Part shown: positions 1-64,000 of the stretch, in pieces
How positions within the stretch are numbered: position 1 is the stretch's first letter
Layout of the letters: each line of letters begins with the position of its first letter
Source: Microbacterium pullorum
Lineage (GTDB): Bacteria > Actinomycetota > Actinomycetes > Actinomycetales > Microbacteriaceae
Assembly (NCBI RefSeq): GCF_014836535.1
Contig: NZ_JACSQP010000003.1
Span: 16,483 to 80,482, forward strand
Direction: 5' to 3'
Length of the DNA: 64,000 bases
Notes under the pieces: model-generated
What the model was told of the DNA's origin: nothing
Seen by the model: the letters and a program-made list of their open reading frames with translations, nothing else
Database searches by the model: none
Made by a program: the position numbers and the translations under genes

Positions 1-5
1 CCGCG

Positions 6-30
6 CCCCCCCCCCCCCCCCCCCCCCCCC
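6..30. repeat. Poly-C homopolymer, 25 nt
   Basis: An uninterrupted run of 25 cytosines lies just beyond the stop of the glutamate-binding protein gene, where a short spacer to the permease genes of such operons would be expected. Homopolymers of this length are rare in bacterial chromosomes. It may be a slippage-prone phase-variable tract or an assembly or polymerase artefact; the sequence alone cannot decide. Confidence 0.7.
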
Positions 31-40
31 ACCACCTGGG

Positions 41-943
41 TCAGTCGACGGCGGGCTGCTCGCCGGCGATGCCGGCGGGAGCAAGGTGCTCCTCGAACAG
101 CGCGGTCCACACCTCGCCGCCATCGGTGAAGAGGGCGTTGATGTGATCCAGCAGTGCGGTGTCGCCCTTTTCCAGGCCCACGCCGTAGCGCTCCTCGCTG
201 AAGGGCTCGCCGGCGATCTTCAGCTCGTCGGGCTGCTGCGCCACGTACCCGGCGAGGATCGCCTCATCGGTGGTGATGGCGTCGACCGAGCCCGACAGCA
301 GCTGCTCGATGCACTGCGAGTACGTGTCGTACTCGACGGTGTCGCCGGGGCTGTACTCGTCGCGGATGCGCTGCAGCGGGGTGGAGCCGGTCACCGAGCA
401 GACGATCTTGCCGGCGAGGTCGTCGGGTCCGGTGATGTCCTCGTTGTCGAAGGCGACGAGCAGGCCCTGCCCGGTGATGAAGTAGGGACCGGCGAAGTCG
501 ATCTGCTCCTTGCGCTTGTCGGTGATCGAGTAGGTGCCGACGTAGTAGTCGATGTCGCCGTTCACGATCGCCTGCTCGCGGTTGGCGGAGGGTATGGTGA
601 CGTACTCGATCTGGTCCTCGTCGAAGCCGAGGGATGCCGCGATCCACCGGGCGATGTCGATGTCGAAACCGGTGCGCTCGTCGGTGGCGGCGTCCTGGTA
701 GCCCAGACCCGGCTGGTCGTTCTTCACGCCGACGATCACGCCGTCGCGCTCGACCATGCGCTCGTAGGTGGGGCTGTCCTCCAACGAGACGTCGCTGGCG
801 ACCTCCCAGAGGGCCGCGTCGCCCTCGGTGCCCTCGGTGGTGTCGCCGCCCGGGTTGTCCGGCGTGCCGCTGTTGCAGCCGCTCAGGGCGAGGGCGGCGA
901 TGGCGATGCCGGCGAACGCGCCGGCCATACGGGTCTTGCGCAT
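41..943 (-). CDS. gluB: Glutamate-type ABC transporter substrate-binding lipoprotein
   Basis: Extracellular solute-binding protein of family 3 (SBP_bac_3), 300 residues, expected to capture glutamate or a related polar amino acid and deliver it to membrane permeases. The N-terminus has a basic segment, a hydrophobic stretch and a lipobox LSGC with the lipidated Cys at residue 23, followed by an acidic, Gly/Thr-rich linker. The start has a strong AGGAGG site 5 nt upstream. It follows the ATPase gene with a 58-nt gap, matching the gluABCD order of corynebacteria; the gluC and gluD permeases would lie left of the window. Family assignment is firm; glutamate specificity is inferred from resemblance to GluB. 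Confidence 0.85.
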   Translation of the reverse strand: MRKTRMAGAFAGIAIAALALSGCNSGTPDNPGGDTTEGTEGDAALWEVASDVSLEDSPTYERMVERDGVIVGVKNDQPGLGYQDAATDERTGFDIDIARWIAASLGFDEDQIEYVTIPSANREQAIVNGDIDYYVGTYSITDKRKEQIDFAGPYFITGQGLLVAFDNEDITGPDDLAGKIVCSVTGSTPLQRIRDEYSPGDTVEYDTYSQCIEQLLSGSVDAITTDEAILAGYVAQQPDELKIAGEPFSEERYGVGLEKGDTALLDHINALFTDGGEVWTALFEEHLAPAGIAGEQPAVD

Positions 944-1001
944 GGGATCCTCCTGGTGTCGATGGCTCTCGGGGCCGCGCCGGTGCAGGGGCGCGGACGT
1001 C

Positions 1002-1796
1002 TCAGTGCGTGATCAGCTTGGAGAGGAAGTCCTTGGCGCGCTCGCTCTTGGGGGCGGTGAAGAACTGCTCGGGGGTGTCCTCTTCGACGATCAGGCCGTC
1101 GGCCATGAAGACCACGCGGTCGCCGGCCTTGCGGGCGAAACCCATCTCGTGGGTGACGACGATCATCGTCATGCCGTCCTGGGCGAGGCCGACCATGACG
1201 TCGAGCACCTCGTTGATCATCTCGGGATCCAGCGCGCTGGTCGGCTCATCGAAGAGCATCACCTTGGGCTTCATCGCCAGGGCGCGGGCGATGGCGACGC
1301 GCTGCTGCTGGCCGCCGGACAGTTGAGCCGGGAGCTTGTCGGCCTGCTGCGCCACACCCACCCGCTCCAGAAGCGCCCGCGCCTCGCGCTCGGCATCCGC
1401 CTTCTTCATGCCCTTGACCTTGATGGGGCCGAGCGTGACGTTGTCGAGGATCGTCAGGTGCGAGAACAGGTTGAACGACTGGAACACCATGCCCACGTCG
1501 GCGCGCAGCGCGGCCAGGGCCTTGCCTTCCTTGGGCAGTTCCTTGCCGTCGATCGTGATCGTGCCGCTCGTGATCGTCTCGAGCCGATTGATCGTGCGGC
1601 ACAGCGTCGACTTGCCGGAGCCGGACGGCCCGATGACCACCACGACCTCACCGCGGTTGACCGTCAAGTTGATGTCGGTCAGCGCCTGGAAGTCGCCGTA
1701 GTGCTTCTGCACGTCGGAGACGACGACGAGCGGTTGCCCACGCTGGACATCGATGTTCGACGTGCGCGGAGCAGCCTGCGAGTCTGAAAACGCCAT
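1002..1796 (-). CDS. gluA: Amino-acid ABC transporter ATP-binding protein
   Basis: Cytoplasmic ATPase of a polar amino acid importer, about 264 residues. Walker [10 protein letters not shown] lies near residues 56-64, the signature LSGGQQQR and Walker [11 protein letters not shown] follow in the usual order, and the H-loop histidine sits in VVTHEMG. A longer frame reaches 1865, but the ATG at 1796 has an AAGGTG ribosome site and begins a typical GluA/GlnQ N-terminus, so it is preferred. It lies upstream of gluB in the same operon and probably energises uptake with permeases outside the window. A perfect inverted repeat about 45 bp upstream may be an operator. Confidence 0.87.
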
Positions 1797-1839
1797 GTGT
1801 GACACCTTATTCATCCACCGAGGCGCGAGTGGACGGTTG

Positions 1840-1855
1840 ACGGTACCTTTACCGT
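1840..1855. promoter_or_regulatory. Inverted repeat upstream of gluA, possible operator
   Basis: ACGGTA-4 nt-TACCGT, a perfect 6-bp inverted repeat, lies between the end of the TrmH gene and the start of gluA. Its size and position suit a dimeric transcription factor site; it could also form a weak hairpin. No regulator is identified. Confidence 0.35.
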
Positions 1856-1880
1856 TCTGAAACAAAACCGACGCGTACGC

Positions 1881-2681
1881 TCAGCGGTCGGCGCGTTGCG
1901 CGAAAGCGCTCTCGTACAGGCACACGCTCGCGGCGGTCGCGAGGTTGAGCGACTCGGCGCGACCGTAGATCGGCAGCCGCAGGGAGACATCCGCGTGGGC
2001 GAGCGCCTGCTCGTCGAGTCCCCGCGCCTCGTTGCCGAACAGCCACGCCGTGGGCTCGGACAACAGGCCCCGTCGGGCGAGGAAGTCCTCTCCCCCGACG
2101 TCGGCGGCCACGACCTGCATGCCGGCGCCGCGGGCGCGGGCGGCGGTCGTCTCGAGGTCGGCGCCGACGGCGACGGCCACATGGAACAGCGACCCTGTCG
2201 TCGCGCGGACCACCTTGGGGTTGTAGGGGTCGACCGTGCGGCCGGTGAGGATCACGGCATCGGCGCCCGCGGCATCCGCCGCACGGATGATGGTGCCGAG
2301 GTTGCCCGGGTCGCGCACCTCTTCGCAGATCGCGATGAGCTTCGGGTCGCCGGAGAAGATCTCGCGCACCGAACTGGGCGACTGACGGGCGACGGCGACG
2401 ATCCCCTGCGGGGTGACGGTGTCGGCCATGGCATCGAGGACGGCTTCTGTCGTGAGGACGATCTCGATGCCGGCATCGGCCGCCGCCTCGCGCACGTCGC
2501 CGTGGCGCTCCATCGCACTCGGAGTCGCGAACAGTTCGACGACCGTGTCGGGCCGGTGTGCGAGCGCTTCGCGTGCGGCCTGCGGTCCCTCGAGGAGGAA
2601 CAGGCCCGTTTCCTGCCGGGCGCTGCGCTTGGTCAGTTTGGCGACGGCACGCACACGAGGCGAACGCGGATTCTCGAGCAC
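1881..2681 (-). CDS. TrmH/SpoU family RNA 2'-O-methyltransferase
   Basis: S-adenosylmethionine-dependent RNA ribose methyltransferase of the SPOUT knot fold, 266 residues. An N-terminal substrate-binding region (ending LLEGPQAAREAL) precedes the catalytic domain with motif 2 (NEARGLD) and motif 3 (SLNLATAASV) forming the C-terminal knot. The exact target (rRNA or tRNA) cannot be read from sequence. The GTG start at 2681 has no usable Shine-Dalgarno site but a TAGGAT -10 box ending 6 nt upstream, so it is probably leaderless. In relatives it lies near the L20/L35/IF-3 genes, as here. Confidence 0.85.
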   Translation of the reverse strand: MLENPRSPRVRAVAKLTKRSARQETGLFLLEGPQAAREALAHRPDTVVELFATPSAMERHGDVREAAADAGIEIVLTTEAVLDAMADTVTPQGIVAVARQSPSSVREIFSGDPKLIAICEEVRDPGNLGTIIRAADAAGADAVILTGRTVDPYNPKVVRATTGSLFHVAVAVGADLETTAARARGAGMQVVAADVGGEDFLARRGLLSEPTAWLFGNEARGLDEQALAHADVSLRLPIYGRAESLNLATAASVCLYESAFAQRADR

Positions 2682-2687
2682 GTTCCC

Positions 2688-2693
2688 ATCCTA
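2688..2693 (-). promoter_or_regulatory. -10 box of leaderless TrmH gene
   Basis: TAGGAT ends 6 nt before the GTG start at 2681, which places the transcription start at or next to the initiation codon. Confidence 0.5.
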
Positions 2694-2720
2694 GGGCGCG
2701 GGCTCCCGGGTTCTCAGTAC

Positions 2721-2758
2721 GCACAAGGGGCGCCCTCCGAAGAGGGCGCCCCTTGTGC
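2721..2758 (-). terminator. Terminator of infC-rpmI-rplT operon
   Basis: Perfect 17-bp inverted repeat (arms 2721-2737 and 2742-2758, beginning GCACAAGGGGC) closed by a CGAA tetraloop, 32 bp downstream of the rplT stop. There is no U-tract, which is usual for terminators in high-GC actinobacteria. Confidence 0.85.
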
Positions 2759-2790
2759 GATCAGCGCCGAAGCGCGACGTCTGCGTCGAG

Positions 2791-3171
2791 TCAGGCCTTG
2801 GGAGCGTTGACGTCGGTGGGCAGCGCGGCCTTGGCCGTCTGCACCAGCGCGGCGAACGTGGCCGGCTCGTGCACGGCCAGCTCGGCGAGCATGCGACGGT
2901 CGACCTGCACGCCCGCCAGTCCCAGACCCTGGATGAAGCGGTTGTACGTCATGCCGTTCTGGCGGGCAGCGGCGTTGATGCGCTGGATCCACAGGCGGCG
3001 GAAGTCGCCCTTGCGCTTGCGACGGTCACGGTACGCGTAGACGAGCGAGTGGGTGACCTGCTCCTTCGCCTTGCGGTACAGACGCGAACGCTGTCCGCGG
3101 TAACCGGAGGCGCGCTCGAGGATGACGCGACGCTTCTTGTGGGCGTTGACAGCCCGCTTGACTCTAGCCAT
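2791..3171 (-). CDS. rplT: 50S ribosomal protein L20
   Basis: L20 binds 23S rRNA and is needed early in assembly of the large subunit. At 126 residues it has family-typical length, with the basic N-terminus [15 protein letters not shown] and the [20 protein letters not shown] core. It is the last gene of infC-rpmI-rplT and is followed by a strong terminator. In some bacteria L20 represses this operon by binding its mRNA; no leader of that known type was identified here. Confidence 0.97.
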
Positions 3172-3200
3172 TTTCTTCTACCTTCTAACGTGCGGGGCGC

Positions 3201-3395
3201 TCAGAGACCGAGCAGCTTCTTGGCGACCTTCGCGTCACCGGGAGCGAGGACCTGCTCCTGGTTGAGGCGACGGGTGCGGCGGCTGGACTTGCCTTCAAGG
3301 TTGTGGCGCATGTTGGCCTGCTGCTTCATGAGCTTGCCGCTTCCGGTGACCTTGAAGCGCTTCTTGGCACCCGAGTGGGTCTTCTGCTTCGGCAT
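3201..3395 (-). CDS. rpmI: 50S ribosomal protein L35
   Basis: Small basic large-subunit protein of 64 residues starting [15 protein letters not shown], the family signature, and ending in the usual KLLGL. It lies between infC and rplT with short spacers and is preceded by a purine-rich GAAGAAGAG ribosome site. Confidence 0.97.
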
Positions 3396-3466
3396 CTCTT
3401 CTTCCTTCGTTTCACGTCCCGCGCAGGCGGGAGTTCGGATCCCGCGGTGCGGGAGACTGTGGGGGC

Positions 3467-4132
3467 CTATTCGGCCGGTTGCGCGGCGGGCTGCTCGTCG
3501 GCCTTGGCCGCCGGCTGCTCGTCGTGCTGGTCCTGGTCGACGTCGGGACCGCCGGTGCGCGACTGGCGCGCGGCTTCCTTGTTGGCAGCACGCTGAGCGT
3601 TCTGCTCCGTCTTGACTTCGGACTTGTTCTTGTGGGGGGCGACGACCATCACCATGTTGCGACCGTCGATCGTGGGGCTGGATTCGACGACACCGTATTC
3701 CGCCACGTCCTCTGCGAACTTGCGCAGCAGACGCACGCCCTGCTCAGGACGCGACTGCTCGCGGCCTCGGAACAGGATCATGGCCTTGACCTTGTCGCCC
3801 GCCTGCAGGAACCCCTCGGCGCGCTTGAGCTTGGTGATGTAGTCGTGTGCCTCGATCTTCAGACGGAAGCGGACCTCCTTGAGGACCGTGTTCGCCTGAT
3901 TGCGCCGCGCTTCCTTGGCCTTCTGCGCCGCCTCGTACTTGAACTTGCCGTAATCCATGATCTTGACCACGGGCGGCTTCGAGTTCGGGGCCACCTCGAC
4001 CAGGTCGAGTTCGGCCTCCTGGGCCAGGCGCAGCGCCACCTCGATGCGGACGACGCCGACCTGCTCACCCGCGGGTCCGACGAGGCGGACCTCGGGGACG
4101 CGGATGCGGTCATTGGTGCGGGGATCGCTGAT
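3467..4132 (-). CDS. infC: Translation initiation factor IF-3, AUC start
   Basis: IF-3 binds the 30S subunit and checks start-codon/initiator-tRNA pairing. The conserved N-domain ([16 protein letters not shown]) begins upstream of the first in-frame ATG, GTG or TTG, which is a GTG at 4039. In this frame a TAA stop lies four codons before an ATC at 4132, and AAGAGGAG sits 6 nt before that ATC. No standard start codon lies between, so AUC at 4132 is the start, giving 221 residues. IF-3 discriminates against such codons; in E. coli infC starts with AUU and this underlies autorepression, so the same control is inferred. The C-terminus is a long Gln/Ala-rich tail ([13 protein letters not shown]). 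Confidence 0.93.
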
Positions 4133-4376
4133 GCGGGACTCCTCTTACGTAGCGAATAGGTTCGGCCTCCGCGACGATCCGCTCTCACGCGGTCCCTCGC
4201 GGGCGAAAGATTCGCACGTTCCACCCACACGGCGCACCAGCGCCGGCTTCTGCACCCTGGCTACTCCGTACGAGACGGAGCGGAGTGCGTGGACCCGGTA
4301 GCCTGGAACGGCAAGCGCGGGTGGGATGTGATCCTCTTTCGATCCGGGGGAGAAACCCCCGGTGCCCGCGAAAGTC
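4133..4376 (-). promoter_or_regulatory. infC leader and promoter region
   Basis: The stretch between divergent infC and the DUF1844 gene holds a TAGACT -10-like box near its distal end and then about 230 nt of likely 5' untranslated RNA rich in inverted repeats, such as CCGGGGGTTTCTCCCCCGG close to the promoter and CTCCGTCTCGTACGGAG further in, ending in AAGAGGAG next to the AUC start. A structured regulatory leader is plausible; no known family is assigned. Confidence 0.4.
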
Positions 4377-4392
4377 TAGCAGAAGGTGCGAT

Positions 4393-4812
4393 GTGAACAC
4401 GATTCCCGACGGTCACGACCATCAGGCGACGGCCGGGGCAGGCCCGGATGCCGCGACCGAGGCCCGCTGGGAGGAGCAGGATCGCGCCGCGAGTTCCGCC
4501 ACCCGCGACATCGCCGACGTGCCCGCGGTCGAGGTCATCACCACGGCGGCGGTGCACCTCATGAGCGCCGCGGCGGTGAAGGTCGGCCTCGCCGACGACC
4601 CCGAGACTCAGCAGGATCTCGACGAGGCACGCAAGCTCATCAACGCGCTGGCGGGGCTCATCACCGCCGGCGCCCCCGAGATCAGCGACATGCACGCCCG
4701 GTCGCTGCGCGACGGGCTGCGGTCGTTGCAGCTGGCCTTCCGCGAAGCATCGGTGATCCCCGACCAGATCGGCAAGGGCCCCGGCGAGAAGCTGACCGGC
4801 CCCGTCACCTGA
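4393..4812 (+). CDS. DUF1844 protein divergent from infC
   Basis: Member of the DUF1844 family, 139 residues, unknown function. The body is an alpha-helical domain beginning VEVITTAAVHLMSAAAVKVGL and containing DEARKLINALAGLI. The frame is open further upstream, but the GTG at 4393 with AGAAGG 6 nt before it fits the family's N-terminus. DUF1844 genes commonly flank infC-rpmI-rplT in actinobacteria, suggesting a translation-linked role, but none is established. Confidence 0.85.
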   Translation: MNTIPDGHDHQATAGAGPDAATEARWEEQDRAASSATRDIADVPAVEVITTAAVHLMSAAAVKVGLADDPETQQDLDEARKLINALAGLITAGAPEISDMHARSLRDGLRSLQLAFREASVIPDQIGKGPGEKLTGPVT

Positions 4813-4829
4813 CCCCTGTGCTCACCCGC

Positions 4830-5615
4830 TCACTCGGCGGGGCGGGTGAGCTTCACGGTGAGGGAGTCCACCAGTACGGCGATGCGGTCGTCGGCGGCCC
4901 AACGGGCGGCGAGACGCTGCAGCACGGCATCGAGCTCCGCCTGCTCGAGGCCGGCGACCAGTTGCAGGCGCACCAGCAGCTCGGGACCCCGCAGCCGCGC
5001 GTCGGGGTCACCGGGCGCCATCGACAGGTCGAGCACGGCCAACTCTCCCCCGATGCTCTCCTGCAGCCCCCGGTAGACCTCGGGCGACGAGAAGCTCGGC
5101 TCCCACGCGTGCCCCTGGCCGATCGCCCAGACGGCGGGACGGCGCAGCACGAACTCGGTCTCGGACGTCGGATCGATCACGATGAGATCGGTGTCGTCGT
5201 TCGCCGCCGCCAGCGCCGTGCGCACCCCGTCGGCGGGTACGGGGCGCGCTGTGGCATCCCACCGCTGCATCGCCGCGACCGAGGTGAACACCGGCAGCAC
5301 GCGCCGCCCGTCGGGTGCGGCCACCGTCACGATCGACAGCTCCTGGGTCTTGTCCACGACGAGCCCGGTGGGCCCCACCCCCTCGTCGCCCTTCTCGGCG
5401 ACGAGCGGGATCAGCAGGCGTGCGGTGCGGTACGCCTCGACGACGGCGATCTGGTCGCCCTCGCCGGCACGGAACGCCGTGAGCGCGGCAAGCAGCGCAG
5501 GGTCGGCAGAGCCGTCGTCACCCGCGTGCGGATTGGACTGGAAGCTGCGTCCCTCCCACGCGACGCCGGCGGAGTCACCGGTGTTCGCGCAGCCGTGCTC
5601 AGGATCCGGCGACAT
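4830..5615 (-). CDS. SseB-domain protein
   Basis: About 261 residues carrying an SseB N-terminal-type domain ([27 protein letters not shown]), a fold of unclear biochemical role in actinobacteria. The ATG at 5615 is inside the 3' end of the hisA/priA gene (17-bp overlap), so translation is likely coupled. Position at the tail of the his cluster is common in Microbacteriaceae. No catalytic motif is evident. Confidence 0.8.
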
Positions 5616-6345
5616 CCAGTGCCTCGGCGAGGGTGAAAGCCTGCGCGTAGAGAGCCTTGCCGACGATGGCGCCCTCCACACCCAGCGGTACGAGCTCGCG
5701 CAGCGCCGCGATGTCGTCGAGGCTCGAGATGCCACCCGAGGCGACGACGGGCTTGGTCGTGCGAGAGGTCACTTCACGCAGGAGCTCCAGGTTCGGGCCG
5801 CGCAGCGTGCCGTCCTTGGTGACGTCGGTGACCACGTAGCGGCCGCAGCCGGCCTGCTCGAGCCGGTCGAGCACCTCCCAGAGGTCCCCGCCCTCGCGGG
5901 TCCAGCCGCGGGCGGCGAGGGTGGTCCCGCGCACGTCGAGGCCCACGGCGATCGCGTCGCCGTAGCGGGCGATGACGTCGGCGGCCCACTCGGGGTTCTC
6001 CAGTGCCGCGGTGCCGAGGTTGATGCGCGTGGCGCCGCTTTCCAGCGCGGCCTCCAGCGAGCGATCGTCGCGGATACCGCCGGACAGCTCCACCTGCACG
6101 CCCTTGACGTGCTTGATCACCTTGCGCAGCACGGCGGTGTTGTTGCCGCGCCCGAAGGCGGCGTCGAGGTCGACCAGATGGATCCACTGGGCGCCCTGGC
6201 GGGCCCACAGCTGCGCGGCCTCGATGGGGTCGCCGTAGCTCGTCTCAGAGCCGGCCTCGCCCTGCGTGAGGCGCACGGCCTTGCCGCCGGCGACGTCGAT
6301 CGCGGGCAGCAGGATCAACTCGGGGGTGGAAGCGAAATCGTTCAT
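5599..6345 (-). CDS. hisA: ProFAR isomerase HisA / bifunctional PriA
   Basis: (beta/alpha)8-barrel isomerase converting ProFAR to PRFAR in histidine synthesis, 248 residues. [18 protein letters not shown] carries the catalytic N-terminal Asp, and VVASGGISS is a phosphate-binding strand. In actinobacteria lacking trpF the enzyme (PriA) also isomerises phosphoribosylanthranilate for tryptophan synthesis; that dual role is inferred from lineage. The start ATG at 6345 is chosen because homology begins there. Lies between hisH and the SseB gene in a coupled operon. Confidence 0.93.
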
Positions 6346-6397
6346 GGCTCCAGCTGTCGGGGCTCGGTGGCGCGGCGAGAGCCGCGACGGCACGGTG

Positions 6398-7060
6398 TCA
6401 GAGCGTAGTCGGGCGCAGCGCGCCGAGCCAATTGGACAGCAGACGGATGCCGGCTTCGCCCGATTTCTCGGGGTGGAACTGGGTCGCCGACAGCGGCCCG
6501 TTCTCGACGGCGGCCAGGAACGGCCCACCGTGCCGGCTCCATGTGAGTGCGGGCGTCGGGAAGGGCGGCATGACATCCAGCGTCCAGGATCGAGCGGCGT
6601 ACGAGTGCACGAAGTAGAAGCGTTCCTGCTCGATGCCGCGGAACAGCACCGACCCCTCCCCCGGCTCCACCGTGTTCCAGCCCATGTGCGGCAGCACGGG
6701 GGCGTCGAGTTCGGTGACGGCGCCCGGCCACTCGCCGAGGCCTTCGGTGTCGACGCCGCGTTCGACGCCGTGCTCGAACAGCACCTGCATGCCGACACAG
6801 ATCCCGAGCACGGGTCGTCCACCGGCCAGGCGGCGGTCGATCAACTCGTCGGCTCGGCTGGCGCGCAGGGCATCCATCACGGCACGGAACGCTCCCACGC
6901 CCGGCACCACCAGGCCGTCGGCTTCGCGGACGAGGCCGCGGTCGGCGGTGAGGCGCGCATCGGCACCGGCCGCGACCAGCGCCTTGACGGCGGAGTGGAC
7001 GTTGCCTGAGCCGTAGTCCAGAACTGCGACGAGGGGCCGATCGGTGGTGTCCACCGTCAC
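6398..7060 (-). CDS. hisH: Imidazole glycerol phosphate synthase, glutaminase subunit HisH
   Basis: Class I glutamine amidotransferase subunit supplying ammonia to HisF, 220 residues. The triad is visible: nucleophile Cys88 in GICVGMQ, and His and Glu in QFHPEKSG near the C-terminus. Its start overlaps the hisB stop by 4 bp (ATGA), indicating translational coupling. The HisF partner is not in this window. Confidence 0.95.
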
Positions 7061-7668
7061 AGAGCGCCCTTGGTGCTGGGGATGCCCTGGACGAGCGGGT
7101 CCAGCGACTTGGCCTGACGGAACGCGCGCGCGAACGCCTTGTACTCGGCTTCGGCGATGTGGTGCGGGTCGCGGCCGGCGAGCACGTTCACATGCACGGT
7201 GAGGCCCGCGTTGAACGCGATCGCCTCGAAGGTGTGACGCACGAGCGAACCGGTGAAGTGGCCGCCGATGAGGTGGTGCTCGAAGCCGGCGGGCTCGCCG
7301 GCGTGCACGAGGTAGGGCCGGCCGCTGATGTCGACGACGGCCTGGGCCAGCGCCTCATCCAGCGGCACGAGGGCGTCGCCGTAGCGGGAGATGCCGCTCT
7401 TGTCGCCGAGCGCCTCGCGGATCGCCTGGCCGAGGACGATCGACACGTCCTCGACGGTGTGGTGGGCGTCGATGTCGGTGTCTCCGGAGGCGCGCACCGT
7501 CAGGTCGGTCAGCGAGTGCTTCGCGAAGGCGGTGAGCATGTGGTCGAAGAACGGCACACTCGTGTCGATGTGGCTGCGGCCGGTGCCGTCGAGGTCGAGG
7601 TCGAGTTCGACGGTGGATTCGCTGGTCGCGCGGCGCACGGAGGCGGTGCGCGCGTCGGGACGGGTCAT
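7057..7668 (-). CDS. hisB: Imidazoleglycerol-phosphate dehydratase
   Basis: Monofunctional, manganese-dependent HisB of 203 residues that dehydrates imidazole glycerol phosphate. The two metal-binding repeats are visible as FFDHML and [11 protein letters not shown] in the first half and [10 protein letters not shown] and [15 protein letters not shown]-type sequence ([12 protein letters not shown]) in the second half. Overlaps hisC upstream and hisH downstream by 4 bp each. Confidence 0.96.
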
Positions 7669-8750
7669 GAGGCTGAGTCTATCGAGGCCAGCGCATCGAG
7701 GAACGCGGTGGTCTCGGCCTCAGTGCCGGCGGTGACCCGCAGATGACCGGGGATGCCGACGTCGCGGATCAGGATGCCGCGATCGTACAGCGCCTGCCAC
7801 GTGGCGGGCGGGTCCTCGACGCCGCCGAACAGCACGAAGTTCGTCCACGACTCGTGCGGGTGGTAGGCGAGGGCGTCGAGCGTGGCGGAGATGCGGTCGC
7901 GCTGGGCCACGATCTCGTCGACCATGCCGAGCATCACCGGCGCGTGCCGGAGCGCCGCGGTGGCGGCCGCCTGCGTGAGCGCGCTCAGGTGGTAGGGCAG
8001 ACGGACGAGCCGCAGAGCGTCGATCACAGCGGGGTCGGCGGCGAGGTAGCCGACGCGGGCGCCGGCGAAGGCGAAGGCCTTGCTCATCGTGCGCGAGACC
8101 ACGAGCCGCTCGCGGCCCGGCAGCAGCGACAGTGCGGTGCCGGCGTCGCGCGGCGCGAACTCGGCGTAGGCCTCGTCGACGATCACGATGCCGTGGCTGG
8201 CGTCGTAGACCGCCTCGATGACGTCGAGTGTCAGCGGGGTGCCGGTGGGGTTGTTCGGCGCGCAGAGGAAGATCACGTCGGGACCGGCTTCTTCGACCTG
8301 CGCCGCCGCGTCGGCGGGGGTCAGCGTGAAGTCGTGGGCGCGGTGCCCGGCGACCCAGGTCGCGCCGGTGCCACGCGTCAGCAGCGGATACATCGAGTAG
8401 GTCGGGGCGAACCCGAAAGCCGTGCGCCCCGGGCCCGCGAAAGCCTGCAGCACGTGCTGCAGCACCTCGTTGGAGCCGTTGGCCGCCCAGATCTGGTCGG
8501 CGGTCAGCCCGTGACCGAGATAGTCGGCGAAGCCTTCGCGCAACGCGGTGAACTCGCGGTCGGGGTAGCGGTTGATGTCACGCAGTGCCCGGGCGACCGA
8601 GTCCAGAATGTCGCCGGCGACCTCGTCGGGGACGGGATGGGTGTTCTCGTTGACGTTGAGGGCGACCGGCAACGCGGCTTGCGGTGCGCCATAGGGGGTC
8701 TGGCCGCGCAGGTCGGCGCGGAGGGGCAGGTCGGCGAGACTCACGATCAC
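7665..8750 (-). CDS. hisC: Histidinol-phosphate aminotransferase
   Basis: PLP-dependent class I/II aminotransferase making histidinol phosphate, about 361 residues. [17 protein letters not shown] contains the PLP lysine; [10 protein letters not shown] and VDEAYAEF are cofactor motifs. Two GTG starts compete: 8750, which lies 7 nt after a TACCAT -10 box (leaderless), and 8744, which has GGGAGGGG just upstream. I chose 8750; the difference is two residues. Although the preceding gene (LysM protein) is on the same strand, this promoter-like box suggests its own start for the his operon. Confidence 0.93.
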
Positions 8751-8757
8751 CCCTCCC

Positions 8758-8763
8758 ATGGTA
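8758..8763 (-). promoter_or_regulatory. -10 box of the his operon
   Basis: TACCAT ends 7 nt before the GTG at 8750 of hisC; G-rich spacing sequence could serve instead as a ribosome site for the GTG at 8744. Confidence 0.4.
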
Positions 8764-8778
8764 GGGCGCGTGGGGACC

Positions 8779-9138
8779 TCACCGGCCGGCGGTGTACTCC
8801 AGCGGGATCGACAGGCGCTGTCCGGCGGCGACGGCCGACGACTCGAGGGCGTTGAGGGTCGTGATCGCGTCGACCACATCGCGCGGGTCCGCCTGCGGTG
8901 CGACCTCTTGTGCGATGCCCCAGAGCGACTCGCCGGCACCGACCGTGACGGTCTCGAACGTGCCGGCGGGGGCGGAGTCGTCGACGGTCGCGAGCGCGCC
9001 GCCGCCGCTGACGATGCCGAACCCGAGGGCGACGGCCACGGGGAAAGCAGCGGCACCCGCGAGCACGCGACGGCCACGGGAGGTGAGCCGCAGCCGCGTG
9101 GCGTCCGGCGCCGGTCCTGCGAACTGGATGGTGGTCAT
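8779..9138 (-). CDS. Membrane-anchored LysM protein next to lexA, probable SOS division inhibitor
   Basis: A 119-residue protein with a basic N-terminus, one transmembrane segment (about residues 25-48) and a C-terminal LysM peptidoglycan-binding domain (about 60-112: TVGAGESLWGIAQEV to GQRLSIP). LysM proteins divergent from lexA include Bacillus YneA and mycobacterial Rv2719c/ChiZ, both damage-induced inhibitors of division, so the same role is inferred. The ATG has an AAGGAGGAG ribosome site, and the LexA box in the shared intergenic region could control it. No hydrolase domain is present. Confidence 0.8.
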   Translation of the reverse strand: MTTIQFAGPAPDATRLRLTSRGRRVLAGAAAFPVAVALGFGIVSGGGALATVDDSAPAGTFETVTVGAGESLWGIAQEVAPQADPRDVVDAITTLNALESSAVAAGQRLSIPLEYTAGR

Positions 9139-9159
9139 GGCTCCTCCTTGGTGGTGATC

Positions 9160-9197
9160 TTCGCATCCGACTCTCGGCCGGGAGAGCCGGATGCGAA
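9160..9197. repeat. Long inverted repeat between LysM gene and lexA
   Basis: Arms 9160-9175 and 9182-9197 (TTCGCATCCGACTCTC and its complement with one mismatch) enclose GGCCGG. In the LysM transcript it would form a 16-bp hairpin about 20 nt before the start codon. The arms contain GCATCC/GGATGC, the over-represented motif of this window. Confidence 0.7.
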
Positions 9198-9205
9198 GTT
9201 CTCTT

Positions 9206-9221
9206 CCGAAGTTATCTTCGA
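9206..9221. promoter_or_regulatory. Candidate LexA operator of lexA and LysM gene
   Basis: CCGAAGTTATCTTCGA keeps the CGAA-6 nt-TTCGA outer halves of the Gram-positive SOS box (consensus CGAAC-4 nt-GTTCG) with changes at the inner C and G. It lies in the spacer directly upstream of the TAGACT -10 box of lexA, an ideal position for autorepression. Confidence 0.6.
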
Positions 9222-9226
9222 TGTTT

Positions 9227-9232
9227 TAGACT
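9227..9232 (+). promoter_or_regulatory. -10 box of lexA
   Basis: TAGACT, with the SOS box in its 17-nt upstream spacer and a weak -35 TTCCGA at 9204-9209. It predicts a leader of roughly 150 nt before the lexA start. Confidence 0.5.
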
Positions 9233-9391
9233 GTCAAGCACGAACCCGAATCGCAGATCGATCGCACGCGACACGCGTGCCCTTCGCCCCCGCGGCATCC
9301 GTCACCGGATACGGTTTCGACAGGAGCACCCCACCACGGACCTCCGACATTCGAAGACCGCTGCCCCACGCGGCGAGACGGGAGAGGCGAG

Positions 9392-10090
9392 ATGACCGAC
9401 GCGACACCGGGCGGGCGCGACCGCGCGCACGACCGGCCCCAGACGCGCCGCCGCAAGAGCCTGAGCGACAAGCAGCTCGCCATCCTCGAGGTGATCCAGC
9501 GCTCCATCGCCCGTCACGGCTATCCGCCGAGCATGCGCGAGATCGGCGACGCGGTGGGGCTGAAGTCACTGTCGAGCGTGACGCATCAGCTCAACCAGCT
9601 CGAGCTCAGCGGCTACCTGCGCCGCGACGCCGGCAAGACGCGCGCCATGGAGGTGCTCATCGACCTCCCCGGCACCGCCGCCGAGAACCCGGCCGACGCG
9701 GCGCCGTCGCTGGGCGACGCCGCCCTCGTGCCGCTGGTGGGACGCATCGCCGCGGGCGTTCCGATCACGGCCGACCAGCATGTGGAGGAGATCTTCCCGC
9801 TGCCGCGCCAGCTCGTGGGCAAGGGCGACCTGTTCATGCTCAAGGTCAGCGGCGAATCGATGATCGACGCCGCCATCTGCGACGGCGACTGGGTCGTGGT
9901 GCGCTCCCAGGCCACCGCCGACAACGGCGACATCGTCGCTGCCATGCTCGACGGCGAGGCCACCGTGAAGACCTTCCGCCAGCGCGACGGCCACACCTGG
10001 CTGCTGCCGCGCAACAGCGCGTTCGAACCGATCCTGGGCGACGAGGCCGTCGTGCTCGGCAAGATCGTGGCGGTGCTGCGCGCCGTATAG
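9392..10090 (+). CDS. lexA: LexA repressor
   Basis: SOS master repressor, 232 residues. A winged helix-turn-helix DNA-binding domain (about 24-88, [15 protein letters not shown]) is joined to an S24 latent protease domain. The autocleavage bond is Ala121-Gly122 (GRIAAGVP); catalytic Ser156 (SGESMID) and Lys193 (EATVKTF) are present. The ATG has GGGAGAGGCGAG upstream. Convergent with metE across a shared hairpin terminator. Confidence 0.97.
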
Positions 10091-10112
10091 GCACCGGAGC
10101 GACGACACGCGA

Positions 10113-10145
10113 AGAGGGGATGCCGCGACCTGCGGCATCCCCTCT
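10113..10145. terminator. Bidirectional terminator between lexA and metE
   Basis: Perfect 14-bp stem (arms 10113-10126 and 10132-10145, AGAGGGGATGCCGC) with loop GACCT, between convergent genes. Both arms contain GGATGCC. Confidence 0.85.
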
Positions 10146-10173
10146 CGTCATCGCGTGAGGCGCGTCGGGCGCG

Positions 10174-12504
10174 TCAGACCTGCACGGCCAGCTGCTCGCG
10201 GATGGCGCGGGTGGCCGCGACGAGGTTGCGCAGCGACGCGACCGTCTCGTCGTACCCGCGGGTCTTCAGCCCGCAGTCGGGGTTGACCCAGACCTGGCCG
10301 AGCGGCAGTTCGTCGACGGCACGCTGCAGCAGCCCGGCGATCTCGTCGACCGACGGCACCCGCGGCGAGTGGATGTCGTAGACGCCCGGCCCGATCCCGC
10401 GGGAGAACCCCGACGTGCGGATGTCGGCGATCACCTCGCCGCGGCTGCGCGCCGCTTCGATCGAGGTGACGTCGGCGTCGAGCGCCGCGATCGCGTCGAT
10501 GACGACGGCGAACTCGGAGTAGCACAGGTGCGTGTGCACCTGCGTGCCGGGCGCCGCGGCGGCGGTCGCGAGGCGGAACGAGCCCACCGACCAGTCGAGG
10601 TACGCCGGCTGCTGGGCCTGCGTGAGCGGCAGCAGCTCCCGCAGCGCCGGCTCGTCGACCTGCACGATGCGGATGCCAGCGGCTTCGAGGTCGGCGATCT
10701 CGTCGCGCAGCGCCAGCGCGACCTGGTCGGCCGTCTCACCCAGCGGCTGGTCGTCGCGCACGAACGACCACGCCAGGATCGTCACCGGCCCGGTCAGCAT
10801 GCCCTTGACGTGCTTGCCGGTGAGGCTCTGCGCGAAGGTCGACCAGCCGACCGTGATGGGCGCGGGCCGCGACACGTCGCCCCAGAGGATCGACGGCCTG
10901 GTCGCGCGGGACCCGTAGGACTGCACCCAGCCGTTCACGGTCACCGCGAAGCCGTCGAGGTGCTCGGCGAAGTACTGCACCATGTCGTTGCGCTCCGCCT
11001 CACCGTGCACGAGCACGTCGAGGTCGAGATCCTCCTGCAGCCGCACGACGCGGCGGATCTCGTCGCGGAGGAACTCTTCGTACTCTGCTGCGGTCCCCTC
11101 TCCGCTCGCGTGCCGCGCGCGGGCGCGGCGGATGTCACCGGTCTGCGGGAACGAGCCGATCGTCGTGGTGGGGAGCACGGGCAGGCCGAGGGTCTCCCGC
11201 TGCACGGCCTCGCGCTCGTCGGCGGATCCGCGTCGGTAGTCCGCCGGCGTCAACGCGGCCGCCCGCGCGCGCACCGCGCCGTCGCGCACGCCCGGGGCCG
11301 AGCGGCGGTCGGCGAGGGCGGCCGATGCCGCGTCGAGCTCGACGCCGATGGCGTCGCGGCCGCCGTCGAGTCCGGTCGCGAGGGTCACGACCTGGCCGAC
11401 CTTCTCATCGGCGAACGCCAGCCACGACGCCAGGTGCGGGTCGAGGTGCGGTTCGTCGTCGACGTCGTGCGGCACGTGCTGCAGCGACGTGGAGGTGCCG
11501 GCGGCGACGGCAGCCGCGCCGAGCGTGCGGAGGGCGTCCAGGCGTCCCCACGCGGCATCCAGGTCGCCACGCCAGATGTTGCGGCCGTCGATCACGCCGC
11601 CCACGAGCGTCTTCGCGGCGAGCCCGTCGACGGCGGGCGGCTGCGCGCCGCGGTGCAGGTCGATCGCGATGGCCTCGACGGGGGACGCGGCGAGCGCCGT
11701 CCACGCCTCGGCGGACAGCTGCGCGTAGCCGGCGGCCACGACGATCGCCGGGCGGTCGGCTTCGTCCCCGAGCACCCGGTAGGCGGTCGCCGCGGCGGCG
11801 GCGAGTGCGGCGGGCGACGCCGGCAGGCTTTCGCTCACGAGAGCGGGCTCGTCCAGCTGCACCCACTGCGCTCCGGCCGCGCGCAGCGACGCGAGCAGCT
11901 CGACGTACACCGGCAGCAGGTCGTCGAGGCGGGTGAGCGGATCGAATCCCTCGGGGGCGGCATCCGTGGGCTTCGCCAGCGCCAGCAGGGTCACCGGCCC
12001 CACGATCACGGGACGCACCGTCACGCCGTCGGCGCGGGCCTCGGCGACCTGGCGGGCGAACCGGTCGGTCGACAGCGCGAAGGTCGTCTCCGGTCCGATC
12101 TCGGGAACGAGGTAGTGGTAGTTCGTGTCGAACCACTTGGTCATCTCCAGCGGCGCGCGCTCCCCCTCGCCGCGCGCGGCGGTGAAGTAGGCCGGGAGCC
12201 CGATGGTCCCGTCGGCGTCGCGCAGGTCGGCGAACCTCTCAGGCAGCGCGCCCACCGCCACGGCCGCGTCGAGCACCTGGTCGTAGTACGAGAAGCTCTC
12301 GGGGATCGCGGAGTCGGTGCGGCCGAGTCCGAGCGCCGCCAGCCGCTCCCGGGTGGCGCGCCGCACGGCGGCGGCCTGTCGCTCGAGCTCGGTCTCGTCG
12401 ATCTTGCCGGCCCAGTGGGCCTCGACGGCGCGCTTGAGCTCGCGCCGGCGTCCGATGCGGGGGTAGCCGAGGATCGTTCCGGCGGGGAAAGGGGCGGTGG
12501 TCAT
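10174..12504 (-). CDS. metE: Cobalamin-independent methionine synthase
   Basis: Transfers a methyl group from 5-methyltetrahydropteroyltriglutamate to homocysteine without B12; 776 residues, two-barrel architecture. The C-terminal catalytic barrel shows the zinc ligands in HTHLCYSEF (His, Cys), an upstream Glu, and NPDCGLKTR (Cys); VLVHGEAERNDMVQYF is also conserved. The ATG overlaps the metF stop by 4 bp, so MetF supplies the methyl donor from the same transcript. No B12 or SAM riboswitch was recognised upstream of the pair. Confidence 0.97.
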   Translation of the reverse strand: MTTAPFPAGTILGYPRIGRRRELKRAVEAHWAGKIDETELERQAAAVRRATRERLAALGLGRTDSAIPESFSYYDQVLDAAVAVGALPERFADLRDADGTIGLPAYFTAARGEGERAPLEMTKWFDTNYHYLVPEIGPETTFALSTDRFARQVAEARADGVTVRPVIVGPVTLLALAKPTDAAPEGFDPLTRLDDLLPVYVELLASLRAAGAQWVQLDEPALVSESLPASPAALAAAAATAYRVLGDEADRPAIVVAAGYAQLSAEAWTALAASPVEAIAIDLHRGAQPPAVDGLAAKTLVGGVIDGRNIWRGDLDAAWGRLDALRTLGAAAVAAGTSTSLQHVPHDVDDEPHLDPHLASWLAFADEKVGQVVTLATGLDGGRDAIGVELDAASAALADRRSAPGVRDGAVRARAAALTPADYRRGSADEREAVQRETLGLPVLPTTTIGSFPQTGDIRRARARHASGEGTAAEYEEFLRDEIRRVVRLQEDLDLDVLVHGEAERNDMVQYFAEHLDGFAVTVNGWVQSYGSRATRPSILWGDVSRPAPITVGWSTFAQSLTGKHVKGMLTGPVTILAWSFVRDDQPLGETADQVALALRDEIADLEAAGIRIVQVDEPALRELLPLTQAQQPAYLDWSVGSFRLATAAAAPGTQVHTHLCYSEFAVVIDAIAALDADVTSIEAARSRGEVIADIRTSGFSRGIGPGVYDIHSPRVPSVDEIAGLLQRAVDELPLGQVWVNPDCGLKTRGYDETVASLRNLVAATRAIREQLAVQV

Positions 12505-13460
12505 GATGCGTTCTCCATCTGTGGGGTGAGGATGCCGGCCCGGCGAAGGACGGCGAGGACGATCTCGTGGTCGTTGAAGGCGTACAGGTGCACTCCCGGG
12601 GCGCCACCGGCCACGACGTCGCGGGCGAGCCGCGCGGCGGCGTCGATGCCGATCTCGCGCTGACCCTCGGCGGTCGGCTCGACTTCCAGCGCGATCGCGA
12701 GCTCGGCGGGCAGCTCCTCGCCGGTCAGTTCCAGCACGCGGCGCAGCCGCGCGGGGGACGTGATCGGCATGATGCCGGGCAGGAGCGGGATGGTGACCCC
12801 CGCGGCCCGCGCCCGCTCGACGAACGCGAGGTACACGTCGGGGTGGAAGAACAGCTGCGTCACGGCGAACGTCGCCCCGGCGGCCTGTTTGGCCAGGAGC
12901 GCGTCGAGGTGCTGGCCGGCGTGACGCGAACGCGGGTGCCCGGAGGGGAACGCCGCCACCGCGATCTGCACCCGTCGGCGCCGCTCGACGCGCGCGGCGG
13001 CCGGAATGCCGGGGATCTCCCCCTCGGTGTAGGGCGAACGCTCCGCCTGCACCCGCTCGATCAGCTGCACCAGCTGCGCGGCGCTCTCGAGATCACCGAG
13101 GAACGGGTCGCCCTCCGCGTGACCTGCCGGCGGGTCACCGCGCAGCGCCAGGAAGCTCGTGATGTCGGCGTCGAGGAACTCGCGGATCAGCGCCGTCGCG
13201 CCGGCGTAGGTGTTGCCGACGCAGGTGAGGTGCGCCAGCGGCTCGACGGTTGTCGTGCGGCGGATGTGACGCAGCACGTCGAGCGAGCGACCGCCGGTGG
13301 AGCCGCCGGCGCCGTAGGTGACCGAGAGGAAGCTCGGACGGGCATCGGCGAGACGACGGATGGTCTCATGGAGGCCGATCGTCCCGGCCTGCGTGCGCGG
13401 CGGGTACAGCTCGAACGAGAACGGCACGGCTGGCGCGGAAGCAGCGGGCAGCGGGCTCAT
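12501..13460 (-). CDS. metF: Methylenetetrahydrofolate reductase
   Basis: FAD-dependent TIM-barrel enzyme reducing 5,10-methylene-THF to 5-methyl-THF, 319 residues. FSFELYPPRT near the N-terminus holds the catalytic Glu, SVTYGAGGST is the conserved family block and LALRGDPP the flavin-binding loop. The ATG at 13460 has GAGGAG 4 nt upstream and is preferred over an earlier in-frame GTG. First gene of metF-metE. Confidence 0.95.
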   Translation of the reverse strand: MSPLPAASAPAVPFSFELYPPRTQAGTIGLHETIRRLADARPSFLSVTYGAGGSTGGRSLDVLRHIRRTTTVEPLAHLTCVGNTYAGATALIREFLDADITSFLALRGDPPAGHAEGDPFLGDLESAAQLVQLIERVQAERSPYTEGEIPGIPAAARVERRRRVQIAVAAFPSGHPRSRHAGQHLDALLAKQAAGATFAVTQLFFHPDVYLAFVERARAAGVTIPLLPGIMPITSPARLRRVLELTGEELPAELAIALEVEPTAEGQREIGIDAAARLARDVVAGGAPGVHLYAFNDHEIVLAVLRRAGILTPQMENAS

Positions 13461-13644
13461 GTCGCTCCTCAGGTAGCAGGCTGCGGCCGGACGGCCGCGA
13501 CCACGCACGGGTGTGCGTTTCTCGCGGGCGGGTGCCGGGCTCGGCTGTCGCTCCTGCCCGACCCCTGCGGGTCCGGCGACGATGGCCCTAAGGTAACGAC
13601 CCGAGGCGGGGTCGCGGTCGCATGTGACGATCTGTGTCGCCGCG

Positions 13645-13650
13645 TAACGT
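13645..13650 (+). promoter_or_regulatory. -10 box of leaderless S9 peptidase gene
   Basis: TAACGT ends 7 nt before the ATG at 13658; no Shine-Dalgarno sequence is present. Confidence 0.5.
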
Positions 13651-13657
13651 GGATCGC

Positions 13658-15574
13658 ATGGTCGACGTGCTCCCCTACGGTTCCTGGCCCTCCCCGCTTT
13701 CGGCGGCCGACGTGTCGGCGGCGTCGCCCCGATTTGAGGGCGCGCGCTTCGTCGGCGACGAGGTGTGGTGGGGTGAGACGGTCCCCGCCGAGGGCGGCCG
13801 CACCGCGGTGCGACGACGGATGCCGGACGGAACCACCGCCGACGTGCTGCCCGCGCCGTGGAGCGCGCGCTCCCGCGTGCACGAGTACGGCGGTGGCGCG
13901 TGGACGGCCTCCGCCGACGGCGTCCTGTACTTCGTCGACAGGGCCGACCAGCGCGTGTACGCGCTGCGGCCCGGGGGCGACCCCGCTCCCCTCACCCCCG
14001 CCGACGGCGACGTGCGCTACGGCGGACTCACGTGGCAGCGCGGCACCCTGCTGGCCGTCTGCGAGGACCACCGCGCACCCGGTGTGCCGCGCCGCGCGAT
14101 CGTCGCCGTCCCCGTCGACGGCGGTGCGGTGAGCGAACTCGCCGGCGGCAGCGATTTCGTCGCGCACCCCGCGCTCTCCCCCGACGGCACCCACCTCGCG
14201 TGGATCGCCTGGGACCACCCCGACATGGCGTGGGATCGCAGTCGTCTCATGGTCGGGCGCATCGCCGGCGGGGTCGTCACCTCGCCGCGGGCGCTGTCGT
14301 CGGGGACCACCTCGGCATTGCAGCCGCAGTGGCTCGACGACGACCGGCTCGTCTACGCCGATGATCCGAGCGGCCGGTGGAACCTGTGGTGCCGGTCGAT
14401 CTCGACGGATGCCGCGCCGGTGCCGCTCGCCCCGGCGGACGCCGACACCGGCGGGCCACTGTGGGTGCTCGGGGAGCGCTGGTTCGCGGTGCTGGCGGAC
14501 GACCGCGTCGTCGCGGTGCGCACCCACGGCGACGACGAACTCGTCCTGATCGGCCCGGATGACGCGGTGACCCCCCTTCCCGTCCCGACCACGGCGGGGG
14601 TCTCGATCGACGACGTCGCCGGGTCACGCATGCTTCTCACCGGTGGCGGCACCGACCGCCCTGCGGGTCTGTGGCTCGTGGACGTCGACAGGCCCCTCGA
14701 CGCGCAGCCGCTCGTCGGCGGCGTCCCCGCCTGGGACACGGCGTGGCTGCCGCGCCCCCGCGCGGTGACCTTCTCGGGACCTCACGGCCCCGTGCACGCT
14801 TACGACTACCCGCCCACCAACCCGCAGGTGGTCGCTCCCGACGGCGAACTGCCGCCCTACGTCGTGTTCGTGCACGGCGGGCCCACGTCGCACGTCGCCG
14901 CCGCAGCGTCCGGCAAGATCGCCTACCTCACCAGCCGGGGCATCGGCGTGCTCGATGTCAACTACGCCGGCTCCAGCGGCTACGGCCGCGCGTACCGCGA
15001 CCGACTGCGCGGCCAGTGGGGCGTCGCCGATGTCGACGACGTCGCCGCGGCGGCGGCGGGCTTGGCCGGCGAGGGCCGGGCGGATGCCGCACGCCTGGCG
15101 ATCGCCGGCGGCTCGGCCGGCGGGTGGACCGTCCTGTCGGCGCTCGTGGGCACCGACGTCTTCGCCGCGGGCATCTCCCGCTACGGCGTCGGCGATGCCC
15201 GCACCCTCGCCGAGGACACGCATGACTTCGAGGCGCGCTACCTCGACGGCCTGATCGGCCCGCTCCCGGGTGCCGAGGAGCTGTATCTGCAGCGGTCGCC
15301 GCTGCGCCGGCCCGACGGGTTCCGCGTGCCGGTGCTGCTGCTGCAGGGTGCCGACGACGAGGTGGTGCCGCCGTCGCAGTCCGAGGCGATCCGCGACGCC
15401 CTCGCCGCCCGGGGCATCCCCCATGCCTACGTGCTCTACGAGGGCGAGGGCCACGGCTTCCGGCGCGCGGAGACCGTCGTGCACGCGCTCGAATCGGAGC
15501 TGGCGTTCCTCGGGCAGGTGTTCGGGTTCGACACCCCCGGCGTCCCGCCGGTGCCGCTCAGCCCCGCGCCCTGA
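13658..15574 (+). CDS. S9 family serine peptidase
   Basis: Prolyl oligopeptidase-family peptidase (dipeptidyl or acylaminoacyl peptidase type), about 638 residues, no signal peptide. An N-terminal beta-propeller with WD-like repeats (PDGTHLAWIAWDHP) precedes an alpha/beta-hydrolase domain with nucleophile GGSAGG, Asp in LLQGADDEVVPP and His in EGEGHGFRR. The oxyanion region is VFVHGGPTSH. Start at the second in-frame Met because a -10 box ends 7 nt before it. It stands alone between metF (divergent) and hflX (convergent). Substrate is unknown. Confidence 0.88.
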   Translation: MVDVLPYGSWPSPLSAADVSAASPRFEGARFVGDEVWWGETVPAEGGRTAVRRRMPDGTTADVLPAPWSARSRVHEYGGGAWTASADGVLYFVDRADQRVYALRPGGDPAPLTPADGDVRYGGLTWQRGTLLAVCEDHRAPGVPRRAIVAVPVDGGAVSELAGGSDFVAHPALSPDGTHLAWIAWDHPDMAWDRSRLMVGRIAGGVVTSPRALSSGTTSALQPQWLDDDRLVYADDPSGRWNLWCRSISTDAAPVPLAPADADTGGPLWVLGERWFAVLADDRVVAVRTHGDDELVLIGPDDAVTPLPVPTTAGVSIDDVAGSRMLLTGGGTDRPAGLWLVDVDRPLDAQPLVGGVPAWDTAWLPRPRAVTFSGPHGPVHAYDYPPTNPQVVAPDGELPPYVVFVHGGPTSHVAAAASGKIAYLTSRGIGVLDVNYAGSSGYGRAYRDRLRGQWGVADVDDVAAAAAGLAGEGRADAARLAIAGGSAGGWTVLSALVGTDVFAAGISRYGVGDARTLAEDTHDFEARYLDGLIGPLPGAEELYLQRSPLRRPDGFRVPVLLLQGADDEVVPPSQSEAIRDALAARGIPHAYVLYEGEGHGFRRAETVVHALESELAFLGQVFGFDTPGVPPVPLSPAP

Positions 15575-15585
15575 GCGACGCGCGG

Positions 15586-17142
15586 TCAGTCGTCGACGCG
15601 GAAGCGCTCGAGCTCTGCGGCCAGGCGAGGTGAGACGAAGGCGTGCAGCGCCGTGCCTTCCTCCTCGTGCGCCTGAGTGACGATGTGTCCGGTCTCGTGC
15701 GCGGCCGACACCAGGTCGCCTCGGTCGTAGGGCACGAGGGCCCGCACCTCCACCTCGGGAAGCGGCAGTGCCGCCTCGACGACCGTGCGCAGCTGCGCGA
15801 TGCCCTCACCCGTGCGCGACGACACGAACAGCGCGTCGGGCTCGAGACCCCGCAGCACCAGCCGGGTGTCGTCGTCGACGAGGTCGGACTTGTTGAACAC
15901 GACGATCTCGCGGATGTCGCGGGCGCCCACATCGCCGATGACGTCGCGCACGGTCGCCAACTGGCTGGCCGGGTCGGGGTGCGAGGCATCCACGACGTGC
16001 ACGATGACATCCGACCCCGCCACCTCTTCCAGCGTCGAGCGGAACGCCTCGACGAGCTGGTGCGGGAGGTTGCGGACGAACCCGACGGTGTCGGTGAGGG
16101 TGAACACGCGCCCATCGGTCGTCTCCGAGCGGCGCACCGTGGCATCCAGCGTCGCGAACAACGCGTTCTCGACCAGCACGCCGGCGCTGGTGAGCCGGTT
16201 CAGCAGACTCGACTTGCCGGCGTTGGTGTAGCCGGCGATCGCGACGGAAGGGATCGTGTGGCGCTTGCGCTCGGCTCGCTTCGCGTCACGGGCGGGCCCG
16301 AAATCACGGATCTGCCGACGCAGAATCGCCATGCGCGTGCGGATGCGGCGACGGTCGAGTTCGATCTTGGTCTCACCGGGTCCGCGCGAGCCCATGCCCG
16401 CGCCGCCGGCGCCCACCTGGCCACCGGCCTGGCGGCTCATCGAGTCGCCCCACCCGCGCAGGCGCGGGAGCAGGTACTCCAGCTGCGCGAGTTCGACCTG
16501 CGCCTTGCCCTCGCGGCTCTTGGCGTGCTGGCTGAAGATGTCGAGGATGACGGTCGTGCGGTCGATGACCTTGACCTTCACGACATCCTCCAGCGCGCGG
16601 CGCTGGCTGGGGGCGAGCTCGGTGTCGGCGATGACGGTGTCCGCCCCGACGGCGGCGACGATGTCGCGCAGTTCCTGCGCCTTGCCGCGCCCGACGTAGG
16701 TGGCCGGGTCCGGGTGCGGGCGACGCTGCAGCACACCGTCGAGCACGACAGCACCGGCCGTCTCGGCGAGGGCGGCGAGTTCGCGAAGCGAGTTCTCGGC
16801 GTCTTCCTGCGAACCCTGCGGGTACACACCCACGAGCACGACGTTCTCCAGCCGCAGCTGGCGGTACTCGACCTCGGTGACGTCCTCGAGCTCGGTCGAC
16901 AGCCCCGGCACGCGGCGCAGCGCCGCACGCTCCTCGCGGTCCCACTGCTCACCGTCACCGTCGCCGTACGCGGTCGCTGCGTCCTGCAGCGCCTGCGCGC
17001 CGCCGAGCACGCGGTTCTGTCCGCCCGTGCCGGTGAAGCTCGTCACCCGCGCTCCCTGACGCGCCTCAGCGCGCGCCAGCACCCGGTCGACAGGATCGAC
17101 CTCTGTCGATTCGGAGTCGCCGGGGGTGGTGGTGTCTGTCAT
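15586..17142 (-). CDS. hflX: Ribosome-associated GTPase HflX
   Basis: GTPase that splits or rescues stalled 70S ribosomes, about 518 residues, somewhat longer than E. coli HflX because of an acidic N-terminal extension. The HflX N-domain (DTVIADTELAPSQRRAL) and a glycine-rich linker (AGGAGMGSRGPGETKIE) precede a G domain with GYTNAGKSSLLN (G1), DTVGFVRNLP (G3) and NKSDLV (G4). Start at ATG 17142 with AAAGGA 4 nt upstream. A TAGAGT box at 17182-17187 is a candidate promoter. Confidence 0.94.
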   Translation of the reverse strand: MTDTTTPGDSESTEVDPVDRVLARAEARQGARVTSFTGTGGQNRVLGGAQALQDAATAYGDGDGEQWDREERAALRRVPGLSTELEDVTEVEYRQLRLENVVLVGVYPQGSQEDAENSLRELAALAETAGAVVLDGVLQRRPHPDPATYVGRGKAQELRDIVAAVGADTVIADTELAPSQRRALEDVVKVKVIDRTTVILDIFSQHAKSREGKAQVELAQLEYLLPRLRGWGDSMSRQAGGQVGAGGAGMGSRGPGETKIELDRRRIRTRMAILRRQIRDFGPARDAKRAERKRHTIPSVAIAGYTNAGKSSLLNRLTSAGVLVENALFATLDATVRRSETTDGRVFTLTDTVGFVRNLPHQLVEAFRSTLEEVAGSDVIVHVVDASHPDPASQLATVRDVIGDVGARDIREIVVFNKSDLVDDDTRLVLRGLEPDALFVSSRTGEGIAQLRTVVEAALPLPEVEVRALVPYDRGDLVSAAHETGHIVTQAHEEEGTALHAFVSPRLAAELERFRVDD

Positions 17143-17214
17143 GTATTCCTTTCGGGAAGCCGCGCCGAGCGGCATCCGTAAACTCTAGCTTTCTGCCCTG
17201 TGCGTGGCCTCCGC

Positions 17215-17220
17215 TACGCT
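17215..17220 (+). promoter_or_regulatory. -10 box of leaderless methyltransferase gene
   Basis: TACGCT ends 6 nt before the ATG at 17227. Confidence 0.5.
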
Positions 17221-17226
17221 CGCAGG

Positions 17227-17868
17227 ATGGGGAATGATCACTATTTCAGTGCGTCCCCGTCCAGTTCCTCTGATCTCCGCCGACTGCGCGTGACCCTCTC
17301 CGGTCGCCCGGTGGAGCTCACGACGGCGGGCGGGGTGTTCAGCCCGGATCACATCGACTCCGGTACCGCGGTTCTGCTGGCGAACACGCCGCCACCGCCG
17401 CCCGGCGGGCATCTGCTCGACATCGGGTGCGGCTGGGGACCGATCGCACTGTCGCTGGCGATGGATGCACCGCACTCCACCGTCTGGGCCGTCGATGTGA
17501 ACGAGCGGGCGTTGGATCTCGTCCGCCGCAACGCCGAGAAGCTGGGGCTCGACAACGTCAACGCCGTGCTCCCCGACGATGTTCCCGACGACATCTCGTT
17601 CCGAACGATCCGCTCCAACCCGCCGATCCGCGTGGGCAAGAGCGTGCTGCACGGTCTGATGCAGAGCTGGATCCCGCGCCTGGACGAACGCAGCGACGCG
17701 TGGCTCGTGGTGCAGCGAAACCTCGGATCCGATTCGCTGCAGCGCTGGCTGGATGCCACGTTCGCCGACGGCTACAGCGTGCACCGCACCGCGACGAGCC
17801 GCGGCTTCCGGGTGATCAAGGTGCGCAAGCACGGCGCGACCCCGACTGCGGAGATCACCCTCCCGTGA
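17227..17868 (+). CDS. RsmC-like class I methyltransferase
   Basis: Methyltransferase-small domain protein, 213 residues, resembling the catalytic half of 16S rRNA guanine-N2 methyltransferases. SAM-binding motif I is LLDIGCGWGPIALSLA (about residues 62-77) and motif IV is SNPPIRVGK, the NPP(Y/F/I) type used for nucleobase amino methylation. The E. coli RsmC N-terminal half is absent, as is usual for the short actinobacterial form. Start chosen at ATG 17227 because of the -10 box 6 nt before it. Convergent with dapF. Confidence 0.82.
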   Translation: MGNDHYFSASPSSSSDLRRLRVTLSGRPVELTTAGGVFSPDHIDSGTAVLLANTPPPPPGGHLLDIGCGWGPIALSLAMDAPHSTVWAVDVNERALDLVRRNAEKLGLDNVNAVLPDDVPDDISFRTIRSNPPIRVGKSVLHGLMQSWIPRLDERSDAWLVVQRNLGSDSLQRWLDATFADGYSVHRTATSRGFRVIKVRKHGATPTAEITLP

Positions 17869-17892
17869 CAGCCCCGCCCGCGCCCGCGCGGG

Positions 17893-18768
17893 TCAGGCCA
17901 GTGCGACCTCGCCGCTGAAGACGAGCGTCGCCGGCCCCGACAGCAGCACGTGCTCCCCATCATCGGCCTGACGCACCCGCACCCCGAGCGTGCCGCCGGG
18001 CACGTCGACGCGCCAGTGGTCGGGTGCGGCCTTGCCCGCCCACAGGCGCACGGCCAGGGCGGCCGCGGCAACGCCCGTGCCGCAGCTGAGGGTCTCGCCG
18101 ACGCCGCGTTCGAACACGCGCATCGTGATCGCCCCGACGCCGCCGCGCACGAGCGGGTCGGCCGGCACCACGAACTCGATGTTGGCGCCGTGACGCGGGG
18201 CCGGTTCGAGGATGGGCTGCACGGTGAGATCGAGGCCGTCGAGTTCGAGGTGGGTCGGCAGCGCGACGACGACGTGCGGGTTGCCGACGTCGATCCCCTG
18301 GCCGGGGCGTGCGACGTCGATCCCGCGGGCGCGCACCAGCACGTCACCCTCTTCGGCCCGCCAGACACCCAGGTCCACCTCGAAGCCGTCGTCCGACCGG
18401 GTGACCCGCTTGACGCCGGCACGCGTGCCGATGTCGAGGTGACCGCCCTCGGGCAGGTCGGCGAACCCGGTGTCGACGAGGTAGCGGGTGAAGACGCGCA
18501 TGCCGTTGCCGCACATCTCGGCGACGGAGCCGTCGGCGTTGCGGTAGTCCATGAACCACTCCGCGCCCGATTCCGCCGCCTCGCGGCCCACGGGCAGGCA
18601 GGCGGAGCGCACGACGCGCAGGATGCCGTCGCCGCCGATGCCGAAGCGCCGGTCGCAGAGCACGGCGACCTGGTCGTCGGAGAGGTCGATGGCGCCGTCG
18701 GGGTCGGCGACGATCACGAAGTCGTTGCCGGTGCCGTGGCCTTTGCTGAACGGGAGGGTCTGCGGCAT
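17893..18768 (-). CDS. dapF: Diaminopimelate epimerase
   Basis: Cofactor-independent racemase converting LL- to meso-diaminopimelate for peptidoglycan and lysine, 291 residues. The two catalytic cysteines are Cys86 (EMCGNGMR) and Cys229 (LSCGTGVA), one in each pseudo-symmetric half. The ATG at 18768 lies 6 nt from a TAGACT -10 box, suggesting a leaderless mRNA. With dapA and dapB also in the window, much of the DAP pathway is nearby but dispersed. Confidence 0.96.
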
Positions 18769-18774
18769 CCCGCC

Positions 18775-18780
18775 AGTCTA
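18775..18780 (-). promoter_or_regulatory. -10 box of leaderless dapF
   Basis: TAGACT ends 6 nt before the dapF ATG at 18768. Confidence 0.5.
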
Positions 18781-18839
18781 TTCGAGGCCCGCGCGTCGCC
18801 CGGGGTCAGTCGTCGGGGATGAGTCGTCTTCCGGACATC

Positions 18840-19766
18840 TCACTCGGGGTATCGTGCCAGCTCGTCGGCGTCGGCCCCGGGAGCGACCCAGGTGACGTCG
18901 GCGTAGCGTCGGAACCACGACACCTGACGCCGGGCGTAGCGGCGAGTGAGCGCCTGGGTCTGCGCGATCGCGTCGGCCTGCGACAGCTCGCCGTCGAGTT
19001 GGGCGAGCGCCTGGGCGTATCCGATGGCGCGACGCGCCGTCACGCCGTCTTCCAGGCCCGCGGCGCGCAGCGCCGCCACCTCGTCCAGCAGCCCGTCGCG
19101 CCACATGCCCTCGACGCGCTGGTCGAGCCGCGCGACGAGCTGCTCGCGCGGCAGTTCGACCCCGATCAGCCGCGTGGGCGCATGCCAGAGCACCGGCGCG
19201 TCGGGCAGCGCGGCACCGTGCGTCGCCTCCCCCTGCGCGAGCACCTCGAGGGCGCGCACGATGCGTCTGCCGTTGCGCGGGTCGACGCGGGCGGCCGTCG
19301 CCGGGTCGAGGTCCCGCAGGCGCGCGTACAGCGCACCGGGCCCGTCCCGGTCGAGCTCCGCTTCCAGCTCGGCCCGTAGCGCCGCGTCGCGCGGCGGGAA
19401 GCGGAAGTCATGGATCACGCTCGAGACGTACAGGCCCGATCCGCCGACCAGGATCGCGTCGGCGCCACGGCCGTGGCTGTCTGCGATCGCCGCGCGTGCG
19501 GCGGACTGGTACCAGGCGACCGCGGCGTCGTCGGAGGGATCGAGCACGTCGAACAGATGATGCGGGATGCCGCGGCGCTCGGATTCGGGGAGCTTGGCGG
19601 TGCCGATGTCCATGCCGCGGTACAGCTGCATGGCATCCGCGTTGACGATCTCCGCCGCGCGACCGCGCGCACGCAGCGCCTCGGCGAGGTCGAGCGACAG
19701 CGCGGTCTTGCCGGTGCCGGTGGCGCCGACCACCGCCCACAGGCGCGGTGCGGCCGCGTCAGACAC
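18840..19766 (-). CDS. miaA: tRNA dimethylallyltransferase
   Basis: Adds the isopentenyl group to A37 of tRNAs reading UNN codons, 308 residues. P-loop [11 protein letters not shown] near the N-terminus, the [17 protein letters not shown] substrate segment and [11 protein letters not shown] are diagnostic. The GTG start at 19766 overlaps the miaB stop by 8 bp. A longer frame upstream lies inside miaB and is not the gene. MiaB acts on the MiaA product, so the pair forms one modification pathway. Confidence 0.95.
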
Positions 19767-21309
19767 CGATGCGCAGCGTCGGGAGGCCGAGCGACACCGC
19801 GCGCGGCGCGCCACCGTTGCCGGCCGGCGCGGGTACGGCGCATGACTCGGCTTGCGTGCGATCCCAGGCGTCGCCGGCGCGGGTGCGCCGAATGCGCAGC
19901 GGCGCACCGTCGGGGGCGTCGGCGAGCAGGTGGAAGGGGGCTGCGTGAGTGAGTGTCACCGTGACGACGTCGCCGGGGCGCGGCAGGTCAGAGCCTGCGG
20001 GCACCTCGAAGTGCACGAGCCGGTTGTCCTCGGCGCGGCCGGTGAGCCGGTGCGTCTCGGTGTCCTTCTTGCCCTCGCCGACCGAGACCAGCACCTGCAC
20101 CTCACGGCCCACCTGCTTCTGGTTCTCCTCCAGGCAGATGCGGTCCTGCAGGGCGGTGAGCCGCTCGTACCGCTCCTGCACGATGTGCTTGGGCACCTGA
20201 TCGGGCATGGTCGCCGCAGGAGTGCCCTCGCGGATGGAGTACTGGAAGGTGAAGGCGCTGGCGAACCGGGCGGCCTCGACGACCCGCATGGTGTCCTCGA
20301 AGTCCTCGTCGGTCTCGCCCGGGAACCCGACGATGATGTCGGTGGAGATGGCGGCGTGCGGGATGCGCTCCCGGACCCGGTCGAGGATGCCGAGGAAGCG
20401 CTCGGACCGGTACGAGCGGCGCATCGCCTTGAGGATGCGGTCGCTGCCGGACTGCAGCGGCATGTGCAGCTGCGGCATGACGGCGGGCGTCTCCGCCATG
20501 GCGGCGATGACGTCGTCGGTGAAGGCCGCGGGGTGCGGGCTCGTGAAACGGATGCGCTCGAGCCCGGGGATCTCGCCCGCCGCCCGCAGCAGCTTGCCGA
20601 ACGCCTGCCGGTCGCCGAACTCCACGCCGTACGAGTTGACGTTCTGGCCGAGCAGGGTCACCTCGATCGCGCCGTCGTCGACGAGCAGGCGGATCTCGTT
20701 GAGGATGTCGCCGGGGCGGCGGTCCTTCTCCTTGCCGCGCAGGCTCGGGACGATGCAGAACGTGCAGGTGTTGTTGCAGCCCACCGAGATCGACACCCAG
20801 CCGCTGTGCACGGCGTCGCGCTTGGTCGGCAGGGTCGAGGGGAAGACCTCGAGGGACTCGAGGATCTCCAGCTCCGCCTCGCCGTTGTGGCGGGCGCGTT
20901 CGAGCAGGCTCGGCAGCGAGCCCATGTTGTGGGTGCCGAAGACGACGTCCACCCACGGAGCCTTGCGCTGCACGGTCTCCTTGTCCATCTGGGCGAGGCA
21001 GCCGCCGACGGCGATCTGCATGCCCTCGTGCTTGTCTTTGACGGACTTCAGATGCCCGAGCGTGCCGTAGAGCTTGCCGGCGGCGTTGTCGCGCACGGCG
21101 CACGTGTTGATGACGATGACGTCGGCATCTGCGCCGCCTTCTGCCCGGACGTACCCGGCGCTCTCGAGCGACCCGGAGAGTCGCTCGGAGTCATGCACGT
21201 TCATCTGACAGCCGAACGTGCGCACCTCGTAGGTGCGGGGGCGGCCGTCGGCCGAGTGCGCAGCGGGCGACGGCGCGATCAGGGTGGGGGCGGCGGAGGG
21301 CAGGGTCAT
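19759..21309 (-). CDS. miaB: tRNA-2-methylthio-N6-isopentenyladenosine synthase
   Basis: Radical-SAM methylthiotransferase acting on i6A37 of tRNA, 516 residues. UPF0004 domain with cluster ligand Cys34 in FGCQMN, radical SAM motif CNNTCTFC, and a C-terminal TRAM RNA-binding region. Start ATG 21309 is preceded by AAGG and by a good -10 box (TACAAT, 21319-21324), so the leader is at most a few nucleotides. Operon with miaA. Confidence 0.96.
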
Positions 21310-21318
21310 GATGCCTTC

Positions 21319-21324
21319 ATTGTA
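21319..21324 (-). promoter_or_regulatory. -10 box of miaB-miaA
   Basis: TACAAT, the best match to TATAAT among the promoters noted here, ends 9 nt before the miaB start. Confidence 0.5.
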
Positions 21325-21358
21325 GGTTCCCGCCCCGAGCATGAGCCGGGACCGTCGG

Positions 21359-21685
21359 TCACCGGATGCGGATGCGGATGCGGATGCGCACCGACGACAG
21401 CGCCGTGCAGACCGTCACCGTCCATTCCCCGATCTGCATATCCAATCCGTACAGCAGGCGCAGCTGCGCTTCGGCGCCGGGCGCGTCGGTGGTGATGGTG
21501 GCGAGAATGCCGTCGGAGAACCGACGTCGCAGCATGCCCGCCTGCGCGAACGGGAGCGCCGCCACGACATCGGCGAAGGCGCCGATCGGGATGCCCCACC
21601 GAGATGAGCCGGACGAACGTCGACAGCGTGAGGGCGATCGCGGCGGCGGCCAGCCTGCTCCGCGCCGGAACTCGAAGTCGCGCAC
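21359..21685 (-). CDS. Uncertain ORF, possibly a decayed gene
   Basis: A 108-codon frame whose second half ([20 protein letters not shown] onward) reads like real protein, while its first half is Arg/Ser/Pro-rich and looks out of frame. A neighbouring frame over the same strand gives a plausible hydrophobic stretch ([21 protein letters not shown]) just before it, as if a frameshift near 21600 broke one gene. It ends in RIRIRIRIR encoded by the GGATGC tandem repeat. Not recognised; may be a remnant. Confidence 0.25.
21364..21387. repeat. Tandem hexamer repeat, 4 x GGATGC
   Basis: Four perfect head-to-tail copies of GGATGC, the core of the motif over-represented across the window, at the edge of the 21.3-23.6 kb island. 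No other microsatellite of this unit was noticed. Confidence 0.9.
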
Positions 21686-21762
21686 GTGGTCGCCGTGCCC
21701 TCCGCCCTTTTCCAGCTCCCGGTGGATGGCACGATCCGCACGATGCTGTCAGGATGGGAAGG

Positions 21763-22296
21763 ATGGTGACTCCCGTCCAGGACTACGCGCTGCTGAGCAG
21801 CTGCCGGGCGGCCGGGGTCTCGGGCACGGTCGAGTTCGTGACGGATCTGCGGATCCGCTTCGGCTGCGCGCGAGCGATGCCGCGGATCCGCCGGTTCAAG
21901 GTCGCCGAGCGCCAGAAGGGCACCCTGACCGTGACAGGGTTCCCGTCATTGCGTCCCGTGTGGGCCGCCTTCGACCGCGCCATCCGCGCCGTGCGGGACG
22001 GGCTTGTGCTCCGCTCCCGCACCGACACCGGCGTCGACGGCCTGCCCGGGTGCGCGCATCCCTTTTCGGTCTGCTCGTTCTGGCTCGTCGAGCAATACAC
22101 CACCTCCCGCCGCACCGACGACGCCGGTGCCCTCATGGACCGGCTCTGCGCCTACGCCAACGATCTCTGCCTACTCTCCGAGGAATACGATCCCGCCGGC
22201 GGCCGGCAGGTCGGGAACTTCCCGCCGGCGTTCTCCCACCTCGCCCTCGTCCGCGCCGCCGACGCACTCGCCGGAATCGGGAACCAGCCGCGATGA
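21763..22296 (+). pseudogene. Glycoside hydrolase family 15 remnant with large internal deletion
   Basis: The 177-codon frame begins like GH15 glucoamylase/trehalase-type enzymes (TPVQDYALLSSCRAA), jumps to a mid-N-domain segment (VEFVTDLRIRF-CARAMPRIRR) and then reads the last ~110 residues of the family (RTDTGVDGLPG, CSFWLVE, LLSEEYDPAGGRQVGNFP, AFSHLALV). Full enzymes are about 600 residues, so roughly 400 including the catalytic general acid are missing; only the C-terminal Glu region (LSEEYDP) remains. The frame is intact and its TGA overlaps the DUF488 start, so it may still be translated. Enzymatic activity is very unlikely. Start uncertain (21754 or 21763). Confidence 0.75.
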
Positions 22297-22856
22297 CTCC
22301 CCGCATCCTGACGGTGGGACACTCCACCCACCCCATCGATGAGTTCCTGCACCTGCTGCACGGCGCGGGTGTCACCGGCCTGGTCGATGTCCGCAAACTC
22401 CCCGGGTCCCGGCGCAATCCACAGTTCAACGAGGAGAACCTCGCGTCGAGTCTCGAAGAGGCCGGCATCCCCTATCTGGGCGAGAAGCGACTCGGGGGCC
22501 TGCGCACCGCCACTCACACCGTCGCACCCGAGGTGAACGGCTTCTGGAACAACGACAGCTTCCACCGGTATGCCGACTACGCCCTCAGTTCCGACTTCGC
22601 CGAGGGACTGGACGCCCTCATCGAGCTCGCTGCGCCGACGCAACTCCCCGTGATCATGTGCTCCGAGGCGGTGTGGTGGCGCTGCCACCGGCGTATCATC
22701 GCGGATCACCTCATCGCCCGCGACATCCCCGTCGCCCACCTCATGCCCGACGGGCGACTCACCCCCGCGACCCTCACCGCAGGCGCTCGCATCGAAGCGG
22801 GCCGCACCATCACCTATCCGCCCAGCCAAGAGCAGGACGACCAGAAGCTGCGCTGA
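22293..22856 (+). CDS. DUF488 family protein
   Basis: DUF488 protein of 187 residues. The family shows VGHSTHPIDEFL at the N-terminus, VDVRKLPGSRRNPQFN, and the Cys-containing MCSEAVWWRCHRR block, which looks like a metal or nucleic-acid site; function is not established. The ATG overlaps the preceding stop (ATGA). Followed after 31 nt by a Tudor-like DUF2945 gene; these two small families recur together in actinobacteria, often in accessory regions. Confidence 0.88.
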   Translation: MTPRILTVGHSTHPIDEFLHLLHGAGVTGLVDVRKLPGSRRNPQFNEENLASSLEEAGIPYLGEKRLGGLRTATHTVAPEVNGFWNNDSFHRYADYALSSDFAEGLDALIELAAPTQLPVIMCSEAVWWRCHRRIIADHLIARDIPVAHLMPDGRLTPATLTAGARIEAGRTITYPPSQEQDDQKLR

Positions 22857-22887
22857 TCTCCGCATCATCAGAAGGGAAGGAACGACT

Positions 22888-23106
22888 ATGAGCGAGTCAT
22901 TGAAGGTTGGCGACCACGTCAGCTGGAACTCCGAGGCCGGCCGCGTCAGCGGGCGGATCGTCAAAGTGCACACCGCTGACTTCGACTACAAGGGCCACAC
23001 GCACAGGGCGAGCGCGCAGGACCCGCAGTACGAGATCAAGAGCGACAAGACCGATCACATCGCTGCCCACAGAGGCGACGCGCTGACCCGGGTCACCGAC
23101 TCCTGA
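22888..23106 (+). CDS. DUF2945 hypervirulence-associated Tudor-domain protein
   Basis: A 72-residue soluble protein matching the hypervirulence-associated (HVA1) Tudor/SH3-like family: KVGDHVSWNSEAGRVSGRIVKV, then a polar stretch and PQYEIKSDKTDHIAAHRGDAL. Despite the name, biochemical function is unknown. Good ribosome site (GGAAGGA, 6 nt). Likely cotranscribed with the DUF488 gene. Confidence 0.88.
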   Translation: MSESLKVGDHVSWNSEAGRVSGRIVKVHTADFDYKGHTHRASAQDPQYEIKSDKTDHIAAHRGDALTRVTDS

Positions 23107-23192
23107 GCCAAGCGCACGGCCGCAGTCCTCGGGCTTCTGCGCGTCGTCGGCTCACCCAACTCCGAACGCTCCACGTGAATCTCGGAGAGTCC
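23107..23192. other. Gene-free tail of the island
   Basis: No supported gene between the DUF2945 stop and the ABC remnant. The following stretch around 23.2-23.27 kb has visibly lower GC than its neighbours and unrecognised sequence, consistent with an old insertion or deletion junction. Confidence 0.5.
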
Positions 23193-23548
23193 TTACGCTG
23201 CCCAGCGCAAACTCGGTGGACGGGGAAGCGACCAATCGGCTACCTCCCATTTGACTGTTCGGGAGGGCCGATCGAGGAACTCGCCCAGGCCGATGAGGGC
23301 GGTGACGTCCGCGACACCGGTGGCGATGCGGTCACGGGCGACCAGCGGCATCCGTGCCCGCAGGTGCACGTTCTCCCGCGCCGTGAGCGCGGGAGCGAGC
23401 ACGGAGCCTTGGAAGACGACCCCGATCCCCTCGCGGGTGACGTCGTTCCCGAGCACGCTCACCGTACCGGAGTCGAAGGGAAGGAGATTCCGTCCACGGC
23501 GGGTCGGCCGCGGTACGTCTTGGTCAGCGCCTCCACCTGGATCGACAT
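23193..23548 (-). pseudogene. Broken ABC transporter ATPase (DrrA-like)
   Basis: The start is intact: ATG 23548 with GGAGAGG 6 nt upstream, reading MSIQVEALTKTYRGRPAVDG, a normal DrrA/CcmA-type N-terminus. After GISF the frame shifts and the Walker A segment is missing; the family sequence resumes in another frame (DSGTVSVLGNDVTRE, IGVVFQGSVLAPALTARENV with the Q-loop, then RIATGVADVTALIGLGEFLDRP). It then ends in unrelated sequence before the LSGG signature and Walker B. Deletion and truncation make this nonfunctional. It marks a lost exporter in the accessory island. Confidence 0.8.
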
Positions 23549-23602
23549 CGTGGACCTCTCCGCCGTCCCCGACCCTAGGGGTAAGGCAGAGCACAGTGGG
23601 GT

Positions 23603-24399
23603 TCAGCGGAACCGCACCCCGCCGCCGGAACGGTTCTCGGCCAGAGCCGCACGGGCGGCCGTCGCCGCCACCGAGCCGGGATAGCCCCGACGCGACAGCT
23701 GACCCATGAGCCGGCGCAATGCGGCGGCCTCATCGACATGGCTGAGCTGACGGGCCTTGGTGCGCGCGAACTCCAGCGCACGCTCGGCGTCGTCGTCGGG
23801 CTGCTCGGCCAGCGCCACATCGACCACGTCACGCGGGATACCCCGTGCCGACAGTGTCTGCGCGATCGCGCGGCGCCCCTGCCCCTTGCGTTCCGAGCCG
23901 GCGTGGATGAGCTGTTCGGCAAGCCGGGCGTCGTCGAGGTAGCCCCGACGCAGGCAATCATCGATCAGCTGCTCCACGTCGACCGCGGGCAGTTCGTAGG
24001 CCACCAGGGCGCTGCGCGCCTCGGACACCGACAGCTGCCGGGCGCGGAGCTTCTTCAGCAGCATGCGCTCCGCCGCCTCGACCTGCTCCGCGGGGTCGGG
24101 CTCGACATCGCCCTCGCCACGGTCGTCGCCGGTGTCGGCGACGAACCGTGGCCCCCGCACCGGCGCCGCCGCGGCTGCGGGCTCGGGGCGGTCGTCATGC
24201 CACGTGGAGCGCCAGCGCGGCACCAGATCGATCGGCGCGGCGTCGCCGGCGTCCCGCCCCGTCGCGGCGGCCGCAGCGGTAGTCGAGTCAGCCGTATCGG
24301 CCCGACGAGCCGCCGCGCGGCGACCGCCGAACAGCGGGATGACGGGGGCGACCCCCTCGGCGTCCTCGGGGACGCCCCCGTCGCTCACGAAATGCACCA

Positions 24400-24400
<1 letters not shown>
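23603..24400 (-). CDS. recX: Regulatory protein RecX
   Basis: Modulator that inhibits RecA filament growth, 265 residues. The three-helix RecX repeats occupy the C-terminal 150 residues (LRARQLSVSEARSALVAYELP, YLDDARLAEQLIHAG, RAIAQTLSARGIPRDVVDVAL); the N-terminal ~100 residues are an Ala/Pro-rich extension not found in E. coli RecX. Start ATG shares its A with the recA TGA stop, so translation is coupled to recA. Confidence 0.92.
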
Positions 24401-25452
<1,052 letters not shown>

Positions 25453-25651
25453 GACGTGCTCTTTTCTGCTCGCGGTCGGTCGCCTGTAGGCTGTCGCGCT
25501 CCGCCCCGGAGGGGAGGGATGCTGCGACAAGGCGTGTGGTGTGCGATGACATGTTCCACGCTACGGATGGCCTCCGACATCGGTCGGCCGCCTGCCGCCA
25601 ATGTGGACGGTCACGCCCTCGACACCTGCTGTAGAGGAGACTACGACTGAA
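25453..25651 (-). promoter_or_regulatory. recA promoter and long leader
   Basis: About 200 bp without a supported gene. It begins next to the SOS box with a TAGTCT -10 candidate and runs to the recA start. No strong Shine-Dalgarno is present near the ATG. The leader's role is unknown. Confidence 0.45.
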
Positions 25652-25667
25652 TCGAACAGAGATTCGA
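25652..25667. promoter_or_regulatory. LexA (SOS) box of recA
   Basis: TCGAACAGAGATTCGA matches the actinobacterial consensus TCGAAC-4 nt-GTTCGA except for one position. On the minus strand it is followed within about 10 nt by a TAGTCT -10-like box, so it would block recA transcription. Confidence 0.75.
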
Positions 25668-25722
25668 CGACACGCCGCACCCCGTTCGCCGATAACGACG
25701 AACACCCCGTCGCGACCGAGGG

Positions 25723-25947
25723 TCAGCGCCGCCTCGGGTCCATGCGCCCCACGCCGTAACGGCGGTCGTCGGGCACCTCGGCCTCGACGCACAGCGCTGC
25801 CCACACCTCGCGGGCGGGAGTACCGGCATCCAGGGCTTCCCGGGCGGTCTGCCCGCCGACGCGAGGCAACACGAGATCGGCGACGAGCGCCGCGCCGCGA
25901 GCACCGAACTCGTCGCTCACGGCGCGATCGAATTCGCTCCGACGCAT
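25723..25947 (-). CDS. DUF3046 protein
   Basis: Small acidic DUF3046 protein of 74 residues (RRSEFDRAVSDEFG, ALVADLVLPRVGGQTAREALDAG, WAALCVEAEVP). The family sits next to recA across actinobacteria, including mycobacterial Rv2738c; function unknown. ATG 25947 with GGTAGG 5-6 nt upstream is preferred to a GTG two codons earlier. Follows clgR closely, so probably its operon partner. Confidence 0.85.
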   Translation of the reverse strand: MRRSEFDRAVSDEFGARGAALVADLVLPRVGGQTAREALDAGTPAREVWAALCVEAEVPDDRRYGVGRMDPRRR

Positions 25948-25961
25948 CGACACCTACCGGG

Positions 25962-26276
25962 TCAGCGCATCGACAGCGCGGGCTCGGCCTCGACCGATGC
26001 CACGAGGTCGTCGGGGACGACGTCGGGGAACGTGTGCAGGCCTTCGAGCACCGAGATGCGGTCGCCGACTTCACGCATGATGGCGGAGATGGGCACATCG
26101 AGCGCGTCGGCCACCGAAGCGAGGATCTCGCTCGAGGCTTCCTTCTGTCCGCGCTCGACCTCACTCAGATAGCCGAGGGCGACACTCGCCCGGCCGGCCA
26201 CCTGCCGGAGGGTGCGCCCCTTCTGCAGACGGAAGTCACGCAGCACTTCGCCGATTTCTTGACGAACCAGGATCAT
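25962..26276 (-). CDS. clgR: ClgR-type XRE transcriptional regulator
   Basis: Helix-turn-helix XRE protein of 104 residues, nearly identical in its core to ClgR (LVRQEIGEVLRDFRLQKGRT, SEVERGQKEASSEILASVADALD). In Streptomyces, Corynebacterium and Mycobacterium ClgR activates clpP/clpC and other proteostasis genes and is itself degraded by Clp; that role is transferred here. HTH about residues 20-45. Start ATG 26276 with AGGGGG 7 nt upstream; the longer frame lacks homology. Confidence 0.92.
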   Translation of the reverse strand: MILVRQEIGEVLRDFRLQKGRTLRQVAGRASVALGYLSEVERGQKEASSEILASVADALDVPISAIMREVGDRISVLEGLHTFPDVVPDDLVASVEAEPALSMR

Positions 26277-26413
26277 TTCGGGCCCCCTCTCGCTTTCCAT
26301 TCCCATCGGGTGCATAACAGTACAACACCGGACACGGTCACTGTAATCCCGGTAGTTGTGCGTGGGATGGGAATCACCCACGGGTAACGTCGTGTCGCGG
26401 CGACTTGTTCCCG

Positions 26414-26959
26414 TCAGAGCGCTTCGAGTGCGAACGCGATCGCCCGGGCCGTCGTCTCGGTGCGGATCTCCTCGCGGTCGCCGGTCAGACGCAGCGACTC
26501 CACACGCGAGCCCAGAGACGTCGAGACGGCGATGTGCACCGTTCCCACCGGCTGTCCGTCGGCCGCATCGGGACCGGCCACCCCGGTGGTGGCGATGCCG
26601 ATGTCGGCGGGACGGTCGGTGGTGCCTACGGCCCGGCGCACCCCGCGCGCCATCTGGCGGGCCACCCGCTCGTTGACAGGTCCGTGCGCCTCGAGCAGCA
26701 CCGGATCCACGTCGAGCAGGGTCTGCTTCAGTTCGGTGGCGTACGCCACGATGCCGCCGCGGACGACCGCAGACGCGCCGGGCACGGCGACGAGCGACGC
26801 GACGACGAGGCCCCCGGTGAGCGACTCGGCCACGCCGATCGTCCAGCCGAGCTCGCGCAGTCGTTCCACGAGGATCTCCGCGTCGCTGCGCCGACCGGTG
26901 GAGACGAGTGTCTCTTCGTCGGGCAGGTCGGGGTCCGGGGCGGGACGGAAGGGGCTCAC
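26414..26959 (-). CDS. cinA: CinA C-terminal-domain protein, nicotinamide-nucleotide amidohydrolase
   Basis: Single-domain CinA/PncC form, 181 residues, expected to deamidate NMN to nicotinate mononucleotide in NAD recycling. AESLTGGLVVASLVAVPGAS and TTGVAGPDAADGQPVGTVHIA are the conserved catalytic blocks; the N-terminal COG1058 domain of full CinA is absent. The GTG start overlaps the pgsA stop by 4 bp. Order pgsA-cinA-clgR is a typical actinobacterial operon. Confidence 0.93.
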   Translation of the reverse strand: MSPFRPAPDPDLPDEETLVSTGRRSDAEILVERLRELGWTIGVAESLTGGLVVASLVAVPGASAVVRGGIVAYATELKQTLLDVDPVLLEAHGPVNERVARQMARGVRRAVGTTDRPADIGIATTGVAGPDAADGQPVGTVHIAVSTSLGSRVESLRLTGDREEIRTETTARAIAFALEAL

Positions 26960-27534
26960 GCGGCGGTCCCGCGACGCATGCGGCGCGACCCGCGCACCTC
27001 GGTGACGACGTAGTCGATGCCGCTGGCGATCGTCAGCACCACCGCGATGCTCATGGTGATGAGGTTCACCCAGTGGATCCACTCCCCCACGACCGTCCAC
27101 AGCGGGAGGAGCGCAAGGGAGAGGGCGACCGCCTGGGCGACGGTCTTGAGCTTGCCCATCCAGGCGGCGGCGACGACGTGGTTGCCGGCGACGAGCAGCC
27201 GGTGCACCGTCACGCCGATCTCGCGAACGAGCACGACGATCGTGGTCCACCAGGGCAGTTCGGCGAGGATCGACAGCCCCACGAACGCACAGCCGGTGAG
27301 CACCTTGTCGGCGATGGGATCGAGGAGCTTGCCGAGGTCGGTCACGATGTGATGGCGCCGAGCGAGGTATCCGTCGATGCCGTCTGTCGCGATCGCGACG
27401 ATGAACAGCACCGCAGCCCACCACCGCAGCGGCCCGTCGGCACCGCCGTCGGCCAGCAGCATCCACAGGAAGACGGGGGCGCAGAGGATGCGCACGATCG
27501 TGATCGCGTTGGGGAGCTGCCTCGGAATCGCCAC
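26956..27534 (-). CDS. pgsA: CDP-diacylglycerol--glycerol-3-phosphate 3-phosphatidyltransferase
   Basis: Integral membrane enzyme of phosphatidylglycerol synthesis, 192 residues, several transmembrane segments. The CDP-alcohol phosphotransferase motif DG-2-AR-8-G-3-D-3-D is complete, starting at DGIDGYLARR and ending DPIADK. The GTG start has a TAGGCT -10 box 6 nt upstream, so it is probably leaderless. Confidence 0.95.
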   Translation of the reverse strand: MAIPRQLPNAITIVRILCAPVFLWMLLADGGADGPLRWWAAVLFIVAIATDGIDGYLARRHHIVTDLGKLLDPIADKVLTGCAFVGLSILAELPWWTTIVVLVREIGVTVHRLLVAGNHVVAAAWMGKLKTVAQAVALSLALLPLWTVVGEWIHWVNLITMSIAVVLTIASGIDYVVTEVRGSRRMRRGTAA

Positions 27535-27540
27535 GTGTCG

Positions 27541-27546
27541 AGCCTA
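27541..27546 (-). promoter_or_regulatory. -10 box of leaderless pgsA-cinA-clgR
   Basis: TAGGCT ends 6 nt before the pgsA GTG at 27534. Confidence 0.5.
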
Positions 27547-27558
27547 CCGTCGCGCGCC

Positions 27559-30207
27559 TCAGCGGCCGGTGAGGCCCCAGGCATCCTCGTCGCCGGATTC
27601 CTCCTCGACGACCTCGTAGCCGGCGAACTGCGCGTCGACGGGGTCGGCTTCGGCCGCGTCGGGCTCGTCCTCGCCGCGCAGTCGGGCCAGCACACCCGGC
27701 AGTTGCTCGGGCGTGACCATGACGTCGCGGGCCTTGGACCCCTCGGAGGGGCCGACGATCTCGCGGGACTCCAGCAGATCCATGAGGCGCCCGGCCTTGG
27801 CGAAGCCCACCCGCAGCTTGCGCTGCAGCATCGAGGTCGACCCGAACTGGGTCGAGACGATCAGTTCGGCTGCCGCCAGCAGCAACTCGAGGTCGTCGCC
27901 GATGTCGGCGTCGACCTCTTTCTTCTCCACGACCGCGGCGACGTCCTTGCGGTATTCGGGGCGGGCCTGCTGGGTGACGTGCGCGACGACCTTCTCGATC
28001 TCCTTCTCACTCACCCAGGCACCCTGCACGCGGATGGCTTTGGAGGTGCCCATCGGGAGGAAAAGCGCGTCGCCCTGCCCGATGAGGCGGTCGGCGCCGG
28101 GCTGGTCGAGGATGACGCGGGAGTCGGTGACGCTGGTGACGGCGAAGGCGAGCCGCGAGGGCACGTTGGCCTTGATGAGACCGGTGACGACGTCGACCGA
28201 GGGCCGCTGGGTGGCGAGCACCAGGTGGATGCCGCTGGCTCGCGCGAGCTGGGTGATGCGAACGATCGAGTCCTCGACATCGCGCGGGGCCACCATCATG
28301 AGGTCGGCGAGCTCGTCGACGACCACCAGCAGGTATGGGTACGGCTTGAGCACGCGCTCGCTCCCGGCGGGCAGCTGCACCTCGCCGGAGACCACCGCCT
28401 TGTTGAAGTCGTCGATGTGACGGTAGCCGAACGACGCGAGGTCGTCGTAGCGCATGTCCATCTCCTTCACGACCCACTGCAGCGCCTCGGCGGCCTTCTT
28501 GGGATTCGTGATGATGGGGGTGATCAGGTGCGGCACACCGGCGTAGGAGGTGAGCTCGACGCGCTTGGGGTCGATGAGCACCATGCGCACGTCGGAGGGC
28601 TTGGCGCGCATGAGCAGGCTCGTGATCATGGAGTTCACGAAGCTGGACTTACCCGAGCCGGTCGACCCCGCCACCAGCAGGTGCGGCATCTTCGCGAGGT
28701 TCGCCACGACGTAGCCGCCGCCGACGTCCTTGCCCACGCCGATCGTCATCGGGTGCACCGAATTGGTGGAGGCGGGCGAGCGCAGCACGTCGCCGAGCGT
28801 CACGATCTCGCGGTCGGTGTTGGGGATCTCCACGCCGATGGCGCTCTTGCCGGGGATGGGCGCGAGGATGCGCACCTCGTTGGAGGCGACGGCGTAGGCG
28901 ATGTTGTTGGTGAGCGCGGTGATGCGCTCGACCTTCACGCCCGAGCCGAGCGCGATCTCGTACTGGGTGACGGTCGGGCCGCGCGAGAAACCGGTGACCC
29001 GCGCGTCGACGGAGAACTGGTCGAAGACGCTCGTGATGGCCCGCACCATGGCGTCGTTCGCCTCGGATCGCGCCTTGGGGGGCGTGCCGGCGGCGAGGGC
29101 GGCGGTGGAGGGCAGCCGGTACGGCGCAGAAGGCGGCATGCCGTCGCCGTCGCCGCCCAGGCCCGACAGGCCGGGCAGCTCGCCGTCGTCGATGATCTCG
29201 GTGGCGTCCTCGCGGATGCCGGTGTCGGTGCGGCGTCCGCCGGCGCGCACGGCGGCGACGACACCGGGGCTGATGACCTCGGTGGGCGCGTCGGGGAGCG
29301 GAGGCGGCGGGGGCGGCGCGATGGCCTGGTCGAAGCCGCCGGTGTCACCGTGTGGCGACAGCAGCGCCGTGAGGTCCTGCGACCCGAGGTCGTCGTCGGG
29401 GTCTTCTTCGCGCCCCGACTTGTTGCGCCGCCACCACGGCAGCGAGTCGGAGTCGGCGTCGGAGTCGGACGCCTCCCCCGCGGCGGCCTTGGCGGGCTTC
29501 TCGACCCGCTCGGCGTCGAACATCCAGGCGTACAGGTCGCCCAGGCGGTGGCCGATGCGGTTGGGGGGAGTCTTGGTGAGGATCAGCACGCTGAGCAGCG
29601 ACAGCAGCCCCAGCACGACGCAGGCGCCGATCTGGGTCAGGTAAGACAGCGGCTGGCCGAGCATCCAACCGAACAGCCCGCCGGCGGTGCTGAGCGACGG
29701 CAGGCCCGCGGCCGGCTGCGGCAGCCCGCCGAGCACGTGGCAGAAGCCTGCGATCGTGAGCACGAACAGGCCGAAGCCGATGCCGATGCGCCCGTTGTCG
29801 TGCACCGAGGAGGGATGCCGGAAGAGCCAGCCCGCCAGCAGCAGCAGAAGCACGGGGAGGATGAAAGCGACGCGGCCGATGAGAGCGCCCGCGGTGTAGG
29901 CGCTGATGGTGGCGGCGACCTCGTTGCCGATGAAGAACCACTCCACGACGGCCCCGATGACGGCGAGCAGCACCAGCAGGAACGGGAAGCCGTCGCGGCG
30001 CTGGTCCTTCTCGAGGGTCTCCGGCCCGAACGCGCGGAAGAGGCCGCCCGTCGCGTGGGCGAGGCCGATCCACGCACGCGCGATCAGCGGGGGCTTCTCC
30101 GCCTCGTCGACGTAGCGTTTGGGCGCCGGAGCGGGTTTGCGGGCGCGCGGGGACGCCCCCTTCGCGGGCGCGCGCCCGCTCTTGGTCGGACTGCTGCTCC
30201 TGGCCAT
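27559..30207 (-). CDS. ftsK: DNA translocase FtsK/SpoIIIE
   Basis: Septal DNA pump that clears chromosome termini at division, 882 residues. An N-terminal domain with about four transmembrane segments (roughly 60-230), a Pro/Asp-rich linker shorter than in E. coli, then the alpha/beta motor with Walker [12 protein letters not shown] (about 510-520) and a C-terminal gamma winged helix ([24 protein letters not shown] type) that reads orientation sequences. A -10 box ends 6 nt before the ATG, and GGAGG in that interval is too close to be a good ribosome site. Confidence 0.96.
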
Positions 30208-30213
30208 TCCTCC

Positions 30214-30219
30214 ACGTTA
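30214..30219 (-). promoter_or_regulatory. -10 box of ftsK
   Basis: TAACGT ends 6 nt before the ftsK ATG at 30207. Confidence 0.45.
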
Positions 30220-30288
30220 CGTCGCGACCACCGACATCGGCGGGAGCGACGCGACCCCAGCCCTCCCCCGGACCCTGCCGCAGGAACG

Positions 30289-30329
30289 CGAAACGCCCGC
30301 GGTCGCACAGTGCGACGGCGGGCGTTTCG
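30289..30329 (-). terminator. Terminator of dapA-rnj
   Basis: 19-bp stem with one mismatch (CGAAACGCCCGC outer arm) closed by a CAG loop, 10 bp downstream of the rnj stop and before the ftsK promoter. Confidence 0.8.
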
Positions 30330-30338
30330 AAGAGGGTG

Positions 30339-32009
30339 TCAGGCCTCGATGACCAGCGGCACGATCATCGGACGACGACGCAGACGCTGGTTGACCCAGC
30401 GGCCGATCGTGCGACGCACGACCTGCGACAGCGCGTGCGAGTCGCGCACCCCCGACTTCGACGCCTCGGCGAGGGCCGCGGCGATCTTCGGCTTGACGTC
30501 GTCGAACACCGAGTCGTCCTCGGCGAAGCCGCGGGCGTGGATCTCGGGACCGGTGATGACACGGCCGGTGGCGGCATCCACCACCACGATCACCGAGATG
30601 AAGCCCTCTTCGCCGAGGATGCGGCGGTCCTTGAGGTCGGCGTCGGTGATCTCGCCCACGGTCGAGCCGTCGACGTAGACGAAGCCGATGTCGAGCTGCC
30701 CCACGACGGTCGCGACGCCGTCCTTGAGGTCGATGACGGTGCCGTTCTCGCCGAGGATGGTGCGCTCGGCGGGAATGCCGGTGTCCTGCGCGAGCTTGGC
30801 GTTGGCCACGAGGTGGCGGTATTCGCCGTGCACGGGCAGCACGTTCTTGGGCTTGAGGATGTTGTAGCAGTACAGCAGCTCGCCGGCGGCGGCGTGGCCG
30901 GAGACGTGCACCTTGGCGTTGCCCTTGTGCACGACGTTCGCGCCGAGCTTGGTGAGCCCGTCGATGACGCGGTAGACGGCGTTCTCGTTGCCCGGGATGA
31001 GGCTGGAGGCGAGGATGACGGTGTCGCCGGGTCCCGGCTCGATCGCGTGGTCGAGGTTGGCCATGCGGCTGAGCACGGCCATCGGCTCGCCCTGCGACCC
31101 GGTGGACATGAAGACGATCTTGTCGTCGGGCAGGTCCTGGGCCTTCTTGTAGTCGATGAGCACACCCTCGGGCACCGTGAGGTAGCCGAGGTCGGCGGCG
31201 ATGGTCATGTTGCGCAGCATGCTGCGACCCAGCAGCGCCACGCGGCGACCGTTGGCGTGCGCGGCGTCGAGCACCTGCTGCACGCGGTGCACGTGGCTCG
31301 AGAAGCTCGCGACGATCACGCGTCGGGGCGAATGGGCGATGATCTGGTCGAGCACCGGCCCGATGGAACGCTCGAGCGGCGTGAACCCGGGAACGTCTGC
31401 ATTGGTGGAGTCGACCAGGAACAGGTCGACGCCCTCTTCGCCGAGGCGGGCGAAGGCGCGCAGGTCGGTGAGGCGGCCGTCCAGCGGCAGCTGGTCCATC
31501 TTGAAGTCACCGGTCGCCAGCGCCGTGCCGGCGGGCGTCTTGATGGCGACGGCGAGCGCGTCGGGGATGGAGTGGTTGACCGCGATGAACTCGAGGTCGA
31601 ACGGGCCCACCTGCTCTTTCTGGTCTTCCTTCACCGTCAGCGTGTACGGCTTGATGCGGTGTTCCTTGAGTTTGGCCTCGATGAGGGCGAGGGTGAGGCC
31701 CGATCCGATGAGGGGGATGTCGCGCTTGAGGCGCAGCAGGTAGGGCACGGCGCCGATGTGGTCTTCGTGGCCGTGCGTGAGCACCACGCCCACGATGTCG
31801 TCGAGGCGGTGCTTGATCGGCTCGAAGTCGGGGAGGATCAGGTCGACCCCGGGCTGATGCTCCTCGGGGAAGAGCACGCCGCAGTCGACGATGAGCAGCT
31901 TGCCCTCGTACTCGAAGACGGTCATGTTGCGCCCGATCTCGCCCAGTCCGCCCAGAGGCATGACGCGGAGGGTTTCGGGTGCGAGTGCGGGGGGTGTGGA
32001 GAGCGTCAT
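30339..32009 (-). CDS. rnj: Ribonuclease J
   Basis: Metallo-beta-lactamase/beta-CASP RNase with 5'-3' exo- and endonuclease activity, 556 residues. Metal-binding THGHEDH is at 78-84; DSTNADVPG and SGHAAAGELL mark the beta-CASP insertion and later motifs. Start ATG 32009 overlaps the dapA stop by 4 bp; the dapA-rnj order is conserved in actinobacteria. With PNPase also in the window, it forms part of the RNA decay machinery. Confidence 0.96.
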   Translation of the reverse strand: MTLSTPPALAPETLRVMPLGGLGEIGRNMTVFEYEGKLLIVDCGVLFPEEHQPGVDLILPDFEPIKHRLDDIVGVVLTHGHEDHIGAVPYLLRLKRDIPLIGSGLTLALIEAKLKEHRIKPYTLTVKEDQKEQVGPFDLEFIAVNHSIPDALAVAIKTPAGTALATGDFKMDQLPLDGRLTDLRAFARLGEEGVDLFLVDSTNADVPGFTPLERSIGPVLDQIIAHSPRRVIVASFSSHVHRVQQVLDAAHANGRRVALLGRSMLRNMTIAADLGYLTVPEGVLIDYKKAQDLPDDKIVFMSTGSQGEPMAVLSRMANLDHAIEPGPGDTVILASSLIPGNENAVYRVIDGLTKLGANVVHKGNAKVHVSGHAAAGELLYCYNILKPKNVLPVHGEYRHLVANAKLAQDTGIPAERTILGENGTVIDLKDGVATVVGQLDIGFVYVDGSTVGEITDADLKDRRILGEEGFISVIVVVDAATGRVITGPEIHARGFAEDDSVFDDVKPKIAAALAEASKSGVRDSHALSQVVRRTIGRWVNQRLRRRPMIVPLVIEA

Positions 32010-32983
32010 CGTGTGGTGCCGTGAACCTTCGGGAGTGCGCCGCCTGCTGCCGCATTGCGATCGGGTCGGAAATTGGAGAAATCTGCTCCGGCGATGTCGG
32101 TGACCAGCGCCAGCTCGTCTTCGATCATCGCGGCCTCCCACTCCTCCGGCCCCACGAGGGGCAGGCGGACGCGGGGGCTGGAGATGCGGCCGAGGCCGTG
32201 GAGGATGTACTTCGCGCTCACCGTGCCGGGCACGTGCGTCATGACGGCGCGCACCAGCGGCTCGAGTTGCTTGTGGGCGGCCGTCGCCGCGGCGAGGTCG
32301 CCGCGGTTGACGGCATCGACGATCACGCGGTACGGCGCGGCTGCGACGTTGGCGGTGACGCCGATGAGTCCGGACGCGCCGATCGCGAGGTGCGGCAGCA
32401 CGTTCGCGTCGTCGCCCGAGAAGTACATGAGGTCGGTCTGGTTCAGAACCCGGCTGACCTCGCTGAAATCACCCTTGGCGTCCTTGACCGCCAGGATGTT
32501 CGGGTGCTTGGCGAGACGGAGGATCGTCTCGTACTTGATCGGGACGCCGGTGCGGCCCGGGATGTCGTACAGGATCACCGGCAGATCGGTGGCGTCGGCC
32601 ACCAGCCGGAAGTGGGTGAGGATGCCCGCCTGGGTGGGCTTGTTGTAGTACGGCGTGACGATCATGATGCCGTCGGCGCCGGCCTTCTCACTGGCCTTGT
32701 AGAGCTCGATCGCGTGGGCGGTCTCGTTCGAGCCGCCGCCGGTGATGATCTTGGCGCGACCGGCGGCCACGTCCTTGCCCACCTCGACGAGGCGGATCTT
32801 CTCGGGGTCGGTGAGCGTGCTCGTCTCCCCCGTCGTGCCGGTGACCACGATGCCGTCGGCGCCTGCGGAGATGACATCGTCCATGTGCTTCTCGACGGCG
32901 GGCCAATCGACTTCACCGTCGGCGGTCATCGGAGTGACCAGCGCGACGAGAACCTGTCCGAACGGGTTGCCGTGATGCGTCAT
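32006..32983 (-). CDS. dapA: 4-hydroxy-tetrahydrodipicolinate synthase
   Basis: TIM-barrel aldolase condensing pyruvate and aspartate semialdehyde, 325 residues. Schiff-base Lys167 (AVKDAKGD), Tyr139 (YDIPGRTG) and the TGTTGE substrate loop are present. TACCCT ends 6 nt before the ATG, forming one half of a divergent leaderless promoter pair with the Nudix gene. Operon with rnj. Confidence 0.97.
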   Translation of the reverse strand: MTHHGNPFGQVLVALVTPMTADGEVDWPAVEKHMDDVISAGADGIVVTGTTGETSTLTDPEKIRLVEVGKDVAAGRAKIITGGGSNETAHAIELYKASEKAGADGIMIVTPYYNKPTQAGILTHFRLVADATDLPVILYDIPGRTGVPIKYETILRLAKHPNILAVKDAKGDFSEVSRVLNQTDLMYFSGDDANVLPHLAIGASGLIGVTANVAAAPYRVIVDAVNRGDLAAATAAHKQLEPLVRAVMTHVPGTVSAKYILHGLGRISSPRVRLPLVGPEEWEAAMIEDELALVTDIAGADFSNFRPDRNAAAGGALPKVHGTTR

Positions 32984-33030
32984 GTTTCCAGGGTATCGGT
33001 TCGCACACCCGGTCCCGATAGGGTCACGGC
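32984..33030. promoter_or_regulatory. Divergent leaderless promoters, dapA and Nudix gene
   Basis: TACCCT (minus strand, 32990-32995) ends 6 nt before the dapA ATG, and TAGGGT (plus strand, 33019-33024) ends 6 nt before the Nudix ATG, all within 47 bp. Confidence 0.55.
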
Positions 33031-33570
33031 ATGACCTGGCAGACCCGCGCGAGCCGTGAGGTGTACCGCAACAGGTGGATCCGCGTGCGCGAGGACGACG
33101 TCACCGGCCCCGCCGGCGACGGCATCTACGGGGTCGTCGAGATGCGGCATCCGGCCGTGTTCGTCGTCGCCGTCGACGCGGACGACCTGGTGTGTCTCGT
33201 GGAGATCGACCGCTACACCGTCGGCGTCTCGCTCGAGGTGCCCGCAGGGGGATCGGACGGTGAGGATCCGCTCGTGGCGGCGCAGCGCGAGCTGGCCGAG
33301 GAGGCGGGGGTGAGTGCGGCGCACTGGCAGGAGATCGGCGGCATGACGGCGCTCAACGGCATCGCCGAGGCGCCCGAGCACGTCTTCCTCGCGCGGGGCA
33401 TCGAGGCGCTGGCCGACGCCGCGCACACGCAGGCCGAGGAGGGCATCCGCGCGGTGCGGTGGGTGCCGTTCGGCGAGGCGGTGGCGATGGTCGGCGACGG
33501 CCGCATCACCGACGGCGAGACCGTCGCCGCACTGGCGTACGCCGGCATCCGGCTCGGGCGCTTCGCCTGA
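33031..33570 (+). CDS. Nudix hydrolase, ADP-ribose pyrophosphatase-like
   Basis: Nudix pyrophosphohydrolase of 179 residues acting on an unidentified nucleoside diphosphate derivative; the N-terminal layout resembles ADP-ribose pyrophosphatases. The Nudix box starts GGSDGEDPLVAAQRE and ends LAEEAGV, with REL-EE catalytic residues intact. Leaderless start at ATG 33031. Confidence 0.9.
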   Translation: MTWQTRASREVYRNRWIRVREDDVTGPAGDGIYGVVEMRHPAVFVVAVDADDLVCLVEIDRYTVGVSLEVPAGGSDGEDPLVAAQRELAEEAGVSAAHWQEIGGMTALNGIAEAPEHVFLARGIEALADAAHTQAEEGIRAVRWVPFGEAVAMVGDGRITDGETVAALAYAGIRLGRFA

Positions 33571-33594
33571 TCAGCGGCGCTGACCGCACGGAGG

Positions 33595-34104
33595 TTACGA
33601 CGCCGGCTGCAGCGTGAGGAAGCGATAGCGGATGCCGCTGCGCGAGAGGTGCCACCCGTGGGCGGGGTCTCCCGCGACGGTGCGCCAGGCGGCGCGGTCG
33701 GGGGCGAAGGTGTCGCCGCCGACCTCGAGGTCGAGTTCGGTGACCTCCAGCAGGTCGGCGCGATCGATGGCCTCGCGGAAGAGCCCCGCGCCGCCGATCA
33801 CCCAGACCCGGGCGGGGGCGCCGCGGTCGGCCGTTCGCAGTGCGGCATCCAGCGATGCGGCGCGTTCGGCGCCGTCGCCCTGCCACTGCGGGTCGCGGGT
33901 GACGACGATGTTGCGTCGCCCCGGCAGCGGCCGGAACCGCGGCGGGAACGACTCCCAGGTGCGGCGACCCATGATGACGGGGCTCCCGGCGGTGACGGCC
34001 TTGAAGTGGGCGAGGTCCTCGGGCACATGCCACGGCATGCCGCCGTCGGCGCCGATGACTCCGCCATGCGCCTCGGCCCATACGAGCCCGATGGGCGCGG
34101 TCAT
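33595..34104 (-). CDS. folA: Dihydrofolate reductase
   Basis: NADPH-dependent reductase regenerating tetrahydrofolate after thymidylate synthesis, 169 residues. [31 protein letters not shown] contains the substrate-site Met-Pro-Trp and Glu/Asp region, MGRRTWES and GGAGLFREA the cofactor loops. (First motif split: [14 protein letters not shown] and MPWHVPEDL.) ATG 34104 overlaps the thyA stop by 4 bp, so the pair is coupled. Confidence 0.95.
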
Positions 34105-34910
34105 ACCGCGACCGCGCCGCGGATGGCGGGGTGGTGCTGGTAGTCCTCGACGACGAAGTCCTCGTAGCGGTAGTCGAAGATCGACTCCGGCGTGCGGGCG
34201 AAGCGCAGCGTCGGGTACGGGTACGGGTCGCGACTCAACTGCTCGCGCACCTGCTCGAGGTGGTTGTCGTAGATGTGGCAGTCGCCGCCGGTCCAGACGA
34301 AGTCGCCGGGTTCGAGGCCGGCCTGCTGGGCGACCATCATGGTCAGCAACGCGTAGGAGGCGATGTTGAACGGGACGCCGAGGAACAGGTCGGCGGAGCG
34401 CTGGTAGAGCTGGCAGGAGAGCTTGCCGTCGGCGACGTAGAACTGGAACAGCGCGTGGCACGGCGGCAGCGCCATCGAGTCCACTTCGGCGGGGTTCCAC
34501 GCGGTGACGATGTGCCGGCGGGAGTCGGGGTTGGTGCGGATCTGCTGGACGACCTTGGCGATCTGGTCGATCGAGCCGCCGTCGGGCGTCGGCCACGAGC
34601 GCCACTGCACGCCGTAGACGGGGCCGAGTTCGCCGTCGACATCCGCCCACTCGTCCCAGATGGTCACGCCGTGCTCACGCAGCCACGATACGTTCGATTC
34701 GCCGCGCAGGAACCACAGCAGCTCGTACGCGATGGATTTGAAGTGCACCCGCTTGGTGGTGATGAGGGGGAACCCCTCGGCGAGGTCGAACCGGATCTGC
34801 CGGCCGAAGACGCTCGTCGTGCCGGTGCCGGTGCGGTCGTCCTTGTGGGTGCCGTGCTCGAGCACGTCACGCAGGAGGTCCTCGTAAGGGGTGGGGATCG
34901 CCGTGGTCAC
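34101..34910 (-). CDS. thyA: Thymidylate synthase ThyA
   Basis: Methylates dUMP to dTMP using methylene-THF, 269 residues from the GTG at 34910. Catalytic Cys151 lies in [19 protein letters not shown] binds phosphate, and [19 protein letters not shown] is conserved. A GTG three codons earlier is possible, but a TATCGT -10 box ends exactly 7 nt before 34910, favouring a leaderless start there. folA downstream recycles the folate product. Confidence 0.95.
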
Positions 34911-34967
34911 GGCTGCCACGATACCCGCGGGGAACGACGCCGGTCATGCCTGGCACTAGCCTGGGCG
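34911..34967. promoter_or_regulatory. Divergent leaderless promoters, thyA and thioredoxin-like gene
   Basis: TATCGT (minus, 34918-34923) ends 7 nt before the thyA GTG; TAGCCT (plus, 34957-34962) ends 5 nt before the ATG at 34968. Neither gene has a Shine-Dalgarno site. Confidence 0.55.
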
Positions 34968-35408
34968 ATGGTGAATGTCGTCGATGCCCTGGTCGTGCTC
35001 ACCGCGTTGCTCGCGGTGACCCTCGGCGTCGGCGGATTCGTGCAGTGGCGACAGGGGCGCCCGCAACGTCAGATCCCCAACGAAGTGGTCGATCCGCAGC
35101 GGCTGGGCGCCGAGCGGCTGGGCGACACCGCGACGCTGCTGCAGTTCAGCACCGAGCTGTGTGCGCGCTGCCCGGGCGTGCATCGGTCGCTGTCGTCACT
35201 GGCCGATGGCCGTGAGGGCGTGCTGCATCTCGACGTCGACCTCACTCACCGCCCCGACATCGCCAAGCACTTCCAGATCCTGCAGACTCCGACGACCCTC
35301 ATCCTCGACGGCGACGGCACCATCCAGACCCGCTTCGGCGGTGTCCCCAACAGGCACGTCGTCGAGCTCGAGCTCTCGCGATTGACCGGAGGATCGGCGC
35401 GTGTCTGA
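34968..35408 (+). CDS. Membrane-anchored thioredoxin-like protein
   Basis: 146 residues: one N-terminal transmembrane segment (about 5-25) followed by a basic stretch (RQGRPQRQ), which by the positive-inside rule suggests the thioredoxin domain faces the cytoplasm. The domain has a CARC redox motif (Cys65, Cys68) and a cis-Pro in LQTPTTLIL. Its stop overlaps the DUF4395 start by 8 bp, and an OsmC peroxiredoxin follows, suggesting a thiol-redox group. Partner is inferred, not shown. Confidence 0.85.
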   Translation: MVNVVDALVVLTALLAVTLGVGGFVQWRQGRPQRQIPNEVVDPQRLGAERLGDTATLLQFSTELCARCPGVHRSLSSLADGREGVLHLDVDLTHRPDIAKHFQILQTPTTLILDGDGTIQTRFGGVPNRHVVELELSRLTGGSARV

Positions 35409-35991
35409 ACCGACGGATGCCGCCCCGCGCGGCATCGACCCGCGTGGGCCGCGTTTCGGCGCGGCCATCACCTCGGTGCTGCTGCTGGTGACGATCCTGC
35501 TGAGCCTGGTCGGACTCTCCACCGCGCGCGCGCCCATCGGCTGGTTCGCGTACGCGCCGCTGGCCGACGACGTGTACTCACCCGCAGCGACGTGGACGAT
35601 CGCCTACGCCTCGCTCGCCGAGAGAGCCCTCGACCCCGGCTTCCTCGCGTTGCTCGTGGTCGCGCTGCTGTTCCTGTGGGGCGTGGTCTCCCCGCGCACC
35701 GCGCCCTGGGGTGTCGGGTACCGCCGGTTCGTGCAGCCCCGTCTGAGTCCCCCCGTCGACCTCGAAGACCCCCGCCCGCCGCGCTTCGCGCAGGGCGTGG
35801 GCCTGTTCGTGACCGCTGCCGGCCTCGCACTGCACCTGGCCGGCGTGCCCTGGGCACTGCCGATCGCCGCCGCCGCGGCGTTCATGGCGGCCTTCCTCAA
35901 CGCCGTGTTCGGGCTGTGCCTGGGCTGCATGCTCTACCTGCTGCTGCAGCGCGTCGGACTCGTCGGCCGCGCCCGCCCGAACGCGGTCTGA
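35401..35991 (+). CDS. DUF4395 membrane protein with CxxC
   Basis: DUF4395 family, 196 residues, about four transmembrane segments (roughly 21-41, 80-96, 131-148, 152-172). A CLGC pair (Cys173, Cys176) lies at the membrane edge of the last hydrophobic region, placing a possible redox disulfide beside the thioredoxin encoded just upstream. DUF4395 genes are often linked to sulfurtransferases or thioredoxins; function unproven. GTG start overlaps the previous gene, so coupled. Confidence 0.85.
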   Translation: MSEPTDAAPRGIDPRGPRFGAAITSVLLLVTILLSLVGLSTARAPIGWFAYAPLADDVYSPAATWTIAYASLAERALDPGFLALLVVALLFLWGVVSPRTAPWGVGYRRFVQPRLSPPVDLEDPRPPRFAQGVGLFVTAAGLALHLAGVPWALPIAAAAAFMAAFLNAVFGLCLGCMLYLLLQRVGLVGRARPNAV

Positions 35992-36079
35992 ACCCCGCAG
36001 CCGCATTCCGTCGCGGCATCCGCCCCGTTAGGCTCGCTCCGGGGGCGCGCCCGGCGCTCCCGGGAACCGGGAGGACCGC

Positions 36080-36505
36080 ATGAGCGTCACGAGCGAAGCC
36101 AGCACCACATGGAACGGAACCCTGTTCGAGGGTTCCGGCGATGTCACCCTGTCGAGCTCCCACCAGGGACCGTTCGACGTGAACTGGAAGGCGCGGAGCG
36201 AAGGTTCGGGCTCGGTGACGACCCCCGAGGAACTGATCGCCGCGGCGCATTCGTCGTGCTTCTCGATGGCACTGTCCAACGCCCTGGCCCAGAACGGTAC
36301 GCCGCCCGAGCGCATCGAGACCACCGCGTCGGTGACGTTCGTCCCCGGCACCGGCATCAGCGGCAGCCACCTCAACGTCAACGCCACCGTGCCGGGCCTG
36401 TCGGGCGAGGACTTCGCGCGCATCGCCGACGAGGCGAAGACCGGTTGCCCCGTCTCGGCGGCCCTCGCCGGCATCGAGATCACCCTCGAGGCGACCCTCG
36501 CCTGA
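36080..36505 (+). CDS. OsmC/Ohr family peroxiredoxin
   Basis: Thiol peroxidase of the OsmC branch reducing organic hydroperoxides, 141 residues. Peroxidatic Cys60 (AAHSSCFSMALS) and resolving Cys123 (KTGCPVSAAL) are both present. GGGAGG 5 nt before ATG. A TAGGCT box about 45 nt upstream offers its own promoter; it could draw reductant from the neighbouring thioredoxin-like protein (inference). Confidence 0.93.
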   Translation: MSVTSEASTTWNGTLFEGSGDVTLSSSHQGPFDVNWKARSEGSGSVTTPEELIAAAHSSCFSMALSNALAQNGTPPERIETTASVTFVPGTGISGSHLNVNATVPGLSGEDFARIADEAKTGCPVSAALAGIEITLEATLA

Positions 36506-36506
36506 C

Positions 36507-37421
36507 ATGACTGATCAGCGGATGCCGCAGCGCGTCGTCATCGCCGGTGCCTCCGGTCTCATCGGTCGCGCACTGGCGCGGTCGCTGCGGGCAGACGGGG
36601 TGGCGGTCACGACGCTCGTGCGGCATCCGCCGACGTCGCCCGACGAGGTCGCCTGGCTCGTCGACGAACGTCCCTTGGATCCGGGGGTGCTCGCGGGCGC
36701 CGATGCCGTCGTGGGCCTCAACGGCGCCAGCATCGGCCGGTTCCCCTGGACAGCGTCGTACCGGCACAAGCTGTTGTGGTCGCGCATCACCCCCACCCAG
36801 GCGCTCGCGTCGGCGGTGCGCTCGCTCGGCGACGACGCACCCGCGTTCGTCTCGGCATCCGCCGTCGGGTACTACGGCTCGGTGCCCGGTGAGCGCCTGA
36901 CCGAGCGGTCGGGCCGGGGCGAGACGTTCCTGGCGGATCTCTGCGGTGAGTGGGAGGCGGCCGCCTTCGCCGCCGGCGATCGGGCACGGGTCGCGGTGCT
37001 GCGCACCGCCCCCGTCATCGACCGCGGTGGGGTGCTGGGCCCGCTCATGCTGCTCACCAAGGCCGGGCTCTCGGGCCCCATCGGTCGCGGCACGCAGGTG
37101 TGGCCGTGGATCTCACTCGACGACGAGGTGCGCGCCATCCGGCATGTCATCGCCGCGGGCCTCACCGGCCCGGTGAACCTGACCGGCCCGACGCGGGCGA
37201 CCGCCAACGACCTCGGCTTCGCGCTGGCGGTGCGCATGAACCGCCCATTCGTCGTGCGCGCGCCGGTGTGGGCGCTGCGCCTCGCGCTGGGGCGCGATGC
37301 CACCGAAGCGCTGCTGACCACCGATGCCGACGTCGTGCCCGAGGTGCTCGCGTCGACCGGCTTCGCCTTCCACCACCGCACCGTCGACGACGCGGTCGCG
37401 GCGGCTCTGACCGCCCCTTAG
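36507..37421 (+). CDS. TIGR01777 family NAD-dependent epimerase-like protein
   Basis: Extended short-chain dehydrogenase fold of the TIGR01777 (YfcH/SulA-like) family, 304 residues. Rossmann motif GASGLIGRAL near the N-terminus, active-site-region SASAVGYYG and a C-terminal DUF1731 segment (PVWALRLALGRDATEALLTT). Physiological substrate unknown. Starts directly after the OsmC stop, so cotranscribed. Its stop overlaps that of the convergent TPR gene by 4 bp. Confidence 0.9.
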   Translation: MTDQRMPQRVVIAGASGLIGRALARSLRADGVAVTTLVRHPPTSPDEVAWLVDERPLDPGVLAGADAVVGLNGASIGRFPWTASYRHKLLWSRITPTQALASAVRSLGDDAPAFVSASAVGYYGSVPGERLTERSGRGETFLADLCGEWEAAAFAAGDRARVAVLRTAPVIDRGGVLGPLMLLTKAGLSGPIGRGTQVWPWISLDDEVRAIRHVIAAGLTGPVNLTGPTRATANDLGFALAVRMNRPFVVRAPVWALRLALGRDATEALLTTDADVVPEVLASTGFAFHHRTVDDAVAAALTAP

Positions 37422-37882
37422 TCGCGACCGGCGCGCGCCGCGCGGTCGGTGCGCTCCAGCGCGATCGCACGGCGGATGGCACCACGGGCGCGCCGCCGGT
37501 CGCCGGCACCGTCGTAGGCCAGACCCAGCCGGTACCAGACGCGCCAGTCGTCGGGCGCGGCCTCGACGGCGGCGCGGTACGCGGGGAACAGGGCGTCGGC
37601 ATCCTCCCGGTGCGGGCGGCCGCTGGGGCGCAGCGCGATGTCCTCGGTGGGGAGGGCTCCCTCGGCTTCGAGCCGCCGGCCCACCTGCTGCGCGCGCACG
37701 CCGAACCAGACTTCGCGGCCCAGCGCCCACGCGGCGATGACGGGCAGCAGGAACAGCGCGACCCCCATCGCGACGCCGATGGGCTCACCGCTCTGCAGCA
37801 GCAGCCAGCCGCGCTGGGCGACCAGCCCGATGTACAGCGCGAGCATCACCGCCATGAGGGCGACGCCGATGCGCGTGCTCAT
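37418..37882 (-). CDS. Membrane protein with C-terminal TPR-like repeat
   Basis: 154 residues: two transmembrane segments at the N-terminus (about 5-22 and 36-53), a short linker, and a C-terminal tetratricopeptide-like helix pair (WRVWYRLGLAYDGAGDRRRARGA). No enzymatic motif. The ATG overlaps the dapB stop by 4 bp, so it is the second gene of the dapB transcript; function unknown. Confidence 0.75.
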   Translation of the reverse strand: MSTRIGVALMAVMLALYIGLVAQRGWLLLQSGEPIGVAMGVALFLLPVIAAWALGREVWFGVRAQQVGRRLEAEGALPTEDIALRPSGRPHREDADALFPAYRAAVEAAPDDWRVWYRLGLAYDGAGDRRRARGAIRRAIALERTDRAARAGRD

Positions 37883-38691
37883 GCGCCCGTGGTCCGCGCG
37901 ACCTGGCCGGGCACGCCACCCTCCTCGACGGGGGCACCGTCGGGGGTGCCCGGCGTGCGCAGACCGATGTCGAGGAAGCTGTCGAGCCCGACGATCACCC
38001 CGCGGGCATCGCGGGCGGCGTCGAGGGCGAGGCGGATGCCGGGGGCGTACGCACGGGCGGGATCGATGGTGTCGTGCACGATCGTGAGCGATTCCCCCGG
38101 TCCCGACAGGATCGTCTCCTGACGGGCGATGACGCCGGGGCGACGCAGCGAATGGATCGGCACGCTCGCGACCTGCTGGCCGCGGGCGCGCTGGTCGACG
38201 TAGGGCGACTCGACAGGCCCGACGGCGGCGCGACCGGCGGCGATCAGCTCGGCCGTGCGCACGGCGGTGCCGCTGGGTGAGTCGATCTTGGTCTCCCGGT
38301 GCGCCTCGACGATCTCGATCGAGGGGAAGAAGCGGGCGGATGCCGCGGCGAGCGCCGAGCCGAGGACGGAGCCCAGGGAGAAGTTCGGGACGAACACCGC
38401 GCCGGTGCCGGCTTGAGCCACGAGCGGGCGCACGAGCGCGATGCGCTCCGCCGACCAGCCGGAGGTGCCGATGAGCAGCTGCTGCCCGTGGTCGATGGCG
38501 TGGCGCACCACGTCGACCGAGACGGCGGGGGCCGAGGTGTCGATGACGAGGTCCGCGCCATCCATCTCGGACAGGTCGCTGGCGGACGAGAGCGAGGCGA
38601 CCAGCTCGAACCCGTCGGCCTCGTCCACGACGGTGCGGACGATCCGCCCGAGCTTGCCGGTTCCGCCCACGATGGCCACGCGTGTCGTCAT
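37879..38691 (-). CDS. dapB: 4-hydroxy-tetrahydrodipicolinate reductase
   Basis: NAD(P)H-dependent reductase following DapA, 270 residues. N-terminal VAIVGGTGKLGR cofactor motif, GTSGWS, and the catalytic EAHRETKIDSPSGTA block (the family's E-x-HH-x3-K-D-x-PSGTA with the second His replaced by Arg). TAGGCT lies 6 nt before the ATG. Confidence 0.93.
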   Translation of the reverse strand: MTTRVAIVGGTGKLGRIVRTVVDEADGFELVASLSSASDLSEMDGADLVIDTSAPAVSVDVVRHAIDHGQQLLIGTSGWSAERIALVRPLVAQAGTGAVFVPNFSLGSVLGSALAAASARFFPSIEIVEAHRETKIDSPSGTAVRTAELIAAGRAAVGPVESPYVDQRARGQQVASVPIHSLRRPGVIARQETILSGPGESLTIVHDTIDPARAYAPGIRLALDAARDARGVIVGLDSFLDIGLRTPGTPDGAPVEEGGVPGQVARTTGA

Positions 38692-38722
38692 GGCTCCAGC
38701 CTACGGGGCTACGCTCGAACCC
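38692..38722. promoter_or_regulatory. Divergent leaderless promoters, dapB and GNAT gene
   Basis: Only 31 bp separate two start codons. TAGGCT (minus, 38698-38703) ends 6 nt before dapB; TACGCT (plus, 38710-38715) ends 7 nt before the acetyltransferase. The -35 regions must lie inside the opposing genes. Confidence 0.55.
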
Positions 38723-39202
38723 ATGGTGAGCCTGCGCCCCGCGCCCGTCGACGACCCCACGGCGCACGAGCTGCTGACGGAGTATTTCGGCATGCGGGCC
38801 GAGAGCTTTCCCGGCCAGGCCTACCGCACCGTGTTCCCCGATCCGGCGAGCTTCACCCCGCCGGCGGGCGTGTTCCTCCTGGTGGTCGACGACGACGGAC
38901 GGGCCGTCGGCTGCGGCGGCATCCGTCGCATCCCGGAAGGGCCGCACGGCGCGCGCTACGAGGTGAAGCACCTCTTCCTGCGTCCCGAGACCCGGGGTCG
39001 CGGCTGGGGCCGCGTGCTGCTGGCGGGCCTGGAGGATGCCGCCCGGGGGTGGGATGCCGCCGAGCTCGTACTCGACACCCACCACACCCTCGAGGCGGCG
39101 GGCAGCCTCTACGCGGCATCCGGCTTCACCGCCATCGCGCCCTACAACGACAACGCCAACGCGACGCGCTGGTACGGCAAGGTGCTCGCCCCAGCGGTGT
39201 AG
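38723..39202 (+). CDS. GNAT family N-acetyltransferase
   Basis: Acetyl-CoA-dependent transferase of 159 residues. The acetyl-CoA-binding loop is RPETRGRGWGRVLL, followed by helix LEDAARGWDAAEL and the C-terminal YAASGFTAIAPYN typical of the family. Acceptor unknown. Leaderless start; a GTG directly after the ATG is an alternative. Confidence 0.88.
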   Translation: MVSLRPAPVDDPTAHELLTEYFGMRAESFPGQAYRTVFPDPASFTPPAGVFLLVVDDDGRAVGCGGIRRIPEGPHGARYEVKHLFLRPETRGRGWGRVLLAGLEDAARGWDAAELVLDTHHTLEAAGSLYAASGFTAIAPYNDNANATRWYGKVLAPAV

Positions 39203-39209
39203 CCCGCGC

Positions 39210-40547
39210 TCAGCTGCCGCCGCGGAGCGCCGTCACCGGCTCGATGCGTGACGCCCGGCGGGCCGGGAACCAGCCGGCGACGAGTCCGACGACGGCGCCC
39301 AGCACCGCGCCGCCCACCGCGATCCACGGGTCGATGACGGGCGTCCACTGCTGCACAGCCGAGAACGTCACGACCGACACGACGGCCAGCGCCGCCCCCA
39401 TGAGCCCGCCCAGCAGCCCGATGATGATCGACTCCACGACGAACTGCGACGCGATCTGCCGCCCCGTCGCCCCCAGCGCCCGACGCAGGCCGATCTCGGG
39501 GACGCGCTCGATGACGTTGAGCATCGTGACGTTCCCGATCCCGAGGGCACCGGCCAGCAGCACGATGCCGCCGAGGATGAGGAAGATGACGTTGACGTCG
39601 GCGCTCACGCTGTCGCCCAGGTTCGAGCGGGCCGACGGCGCCGAGACCTCCAGGTTCTCGGGTGCATGGGGCGACAGGGCGATGGCCGACTGCTCACCGA
39701 CCTGCGGGCCCGTCCCCATCGCGATGCGCATCTGCATCTCGCCGGGAGCACCCAGCGCCCGTTCGGCGCGGGCGGTGTGCAGCGGCATGACGACCGAATC
39801 GAGCAGGTCGCCGCGCGCCTGCACATCGCCGAAGACGCCGAGGACGGCATAGGGCACCCCGCCGATGAACACCGAGGGCTGACGGTCGACGCGGTTGATG
39901 CCGAGCCGCTCGGCGGCGCGGGACCCGAGCACGACCACCCGGTCGGCGCGCACATCGTGCCCCGCGTCGAACATGCGGCCCGTGACGAGGTGGCCGCCCA
40001 CGACGTCCAGCAGCCCCGCGGTCGCCGCGACGAGCGCGGGCGAAGCCGCCACCGCGGCGGACGGATCGTTGACGGGGACCGCCGTGATCGTGTCGGCGCC
40101 GAGCGAGACCTCCGCGATCAGCGTCGCCGCCTCCACTCCCACCAGCCGCGTGACACGGTCCACGCCGTCCCACGGCAGCCGGGTCGTGGCGACGCTGCCG
40201 CCGGAGGCGGCGGGAGCCTCGCCGGGCGCCACGACCACCTGCGTCGCCTTGACGGCGTCGAACTGCCGGGCGATCTGGTGCGCGGCGGTCTGGGCGAACC
40301 CGACGGTCGCGACCAGCGCGCCGATGCCGAGCACGGTGCCCACGAGCGTCATCGCCAGCCGGCCCGGTCGCGAGCCGATGTCGGCGGTGGCCTCGACGAC
40401 GAGGTCCTGAAAGGTGAAGCGGTCGGCGTGCGGCACGTGCGGCACGAGGCCTGCGGTGGCGGCGGACCCGGATGCCGCTGCGTCACCGTCCGCGCGGGAG
40501 CGCGGCCGTCGCCGCAGTGGCGGCCACCGGAGCGAGAACCGGGCCAT
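39210..40547 (-). CDS. MacB-like ABC transporter permease
   Basis: FtsX/MacB-type permease, 445 residues. One transmembrane helix near residues 65-85, a large extracytoplasmic MacB-PCD domain, then three C-terminal helices (FtsX domain; ALGATGRQIASQFVVESIIIG precedes the last two). Such mechanotransmission transporters move peptides, lipoproteins or signals rather than importing solutes. Its ATG shares one base with the stop of the ATPase gene upstream. Part of a five-gene set with an adaptor and two lipoproteins; cargo unknown. Confidence 0.88.
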   Translation of the reverse strand: MARFSLRWPPLRRRPRSRADGDAAASGSAATAGLVPHVPHADRFTFQDLVVEATADIGSRPGRLAMTLVGTVLGIGALVATVGFAQTAAHQIARQFDAVKATQVVVAPGEAPAASGGSVATTRLPWDGVDRVTRLVGVEAATLIAEVSLGADTITAVPVNDPSAAVAASPALVAATAGLLDVVGGHLVTGRMFDAGHDVRADRVVVLGSRAAERLGINRVDRQPSVFIGGVPYAVLGVFGDVQARGDLLDSVVMPLHTARAERALGAPGEMQMRIAMGTGPQVGEQSAIALSPHAPENLEVSAPSARSNLGDSVSADVNVIFLILGGIVLLAGALGIGNVTMLNVIERVPEIGLRRALGATGRQIASQFVVESIIIGLLGGLMGAALAVVSVVTFSAVQQWTPVIDPWIAVGGAVLGAVVGLVAGWFPARRASRIEPVTALRGGS

Positions 40548-41224
40548 CAGCCCTCCTCGGTGAGTCGGCCGTCGGCGATGCGCACCCGGCGGTCGGCGCG
40601 GGCGGCGACGGCGGTGTCGTGCGTGATCACCACGAGGGTCAGGCCGTCCTCACGCAAGTCGTCGAACAGCTCCATCACCTCTTGCGAGGTCGCGGCATCG
40701 AGGTTGCCGGTCGGCTCATCGGCCAGCAGCACGCTGGGGGTGCTCACCACGGCCCGCGCCACCGCGACCCGCTGACGTTCGCCGCCGGAGAGCCGCGTGG
40801 GCAGGAAGTCGGTGCGGTGGCTCAGCCCGACGCGCTCGAGCGTGCGCCGAGCACGGCTCTCGCGCTCGCGGCGCGGCACGCCGCTGTAGAGCATGGGCAT
40901 GAGCACGTTGTCGAGCACGGTGCGCCGGGGCATGAGGTGGAACGACTGGAACACGAAGCCGATGCGGCGAGCGCGCACCGCGGCGCGGTCGTCTTCGGAG
41001 AGCGTGCCGGTGACGGTCCCGTCGATGCGGTACTCCCCCACACTCGGGCGATCGAGCAGCCCGAGGAGGTTCAGCATGGTCGACTTGCCCGACCCGCTGG
41101 GTCCCACGATCGACACGTAGTCGCCGCGTCCCACCCGCAGGTTCACGCCCTTCAATGCCTGCACCTCGGGCGGACCGGGGAACGAGCGGGTGACGTCGCG
41201 CAGTTCGAGGAGCGGGGCGCTCAC
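40547..41224 (-). CDS. MacB/LolD-type ABC transporter ATP-binding protein
   Basis: Separate ATPase subunit of 225 residues for the FtsX-type permease. Walker [11 protein letters not shown]-loop FQSFHLMP, signature LSGGERQR, Walker B LLADEPTGNLD (the TGNLD form is diagnostic of MacB/LolD/FtsE) and H-loop VITHD. Overlaps the adaptor gene stop by 4 bp. Confidence 0.94.
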   Translation of the reverse strand: MSAPLLELRDVTRSFPGPPEVQALKGVNLRVGRGDYVSIVGPSGSGKSTMLNLLGLLDRPSVGEYRIDGTVTGTLSEDDRAAVRARRIGFVFQSFHLMPRRTVLDNVLMPMLYSGVPRRERESRARRTLERVGLSHRTDFLPTRLSGGERQRVAVARAVVSTPSVLLADEPTGNLDAATSQEVMELFDDLREDGLTLVVITHDTAVAARADRRVRIADGRLTEEG

Positions 41225-42831
41225 CGCCCGACCACCACGAGATCGCCCTCGCCCAGTTCCCCCTCGACGGGCGTGACCTCGACCGAGCCGCCGGCGGCGA
41301 GCCCGGTCGTGACGACGACGAGCCGGGTCTCGGCGTCCCTGCCCTCGCGCGGGTCACCGTCGACCACCTCGATGCGTGCCTCGCCGCCGGGGCCGGCGGT
41401 GAGGGCCGCGACGGGCACCGACAGCACCTCGCCTGCGGTCGCACCCACCGGCAGCGACACCCGCACATTGCGGCCTTGCAGCTGCATGGCCTGGTCGGCG
41501 GTGAGCTCGTCGGGCTGCAGCGCGATCGTCCAGCGGTCGCCCTGCGACGCCCCCGGCGTGAGGGCGGAGATCACCGCGCGATGCGGTGTGCCGTCGGCGA
41601 GTTCGAACGACGCCTCGCCGCCGATCTCCAGCAGTGCGGCATCGGTGGGCGCGGCGCTGCCGGTGACGGTGACCGTCGCGCCGGAGACGACCATGGCCGG
41701 CCCCTGCAGCACCTGACCGCGCGTCACGTTGACGGCGTCGACGCGACGGGGCAGGTCGCCGAGGTACAGCACCTCTCCAGCCGACAGCGACGGCAGGGCC
41801 TGCTCCCGCGCCCGCGTGAGACTCGAGCGGGCATCGGCCAGCTGCCGGTCCGCCGCATCGACGGCGGCACGCTGGGCCGACGTGTCGACGGCGGCATCCA
41901 GCTGTCGGCGTTCGAGCTGACGCAGCTCCAGGGCGTCGCGCAGGTCGGCGACCTCGGCCTCCCACCCGGGGATCGCGGCGGGGTCGACCGGCCCCTGCGA
42001 CGTCGCGACGTCGAGCGCGCGCTGGGCGCTGTTGACGGCGTTGTCGGCGGCGCGCACGTCGACCGGTGACGCACCGCCACCGGCCTGCCCGAGGTCGGCC
42101 CGCGCCGACGCCAGCGCCTGCTCGGCGGAGCGCACCCCCTCCTGGGCGGCCAGCACGTCGTCCCCCGCGCCCGCCTCCGCGGCGGGCGCCGGGTAACCGA
42201 CGCGCGCGTACAGCGCGGTGACGGCGGCGGCGGCGGTCTCGTCGAAGACATCGGATGCCGGGTCGCCGGCGTCGATCCCCACCTGCTGCATCGCCTGCTT
42301 GAACTGCACGACGTCGGGCCCGGTGAGACCGAACACCAGGGTGCGGTAGGCCGGCAGCACACCCGGCAGCACGATGACGGGGCGCCCGGCGACCTCCAGC
42401 GCCACCGACAGCGGGTCCAGGGTCGCCCCGGGTTCGGGGACGCTGCCGGTGACCACGGCCGGCCCGCCGAGGGCCGCCGTGTCGATCGTGACCTCGACCG
42501 AGTCGGCGTAACCGACGTCACCGCGGATGGCGAGGTCGTTGCTGAGGATGCCGCGCTCGACGGCGACGGTGATGAGACCGGGTGCCGGCGGGTCGGTCAG
42601 CGACGCCGCGTCGGCGGGCGAGAGCAGGAACCGGCCCACGAGCAGCCCCGCGACCAGGCTGACCACGGCCGCAGCGGCCATGATCCACAGCACCCGATTC
42701 GTGCGGAACACACGCCGCCAGCCGTGCACGCGCGCATCGTCGGCGTCGGGTGACGACGTCGACGCGTCCGAAACCGTCACATCGTCGTCGGGAAGCAGCT
42801 CGTCGAAGACCGGTGCGGTGCGCCTGCTCAC
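41221..42831 (-). CDS. Periplasmic-adaptor-like (HlyD/MacA) protein with peptidoglycan-binding domain
   Basis: 536 residues, one transmembrane segment (about 50-72) after a cytosolic acidic tail. The extracytoplasmic part contains a putative peptidoglycan-binding-1 segment (FGLTGPDVVQFKQAMQQVGI), an Ala-rich helical hairpin/coiled coil (about 230-345) and a C-terminal beta-barrel half as in MacA/HlyD adaptors. In a Gram-positive cell it probably links exporter and wall. Starts within 4 bp of the upstream lipoprotein stop. Confidence 0.82.
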   Translation of the reverse strand: MSRRTAPVFDELLPDDDVTVSDASTSSPDADDARVHGWRRVFRTNRVLWIMAAAAVVSLVAGLLVGRFLLSPADAASLTDPPAPGLITVAVERGILSNDLAIRGDVGYADSVEVTIDTAALGGPAVVTGSVPEPGATLDPLSVALEVAGRPVIVLPGVLPAYRTLVFGLTGPDVVQFKQAMQQVGIDAGDPASDVFDETAAAAVTALYARVGYPAPAAEAGAGDDVLAAQEGVRSAEQALASARADLGQAGGGASPVDVRAADNAVNSAQRALDVATSQGPVDPAAIPGWEAEVADLRDALELRQLERRQLDAAVDTSAQRAAVDAADRQLADARSSLTRAREQALPSLSAGEVLYLGDLPRRVDAVNVTRGQVLQGPAMVVSGATVTVTGSAAPTDAALLEIGGEASFELADGTPHRAVISALTPGASQGDRWTIALQPDELTADQAMQLQGRNVRVSLPVGATAGEVLSVPVAALTAGPGGEARIEVVDGDPREGRDAETRLVVVTTGLAAGGSVEVTPVEGELGEGDLVVVGR

Positions 42832-43802
42832 CGATCAGCCTGCTCTGCGGCGGCGACGAACGCGTCGAGCTCCGCCTGATGGTCCGCGATGAACTGCTCC
42901 TCGAGAGCGGCCATCACCTCGGTGGTCTTCTCGCGGTAGTCCGTCTTCTCCCGGCACTCGAGGTCGGCCAGTGCCAGCTCGATCTCGCGCTCCCCCAGCT
43001 TCGCGAGCTCGGGGTCGTCCTCGAGCCACTCGGTCTGGTTCTCGTAGTAGACGTTCAGTTCGTCGCTGATCGACGTCTGAGCATCGCCCTGGGCGGCGAA
43101 CCCCGGGTAGCCGCCGTCGTCCATGCACGCCGCCCACGCCGCATTCAGCTCGGCGAGCTCGGGGGCGGTGGCCATGCCCATGTAGAAGTCATTGACGGCA
43201 TCCATGAGCGGCTTGTGCTCGTCGGAGGTGGTCGGGTCGTCCCCGTCCATCTCATGCTGCGCCCAGCCGTGGCATCCCGCCGTCGTCCAGTCGTACTCGT
43301 ACGAGCCGTCCTCGCTCATCTCCTCTTCAGGGGTGGGCGGGCCGTACAGCACCTCGTAGAAGGCGGTCTGCTCGGCCTCGGAGAGTCCGGCGACATAGTC
43401 CTGGTTGGGGTCGACATACTCTTCGGAGGGCGCCATCGCCTCCTCCCCACCGGGGTAGTTGATCATGCCGTACCCGTACTGGGCCACCCACTCCTGCGAG
43501 TCCGGGTCCCAGACGTCGTCGGAGGCGAAGGAGATCGACCCGGTGTTGGGCACCGGGATGTACTCGAACCCCTCCTCGGTCATGCACTGCGCGACGAGCT
43601 CTTCGCGCGCGGTGTGGTCCTTCTCCATGCGCTCGATCTGCTCCTCCTCGCTGAGGTCCCCGCCCCACGCGGCCGACAGGTAGCGCCCGAGCGGCGAGAG
43701 CTCCTCCTCGTCGGCACCGCCCTGTGCTGCGGGCGTGCATCCGGTCAACGCGACGATCAGTGCGACGGCGCCGACGACGGCACCCGCGGTATGGCGGTAC
43801 AT
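42828..43802 (-). CDS. Lipoprotein of exporter cluster, paralogue A
   Basis: 324-residue lipoprotein with lipobox LTGC (Cys22). Not a recognised family. Very acidic, rich in Glu/Asp/Tyr/Trp. Four further cysteines are shared with its neighbour: AQCMTEEGF, GCHGWAQ, AACMDDGGYPGF and LECREKTDY, suggesting two disulfides. The C-terminal 60 residues are a helical, charged tail. Clearly paralogous to the next gene along the whole length; the shared WVAQYGYG and DPNQDYVAGL blocks define the family. Coupled to the adaptor gene. Confidence 0.8.
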   Translation of the reverse strand: MYRHTAGAVVGAVALIVALTGCTPAAQGGADEEELSPLGRYLSAAWGGDLSEEEQIERMEKDHTAREELVAQCMTEEGFEYIPVPNTGSISFASDDVWDPDSQEWVAQYGYGMINYPGGEEAMAPSEEYVDPNQDYVAGLSEAEQTAFYEVLYGPPTPEEEMSEDGSYEYDWTTAGCHGWAQHEMDGDDPTTSDEHKPLMDAVNDFYMGMATAPELAELNAAWAACMDDGGYPGFAAQGDAQTSISDELNVYYENQTEWLEDDPELAKLGEREIELALADLECREKTDYREKTTEVMAALEEQFIADHQAELDAFVAAAEQADR

Positions 43803-43909
43803 GTTCCTCCCAGAGTCCCCCGGCGGCCTCAGACCGCTCCATTTGAAGTCAGGCTATGGGATTGCTGTGAGTTCGCGCATCCTTCTGAAGGATGACACGG
43901 CGATGCGGC

Positions 43910-44839
43910 TCAGCCGACCGCCTCGGCGTCGGCTTTGAACGCCTCGAGCTGCTCGCGGTGCTCGGCGACGAAGGTCTTCTCCCACGTCGCCGTGACGGTG
44001 GCCTCGCGCGCGCGGAAGTCCGTCTCCTCACGGCAGTCGAGGTCGGCCAGGGCGAGGGCGGCCTCCTCGTCGGCGAGCACGGCCAGCTGGGGGTCGTCCG
44101 GCTCCCAGGCCGTCTGACGGCCGTAGTACTCGGCCACCGCCTCGGCGATGGAGGTCTCCGCGTCGCGCTGCACGCTGAAGCCCGCGTATCCCGACCCCGT
44201 CATGCAGGCCGCCCACTGCGCGTTCAGCTCCACGAGTTCGGGGACGGTCTGCAGGTCGGCGTAGAAGCCGTTGACGGCCTCGATCAGCTCGGCATGCTCG
44301 CCCGAGGTGAGCGGGTTGTCGCCCTCGAGCTCCTGCTGAGCCCAGTCGTGGCATCCGCCCGCGGCGCCCTCGCCCTCGCCGCCGCCGTAGAGCGCGGCGT
44401 AATACTGCGCCCGGCGCTCGTCGTCGAGGCCAGCCACGTAGTCCTCATTCGGATCGACCGCCTGCCCGGTCGGCGAGACGGCGTCAGCCTGGCCGGGAGA
44501 GGTCACGATGCCGTAGCCGTACTGCCGCACCCAGTCGCGGGAGTCGGGTTCGTATGCCGCCGCCGCCGCCGCTGGCGCCCCCGCATCGCCGACCGCACCG
44601 GGGGCGACGTAGTCGAAACCGGCCGCGGTCATGCACTGCGCAACCAACTGGTCGCGCCGCTCGCTCTCGCGCTGCAGCTGTTCGCGTTGCTCGGGGGTGC
44701 CGAGATCTCCACCCCACGCCGCACCGAGGTAGTAATCCAGCGTCGAGCGCGGATCCGCATCGGCGTCGCCGCCCGCGCACCCGGTGAGCACGAGCAGCAC
44801 CGCGGCGCCCAGGAGGGCTACGGCGGTGGGGCGCTGCAT
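43910..44839 (-). CDS. Lipoprotein of exporter cluster, paralogue B
   Basis: 309-residue lipoprotein, lipobox LTGC (Cys21), tandem paralogue of the downstream lipoprotein. The same blocks occur in order: YYLGAAWGGDL, QCMTAAGFDY, WVRQYGYGI, DPNEDYVAGL, GCHDWAQQELEG, WAACMTGSGYAGF, DLDCREETDF. The Ala-rich insert near residue 85 is unique. ATG 44839 has GGAG 6 nt upstream. First gene of the exporter cluster; a 107-bp gap separates it from paralogue A, and function is unknown. Confidence 0.8.
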   Translation of the reverse strand: MQRPTAVALLGAAVLLVLTGCAGGDADADPRSTLDYYLGAAWGGDLGTPEQREQLQRESERRDQLVAQCMTAAGFDYVAPGAVGDAGAPAAAAAAYEPDSRDWVRQYGYGIVTSPGQADAVSPTGQAVDPNEDYVAGLDDERRAQYYAALYGGGEGEGAAGGCHDWAQQELEGDNPLTSGEHAELIEAVNGFYADLQTVPELVELNAQWAACMTGSGYAGFSVQRDAETSIAEAVAEYYGRQTAWEPDDPQLAVLADEEAALALADLDCREETDFRAREATVTATWEKTFVAEHREQLEAFKADAEAVG

Positions 44840-44918
44840 CGGATCTCCGGTCTTCGCGAGCGGGTGTCGTGTCGCGATCAAGGTAGGCGGTGAGGCAGGC
44901 CGGGGCGGCACGTGCCGA

Positions 44919-45533
44919 TCAGACCGGCGGCAACTCCGGCATGCCGGTGCGAAGCTCCACCGGCAGGTGACCGAGGTCGTTGTGCGAGACGAGGGTCCAC
45001 GGGCGGCCGGGGCGCTGCGCGACCACGGTGAGCCCGCAGTGCGCCTGCGTGAGCGTCAGCCAGCGCCACTCAGGCATCTGCAACACCTCGCGCACGAACC
45101 ACGCGATGACGAAGTTGTGCGTGATGAGCAGCTCGTGCGCGTCGGGCTTGCGGCGCAGGAACTCGCCGACGGCATCGGCCATCTGCGCCCCGCCGGCCTC
45201 GATCTCGGCCTCGGTGTACGACCCGAAGAACGACTCGTACACCGCGGGGGTGTCCTCGGACATGCCGGTGGGCACGCAGTCGAACAGCAACGCGTTGGGC
45301 TGCGGCGACACCGCCGGCAGCCGATCGGCCACCGCACGTGCCGTCTGCGCGGCGCGCTCGAGCGGCGAATGCCACACCGCCGTCAGCGGCACCCCCGACA
45401 ACCGGTCCGCCAGCAGAGCGGCCTGCCGCTGACCGCGCGGCGAGAGGGGCCCGTCATCGATGCCGTGCTCTGCGTCGAGATGCTCTCCGTGCCGCACGAG
45501 AAACAGATATTGCGTCACATTCGCTCGCTTCAT
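44919..45533 (-). CDS. Histidine phosphatase family protein
   Basis: Phosphoglycerate-mutase-like phosphatase, 204 residues. Catalytic RHGE (FLVRHGEHLDAEHG) with the phospho-His, SPLERAAQTA, and the second His in ITHNFVIAWF. The lid region is short, typical of small broad-specificity phosphatases. Substrate unknown. Start at ATG 45533 is uncertain; a GTG five codons later is possible. Confidence 0.88.
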   Translation of the reverse strand: MKRANVTQYLFLVRHGEHLDAEHGIDDGPLSPRGQRQAALLADRLSGVPLTAVWHSPLERAAQTARAVADRLPAVSPQPNALLFDCVPTGMSEDTPAVYESFFGSYTEAEIEAGGAQMADAVGEFLRRKPDAHELLITHNFVIAWFVREVLQMPEWRWLTLTQAHCGLTVVAQRPGRPWTLVSHNDLGHLPVELRTGMPELPPV

Positions 45534-45584
45534 CGGGGGGAACGCACGCCGTGGCGCACCATTCCACCCTACGTCAGGGTTTCA

Positions 45585-46616
45585 TCACACGGTTGCGCGG
45601 GCGAGGTCCGCCAGCTGGCTGCGGCCGAGCCTCACGCCCACGCCCTGCACCAGCTCGTCAACGTGAGCGGGTGAGAAGACGTTGACGATCGGCGCGACGA
45701 CGGTCTTCTGCGCCAGCAGCCACGCCAACGCCACCGCGGCGTCGGTGACGGCGAGTTCGGCCGCCAGCGCGTCGAGGGCGCGCAGCGTGCGGGTGCCGCG
45801 CCGATTCATGCTCGCCGCGAGCTGGGAGCCGCGCACCGAGGTGCCCACTCCCGCGCGCGAGCGGTGACGGCCGGCGAGGAAGCCGTGCTCGAGCGCGTGC
45901 GAGGGGGTCACGGCGATGCTCTGCGCACCGGCGACGAGGCGCAGGTCGCCCTCGAACTCGGTGCGGCGCAGCAGGTTGTACGGCGCATCCAGCGCGGTGA
46001 CCCGCGGCAGCCCCGCCGACGAGAGGATGCGTGCCTCGACCAGTTGCGGCGCCGTGAGCCCGAAGGCACCGAGCGAACGCACCTTGCCCGATTCGATGAG
46101 CCACTCCACGGTGGCCAGCGCATCTTCGAGTGCGGTGCCGCGGTCGACGGTGCCATCGAGGTACAGCAGGTCGATGCGGTCGGTGCGCAGCCGCGTGAGG
46201 GAGGCCTCGACGGAGCGGACGAGGTTCACGGGGCCGAGCCCCGGGTGGTCGGGGTTGGCGCCGATGCGCACCGCGAGCACCAGGTCGTCGCGCAGCCCCC
46301 GCGAGTGCACCCACTGACCGATGATGTGTTCGCTGCGGCCACCGGCGAACGAGTCGGACGTGTGCACCGCGTTGCCGCCGGCCTCGAGGTAAGTGTCGAG
46401 GATCGCGTGACTGGATTCGAGATCGACCCGCCACCCGAACTCAGCACCGCCGAGGATGAACGGGAAAACCTGCAGACCGGACTCGCCGAGGGTCGCCCGC
46501 ACGCCCTGGCCGATGGGTGGGCCCTGCACCGGAATGGGAGCAGACGGATGCGTGGTGCGGGGCTCGGTGACGAGGCGCGAGGACGAGTGGGGTGAACCGA
46601 CACCGAACAAACCCAT
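45585..46616 (-). CDS. Aldo/keto-reductase-fold protein lacking the catalytic tetrad
   Basis: 343-residue (beta/alpha)8 protein clearly alignable to aldo/keto reductases (GGRSEHIIGQW, SLTRLRTDRIDLLYLDG, GKVRSLGAFGLTAPQL, TALDAPYNLLRR). All four catalytic residues differ: Asp is His85, Tyr is Phe90, Lys is Arg117 and His is Asp154. Reductase chemistry by the usual mechanism is therefore not expected; a binding, regulatory or new catalytic role is possible. The sequence otherwise looks intact and well conserved in composition, not decayed. Candidate -10 TACCCT at 46685-46690. Confidence 0.85.
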   Translation of the reverse strand: MGLFGVGSPHSSSRLVTEPRTTHPSAPIPVQGPPIGQGVRATLGESGLQVFPFILGGAEFGWRVDLESSHAILDTYLEAGGNAVHTSDSFAGGRSEHIIGQWVHSRGLRDDLVLAVRIGANPDHPGLGPVNLVRSVEASLTRLRTDRIDLLYLDGTVDRGTALEDALATVEWLIESGKVRSLGAFGLTAPQLVEARILSSAGLPRVTALDAPYNLLRRTEFEGDLRLVAGAQSIAVTPSHALEHGFLAGRHRSRAGVGTSVRGSQLAASMNRRGTRTLRALDALAAELAVTDAAVALAWLLAQKTVVAPIVNVFSPAHVDELVQGVGVRLGRSQLADLARATV

Positions 46617-46797
46617 GTTGCCACCCCCTCGATGTTCCGCTGCGCGGATGCGAGCCGTCTGCCACGCCCCCGGCGCTTACTCCGAGGGTAAAGCAGGCCT
46701 CCGACACCACCGGACACCACGGTGCACGTCGGGTGAATATTCCATAACGTTCTGGTCACGCACGCCGTGTACTGTCCACCCTTCGGAGGACAAACGG

Positions 46798-46833
46798 CGG
46801 ATGCCCGCCCCTCGTGAGAGGAACGGGCATCCG
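46798..46833 (-). terminator. Terminator of pnp
   Basis: 10-bp outer stem CGGATGCCCG/CGGGCATCCG with an inner CCTC/GAGG pair, 28 bp beyond the pnp stop. Contains the GGATGCC motif as an inverted pair. Confidence 0.8.
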
Positions 46834-46860
46834 GACAGCGCTCAGGCGAGCACGTCGAGA

Positions 46861-49125
46861 TCAGTTCTCGACGGCGACCTCTGCACCCTCGGCGGCGGCC
46901 TCAGCGGCCTCCTCCACGACGGGCTCGAGCGACAGCTTGCCGCGGTCATCGATCTTCGTGATCTTGACGAGGATCTTCTGGCCGACATTGAGCACGTCTT
47001 CGACGTTCTCCACGCGCTTGCCACCGGCGAGCTTGCGCACCTCGCTGATGTGCAGCAGACCGTCCTTGCCGGGCAGGAGCGAAATGAAGGCGCCGAAGGC
47101 GGCGATCTTCACGACGGTGCCGAGGAACTGCTCGCCGACCTCCGGGTTGGTGGGGTTGGCGATCGCGTTGACCTGGGCACGGGCGGCCTCGGCCGCGGGG
47201 CCGTCGGTCGCACCGATGTAGACGGTGCCGTCCTCCTCGATGGAGATCTGCGCGCCGGTCTCGTCCTGGATCGCGTTGATCGTCTTGCCCTTGGGGCCGA
47301 TCAGTTCGCCGATCTTGTCGACCGGGATCTGCACGCTGATCACGCGCGGAGCGGTCGGCGCCATCTCGTCCGGACCGTCGATCGCGGCGTTGAGCACGCT
47401 GAGGATCGTCATACGGGCGTCCTTGGCCTGCTGCAGCGCGGCCGAGAGCACCGACGACGGGATGCCGTCGAGCTTCGTGTCGAGCTGGATCGCCGTGACG
47501 AACTCGCTCGTACCGGCGACCTTGAAGTCCATGTCGCCCAGGGCGTCCTCGGCGCCGAGGATGTCGGTCAGCGCCGCGTAGCGGGTCTGGCCGTCGACCT
47601 GGTCGGTGACGAGACCCATCGCGATACCGGCGACGGGGGCGCGCAGCGGCACACCCGCGTTCAGCAGCGACAGGGTCGACGCGCAGACGGAGCCCATCGA
47701 CGTCGAGCCGTTGGAGCTCAGCGCCTCGGACACCTGGCGGATGGCGTACGGGAACTCCTCGCGGCTGGGCAGCACCGGCGCGAGGGCGCGCTCGGCGAGG
47801 AAGCCGTGCCCGATCTCGCGACGCTTCGGGCTGCCGACACGGCCGGTCTCACCGGTCGAGTAGGGCGGGAAGTTGTAGTGGTGCATGTAGCGCTTGCTGG
47901 TCGTGGGCGACAGCGAGTCGATCTGCTGCTCCATCTTCAGCATGTTCAGCGTGGTGACACCCAGGATCTGGGTCTCGCCCCGCTGGAAGATCGCCGAACC
48001 GTGCACGCGCGGGATGACCTGCACCTCGGCGTCCAGCGGACGGATGTCGGCCAGGCCACGGCCGTCCATGCGCACACCCTCGGAGAGGATGCGACCGCGG
48101 ACGATCTTCTTGGTGACGGACTTGTACGCCGCAGCGAACTCGAGCGGAGCAGCTGCGGGCAGCTCGCCGGCCTCGGTCGCGGCGATCAGCTCGGCCTTGA
48201 CGCGGTCCTTGAGCTCGTCGTCGGCGTTCTGACGCTCCTGCTTGTCGGCGATCTGGTAGATCGGGACGAGCGAGTCGTACGCGCGACCGGCGACGAAGTC
48301 GTAGGTCTCCTGGCTGTAGGGCAGGAAGACCGGGAACTGCTTGATCTCCTTCGCGGCGGTGTTGGCCACCACGTTCTGCGCGCCGACGAGCTCCTTGATG
48401 AAGGGCTTGGCTGCTTCCAGGCCCTGCGCGACGACGTCCTCGCTGGGCTTGGTGGCGCCGGCCTTGATGAGGTTCCAGCTGTTCTCGGTGGCTTCGGCCT
48501 CGACCATCATGATCGCGACGTCGCCATCGGGCAGCACGCGGCCGGCGACGATGAGGTCGAACACGGCCTCCTCGAGCTGCTCGGCCTTGGGGAACGCGAT
48601 CCACTGGTCGGGGTGCTCGCCGTGACCGGGCATGAGCGCGAGGCGCACACCGGCGATCGGACCGGAGAACGGCAGACCCGAGATCTGGGTCGACAGCGAC
48701 GCGGCGTTGATGGCCAGCGCGTCGTAGAACTCACCCGGGGCGATCGAGAGGATCGTCACGACGATCTGCACCTCGTTGCGCAGACCCTCGACGAACGAGG
48801 GGCGCAGCGGGCGGTCGATGAGACGGCAGACGAGGATCGCCTCGGTGGAGGGACGGCCCTCACGGCGGAAGAACGAGCCGGGGATCTTGCCCGCGGCGTA
48901 CGAGCGCTCTTCGACGTCGACGGTCAGCGGGAAGAAGTCGAAGCCCTCGCGAGGGTGCTTGCCGGCGCTGGTGGCCGACAGGAGCATCGTCTCCTCGTCG
49001 AGGTAGGCGGCAACGGCGCCCTGCGCCTGCTGGGCGAGGCGGCCGGTTTCGAAACGAACGGTGCGGGTGCCGAAGCGTCCGTTGTCGAGAACGGCTTCGG
49101 CGGCAGTGATTTCAGGACCTTCCAA
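46861..49125 (-). CDS. pnp: Polynucleotide phosphorylase, TTG start
   Basis: Phosphorolytic 3'-5' exoribonuclease, 754 residues. Two RNase PH domains ([34 protein letters not shown] with active-site residues), an alpha-helical linker, then KH ([12 protein letters not shown]) and S1 ([21 protein letters not shown]) RNA-binding domains. Homology begins at a TTG (49125) preceded by AAGGAG at 7 nt; no closer ATG or GTG fits, so TTG is the start. An unusual structured leader precedes it. Normally paired with rpsO, which is here 5 kb upstream. Confidence 0.96.
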
Positions 49126-49129
49126 GAGG

Positions 49130-49330
49130 TCTCTCCTTCTTTGTTTAGACTCGCACGCGCGTTTCGCGCACGAGATCGTGCGAAGGAGCAGGAACAGGCA
49201 GATATAGGCGTGCGGATCGACCGCGAAACCGCCTGCGCTGGCCACCAGTGGAAAGCCACCGTCCACACGGACGGGAACCCACCACAGGGGACCAGCTTCC
49301 TGCCGGCCTGCTCCCTGAGCTCAGTATTCG
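49130..49330 (-). ncRNA. Structured pnp leader, candidate Actino-pnp RNA
   Basis: About 200 nt without a gene upstream of pnp, packed with inverted repeats: a perfect CCGTCC-GTGT-GGACGG hairpin (49259-49274) flanked by partly complementary CTGTGG and CCACTGG, and near the ribosome site two mutually exclusive stems (TCGCACG 49151-49157 with CGTGCGA 49177-49183, or CGCACGA with TCGTGCG). A conserved actinobacterial pnp-leader RNA (Actino-pnp) is known; membership is suggested by position and structure, not verified. Confidence 0.5.
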
Positions 49331-49419
49331 ATTGAGCGGATGCCACAGGGCACCCTCCTGGAGCCTATCAGCCCACCCTGTACGCAAGACACGCCTGGTC
49401 CGGCCCCGGATCCGGCGCT

Positions 49420-49425
49420 TATGGT
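49420..49425 (+). promoter_or_regulatory. -10 box of leaderless DUF5302 gene
   Basis: TATGGT ends 7 nt before the ATG at 49433. Confidence 0.5.
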
Positions 49426-49432
49426 TGGACCC

Positions 49433-49618
49433 ATGAGCACCCCTGACAAGCCCGCCGACGCGGCATCCGAGGAGATGAAGCGCAAGTTCAAGGACGCGCT
49501 GGAGAAGAAGAACGCGCAGCACCGCAAGGGAGAGTCGCACCTCGACGCCGACTCCGCGGTGCACGGCGCCCATGCCCCGGCCGGCCACAAGCGCGAGTTC
49601 CGTCGCAAGAGCGGCTGA
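49433..49618 (+). CDS. DUF5302 small protein
   Basis: 61-residue, highly charged protein of the actinobacterial DUF5302 family (MKRKFKDALEKKNAQHRKG, ending KREFRRKSG). Likely largely helical or disordered; function unknown. The longer upstream frame lacks similarity and the -10 box supports this start. Confidence 0.8.
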   Translation: MSTPDKPADAASEEMKRKFKDALEKKNAQHRKGESHLDADSAVHGAHAPAGHKREFRRKSG

Positions 49619-49666
49619 ACCACCGCACGCCCGGGGAGGGGTCCGCCGCACGTGCGGTCGGGCCCC

Positions 49667-50854
49667 TCACCTTCGGGCGGCCTCGGCCCCGGCGCCGGTC
49701 CTCCCGTCGGACCGCACGTCGTACGGCGGTTCGGGCATGCGGTTCTGGAACTCCAGGATCGCCGCATTGTGCACGACGCCACCGCTCACCTCGATCGCCC
49801 GTGACAGCGTCTCGTCAGCGGACCACGCCGTCGGGCCGCCCATGACCGCGGGGATGAAGCCCAGCAGCGCCTCGCTGATCTCCCAGCTCGCGGAGTTCCA
49901 CAGGTACGACGGGCTGTGGTCGACGGCGTAGTAGTCGACGCTGCCGCCGACGGTGAACATCGGGTCGGCGAAGCTCGTCGGCCGCGCCCACTCGAAGCCC
50001 ATGCCCTCGTCGCACGAGACGTCCACGATCAGACTGCCGCGGCGGAACGCGGCGAGGTCGGAGGTGCGCAGATACATCAGCGGCCGGTTGGGGTCCTGCA
50101 GGGTGCAGTTGACGACGATGTCGCTCTCGGCGAGGAAGGCCGCCAACGGCACGCGGCCCTCGTCGGTGATCACTTCGCTCTCGTCGGGTCCGTCGTGGTC
50201 GAACTGCAGCATCTGCGTGGCGTGGATCGGTGCGGCCACCGATGCCGTCGCCCGGTTGGTGAGCACGCGCACATCCTGCACGCCATGCGCGCGCAGGGCG
50301 GTGACCGCGCCGCGAGCGGTCGCGCCGAAGCCGATGACGACCGCCGACAGTCGCCGGCCGTAGTCCCCCGTCGAGCCGCACAGCTGCAGCGCGTGCAGCA
50401 CGGAGCAGTACCCGGCGAGCTCATTGTTCTTGTGGAAGACGTGCAGACCGAACGAACCGTCGGCGCCCCAGTGGTTCATCGCCTCGAACGCGATGACGGT
50501 GAGGCTCTTGTCGAGGGCGAGCCGGGTCATCTCCTCGTCCTGCACGAGATGCGGCCACCCCCAGAGCACCTGGCCGTCGCGCATCCCTCGCAGGTCGGCG
50601 TGCTGGGGCTTCGGCATCAGCAGCACGTCGGCGGCCTCGAACAGCTCCCCCCGGCTCAGGATCGCGCCGACGGTGGGCCGCAGCTCGTCGTCGGAGATGC
50701 CGAAGCGCTCTCCGTACCCCGCTTCCAGCAGCATCCGCGCGCGCAGATCCTCGGGGATCCGCTCCAGGTGGTCGGGGTGCAACGGCACCCGGCGCTCGTC
50801 GGGCTTGAGAGAGGCGCCGACGACGCCCATCGTGAGGGGATGCTGCGTCGTCAT
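49667..50854 (-). CDS. Alanine dehydrogenase/transhydrogenase-like, N5-(carboxyethyl)ornithine synthase type
   Basis: 395-residue dehydrogenase with an AlaDH/PNT N-terminal domain (KPDERRVPLHPDHLE, LLEAGYGERFGISDDEL) and a Rossmann NAD(P)-binding domain (VVIGFGATARGAVTALRAHG). Closest in style to N5-(carboxyethyl)ornithine synthases, which join pyruvate and the ornithine side chain; substrate is inferred only. Start ATG 50854 with GGAAGAG upstream and a TACCTT -10 candidate at 50899-50904. Confidence 0.78.
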   Translation of the reverse strand: MTTQHPLTMGVVGASLKPDERRVPLHPDHLERIPEDLRARMLLEAGYGERFGISDDELRPTVGAILSRGELFEAADVLLMPKPQHADLRGMRDGQVLWGWPHLVQDEEMTRLALDKSLTVIAFEAMNHWGADGSFGLHVFHKNNELAGYCSVLHALQLCGSTGDYGRRLSAVVIGFGATARGAVTALRAHGVQDVRVLTNRATASVAAPIHATQMLQFDHDGPDESEVITDEGRVPLAAFLAESDIVVNCTLQDPNRPLMYLRTSDLAAFRRGSLIVDVSCDEGMGFEWARPTSFADPMFTVGGSVDYYAVDHSPSYLWNSASWEISEALLGFIPAVMGGPTAWSADETLSRAIEVSGGVVHNAAILEFQNRMPEPPYDVRSDGRTGAGAEAARR

Positions 50855-50943
50855 CGTCGTCTCTTCCGTCGCCCGGGCCGGAGGGGCACCGTGACCCGAA
50901 GGTATCAGTGCCCCACCGGCCACACCCCGCCGGTGGAGCGACC

Positions 50944-51588
50944 CTACTCGCCCGCGAGGCCGCCGAGGAGGTGCCCGAACGAGCGACCCTCGCCGAGGTA
51001 GCCGGCGGGATCGAAGGGGTCGGCCACCGCCGCGGGCGCGCGCCGCGTGACGGCGTCGGCGAACTCCCGCGCCGCGCGCTCCACGCGGGCAGCGAGCGGT
51101 GCGATCTGATCGGCCTGCGCACCCCAGTCACCGGAGGCGGCGAACACGCCCGTGGACACCGGCTCGGCGTGCAGGTAGGTGAACAGCGGCCGGATGGCGT
51201 AGTCCAGCGCCAGCGAATGCCGCGGCGTGCCGGCGTTCGCGCCGATCAGCACCGGCATGCCGGTGAGCGCATCGGGGTCGAGGATGTCGATGAACGACTT
51301 GAACAGGCCGGAATAGCTCGTGGAGAAGATGGGTGTGACGGCGATGAGGCCGTCGGCGGAGATCACGGTGTTCACCGCCGTCTCGAGCGCCGGCGGCGCG
51401 AAGCCGGTGAGCAGGTCGTTGGTGATGTCGTGGGCGAGGTCGCGCAGCTCCACGACGTCGATGCGCACCTCCTCGCCGCGGGCGCCGAGCTCGCGCTCGG
51501 TGGCCGCAGCCAACCGGTCGGCGAGCATGCGCGTGGAGGAGGGGTTGGAGAGCCCCGCCGAGACGACGGCGATGCGACGGGCGCTCAC
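50944..51588 (-). CDS. FMN reductase, CE1759 family
   Basis: Flavodoxin-like NAD(P)H:FMN reductase, 214 residues (VVSAGLSNPSSTRMLADRL, TPIFSTSYSGLFKSFIDI). Belongs to the CE1759 type that is encoded beside CE1758-type LLM oxidoreductases, supplying reduced flavin to the partner. The GTG start overlaps the stop of that partner by 4 bp, so they are made together. Confidence 0.88.
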   Translation of the reverse strand: MSARRIAVVSAGLSNPSSTRMLADRLAAATERELGARGEEVRIDVVELRDLAHDITNDLLTGFAPPALETAVNTVISADGLIAVTPIFSTSYSGLFKSFIDILDPDALTGMPVLIGANAGTPRHSLALDYAIRPLFTYLHAEPVSTGVFAASGDWGAQADQIAPLAARVERAAREFADAVTRRAPAAVADPFDPAGYLGEGRSFGHLLGGLAGE

Positions 51589-52811
51589 CGGGCGCCTCCG
51601 CCCAGGCCGAAGGCGGCACCGGCCGGCGCCGGGGCGTCTTGATACGGCGACGGTCCGCTGAGGTTGTCACCGCGATTGGCGCGGGGGGTGGCCGCACGCG
51701 GGGCAGCGTCGCCGTAGGCGGCCGCGACGAGCGAGGCGTGGGTCGGCGCGTCGGGCACCTCGGCGGGACGGTTCTTCGCGAATTCCCGGCGCAGCACCGG
51801 CACGACCTCGCCGCCGAGGAAGTCGAGCTGCTCGAGCACGGTCTTCAGCGGCAGGCCGGCGTGATCCATGAGGAACAGCTGACGCTGGTAGTCGCCGAAC
51901 ATCTCGCGCATGCCGGCGTATCGGTCGATGACCTGCTGCGGCGAGCCGACGGTGAGCGGGGTCATCTCGCTGAAGTCCTCCAGCGACGGACCGTGGCCGT
52001 ACACCGGCGCGTTGTCGAAGTACGGGCGGAACTGCCGGGCGGCATCCTGCGAGTTCTTCGCCATGAACGCCTGACCGCCGAGGCCGACGATCGCCTGCTC
52101 AGGGGTGCCGTGACCGTAGTGGGCGTAGCGCTGGCGGTACAGCGCGATGAGGCGCTGGTAGTGCTCGGCGGGCCAGAAGATGTTGTTGGCGAAGAAGCCG
52201 TCACCGTAGTACGCGGCCTGCTCGGCGATCTCGGGCGTGCGGATCGAGCCGTGCCAGACGAACGGGGCCACGCCGTCGAGCGGCCGCGGCGTGGCGGTGA
52301 AGCCCTGCAGCGGGGTGCGGAAGGTGCCTTCCCAGTCCACGACGTCCTCGCGCCACAGCTTGTGCAGCAGCGCGTAGTTCTCGATCGCGAGCGGGAGGCC
52401 CTGGCGGATGTCCTTGCCGAACCAGGGGTACACCGGCCCCGTGTTGCCGCGGCCGAGCATGAGGTCCATGCGGCCGTCCGACACGTGCTGCAGCATCGCG
52501 TAGTCCTCGGCGATCTTCACCGGGTCGTTCGTGGTGATGAGCGTCGTCGCGGTCGACAGAATGAGGCGCTCGGTGCGCGCGGCGATGTAGGCCAGCGTCG
52601 TCGTGGGCGACGACGACCAGAACGGCGGGTTGTGGTGCTCCCCCAGCGCGAAGACGTCGAGGCCCACCTGTTCGGCGTGCTCGGCGATCGTCAGGGTGGC
52701 CCGGATGCGCTCGGCCTCGCTGGGCGTGTGACCGGTGGTGGGGTCCTGCGTGATGTCGCTGACGGTGAAGATGCCGAACTGCATCTGTGTGCCGGTGCTC
52801 GTGTCGTCCAC
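51585..52811 (-). CDS. LLM class flavin-dependent oxidoreductase, CE1758 family
   Basis: Bacterial-luciferase-like TIM-barrel monooxygenase, about 408 residues (DVFALGEHHNPPFWSSSP, MLGRGNTGPVYPWFG, LPLAIENYALLHKLW). Uses reduced FMN, presumably from the adjacent reductase, to oxidise an unknown substrate. A C-terminal Ala/Pro/Gly-rich tail is disordered. Two starts are possible: GTG 52811 with GGAGAG 5 nt upstream (chosen) and ATG 52853, which lies 7 nt after a TACATT box. Confidence 0.88.
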   Translation of the reverse strand: MDDTSTGTQMQFGIFTVSDITQDPTTGHTPSEAERIRATLTIAEHAEQVGLDVFALGEHHNPPFWSSSPTTTLAYIAARTERLILSTATTLITTNDPVKIAEDYAMLQHVSDGRMDLMLGRGNTGPVYPWFGKDIRQGLPLAIENYALLHKLWREDVVDWEGTFRTPLQGFTATPRPLDGVAPFVWHGSIRTPEIAEQAAYYGDGFFANNIFWPAEHYQRLIALYRQRYAHYGHGTPEQAIVGLGGQAFMAKNSQDAARQFRPYFDNAPVYGHGPSLEDFSEMTPLTVGSPQQVIDRYAGMREMFGDYQRQLFLMDHAGLPLKTVLEQLDFLGGEVVPVLRREFAKNRPAEVPDAPTHASLVAAAYGDAAPRAATPRANRGDNLSGPSPYQDAPAPAGAAFGLGGGAR

Positions 52812-52860
52812 GATCGCTCTCCGCTCCCGGATGCCGGTGGCATCCGTTTTCATGCAAATG

Positions 52861-52866
52861 AATGTA
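52861..52866 (-). promoter_or_regulatory. -10 box of the LLM/FMN-reductase operon
   Basis: TACATT, predicting transcription start at about 52853, either a leaderless ATG or a 42-nt leader to the GTG at 52811. Confidence 0.45.
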
Positions 52867-52931
52867 TCCGGTGTAACGCAGACATACTCAGGCTATTCCC
52901 GCAAGCGCCGGAAGCGTCGGTGCTGCGCGGG

Positions 52932-52937
52932 TAGTGT
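52932..52937 (+). promoter_or_regulatory. -10 box of leaderless acyltransferase gene
   Basis: TAGTGT ends 7 nt before the ATG at 52945. Confidence 0.45.
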
Positions 52938-52944
52938 GACTGCG

Positions 52945-54126
52945 ATGAACGAGGCGGCCACGGCGAACACCCACCCGACCGGTCCGCCCCGAACCGGAAC
53001 CACGGCCCGTCCGAAGCAGCGCGTGCCGTTCTGGGACAACGCCCGCTTCGCCTGCATCGTGCTGGTGGTGCTGGGACACGCCGTGCAGCGTCTCACGTAC
53101 GACTCCGACATCGCGGCGTCCGTGTACCTCGTCGTCTACGCCTTCCACATGCCGGCTTTCGCGATCATCTCGGGGTACTTCTCCAAAGCGGGCGCCCCCA
53201 GCCAGCGCCAGATGGCCCGGGTGATCACCGACATCGTCGTGCCCTACCTCATCTTCGAGGGCCTGTGGACGCTGACCAAGTGGCTCGTCGAGGGCCAGGC
53301 CAACCCCAACCCCACCGAGCCGTCGTGGACGCTGTGGTTCCTGCTCGCCCTCGGTATCTTCCGGCTGGTGCTGCCCTATCTGGCGCTGCTGCGCTGGCCG
53401 CTGGCGTGGACGCTCGCGATCTCGGTCGGGGCGGGTTATCTCCCCAACATCGATTCCACCTTCTCGCTGTCGCGGACGCTCGGGCTGCTGTTCTTCTTCA
53501 CCCTGGGCTGGTGGCTTCGCGACCGCGACATCGTCGCGCGATTCGACCTGCTGCGGTCGCGATCGTGGTGGCTCGTCACCGTGTCCTGCGCGGTGATCGC
53601 GGTGGCGGGCTGGGCCGCCTGGTCCTACCTCAACTTCTGGGAGTCGGTGAACCTGCGCACCTGGCTGTTCTACGATTCCGGCTACGCCGAACTCGGCGCG
53701 ACGGCGTGGTGGGCCGGTGGCGTGCGGCTCGTGCTCATGGGGGTCGCCCTTGTGCTGTGCGCGGCGTTCTTCGCCCTCATGCCGCGCCGCGACCGGTGGT
53801 GGACGCACTTCGGCCAGTACACGATGTACGTCTACCTGCTGCACTCCTTCGTGCTCTACCCGTTCCGGGAGTCCGGTGTCATGCGCCAGCTCGACCCCAC
53901 CTGGTTCTGGCTGCCGGTGGTGCTGATCGCCTCCGTGCTGATCGCGCTGGGGTTGGCCACCAAGCCCGTGCGCGCGGTGTTCCGCCGCCTGGTCGAGCCC
54001 CGGCCGCGCTGGCTGTTCGCCGACCCCACCCTCGCCCGGCGTGAAGGGCACCGCAGCGACCCCACCGGCTCGCGCCGCACCGCCGAACCACACCGCTCCT
54101 CCCCCGGTCCCCGCATATCACGCTGA
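52945..54126 (+). CDS. Acyltransferase family 3 membrane protein
   Basis: 393-residue integral membrane O-acyltransferase with about ten hydrophobic segments. The family's N-terminal active-site block is FWDNARFACIVLVVLGHAVQ with catalytic His; AFHMPAFAIISGYFSK follows, as in fucose-4-O-acetylase-like proteins. Probably acetylates a cell-surface glycan. The C-terminal 45 residues are hydrophilic and Arg/Pro-rich. Confidence 0.87.
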   Translation: MNEAATANTHPTGPPRTGTTARPKQRVPFWDNARFACIVLVVLGHAVQRLTYDSDIAASVYLVVYAFHMPAFAIISGYFSKAGAPSQRQMARVITDIVVPYLIFEGLWTLTKWLVEGQANPNPTEPSWTLWFLLALGIFRLVLPYLALLRWPLAWTLAISVGAGYLPNIDSTFSLSRTLGLLFFFTLGWWLRDRDIVARFDLLRSRSWWLVTVSCAVIAVAGWAAWSYLNFWESVNLRTWLFYDSGYAELGATAWWAGGVRLVLMGVALVLCAAFFALMPRRDRWWTHFGQYTMYVYLLHSFVLYPFRESGVMRQLDPTWFWLPVVLIASVLIALGLATKPVRAVFRRLVEPRPRWLFADPTLARREGHRSDPTGSRRTAEPHRSSPGPRISR

Positions 54127-54141
54127 CCCCGGGGAAACCAC

Positions 54142-54171
54142 GAGGGCCGCCCCACACCTGGGACGGCCCTC
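54142..54171. terminator. Bidirectional terminator, acyltransferase gene and rpsO
   Basis: GAGGGCCG/CGGCCCTC stem extended by CCC/GGG after one mismatch, between convergent genes. Confidence 0.75.
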
Positions 54172-54208
54172 AAGAAGTTCTGCGCGATTGAACGCTGGCT
54201 GCGATGCC

Positions 54209-54478
54209 TTAGCGGCGGAGCCCGAGACGCTCGATCAGCGAGCGGTAGCGCGCGATGTCGATGTCCTGGAGGTAGCCGAGCAGACGGCGGCGCTGACCGA
54301 CGAGCAGGAACAGCCCACGACGCGAGTGGTGGTCGTGCTTGTGCTCCTTGAGGTGCTCGGTGAGGTCCTTGATGCGCTGCGTCAGCATCGCGACCTGCAC
54401 CTCGGGGGATCCGGTGTCACCGGGGTGCGTCGCGTACTCTTCGATGATCGCCTTCTTGACGTCTGATTCCAGTGCCAT
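54209..54478 (-). CDS. rpsO: 30S ribosomal protein S15
   Basis: Primary 16S rRNA-binding protein, 89 residues of typical length: [77 protein letters not shown] precedes ATG. A leader of roughly 90 nt may carry autoregulation, as known for S15. Confidence 0.98.
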
Positions 54479-54573
54479 AGGTGATCCCCTCTCTCCTCGT
54501 TGCGCGGCGCCCGACGCCTGATACGTGGGCTCTCTTTATCCGCGGCCGATCTAACGGCAACCTCGAAAGTCTA
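54479..54573 (-). promoter_or_regulatory. rpsO promoter and leader
   Basis: TAGACT (54568-54573) is a -10 candidate followed by about 85 nt to the start codon, including a small GGCG-CGCC hairpin near the ribosome site. S15 autoregulates through its leader in several bacteria; no specific structure is assigned here. Confidence 0.4.
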
Positions 54574-54674
54574 CCAGTGCGATCGCGCGGCGGGCGACCG
54601 CAGGCTTCCGGTCGTTCGTCGGCGGATTCCGGCCGTCGCATCCCCCACCGGGCTGCGGCGTCCACGGCCGGGTT

Positions 54675-54680
54675 TAGAGT
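54675..54680 (+). promoter_or_regulatory. -10 box of leaderless EamA gene
   Basis: TAGAGT ends 6 nt before the GTG at 54687. Confidence 0.5.
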
Positions 54681-54686
54681 CGCGAC

Positions 54687-55742
54687 GTGCCCACCGCTCC
54701 CATCCCCACCGTCGCGGCCGCGCCCGCCGCCGGCGCACCGGCCGCCGCCCGCCCGGCGTCGCCCCCGCCGACCACGGCCGTGCTCACGGTGCAGTTCGTG
54801 CTCACGGGCATGATCTGGGGGTCGAGCTTCCTGTTCATGAAGGTCGCCCTCGAAGGCATCACCCCCGCTCAGGTGGTGTGGTCGCGGCTCGTGCTGGGCG
54901 CGCTCACGCTGGGCGTGTTCGTGGCCCTGCGCCGGGACCGCCTGCCGCGCCGCCTCCGGGTCTGGGCCCACATGACGGTACTGGCGGTGTCGTTCTGCGT
55001 GGTGCCGTTCCTGCTGTTCTCGTGGGCCCAGCAGCACGTCACCTCGGGACTTGCGAGCATCTACAACGCCACGACGCCGATCATGACCGCCGTGATGGCG
55101 TGGGCGGTGTTCCGCGTCGAGCGACTCAAGCCGGCACAGATCGTCGGCATCCTCGTCGGCGTCGCGGGCGTGATGGTGATCATCGCACCCTGGCAGGGGC
55201 TCGATCTGTCGCAGAGCCTCGTCGCACAGTTCGCGATCCTCGGCGCGACCGCCTGTTACGGCTTCAGCCTCGCCTACATGCGACGGTTCGTCTCGGACAC
55301 CGGCATGACCGCGCTGGTGTTCTCGTTCCTCAACATCGGCATCGCCGCCGTCGTCATGCTCGCGCTGACCCCGTTCGTCGCACTGTCCCCGGTGCGCCTG
55401 GATGTCTGGATCGTGCTGAGCCTCATCGCCCTCGGCTGCTTCGGCACGGGTGTCGCCTACATCTGGAATCAGAACGTGCTGCGCGCGTGGGGCCCGACCC
55501 GAGCCTCGACGGTGACCTACATCACACCGGTGGTGGGGGTCGCCCTCGGCATCGTGCTGCTGGGCGAGCGGCTGCACTGGAACGAGCCCGCCGGTGCGGT
55601 GCTGGTCTTCCTCGGCATCCTCTTGGCACAAGATCGCCTGCGGCTGCGCCGGCACAAGCAGGCGGATGCCGCAGCAGCCGAGACGGCCGGCGGCATCCGC
55701 CCGGAGGTCACGCCTGGAGCGAGCCCTGAAGGTCCAGCGTGA
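54687..55742 (+). CDS. EamA/DMT family transporter
   Basis: Ten-helix drug/metabolite transporter of 351 residues made of two EamA repeats (LTGMIWGSSFLFMKVALEGI; YGFSLAYMRRFVSDTG). The family exports amino acids or metabolites; cargo unknown. The N-terminus is Ala/Pro-rich. The last 35 bp overlap the 3' end of the convergent YceI gene. Confidence 0.88.
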   Translation: MPTAPIPTVAAAPAAGAPAAARPASPPPTTAVLTVQFVLTGMIWGSSFLFMKVALEGITPAQVVWSRLVLGALTLGVFVALRRDRLPRRLRVWAHMTVLAVSFCVVPFLLFSWAQQHVTSGLASIYNATTPIMTAVMAWAVFRVERLKPAQIVGILVGVAGVMVIIAPWQGLDLSQSLVAQFAILGATACYGFSLAYMRRFVSDTGMTALVFSFLNIGIAAVVMLALTPFVALSPVRLDVWIVLSLIALGCFGTGVAYIWNQNVLRAWGPTRASTVTYITPVVGVALGIVLLGERLHWNEPAGAVLVFLGILLAQDRLRLRRHKQADAAAAETAGGIRPEVTPGASPEGPA

Positions 55743-56274
55743 TGGTGACGTCCTTGCCGACCAGCACGCCGCCGGTCTCGAGCGCGGCGTTCCAGACCAG
55801 ACCGAAGTCCTCGCGGTTGATGACGGTCTTGGCCGTCGCGCCGGCCTTGTAGTTGCCCCAGGGGTCCACGCCGAAGCCACCGAAGTCGAGCTCGAAGGTC
55901 ACCGGGCGCGTGATGCCGCGGATCGTCAGGTCGCCGTCGACGAGGAAGTCGCCGTTCTCGACGCGCACACCGGTGGAGACGAAGTCCAGCGTCGGGTGGG
56001 TCTCTGCGTCGAAGAAGTCGGCCGAGCGCAGGTGGTTGTCGCGCGCCTCGTCCTTGCTGTTCACCGATGCCACGTCGGCGGAGGCGACCACGCTGACCTC
56101 GAGCGGGTTCTCGGGGGCGATGATGGTGGCGCTCTTGACGTCGAACGTGCCGCGCACCTTCGAGATCATCATGTGGCGCACGCTGAAGTTGACCTCGCTG
56201 TGCGAGGGGTCGAGCACCCACGTGCCGGCCTTGTAGCCGGGGATCTCGAGCGTGGCGGTGGTCGATTCGGTCAT
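55708..56274 (-). CDS. YceI family protein
   Basis: Lipocalin-like YceI protein of 188 residues that binds isoprenoid or other amphiphilic lipids (TWVLDPSHSEVNFSVRHMM, VDGDLTIRGITRPVTFELDF, KTVINREDFGLVWN). No signal peptide, as in most actinobacterial members. GGAGGAACC precedes ATG. An AT-rich inverted repeat lies about 70 bp upstream. The 3' end overlaps EamA by 35 bp in antisense. Confidence 0.92.
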   Translation of the reverse strand: MTESTTATLEIPGYKAGTWVLDPSHSEVNFSVRHMMISKVRGTFDVKSATIIAPENPLEVSVVASADVASVNSKDEARDNHLRSADFFDAETHPTLDFVSTGVRVENGDFLVDGDLTIRGITRPVTFELDFGGFGVDPWGNYKAGATAKTVINREDFGLVWNAALETGGVLVGKDVTITLDLQGSLQA

Positions 56275-56344
56275 GGTTCCTCCATCGTTCTGGCCGGGTT
56301 TCCCGGCAGGTCTGAGAGAGACAACGGGCCGTATGACATTTCTA

Positions 56345-56359
56345 TTCCAATGAATGGAA
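56345..56359. promoter_or_regulatory. AT-rich inverted repeat upstream of YceI gene
   Basis: TTCCA-ATGAA-TGGAA in an unusually AT-rich stretch within the YceI promoter region; a plausible binding site for a dimeric (for example MarR-type) repressor. No regulator is known. Confidence 0.4.
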
Positions 56360-56401
56360 ATCTTTCTGCGGGATGACGGGCTGAGGATGTGCAGACAGCA
56401 T

Positions 56402-56435
56402 GAGAGGGGCGGATGCCGCAGCATCCGCCCCTCTC
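56402..56435 (-). terminator. Terminator of FKBP gene
   Basis: Perfect 15-bp stem GAGAGGGGCGGATGC with CGCA loop, 20 bp beyond the FKBP stop. Contains the GGATGC motif. Confidence 0.88.
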
Positions 56436-56454
56436 GTGGCCGTGGTGGCTCGGG

Positions 56455-56823
56455 TCAGCCGACGGCGAGCAGGTCGATGATGAACACCAGGGTCTTGCCG
56501 CCGAGGAAGTGTCCGCCGGCCGGGCCGTATGCCAGGTGCGGCGGGATGATGAGCTCGCGACGGCCGCCGACCTTCATGCCGGGGATGCCGTCCTGCCAGC
56601 CCTGGATGAGGCCGCGCAGCGGGAACTGGATGCTCTCGCCACGACCCCACGACGAGTCGAACTCCTCGCCGCTGTCGTACTCGACGCCGGCGTAGTGGAC
56701 CGTGACGGTGTCACCGGGGTTGGCCTCGGCGCCGTCTCCCACGATGATGTCGCGGATGACCAGTTCGGACGGCGCGGGTCCGGTGGGCGCGTCGAACTCG
56801 GGCTTGGTGCGGTTGTCAGTCAT
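56455..56823 (-). CDS. FKBP-type peptidyl-prolyl isomerase
   Basis: Single FKBP domain, 122 residues, cytoplasmic (no signal). Core motifs: GDTVTVHYAGVEYDSGEEFDSS, PLRGLIQGWQDGIPGMKVGG and IPPHLAYGPAG, which line the proline pocket (first motif begins GDTVTVHYAG). Assists folding by cis-trans isomerisation. GGGAGC lies close to ATG 56823. Confidence 0.93.
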   Translation of the reverse strand: MTDNRTKPEFDAPTGPAPSELVIRDIIVGDGAEANPGDTVTVHYAGVEYDSGEEFDSSWGRGESIQFPLRGLIQGWQDGIPGMKVGGRRELIIPPHLAYGPAGGHFLGGKTLVFIIDLLAVG

Positions 56824-56873
56824 GCTCCCATTCAAACCCGACGCGCCGGGCCCGGTCAACGCGAGGCGGATCC

Positions 56874-56968
56874 TTGACACCCCGCGGCGCGCAAGAGGAT
56901 GATGAGAGCAGATCAACTCAGCGCCCGGGAGTCACGCAGGCAATGCCGCGGCACCGGGCGTTGAGTTG
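56874..56968 (+). ncRNA. Candidate small structured RNA between PrsW and FKBP genes
   Basis: On the plus strand, antisense to both flanking genes, TTGACA (56874-56879) and GATGAT (56898-56903) are spaced 18 nt. Immediately after the predicted start is a 15-bp hairpin with one mismatch (arms 56914-56928 and 56954-56968), whose loop contains the palindrome TGCCGCGGCA; a second GC-rich hairpin follows before 57010. No ORF fits. It could instead be a termination structure for prsW. Confidence 0.35.
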
Positions 56969-57022
56969 GCACACCGGGCCTCATCCGCCGCGTGATATCG
57001 CGGGCGTGGGGCCCTTCGTGCG

Positions 57023-58192
57023 TCACCGGCCGAACAGCGCCGCCCGCGCCGCCACGGCGCGCGTGAGGAAGACCCGTTCGTCCTCGCTCGCGTGCGGGTC
57101 ACGGCCCGACAGCGCCCGCTCGCGGGCGGCGGCGAGCGCCGTGGCATCCATGATGAAGGCCTTCATCGTCGCAACACGATCGCCCGGCAGGGTGCGCGCC
57201 CACGCCAGCGCGCGGCGGCGGCCGGCGGGCGTGGCGAGCATGTCGACGTCACCCGCGCTGAACCACCCCGCCGCGGCGTACTCCCCCAGTCGGGTGCGGG
57301 TCAATCGCGCCTCTTCGCGGCGCAGCAGCACGACCCCGATGATGAAGAGCACGAACAGCGGCACCTGCAGCGTCACGTACAGCGCGAAGAAGTCCGCGAA
57401 CACGGCGGAGCCGTTCCAGACGGCGTGGAGCAGGGCGGCGCCGGCCATACCCGCCAGCCATGTCGGCATCGCGGCCGCCGCCGAGGACCCTCTGCGGGCG
57501 GCGCGCCCCAGCGCGTAGCCGGTGATCGCGGTGAACATGACGTGCGCGAACGGCGACAGGATGCCGCGGACGAAGAACGTCATCGTCGTCTCGGCCACCC
57601 CGCCCTCGAGGAGGCTCGAGGCGAAGTAGAGGATGTTCTCGGTGAAGGCGAATCCCGCACCCACGAGCGCGCCGTAGACGATGCCGTCGACCGGGCCGTC
57701 GAACGCGCGGCGGGCCCTGGCGAAGATGAGGAAGACCCCGAGTCCCTTCGCCGCCTCCTCGACGATGGGCGCCTGCACGACCGAGGAGAACACGTCCCGT
57801 GCGACGGAGCCGTCGGCGCCGATCACGAGGGTGATGCCGAAATCCACCGCGAGGGCGATCACGACGGCGGCGACCGCGCCCCAGGCCACCGCGAGGATCA
57901 CCAGCGACCGCGGTTCGGGCTCCCACCGGTCGGCGATGCGCACGGCCAGCAGCACTCCGGTCAGTGGCACGAGGGCCAGCACCATGCCGATGATCGAGGC
58001 CGCGGCGCCGAGGAAGGTGAGCAGGTACGCGGCGAGCGCGACCAGCAGCACGACCAGGAGTCCGGCGAGCCAGATGGGGGCGGAGCGGCCCTTGCGGCTG
58101 GGGACGGGGAGCACGGGCGGGGACGCGGGGGCGGGCGCGATGACGGCCGGGCGCCCCGGGTGCGGCTGGGCCAGCGCAGAGGTGTACGACAC
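57023..58192 (-). CDS. PrsW family intramembrane metalloprotease
   Basis: Polytopic protein of 389 residues. PrsW motifs are intact: VEEAAKG (Glu145, Glu146, Lys149), FAFTENILYF (Glu185, Asn186) and membrane histidines in PFAHVMFT and LLHAVWNG. In Bacillus PrsW performs site-1 cleavage of an anti-sigma factor; here the substrate is unknown. A hydrophilic C-terminal ~80 residues extends beyond the catalytic core. Leaderless GTG start, 7 nt after TAGGCT. Confidence 0.88.
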   Translation of the reverse strand: MSYTSALAQPHPGRPAVIAPAPASPPVLPVPSRKGRSAPIWLAGLLVVLLVALAAYLLTFLGAAASIIGMVLALVPLTGVLLAVRIADRWEPEPRSLVILAVAWGAVAAVVIALAVDFGITLVIGADGSVARDVFSSVVQAPIVEEAAKGLGVFLIFARARRAFDGPVDGIVYGALVGAGFAFTENILYFASSLLEGGVAETTMTFFVRGILSPFAHVMFTAITGYALGRAARRGSSAAAAMPTWLAGMAGAALLHAVWNGSAVFADFFALYVTLQVPLFVLFIIGVVLLRREEARLTRTRLGEYAAAGWFSAGDVDMLATPAGRRRALAWARTLPGDRVATMKAFIMDATALAAARERALSGRDPHASEDERVFLTRAVAARAALFGR

Positions 58193-58255
58193 GACGCTCA
58201 GCCTAGGGTGCACGCGGATCGTACCCGGCGGCGCCCAGGCCACTAGCCTGAAACG
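58193..58255. promoter_or_regulatory. Divergent leaderless promoters, PrsW and FAH genes
   Basis: TAGGCT (minus, 58200-58205) ends 7 nt before the prsW GTG; TAGCCT (plus, 58244-58249) ends 6 nt before the FAH-family ATG. Confidence 0.55.
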
Positions 58256-59122
58256 ATGCGCTTCGCCCACGTGACCACTTCCGCGGGCGCCCCGCCCCGG
58301 CTGGCCGTCGTCCGCGACGACGAAGCCCTCATCACCGCGGACCTGTTCCCCGGCGCCCCCCGGCTGCTCGCCGACCTCATCGCCGGCGGCGACGACCTGC
58401 TCGCCCGGGTGCGGGAGGCGGCAGGCAGCGCCGACCGGTGGCATCCGCTGGCAGGCCTGTCGTTCGCCTCCGCCGTGCTCGCTCCCCCCGTCGTGCTGGC
58501 GATCGGCCTCAACTATGCGGCGCACTCGAGCGAGCTGGGCCTCAAGGCCGACACCGCCCCGACGGTGTTCGTGCTGTGGCCCAATTCGCTCACCGGCCAC
58601 GAGACGACGATCACGTGGCCACGTGCGCTCAGCGAGTCGGTCGACTACGAGGCGGAGCTGGGCGTCATCATCGGCCGCGCCGCGAAGGACGTCACCGTCG
58701 ACGATGCGCTCGACCACGTGTGGGGTTACACCGTCGTCAACGACATCACCGCGCGCAACATCCAGTTCTCGGAGGCGCAATGGTCGCGCTGCAAGTCGTT
58801 CGACGGCTTCACCCCCACCGGCCCGTTCGTCGTCACCGCCGACGAGATCGCCGATCCGCAGGATCTGCACATCTGGGCGATCGTGGACGGGCAGACCGTG
58901 CAGGACGGCTCGACGGGGCAGATGATCCGCTCCGTCGCGACCCTCGTCTCGCACCTGTCGTCGTCGGCGACACTGCTGCCGGGCACCCTCATCTCCACCG
59001 GCAGCCCCGGCGGGGCCGGCTACTCCCGCGACCCGCAGATCTTCCTGCGGGACCGTTCGACCGTCACCGTCGGCATCGACGGCATCGGCTCGCTCACCAC
59101 GCACTGCCGCATCGACGACTGA
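58256..59122 (+). CDS. Fumarylacetoacetate hydrolase family protein
   Basis: 288-residue FAH-fold metal-dependent hydrolase, isomerase or decarboxylase. The metal ligands lie in VDYEAELGVIIGRA (Glu-x-Glu) and in the Asp of a following loop; YTVVNDITARNIQ is the typical second block. IGLNYAAHSSELG marks the start of the catalytic domain. Substrate unknown. Leaderless start at ATG 58256. Confidence 0.9.
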   Translation: MRFAHVTTSAGAPPRLAVVRDDEALITADLFPGAPRLLADLIAGGDDLLARVREAAGSADRWHPLAGLSFASAVLAPPVVLAIGLNYAAHSSELGLKADTAPTVFVLWPNSLTGHETTITWPRALSESVDYEAELGVIIGRAAKDVTVDDALDHVWGYTVVNDITARNIQFSEAQWSRCKSFDGFTPTGPFVVTADEIADPQDLHIWAIVDGQTVQDGSTGQMIRSVATLVSHLSSSATLLPGTLISTGSPGGAGYSRDPQIFLRDRSTVTVGIDGIGSLTTHCRIDD

Positions 59123-59150
59123 CCCCCGCACGCCGGAGCGCACGGGGGTC
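59121..59150. terminator. Terminator between FAH-family and DUF4190 genes
   Basis: GACCCCCG/CGGGGGTC stem with a GC-rich 14-nt loop that can pair further, directly after the FAH stop and followed by GGTTGCT. Confidence 0.65.
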
Positions 59151-59180
59151 GGTTGCTGCGGGGTCAGCCGCGGCGGTGCA

Positions 59181-59693
59181 TCACTCGCAGGTGATGACCT
59201 GACCGTTGGTGAGCTCCCACACGCCCGGACCGAGCTCCAGGCACGCGGTGACGAGCGGCAGGAGGGCCGCGACGAGCACGATGCCGATGATGATTCCGAC
59301 GACGGTGAGCACCGAGCCGACGATGATGGCCGCGAGCGCCCAGCCGTTCTTGACCCCGGCCTTCTTGCTCTGCACGTACGCGACGATGCCGAGGATGACG
59401 CCGATGACCGATGCGAACAGCGACACCACGAAGGCGACGATGCCGAGCGTCTTGCCGGGGACGGGCCCCTGCGGAGCGCCCTGGTCATAGGACTGCGCGT
59501 CGCCATAGGGCGGCGCGGCGGGCGGGTAGGCGCCCTGCGGAGAGGTCTGCTGCGGGGCCGACGGGTACGCCGGCGGCGGCTGGTGGGCCGGCGGGGGCTG
59601 GTACGCCGGCTGCTCTGATGCGTCGGGCTGCGCCGGCGGCTGGTGCCCGGCGGGCGGGACCGGCGGCGGTGCGGGGTTCTGCGGGTCGGACAT
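59181..59693 (-). CDS. DUF4190 membrane protein with proline-rich N-terminus
   Basis: 170 residues. The first 80 are a low-complexity Pro/Gln/Ala/Tyr-rich cytosolic tail (PAYQPPPAHQPPPAYP), followed by two transmembrane segments separated by a short Lys-rich loop (YVQSKKAGVKNGWAL), the DUF4190 layout, and a short extracellular tail with two Cys. GAGGAG precedes ATG by 5 nt. Function unknown. Confidence 0.82.
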   Translation of the reverse strand: MSDPQNPAPPPVPPAGHQPPAQPDASEQPAYQPPPAHQPPPAYPSAPQQTSPQGAYPPAAPPYGDAQSYDQGAPQGPVPGKTLGIVAFVVSLFASVIGVILGIVAYVQSKKAGVKNGWALAAIIVGSVLTVVGIIIGIVLVAALLPLVTACLELGPGVWELTNGQVITCE

Positions 59694-59774
59694 GTGTACT
59701 CCTCGGTGTTCCGGACGATCCCGGTCGCGTCCGACGCTAGCGGGCTCGTCGTCGCGAGGACAAACCGGCCGGGC

Positions 59775-61238
59775 TCAGCCTTCGACGATGCTGTCGGCGG
59801 GCTGCACGATCGGGATCGCGGCCGTGATGGTCTCCAGTCCCGACAGGCGTGCGGGCGAAAGCTGCTTGTCGACCTCTTCGCGGGTCATGAGTCCCGCTTC
59901 CACGACGAGGTCGCCCACGTTGTGCCCGGTCAGCAGCGCGGCCTTGGCCAGCGCAGCCGAGGCCGCGTAGCCGATGAAGGGCGTGAGTGCCGTGACGACG
60001 CCGACCGACGCTCCGACCATGGCGCCCAGGCGCTCACGGTTCGCGGTGATCCCGTCGACGCAGTTCACCCGCAGAGTGCGCATCGCACGCCGCATCCACG
60101 TGATCGACTGGAACAGCGAGTGGGCGATGATCGGCTCGAAGGCGTTGAGCTGCAGTTGCCCGCCCTCCACCGCCATCGTGACGGTCAGGTCGGCGCCGGC
60201 GACGGAGAAGGCGACCTGGTTGACGACCTCCGGGATCACCGGGTTGACCTTGCCGGGCATGATGGAGGAGCCGGCCTGGCGGGCGGGCAGGTTGATCTCG
60301 CCGAAGCCCGCCTGCGGGCCGCTGGAGAGCAGGCGCAGGTCGTTGCTGATCTTCGACAGCTTGATGGCGTTTCGCTTGAGCGACGAGGAGAACGACATGA
60401 ACGAGCCGGTGTCGCTCGTGGACTCGACGAGGTCGTCGGCCGTCTCGAGGTCGAGCGCCGTGATGTCGCGCAGGTGCCGCAGCACGGCGGCGCCGTAGTC
60501 GCGGTGGGTCGTGATGCCGGTGCCGATCGCGGTTGCGCCCATGTTGATCTCGTACAGCAGCGACGCGTTCTCGGTGAGGCGGGCGTGGTCCTCCCCCAGT
60601 GTCGTGGCGAATCCGTGGAACTCCTGCCCGAGCGTCATCGGCACGGCATCCTGCAACTGCGTGCGCCCGACCTTCAGCACATCGTGGAACTCCACCGCCT
60701 TGGCCAGGAAGGACTGCCGGAGCAGATCGAGCTCCTCCAGGAGGGTGCGCAGGTCCAGCCCCAGTCCCACCTTGATGGCGGTCGGGTAGACGTCGTTGGT
60801 CGACTGGCTGCGGTTGGTGTGGTCGATGGGTGAGAGGTAGGCGTAGTCCCCCTTGGGCCGGCCGGCGAGTTCGAGCGCGATGTTGGTGATGACCTCGTTC
60901 GCGTTCATGTTGGTCGACGTGCCGGCACCACCCTGCACGACCCCCACGACGAACTGGTCATGGAAGTCGCCGTCGATCACCCGCTGCGCGGCCCGGTCGA
61001 TGAGGTCGGCACGCTCGGCGTCGAGCACCCCGATCTCGAGGTTCGCGCGGGCGGAAGCCTGCTTGACCATCGCCAGCGCGCAGACCAGGTCGCGGTAGAC
61101 GGAGATGGGGCGCAGCGACACCGGGAAGTTCTCCAGAGCGCGTGCGGTGTGGATCCCCCAGTACGCGTCGGCGGGGATCTCCAGCGACCCCAGGGAGTCG
61201 GTCTCGGTGCGGGTGGTCGGGGTGTCGTCCAGTGACAT
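59775..61238 (-). CDS. aspA: Aspartate ammonia-lyase
   Basis: Fumarase/aspartase superfamily enzyme of 487 residues deaminating aspartate to fumarate. The catalytic signature GSSIMPGKVNP is intact; GGAGTSTNMNANEV and HTNRSQSTNDVYPTA are aspartase-like substrate blocks. Start ATG 61238 with GAGGA 7 nt upstream; TAGGCT at 61285-61290 gives a leader near 40 nt. The C-terminal tail ends in an acidic segment. Confidence 0.93.
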   Translation of the reverse strand: MSLDDTPTTRTETDSLGSLEIPADAYWGIHTARALENFPVSLRPISVYRDLVCALAMVKQASARANLEIGVLDAERADLIDRAAQRVIDGDFHDQFVVGVVQGGAGTSTNMNANEVITNIALELAGRPKGDYAYLSPIDHTNRSQSTNDVYPTAIKVGLGLDLRTLLEELDLLRQSFLAKAVEFHDVLKVGRTQLQDAVPMTLGQEFHGFATTLGEDHARLTENASLLYEINMGATAIGTGITTHRDYGAAVLRHLRDITALDLETADDLVESTSDTGSFMSFSSSLKRNAIKLSKISNDLRLLSSGPQAGFGEINLPARQAGSSIMPGKVNPVIPEVVNQVAFSVAGADLTVTMAVEGGQLQLNAFEPIIAHSLFQSITWMRRAMRTLRVNCVDGITANRERLGAMVGASVGVVTALTPFIGYAASAALAKAALLTGHNVGDLVVEAGLMTREEVDKQLSPARLSGLETITAAIPIVQPADSIVEG

Positions 61239-61324
61239 GATGCGTCCTCGTGGGTGCTCACAGCGGCGTGAAAGGGATGCTTCGAGCCTACCCGGGCCCA
61301 CTCCGGTGCCGGCACCGCAGGGGG

Positions 61325-62230
61325 TCAGCGCCCGGGCTTGCGGGAGAACTCCTCGAGTCGCTCCTGCGGCGTGAGCGCCGCCATGCGCTCGGTCCACTCC
61401 GCCGAGAAGAAGTCGCCGGTGGAGGCGTCGACGACGGGCACGACGGCGTGGGTGATCGTGTCGTCGTAGACGTGCACGAGGTGGAAGGACTGCCCGGCAT
61501 CCATGCCGTTGACCTCGTCAGGGGCACGCTGCAGATTCATCGTGTAGCACGTGGCCGCCGCGACGCTGACCGGAACGCCCGCGAACATGCCGTGGGTGGA
61601 ATAGTGCAGGTGGCCGGCGAGGATGCCGCGCACGTCGGTGCCCGCGATGACCTCGGCGAGGGCGTCCTGGTGCCGCAGCTCGAGGATGTCGAACAGCGGG
61701 ATGTGGCTCGGCAGCGGCGGGTGGTGGAGCGCGAGGAGCGTACCCAGCGGCGCGGGTTGCCGCAGCGCCTGCCCGAGCCAGCGCAGCTGCCCGGCGTCGA
61801 TGTCGCCGTGGTGCCAGCCGGGCACGCTGGTGTCGAGGGCGATCAGCCGCAGCCCGCCCAGATCCCAGACGCCGGTCACCGGCTCGTGCGACGGCTCCAG
61901 GCCCAACAGGTCGCGCCGCAGCTCGGGCCGCTCGTCGTGGTTGCCCGCCACCCACACGATCGGGGCACCGAGGCGCTCGGCGACAGGCTCGACGGCGGCG
62001 CGCACGGCGCGGTATGCATCGGGTTCGCCGAGGTCGGCGATGTCGCCGGTGAACACCAGCGCATCGGGGGTCACCCCCAGGCGCTCCACCGCGGCGAGGG
62101 TCGCCCGCAGGTTCGCCAGCGAGTCGAACCGCCCGCCGAGCATGCGGTCCCCACCGAGCAGGTGGGCGTCGCTGAGGTGGACGATGACGCGACGTGCCGG
62201 GGGGTGGCTGCCGAACTGCACGGGCTGCAT
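61325..62230 (-). CDS. Metallophosphoesterase, cyclic-nucleotide phosphodiesterase type
   Basis: Calcineurin-like phosphoesterase of 301 residues in the CpdA class. The dimetal motifs are in order: LSDAHL (D-x-H), FTGDIADLG (GD), WVAGNHDE (GNHD), ALHHPPLP and GHLHYSTHG (GH-x-H). Probable substrate 3',5'-cAMP or another phosphodiester; not determined. Leaderless: TAGACT (62238-62243) ends 7 nt before ATG. Confidence 0.9.
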   Translation of the reverse strand: MQPVQFGSHPPARRVIVHLSDAHLLGGDRMLGGRFDSLANLRATLAAVERLGVTPDALVFTGDIADLGEPDAYRAVRAAVEPVAERLGAPIVWVAGNHDERPELRRDLLGLEPSHEPVTGVWDLGGLRLIALDTSVPGWHHGDIDAGQLRWLGQALRQPAPLGTLLALHHPPLPSHIPLFDILELRHQDALAEVIAGTDVRGILAGHLHYSTHGMFAGVPVSVAAATCYTMNLQRAPDEVNGMDAGQSFHLVHVYDDTITHAVVPVVDASTGDFFSAEWTERMAALTPQERLEEFSRKPGR

Positions 62231-62237
62231 GCGGCCG

Positions 62238-62243
62238 AGTCTA
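62238..62243 (-). promoter_or_regulatory. -10 box of leaderless phosphodiesterase gene
   Basis: TAGACT ends 7 nt before the ATG at 62230. Confidence 0.5.
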
Positions 62244-62275
62244 GGCGAGGGCGCCGACGCGGCCGCCGCGGGGTC

Positions 62276-62611
62276 TCAGTGGTTGAAGAAGATCAGCAGC
62301 AGCCCGCCGAGCACCGCGAGGGCGCACACCGAGAACGCGGCATATGCCGACGCCAGCGCGATGCGCTTCTGCGTCGCGGTGAGCGGGTTGCGCTTGGCGG
62401 CCTTCGCCGCCGCTTTCGCGCCGCGCTTGGCCTGCTTCTCGGTGATCACCGTGATGGCGTCGGTGAACTCCGCCGGGGTGACCACCGGTGCGTGTCCTGA
62501 GCGCACCAGCATGCGCAGCCCGATCGCGTAGAAGGTGACGACGACCACGGCGGCGGCCATCGCCACGACGAACACCTGCAAGAACGCGGCCCAGTCGATC
62601 GCGACGGTCAT
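62276..62611 (-). CDS. Small two-helix membrane protein coupled to PiT transporter
   Basis: 111 residues: a transmembrane segment at about 9-31, a basic Ala/Lys-rich cytosolic loop (KQAKRGAKAAAKAAKRNP) and a second segment at about 86-108. Unrecognised family. Its ATG overlaps the transporter stop by 4 bp, so the two proteins are made together and may form a complex. The usual PiT partner (a PhoU-like DUF47 protein) is not seen. Confidence 0.75.
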   Translation of the reverse strand: MTVAIDWAAFLQVFVVAMAAAVVVVTFYAIGLRMLVRSGHAPVVTPAEFTDAITVITEKQAKRGAKAAAKAAKRNPLTATQKRIALASAYAAFSVCALAVLGGLLLIFFNH

Positions 62612-63879
62612 GTGCTGCTCCCGTTCTGGTCTGCACGCACGCGGGCCGCGGCGTCTTTCGCGGCTTCAGCCGCGGCGGCGGCCTGCTCGCGGGCCCGCAC
62701 CCGCTGGCGGCGGGTGGGCGGGGGGTTGCGGGTGACCTTGACGGCGTGTCCCGAATCGGCCACCCCGCTCATGGCGTTGGCGGAGGTCACGGCGTTCCGG
62801 CGCGAGCGCAGGAAGATCGTGAGGATGATGGCTACAGCGGCCACCGCGCACACCAGCACGCCCACGACCTGGCCGAGCCACACGACGACGAGTGCGGCGA
62901 GCGCCCCGACGAGGCCCGAGGCGGGCAGCGTCAGCACCCAGCCCACCATGATGCGTCCGACCGTGCGCCAGCGTACGGTCGAGCCGCGGCGGCCCAGCCC
63001 AGACCCGATCACCGATCCCGAAGCGACCTGCGTCGTCGACAGGGCGAAGCCCAGCGCGCTGGAGGCGAGGATCGTGGAGGCGGTGGAGGCCTCGGCCGAG
63101 AAGCCCTGGGCGGGTTTGACGTCGGTGAGGCCCTTGCCGAGCGTGCGGATGATACGCCAGCCCCCCATGTAGGTGCCGAGGGCGATCGTCAGGGCACACG
63201 CGAAGATGACCCAGGTCTGCGGCTGCGAAGACGTCTGCCAGCCGACGGTGATGAGGGCGAGGGTGATGACGCCCATCGTCTTCTGCGCGTCGTTGGTGCC
63301 GTGCGCCAGCGCCACGAGCGACGAGGTGAAGATCTGGCCCCAGCGGAAGCCGTCGCGACCGTCGGGCTTGTTGTCGTAGCGGCGGGTCATCGCGTAGGCG
63401 ATCTTGGTGACCGTGAAGGCGATGATCCCGGCGGTGAGCGGGGCGATGAGCGCGGGGAGCACGACCTTGGACATCACGACGCCCAGGTCGATGGCCGCGG
63501 CGCTCGCGCCGACCAGGGTCGCGCCGATGAGGCCGCCGAAGAGGGCGTGCGACGAACTGGACGGGAGCCCCAGCAGCCACGTGAGCATGTTCCACGTGAT
63601 CGCACCGATGAGGCCGGCGAAGATGATCGACGGGAAGATCGTCGCCGATATCTGGTCCTCGTGGATGATGCCGCCCGAGATGGTCTTGGCGACCTCGGTG
63701 GACAGGAACGCTCCCACGAGGTTCAGCAACGCGGCCAGGAGGACCGCGACCTTCGGCTTCAGCGCACCGGTGGCGATGGGCGTGGCCATCGCGTTCGCGG
63801 TGTCGTGGAACCCGTTGGTGAAGTCGAAGAAGAGCGCCAGTACGATGACCAGCACGACGATGAGGGCTGCGGTTTCCAC
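62608..63879 (-). CDS. Inorganic phosphate transporter, PiT family
   Basis: Low-affinity, cation-coupled phosphate permease of 423 residues with about ten transmembrane helices. The two inverted-repeat signatures are DFTNGFHDTANAMAT near the N-terminus and LVALAHGTNDAQKTMG in the middle. A long hydrophilic C-terminus (PPPTRRQRVRAREQ, Ala-rich helix) is cytosolic. GTG start with GGAAAG 6 nt upstream. The region to the window's end (63880-64000) holds only its upstream sequence. Confidence 0.94.
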   Translation of the reverse strand: METAALIVVLVIVLALFFDFTNGFHDTANAMATPIATGALKPKVAVLLAALLNLVGAFLSTEVAKTISGGIIHEDQISATIFPSIIFAGLIGAITWNMLTWLLGLPSSSSHALFGGLIGATLVGASAAAIDLGVVMSKVVLPALIAPLTAGIIAFTVTKIAYAMTRRYDNKPDGRDGFRWGQIFTSSLVALAHGTNDAQKTMGVITLALITVGWQTSSQPQTWVIFACALTIALGTYMGGWRIIRTLGKGLTDVKPAQGFSAEASTASTILASSALGFALSTTQVASGSVIGSGLGRRGSTVRWRTVGRIMVGWVLTLPASGLVGALAALVVVWLGQVVGVLVCAVAAVAIILTIFLRSRRNAVTSANAMSGVADSGHAVKVTRNPPPTRRQRVRAREQAAAAAEAAKDAAARVRADQNGSST

Positions 63880-64000
63880 CGTTCGCTTTCCGTCTGGGGA
63901 AGGGGGAAGGGTGCCGACGAGATCGGCGTGCGAACGAAGAGTTCAGCGTGAATTCGTGCTCCGTTAACCGGGCCGACAGAAATCCTCGCACATCACCGGG

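Follow-up and report, generated by a model that had tools for sequence, protein, structure and literature searches.

A catalytic tetrad of Asp, Tyr, Lys and His (DYKH) is the hallmark of the aldo/keto reductases (AKRs), a textbook enzyme family. In the Kv-beta channel subunits (AKR6) the AKR fold is valued for a non-metabolic role, with tetrad and cofactor both kept. The solved structures closest to the protein described here, by sequence as well as by fold, are DepB (E = 9.9e-28) and the deoxynivalenol-detoxifying AKR 7utf (E = 3.3e-26), which we take to be of the AKR18 type; in the alignments both have the canonical tetrad, and they are 26-27% identical to the protein encoded at this locus.

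Departures from the tetrad have been described in active enzymes. One report presents AKR1D1 (5beta-reductase), with Glu for the catalytic His, as active and NADPH-using, and the DRR domain of REPI, which has the conserved Tyr but Pro in place of His and Met in place of Lys, as an active reductase; in the same report, codeinone reductase bearing D51N, K86M or H119F has undetectable oxidative activity and only trace reductive activity (PMC8524200). The protein studied here shares with AKR1D1 and DRR, as described there, a replacement of the catalytic His (Asp, against Glu and Pro), but differs from these active reductases in also replacing Asp, Lys and, in many orthologues, Tyr. A precedent of another kind is provided by fungal Dis3L2/Ssd1, where a second function is reported to have arisen in an active ancestor and to have stayed, active-site residues having been lost at least four times (PMC8097288). 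These pseudonucleases display the same pattern of repeated catalytic loss beside a kept function that we describe below, although their fold and chemistry are unrelated to those of AKRs and their second function, RNA binding, is known (PMC8097288). Neither pseudoenzymes nor AKRs with a partly altered tetrad are new. Among the titles and abstracts matched in the open-licence literature, none described a pseudo-AKR family in Microbacteriaceae, nor did the searches of that literature yield a genus-wide replacement of Asp, Lys and His in an AKR whose gene has undergone six or more tetrad losses within one family.

The gene, its product and its neighbors

The window (the whole 64,000-nucleotide stretch of Microbacterium pullorum DNA analyzed) carries, at 45585..46616 on the minus strand, an ORF of 343 codons that begins with ATG and has no internal stop. 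Its product matches PF00248 with 139.3 bits, well above the Pfam gathering score of 24, which places it in the AKR superfamily, and its named relatives are nearly all from Microbacterium. The AlphaFold model, computed from an input of 54 sequences, is an AKR (beta/alpha)8 barrel (pLDDT 80.7, pTM 0.81), with low-confidence parts at residues 1-20 (pLDDT below 50) and at 211-220 and 241-270 (60-65). Among solved structures it comes closest to 7utf (Z 35.6; 287 residues superposed with an rmsd of 1.8) and to DepB 8hwn (Z 34.4; 296 residues, rmsd 2.4), with Kv-beta (1zsx, Z 33.8) and AKRtyl ranking just behind. The AKR fold proposed in the preliminary description is thereby borne out. Although the fold is held in common with Kv-beta, the protein does not belong to that family as defined by TIGR01293, to which it scores 49.4 bits against an NCBIfam cut-off of 365.4 bits.

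At the four tetrad positions the protein reads His85 (codon 46362..46364), Phe90 (46347..46349), Arg117 (46266..46268) and Asp154 (46155..46157), all on the minus strand, in place of the Asp, Tyr, Lys and His of catalytic AKRs. Positions 85, 90 and 117 were assigned by aligning the protein with DepB and further AKRs of known structure. The phmmer alignments to solved AKRs have a gap opposite 154; alignments of orthologues, gap-free up to this point (DLLYLD versus DLLYFH), set Asp154 on the column of the catalytic His. The same four residues had been picked out by hand in the preliminary description, correctly so by these alignments. An alignment artefact is ruled out as the source of the odd tetrad: when the 13 PF00248 proteins of the genome are aligned to a profile in like manner, the 12 paralogues each show DYKH, which leaves the window protein alone without an intact tetrad, and no gap precedes 154 in the orthologues.

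Upstream of the AKR gene lies pnp (polyribonucleotide nucleotidyltransferase; 46861..49266, minus strand; Pfam RNase_PH, PNPase, KH_1 and S1), whose true start may be downstream of the first GTG of the ORF. A terminator-like hairpin separates the two genes (46796..46809, minus strand; one found, against a mean of 0.2 in shuffled sequences). The promoter-like box credited to the AKR gene in the preliminary description was not reproduced: a sigma-70-type scan of 46550-46900 found none. Downstream, 51 bp past the AKR stop, begins a gene of the histidine phosphatase superfamily (44919..45533, minus strand; PF00300, 90.2 bits versus a cut-off of 21.7). The order pnp - AKR - histidine phosphatase is the Microbacterium arrangement: among the best 80 of 309 named loci, a choice that leans towards the query, all 80 have pnp and 79 have the phosphatase gene. 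Beyond the phosphatase gene, the window holds two similar tandem genes for putative lipoproteins, recognized by eye and without Pfam match (42828-43802 and 43910-44911, minus strand), then a gene resembling an ABC exporter adaptor (no Pfam match) and an ABC ATPase-like ORF. This set follows the phosphatase gene in some Microbacterium loci and was not seen in most of those inspected. One locus (L042, JACEFY010000102.1) is labeled Stenotrophomonas maltophilia, but its pnp (90%), pseudo-AKR (70%) and phosphatase (79%) genes resemble Microbacterium ones; the assembly very likely carries contaminant DNA.

Tetrad and cofactor site across Microbacterium

A first count over 80 loci of the genome scan found the canonical tetrad in none of them. 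The comparison was then made on 140 distinct Microbacterium sequences, obtained by removing the window's own copy and any sequence that duplicated another over the C-terminal 280 residues; four split-frame genes are included, and in one row (L198) the readings at 85 and 90 are not reliable, since both positions fall outside its intact frame. DYKH occurs in none of the 140: 69 read HFRD, 45 HYRD and 26 otherwise. Position 85 is His in 127 (Asn and Gln in 4 each, Lys in 3, Thr and Tyr in 1 each), position 117 is Arg in 137 and Lys in 3, and position 154 is Asp in 136 and Asn in 4. Position 90, by contrast, varies within the genus, with Phe in 76, Tyr in 54 and other residues in 10. The earlier claim of four replaced residues thus holds as a trait of the orthologues for Asp85, Lys117 and His154, while the change of Tyr90 to Phe is not fixed.

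For reference we used 84 relatives from other genera, picked for an intact tetrad, so that Asp85 in 84/84 reflects the selection and not a frequency; within the DNA retrieved around each gene, 60 of them show pnp, the phosphatase gene or both, and 24 show neither. Against this set, the changes extend to the cofactor region. Ser185 is kept in only 5 of the 140 Microbacterium sequences, Asn/Asp186 has become Gly in 122, Gln210 Asp in 132, Ser312 Asn in 127, Ser314 Phe or Tyr in 123 and Gln318 His in 118. All six are positions that contact NAD(P)H in AKRs and, judged from sequence, they are unlike those of most intact relatives. The remainder of the protein has fared differently. Of 59 positions conserved in at least 95% of the intact set, 41 are kept in at least 90% of the Microbacterium sequences; only 85, 116, 117 and 154 are kept in 10% or fewer, and six more, position 90 among them, in 21-39%. 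The pattern is one of change concentrated on the active site and not of general decay.

These data bear on whether the protein might simply be an ordinary AKR with a tolerated, unusual tetrad, still reducing carbonyls with NAD(P)H. The conserved fold, the 41 of 59 positions kept and the Tyr found in 54 of 140 orthologues are what such an enzyme would have. It would, however, have to work with Asp85 and His154 replaced in all 140 sequences and Lys117 in 137, and with altered cofactor positions besides. Canonical carbonyl reduction by the Microbacterium protein seems unlikely because the three tetrad mutants of codeinone reductase described in PMC8524200 are nearly inactive; as a full account of the protein, an ordinary reductase is highly improbable. 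Neither does the AKR1D1 pattern (a Glu at the His position, with the other three tetrad residues unchanged) apply, as Tyr90 is replaced in 86 of the 140, in addition to the replacements at 85 and 117.

Ahead of the barrel, a conserved N-terminal motif of the HPS(A/S)PI type (seen in L115-L123, L131-L133 and L138) is found in Microbacterium and in several intact relatives; in the window protein it falls within a low-confidence part of the model. The motif was considered as a mark of the pseudoenzyme and rejected, given that intact relatives (genus codes g24, g65, g55 and others) carry it too.

Ancestry of the gene and recurrent tetrad loss

Orthologues in the same place are found in many other genera of Microbacteriaceae, and most of them read DYKH; hence the ancestor was, in sequence, a normal AKR. 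Elsewhere in the family the same gene shows other tetrads. All five sequences of genus code g79 read VHRE, VHRQ or VHHE and all three of g47 read DVTR; DAKD occurs in one of two sequences of g30, and DYKA and DYKQ in two of five of g90. Tetrads of the form (Ser/Ala/Met)-Tyr-Lys-Asp are found in g93, g38, g99, g67 and g62, YFTD, YHTD and CYTD in g102, TNRP in g49 and DDPD in g75 (where one row was DDSD in one reading and DDPD in another).

A tree was built from 107 chosen rows (23 from Microbacterium and 5 unlinked paralogues) and 280 columns, after removing the tetrad and 12 columns of the cofactor region; its bootstrap was not fully settled (correlation 0.986). Row set A1 comprised the window protein and 25 of 29 other loci, and A2 the window protein and 53 of the best 80 of the 309 named loci. 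In some rows the retrieved flank, short or unscanned, did not show pnp or the phosphatase gene, and L309-L337 had been fetched by way of pnp itself. Microbacterium forms a single clade (100/99) within intact lineages. The minimum number of changes between intact and lost tetrads is six, with or without the long-branched g49 row. This count is a lower limit and is itself blind to gain versus loss; the changes are read as losses in view of the intact tetrads of the outgroup and of most non-Microbacterium rows. A single origin of the losses, modeled as a clade of all lost rows, is rejected by the AU test (p-AU 0.00032, g49 row omitted), although the test is weakened by the lost group having been named after the tree was seen. 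On this sequence evidence, the pnp-linked AKR has undergone six or more tetrad losses, one in Microbacterium and at least five in other lineages.

In the preliminary description, orthologues with an intact tetrad in the same position were to count against a pseudoenzyme. Such orthologues literally exist in other genera; there, however, the intact tetrad is ancestral and its carriers lie outside the Microbacterium clade, and the reading stands. Taken together, the intact same-locus orthologues and the tree point to descent from an enzyme of the active type with loss of its essential residues.

The replacements themselves show some regularity. The change of the catalytic His to Asp or Glu involves five changes to or from an acidic residue on the tree, and loss of Asp85 three. 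In Microbacterium, and likewise in a clade made up of g93, g38, g99, g62, g67 and g102, the acidic residue is gone from strand 2 and one is present on strand 4, adjoining position 117, where most members retain a basic residue (Thr in g102). This shift from strand 2 to strand 4 probably represents a relocated buried ion pair.

Outside Microbacterium the neighborhood is less uniform. Several other Microbacteriaceae loci have a peptidase gene, which we take from a motif to be of the M16 type, between the AKR and phosphatase genes. Among 29 pnp loci from other genera, over-sampled for genera already known to have lost the tetrad and read for 1.5 kb beyond pnp, 16 have no AKR within 1.5 kb of pnp (L309, L310, L318-L320, L323, L327-L335 and L337), and in 11 of these the M16-type motif stands in the AKR's place. 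The AKR genes that adjoin pnp in the other 13 are all tetrad-changed. Judging from the loci without an AKR, the gene may have been lost outright several times outside Microbacterium.

Retention of the gene and its possible function

A scan of the genus found some AKR match in all 366 Microbacterium genomes, strong in 355 and weak in 11; this split was counted by eye, and for part of the 355 the tetrad and the linkage to pnp were checked as well. The weak group consists of six genomes with a divergent copy, four in which pnp is followed directly by the phosphatase gene with no AKR between, and one incomplete genome. By this reading by eye, a copy of the gene is found in 361 of 366 genomes, four of these copies being in split frames (G421, G452, G615 and G659) through sequencing error or mutation.

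In close pairs (108 pairs of named loci with protein identity of at least 88%, not independent of one another), dN/dS by the Nei-Gojobori method has a median of 0.088 and a range of 0.013-0.137. This lies between the medians of the neighbors, 0.049 for the phosphatase gene and 0.105 for pnp. In 1646 wider pairs, whose synonymous sites are near saturation, the medians are 0.28 for the AKR gene, 0.17 for the phosphatase gene and 0.16 for pnp, and because of these higher wider-pair values the AKR gene is taken to evolve faster than both neighbors. Both sets of values are those of a gene retained under selection, as a pseudoenzyme should be. Recent decay within Microbacterium was judged unlikely on the strength of the close-pair values and the near-fixed replacements, with the wider-pair values on the contrary side; the preliminary description's view that the gene is not decayed agrees with the low dN/dS in close pairs and with near-fixed replacements in 140 distinct orthologues. 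A slower decay could still be imagined, in which the reductase is unneeded, the gene is gradually disappearing and its conservation merely reflects fold stability and recent common ancestry. The absence of the gene from four Microbacterium genomes and from the vicinity of pnp in 16 of 29 other-genus loci, the repeated loss of catalysis, the split frames in four assemblies and the wider-pair dN/dS would all suit such a course. Yet the close-pair median sits between those of the two neighbors, and the same specific replacements are near-fixed across a genus in which 361 of 366 genomes have a copy (by eye, split frames included), so that we regard slow decay as improbable.

With tetrad and cofactor positions replaced genus-wide, purifying selection on the gene and the fold kept, the sequences fit the view, put forward in the preliminary description, that this is a maintained pseudoenzyme and not an ordinary AKR. 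Repeated loss of the tetrad with the protein kept suggests a second job. We consider it probable that the Microbacterium protein is a maintained pseudo-AKR that has kept a second, non-reductase function and, less certainly, that this function is a binding role in this genus. The retention of Arg117 and Asp154 even in the six most divergent Microbacterium copies supports the reading, and the activity of AKR1D1 and DRR despite altered tetrads is the chief caution against it (PMC8524200). The sequences trace the protein back to a pnp-linked Microbacteriaceae AKR with intact Asp-Tyr-Lys-His, since turned in Microbacterium into mostly His-(Tyr/Phe)-Arg-Asp; that ancestor would have been bifunctional, and it is the second function that selection would have kept.

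What that function is can be surmised with less certainty. Several residues in the old pocket are near-fixed among the 140 sequences, namely Glu59 (131), His85 (127), Arg117 (137), Asp154 (136), Asp210 (132), Ser239 (132) and Asn312 (127), to be seen against a barrel background of 117 of 296 positions conserved at 90% or more and with the proviso that the pocket positions were chosen post hoc, after the data had been seen. Because new polar residues are near-fixed there, a binding role, as a sensor or through a partner, is favored, and the sequences speak more for a binding pocket, or for some new chemistry, than for a simple scaffold. Residue conservation would be consistent with Arg117 and Asp154 forming an ion pair and with Glu59, His85, Asp210 and Asn312 lining a new polar pocket; a small ligand or a partner might be bound at the C-terminal mouth of the barrel, with the output passed through a protein partner instead of by hydride transfer. 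Given the conserved pnp neighborhood, RNA turnover or a housekeeping stress response would be one place to look.

The same residues (Glu59, His85, Arg117, Asp154, Asp210 and Asn312) might instead make up a new catalytic site, for example of a hydrolase, a lyase or a metal enzyme, or else the protein might reduce C=C or C=N bonds in the manner of AKR1D1 and DRR. The replacements are polar or charged and near-fixed, the passage from His to an acidic residue recurs on the tree, and AKR1D1 and DRR are active despite their tetrad changes (PMC8524200). However, DRR keeps its Tyr, and AKR1D1 depends on NADPH, its His replacement being the only one named in the description (PMC8524200), whereas here either Tyr or Phe can occupy position 90 and the residues at the NAD(P)H positions differ. 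Moreover, the six most divergent Microbacterium copies (L140, L143, L144, L145, L147 and L153; 220-304 bits) do not preserve the whole of the putative site: Arg117 and Asp154 are present in all six and position 85 is His in five and Gln in one, but position 90 varies (Asp, Phe, Leu, Glu), Glu59 is found in two and Asn312 in one. Four of these copies show the phosphatase gene on the retrieved stretch, and three show pnp. This variation, together with the post hoc selection of the pocket, leaves an enzyme with new chemistry rather unlikely. A related and somewhat less doubtful, though still tentative, proposal is that a pnp-linked second job outlived catalysis at least six times and that in Microbacterium the active site was rebuilt as a charged pocket from these six residues, for a new ligand or a new chemistry; the same barrel would then have been converted repeatedly, with the change from His to an acidic residue as a shared step.

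On the favored reading, that of a pseudo-AKR kept for a second, binding function, the annotation "aldo/keto reductase" at this locus would, if the reading is true, mislead as to activity in Microbacterium and in some of its relatives. A genus-wide pseudo-AKR, intact syntenic orthologues and parallel losses within one bacterial family together amount to a replicated natural experiment, one that allows tests of how enzymes turn into pseudoenzymes, of whether the second function came first, and of what that function is.
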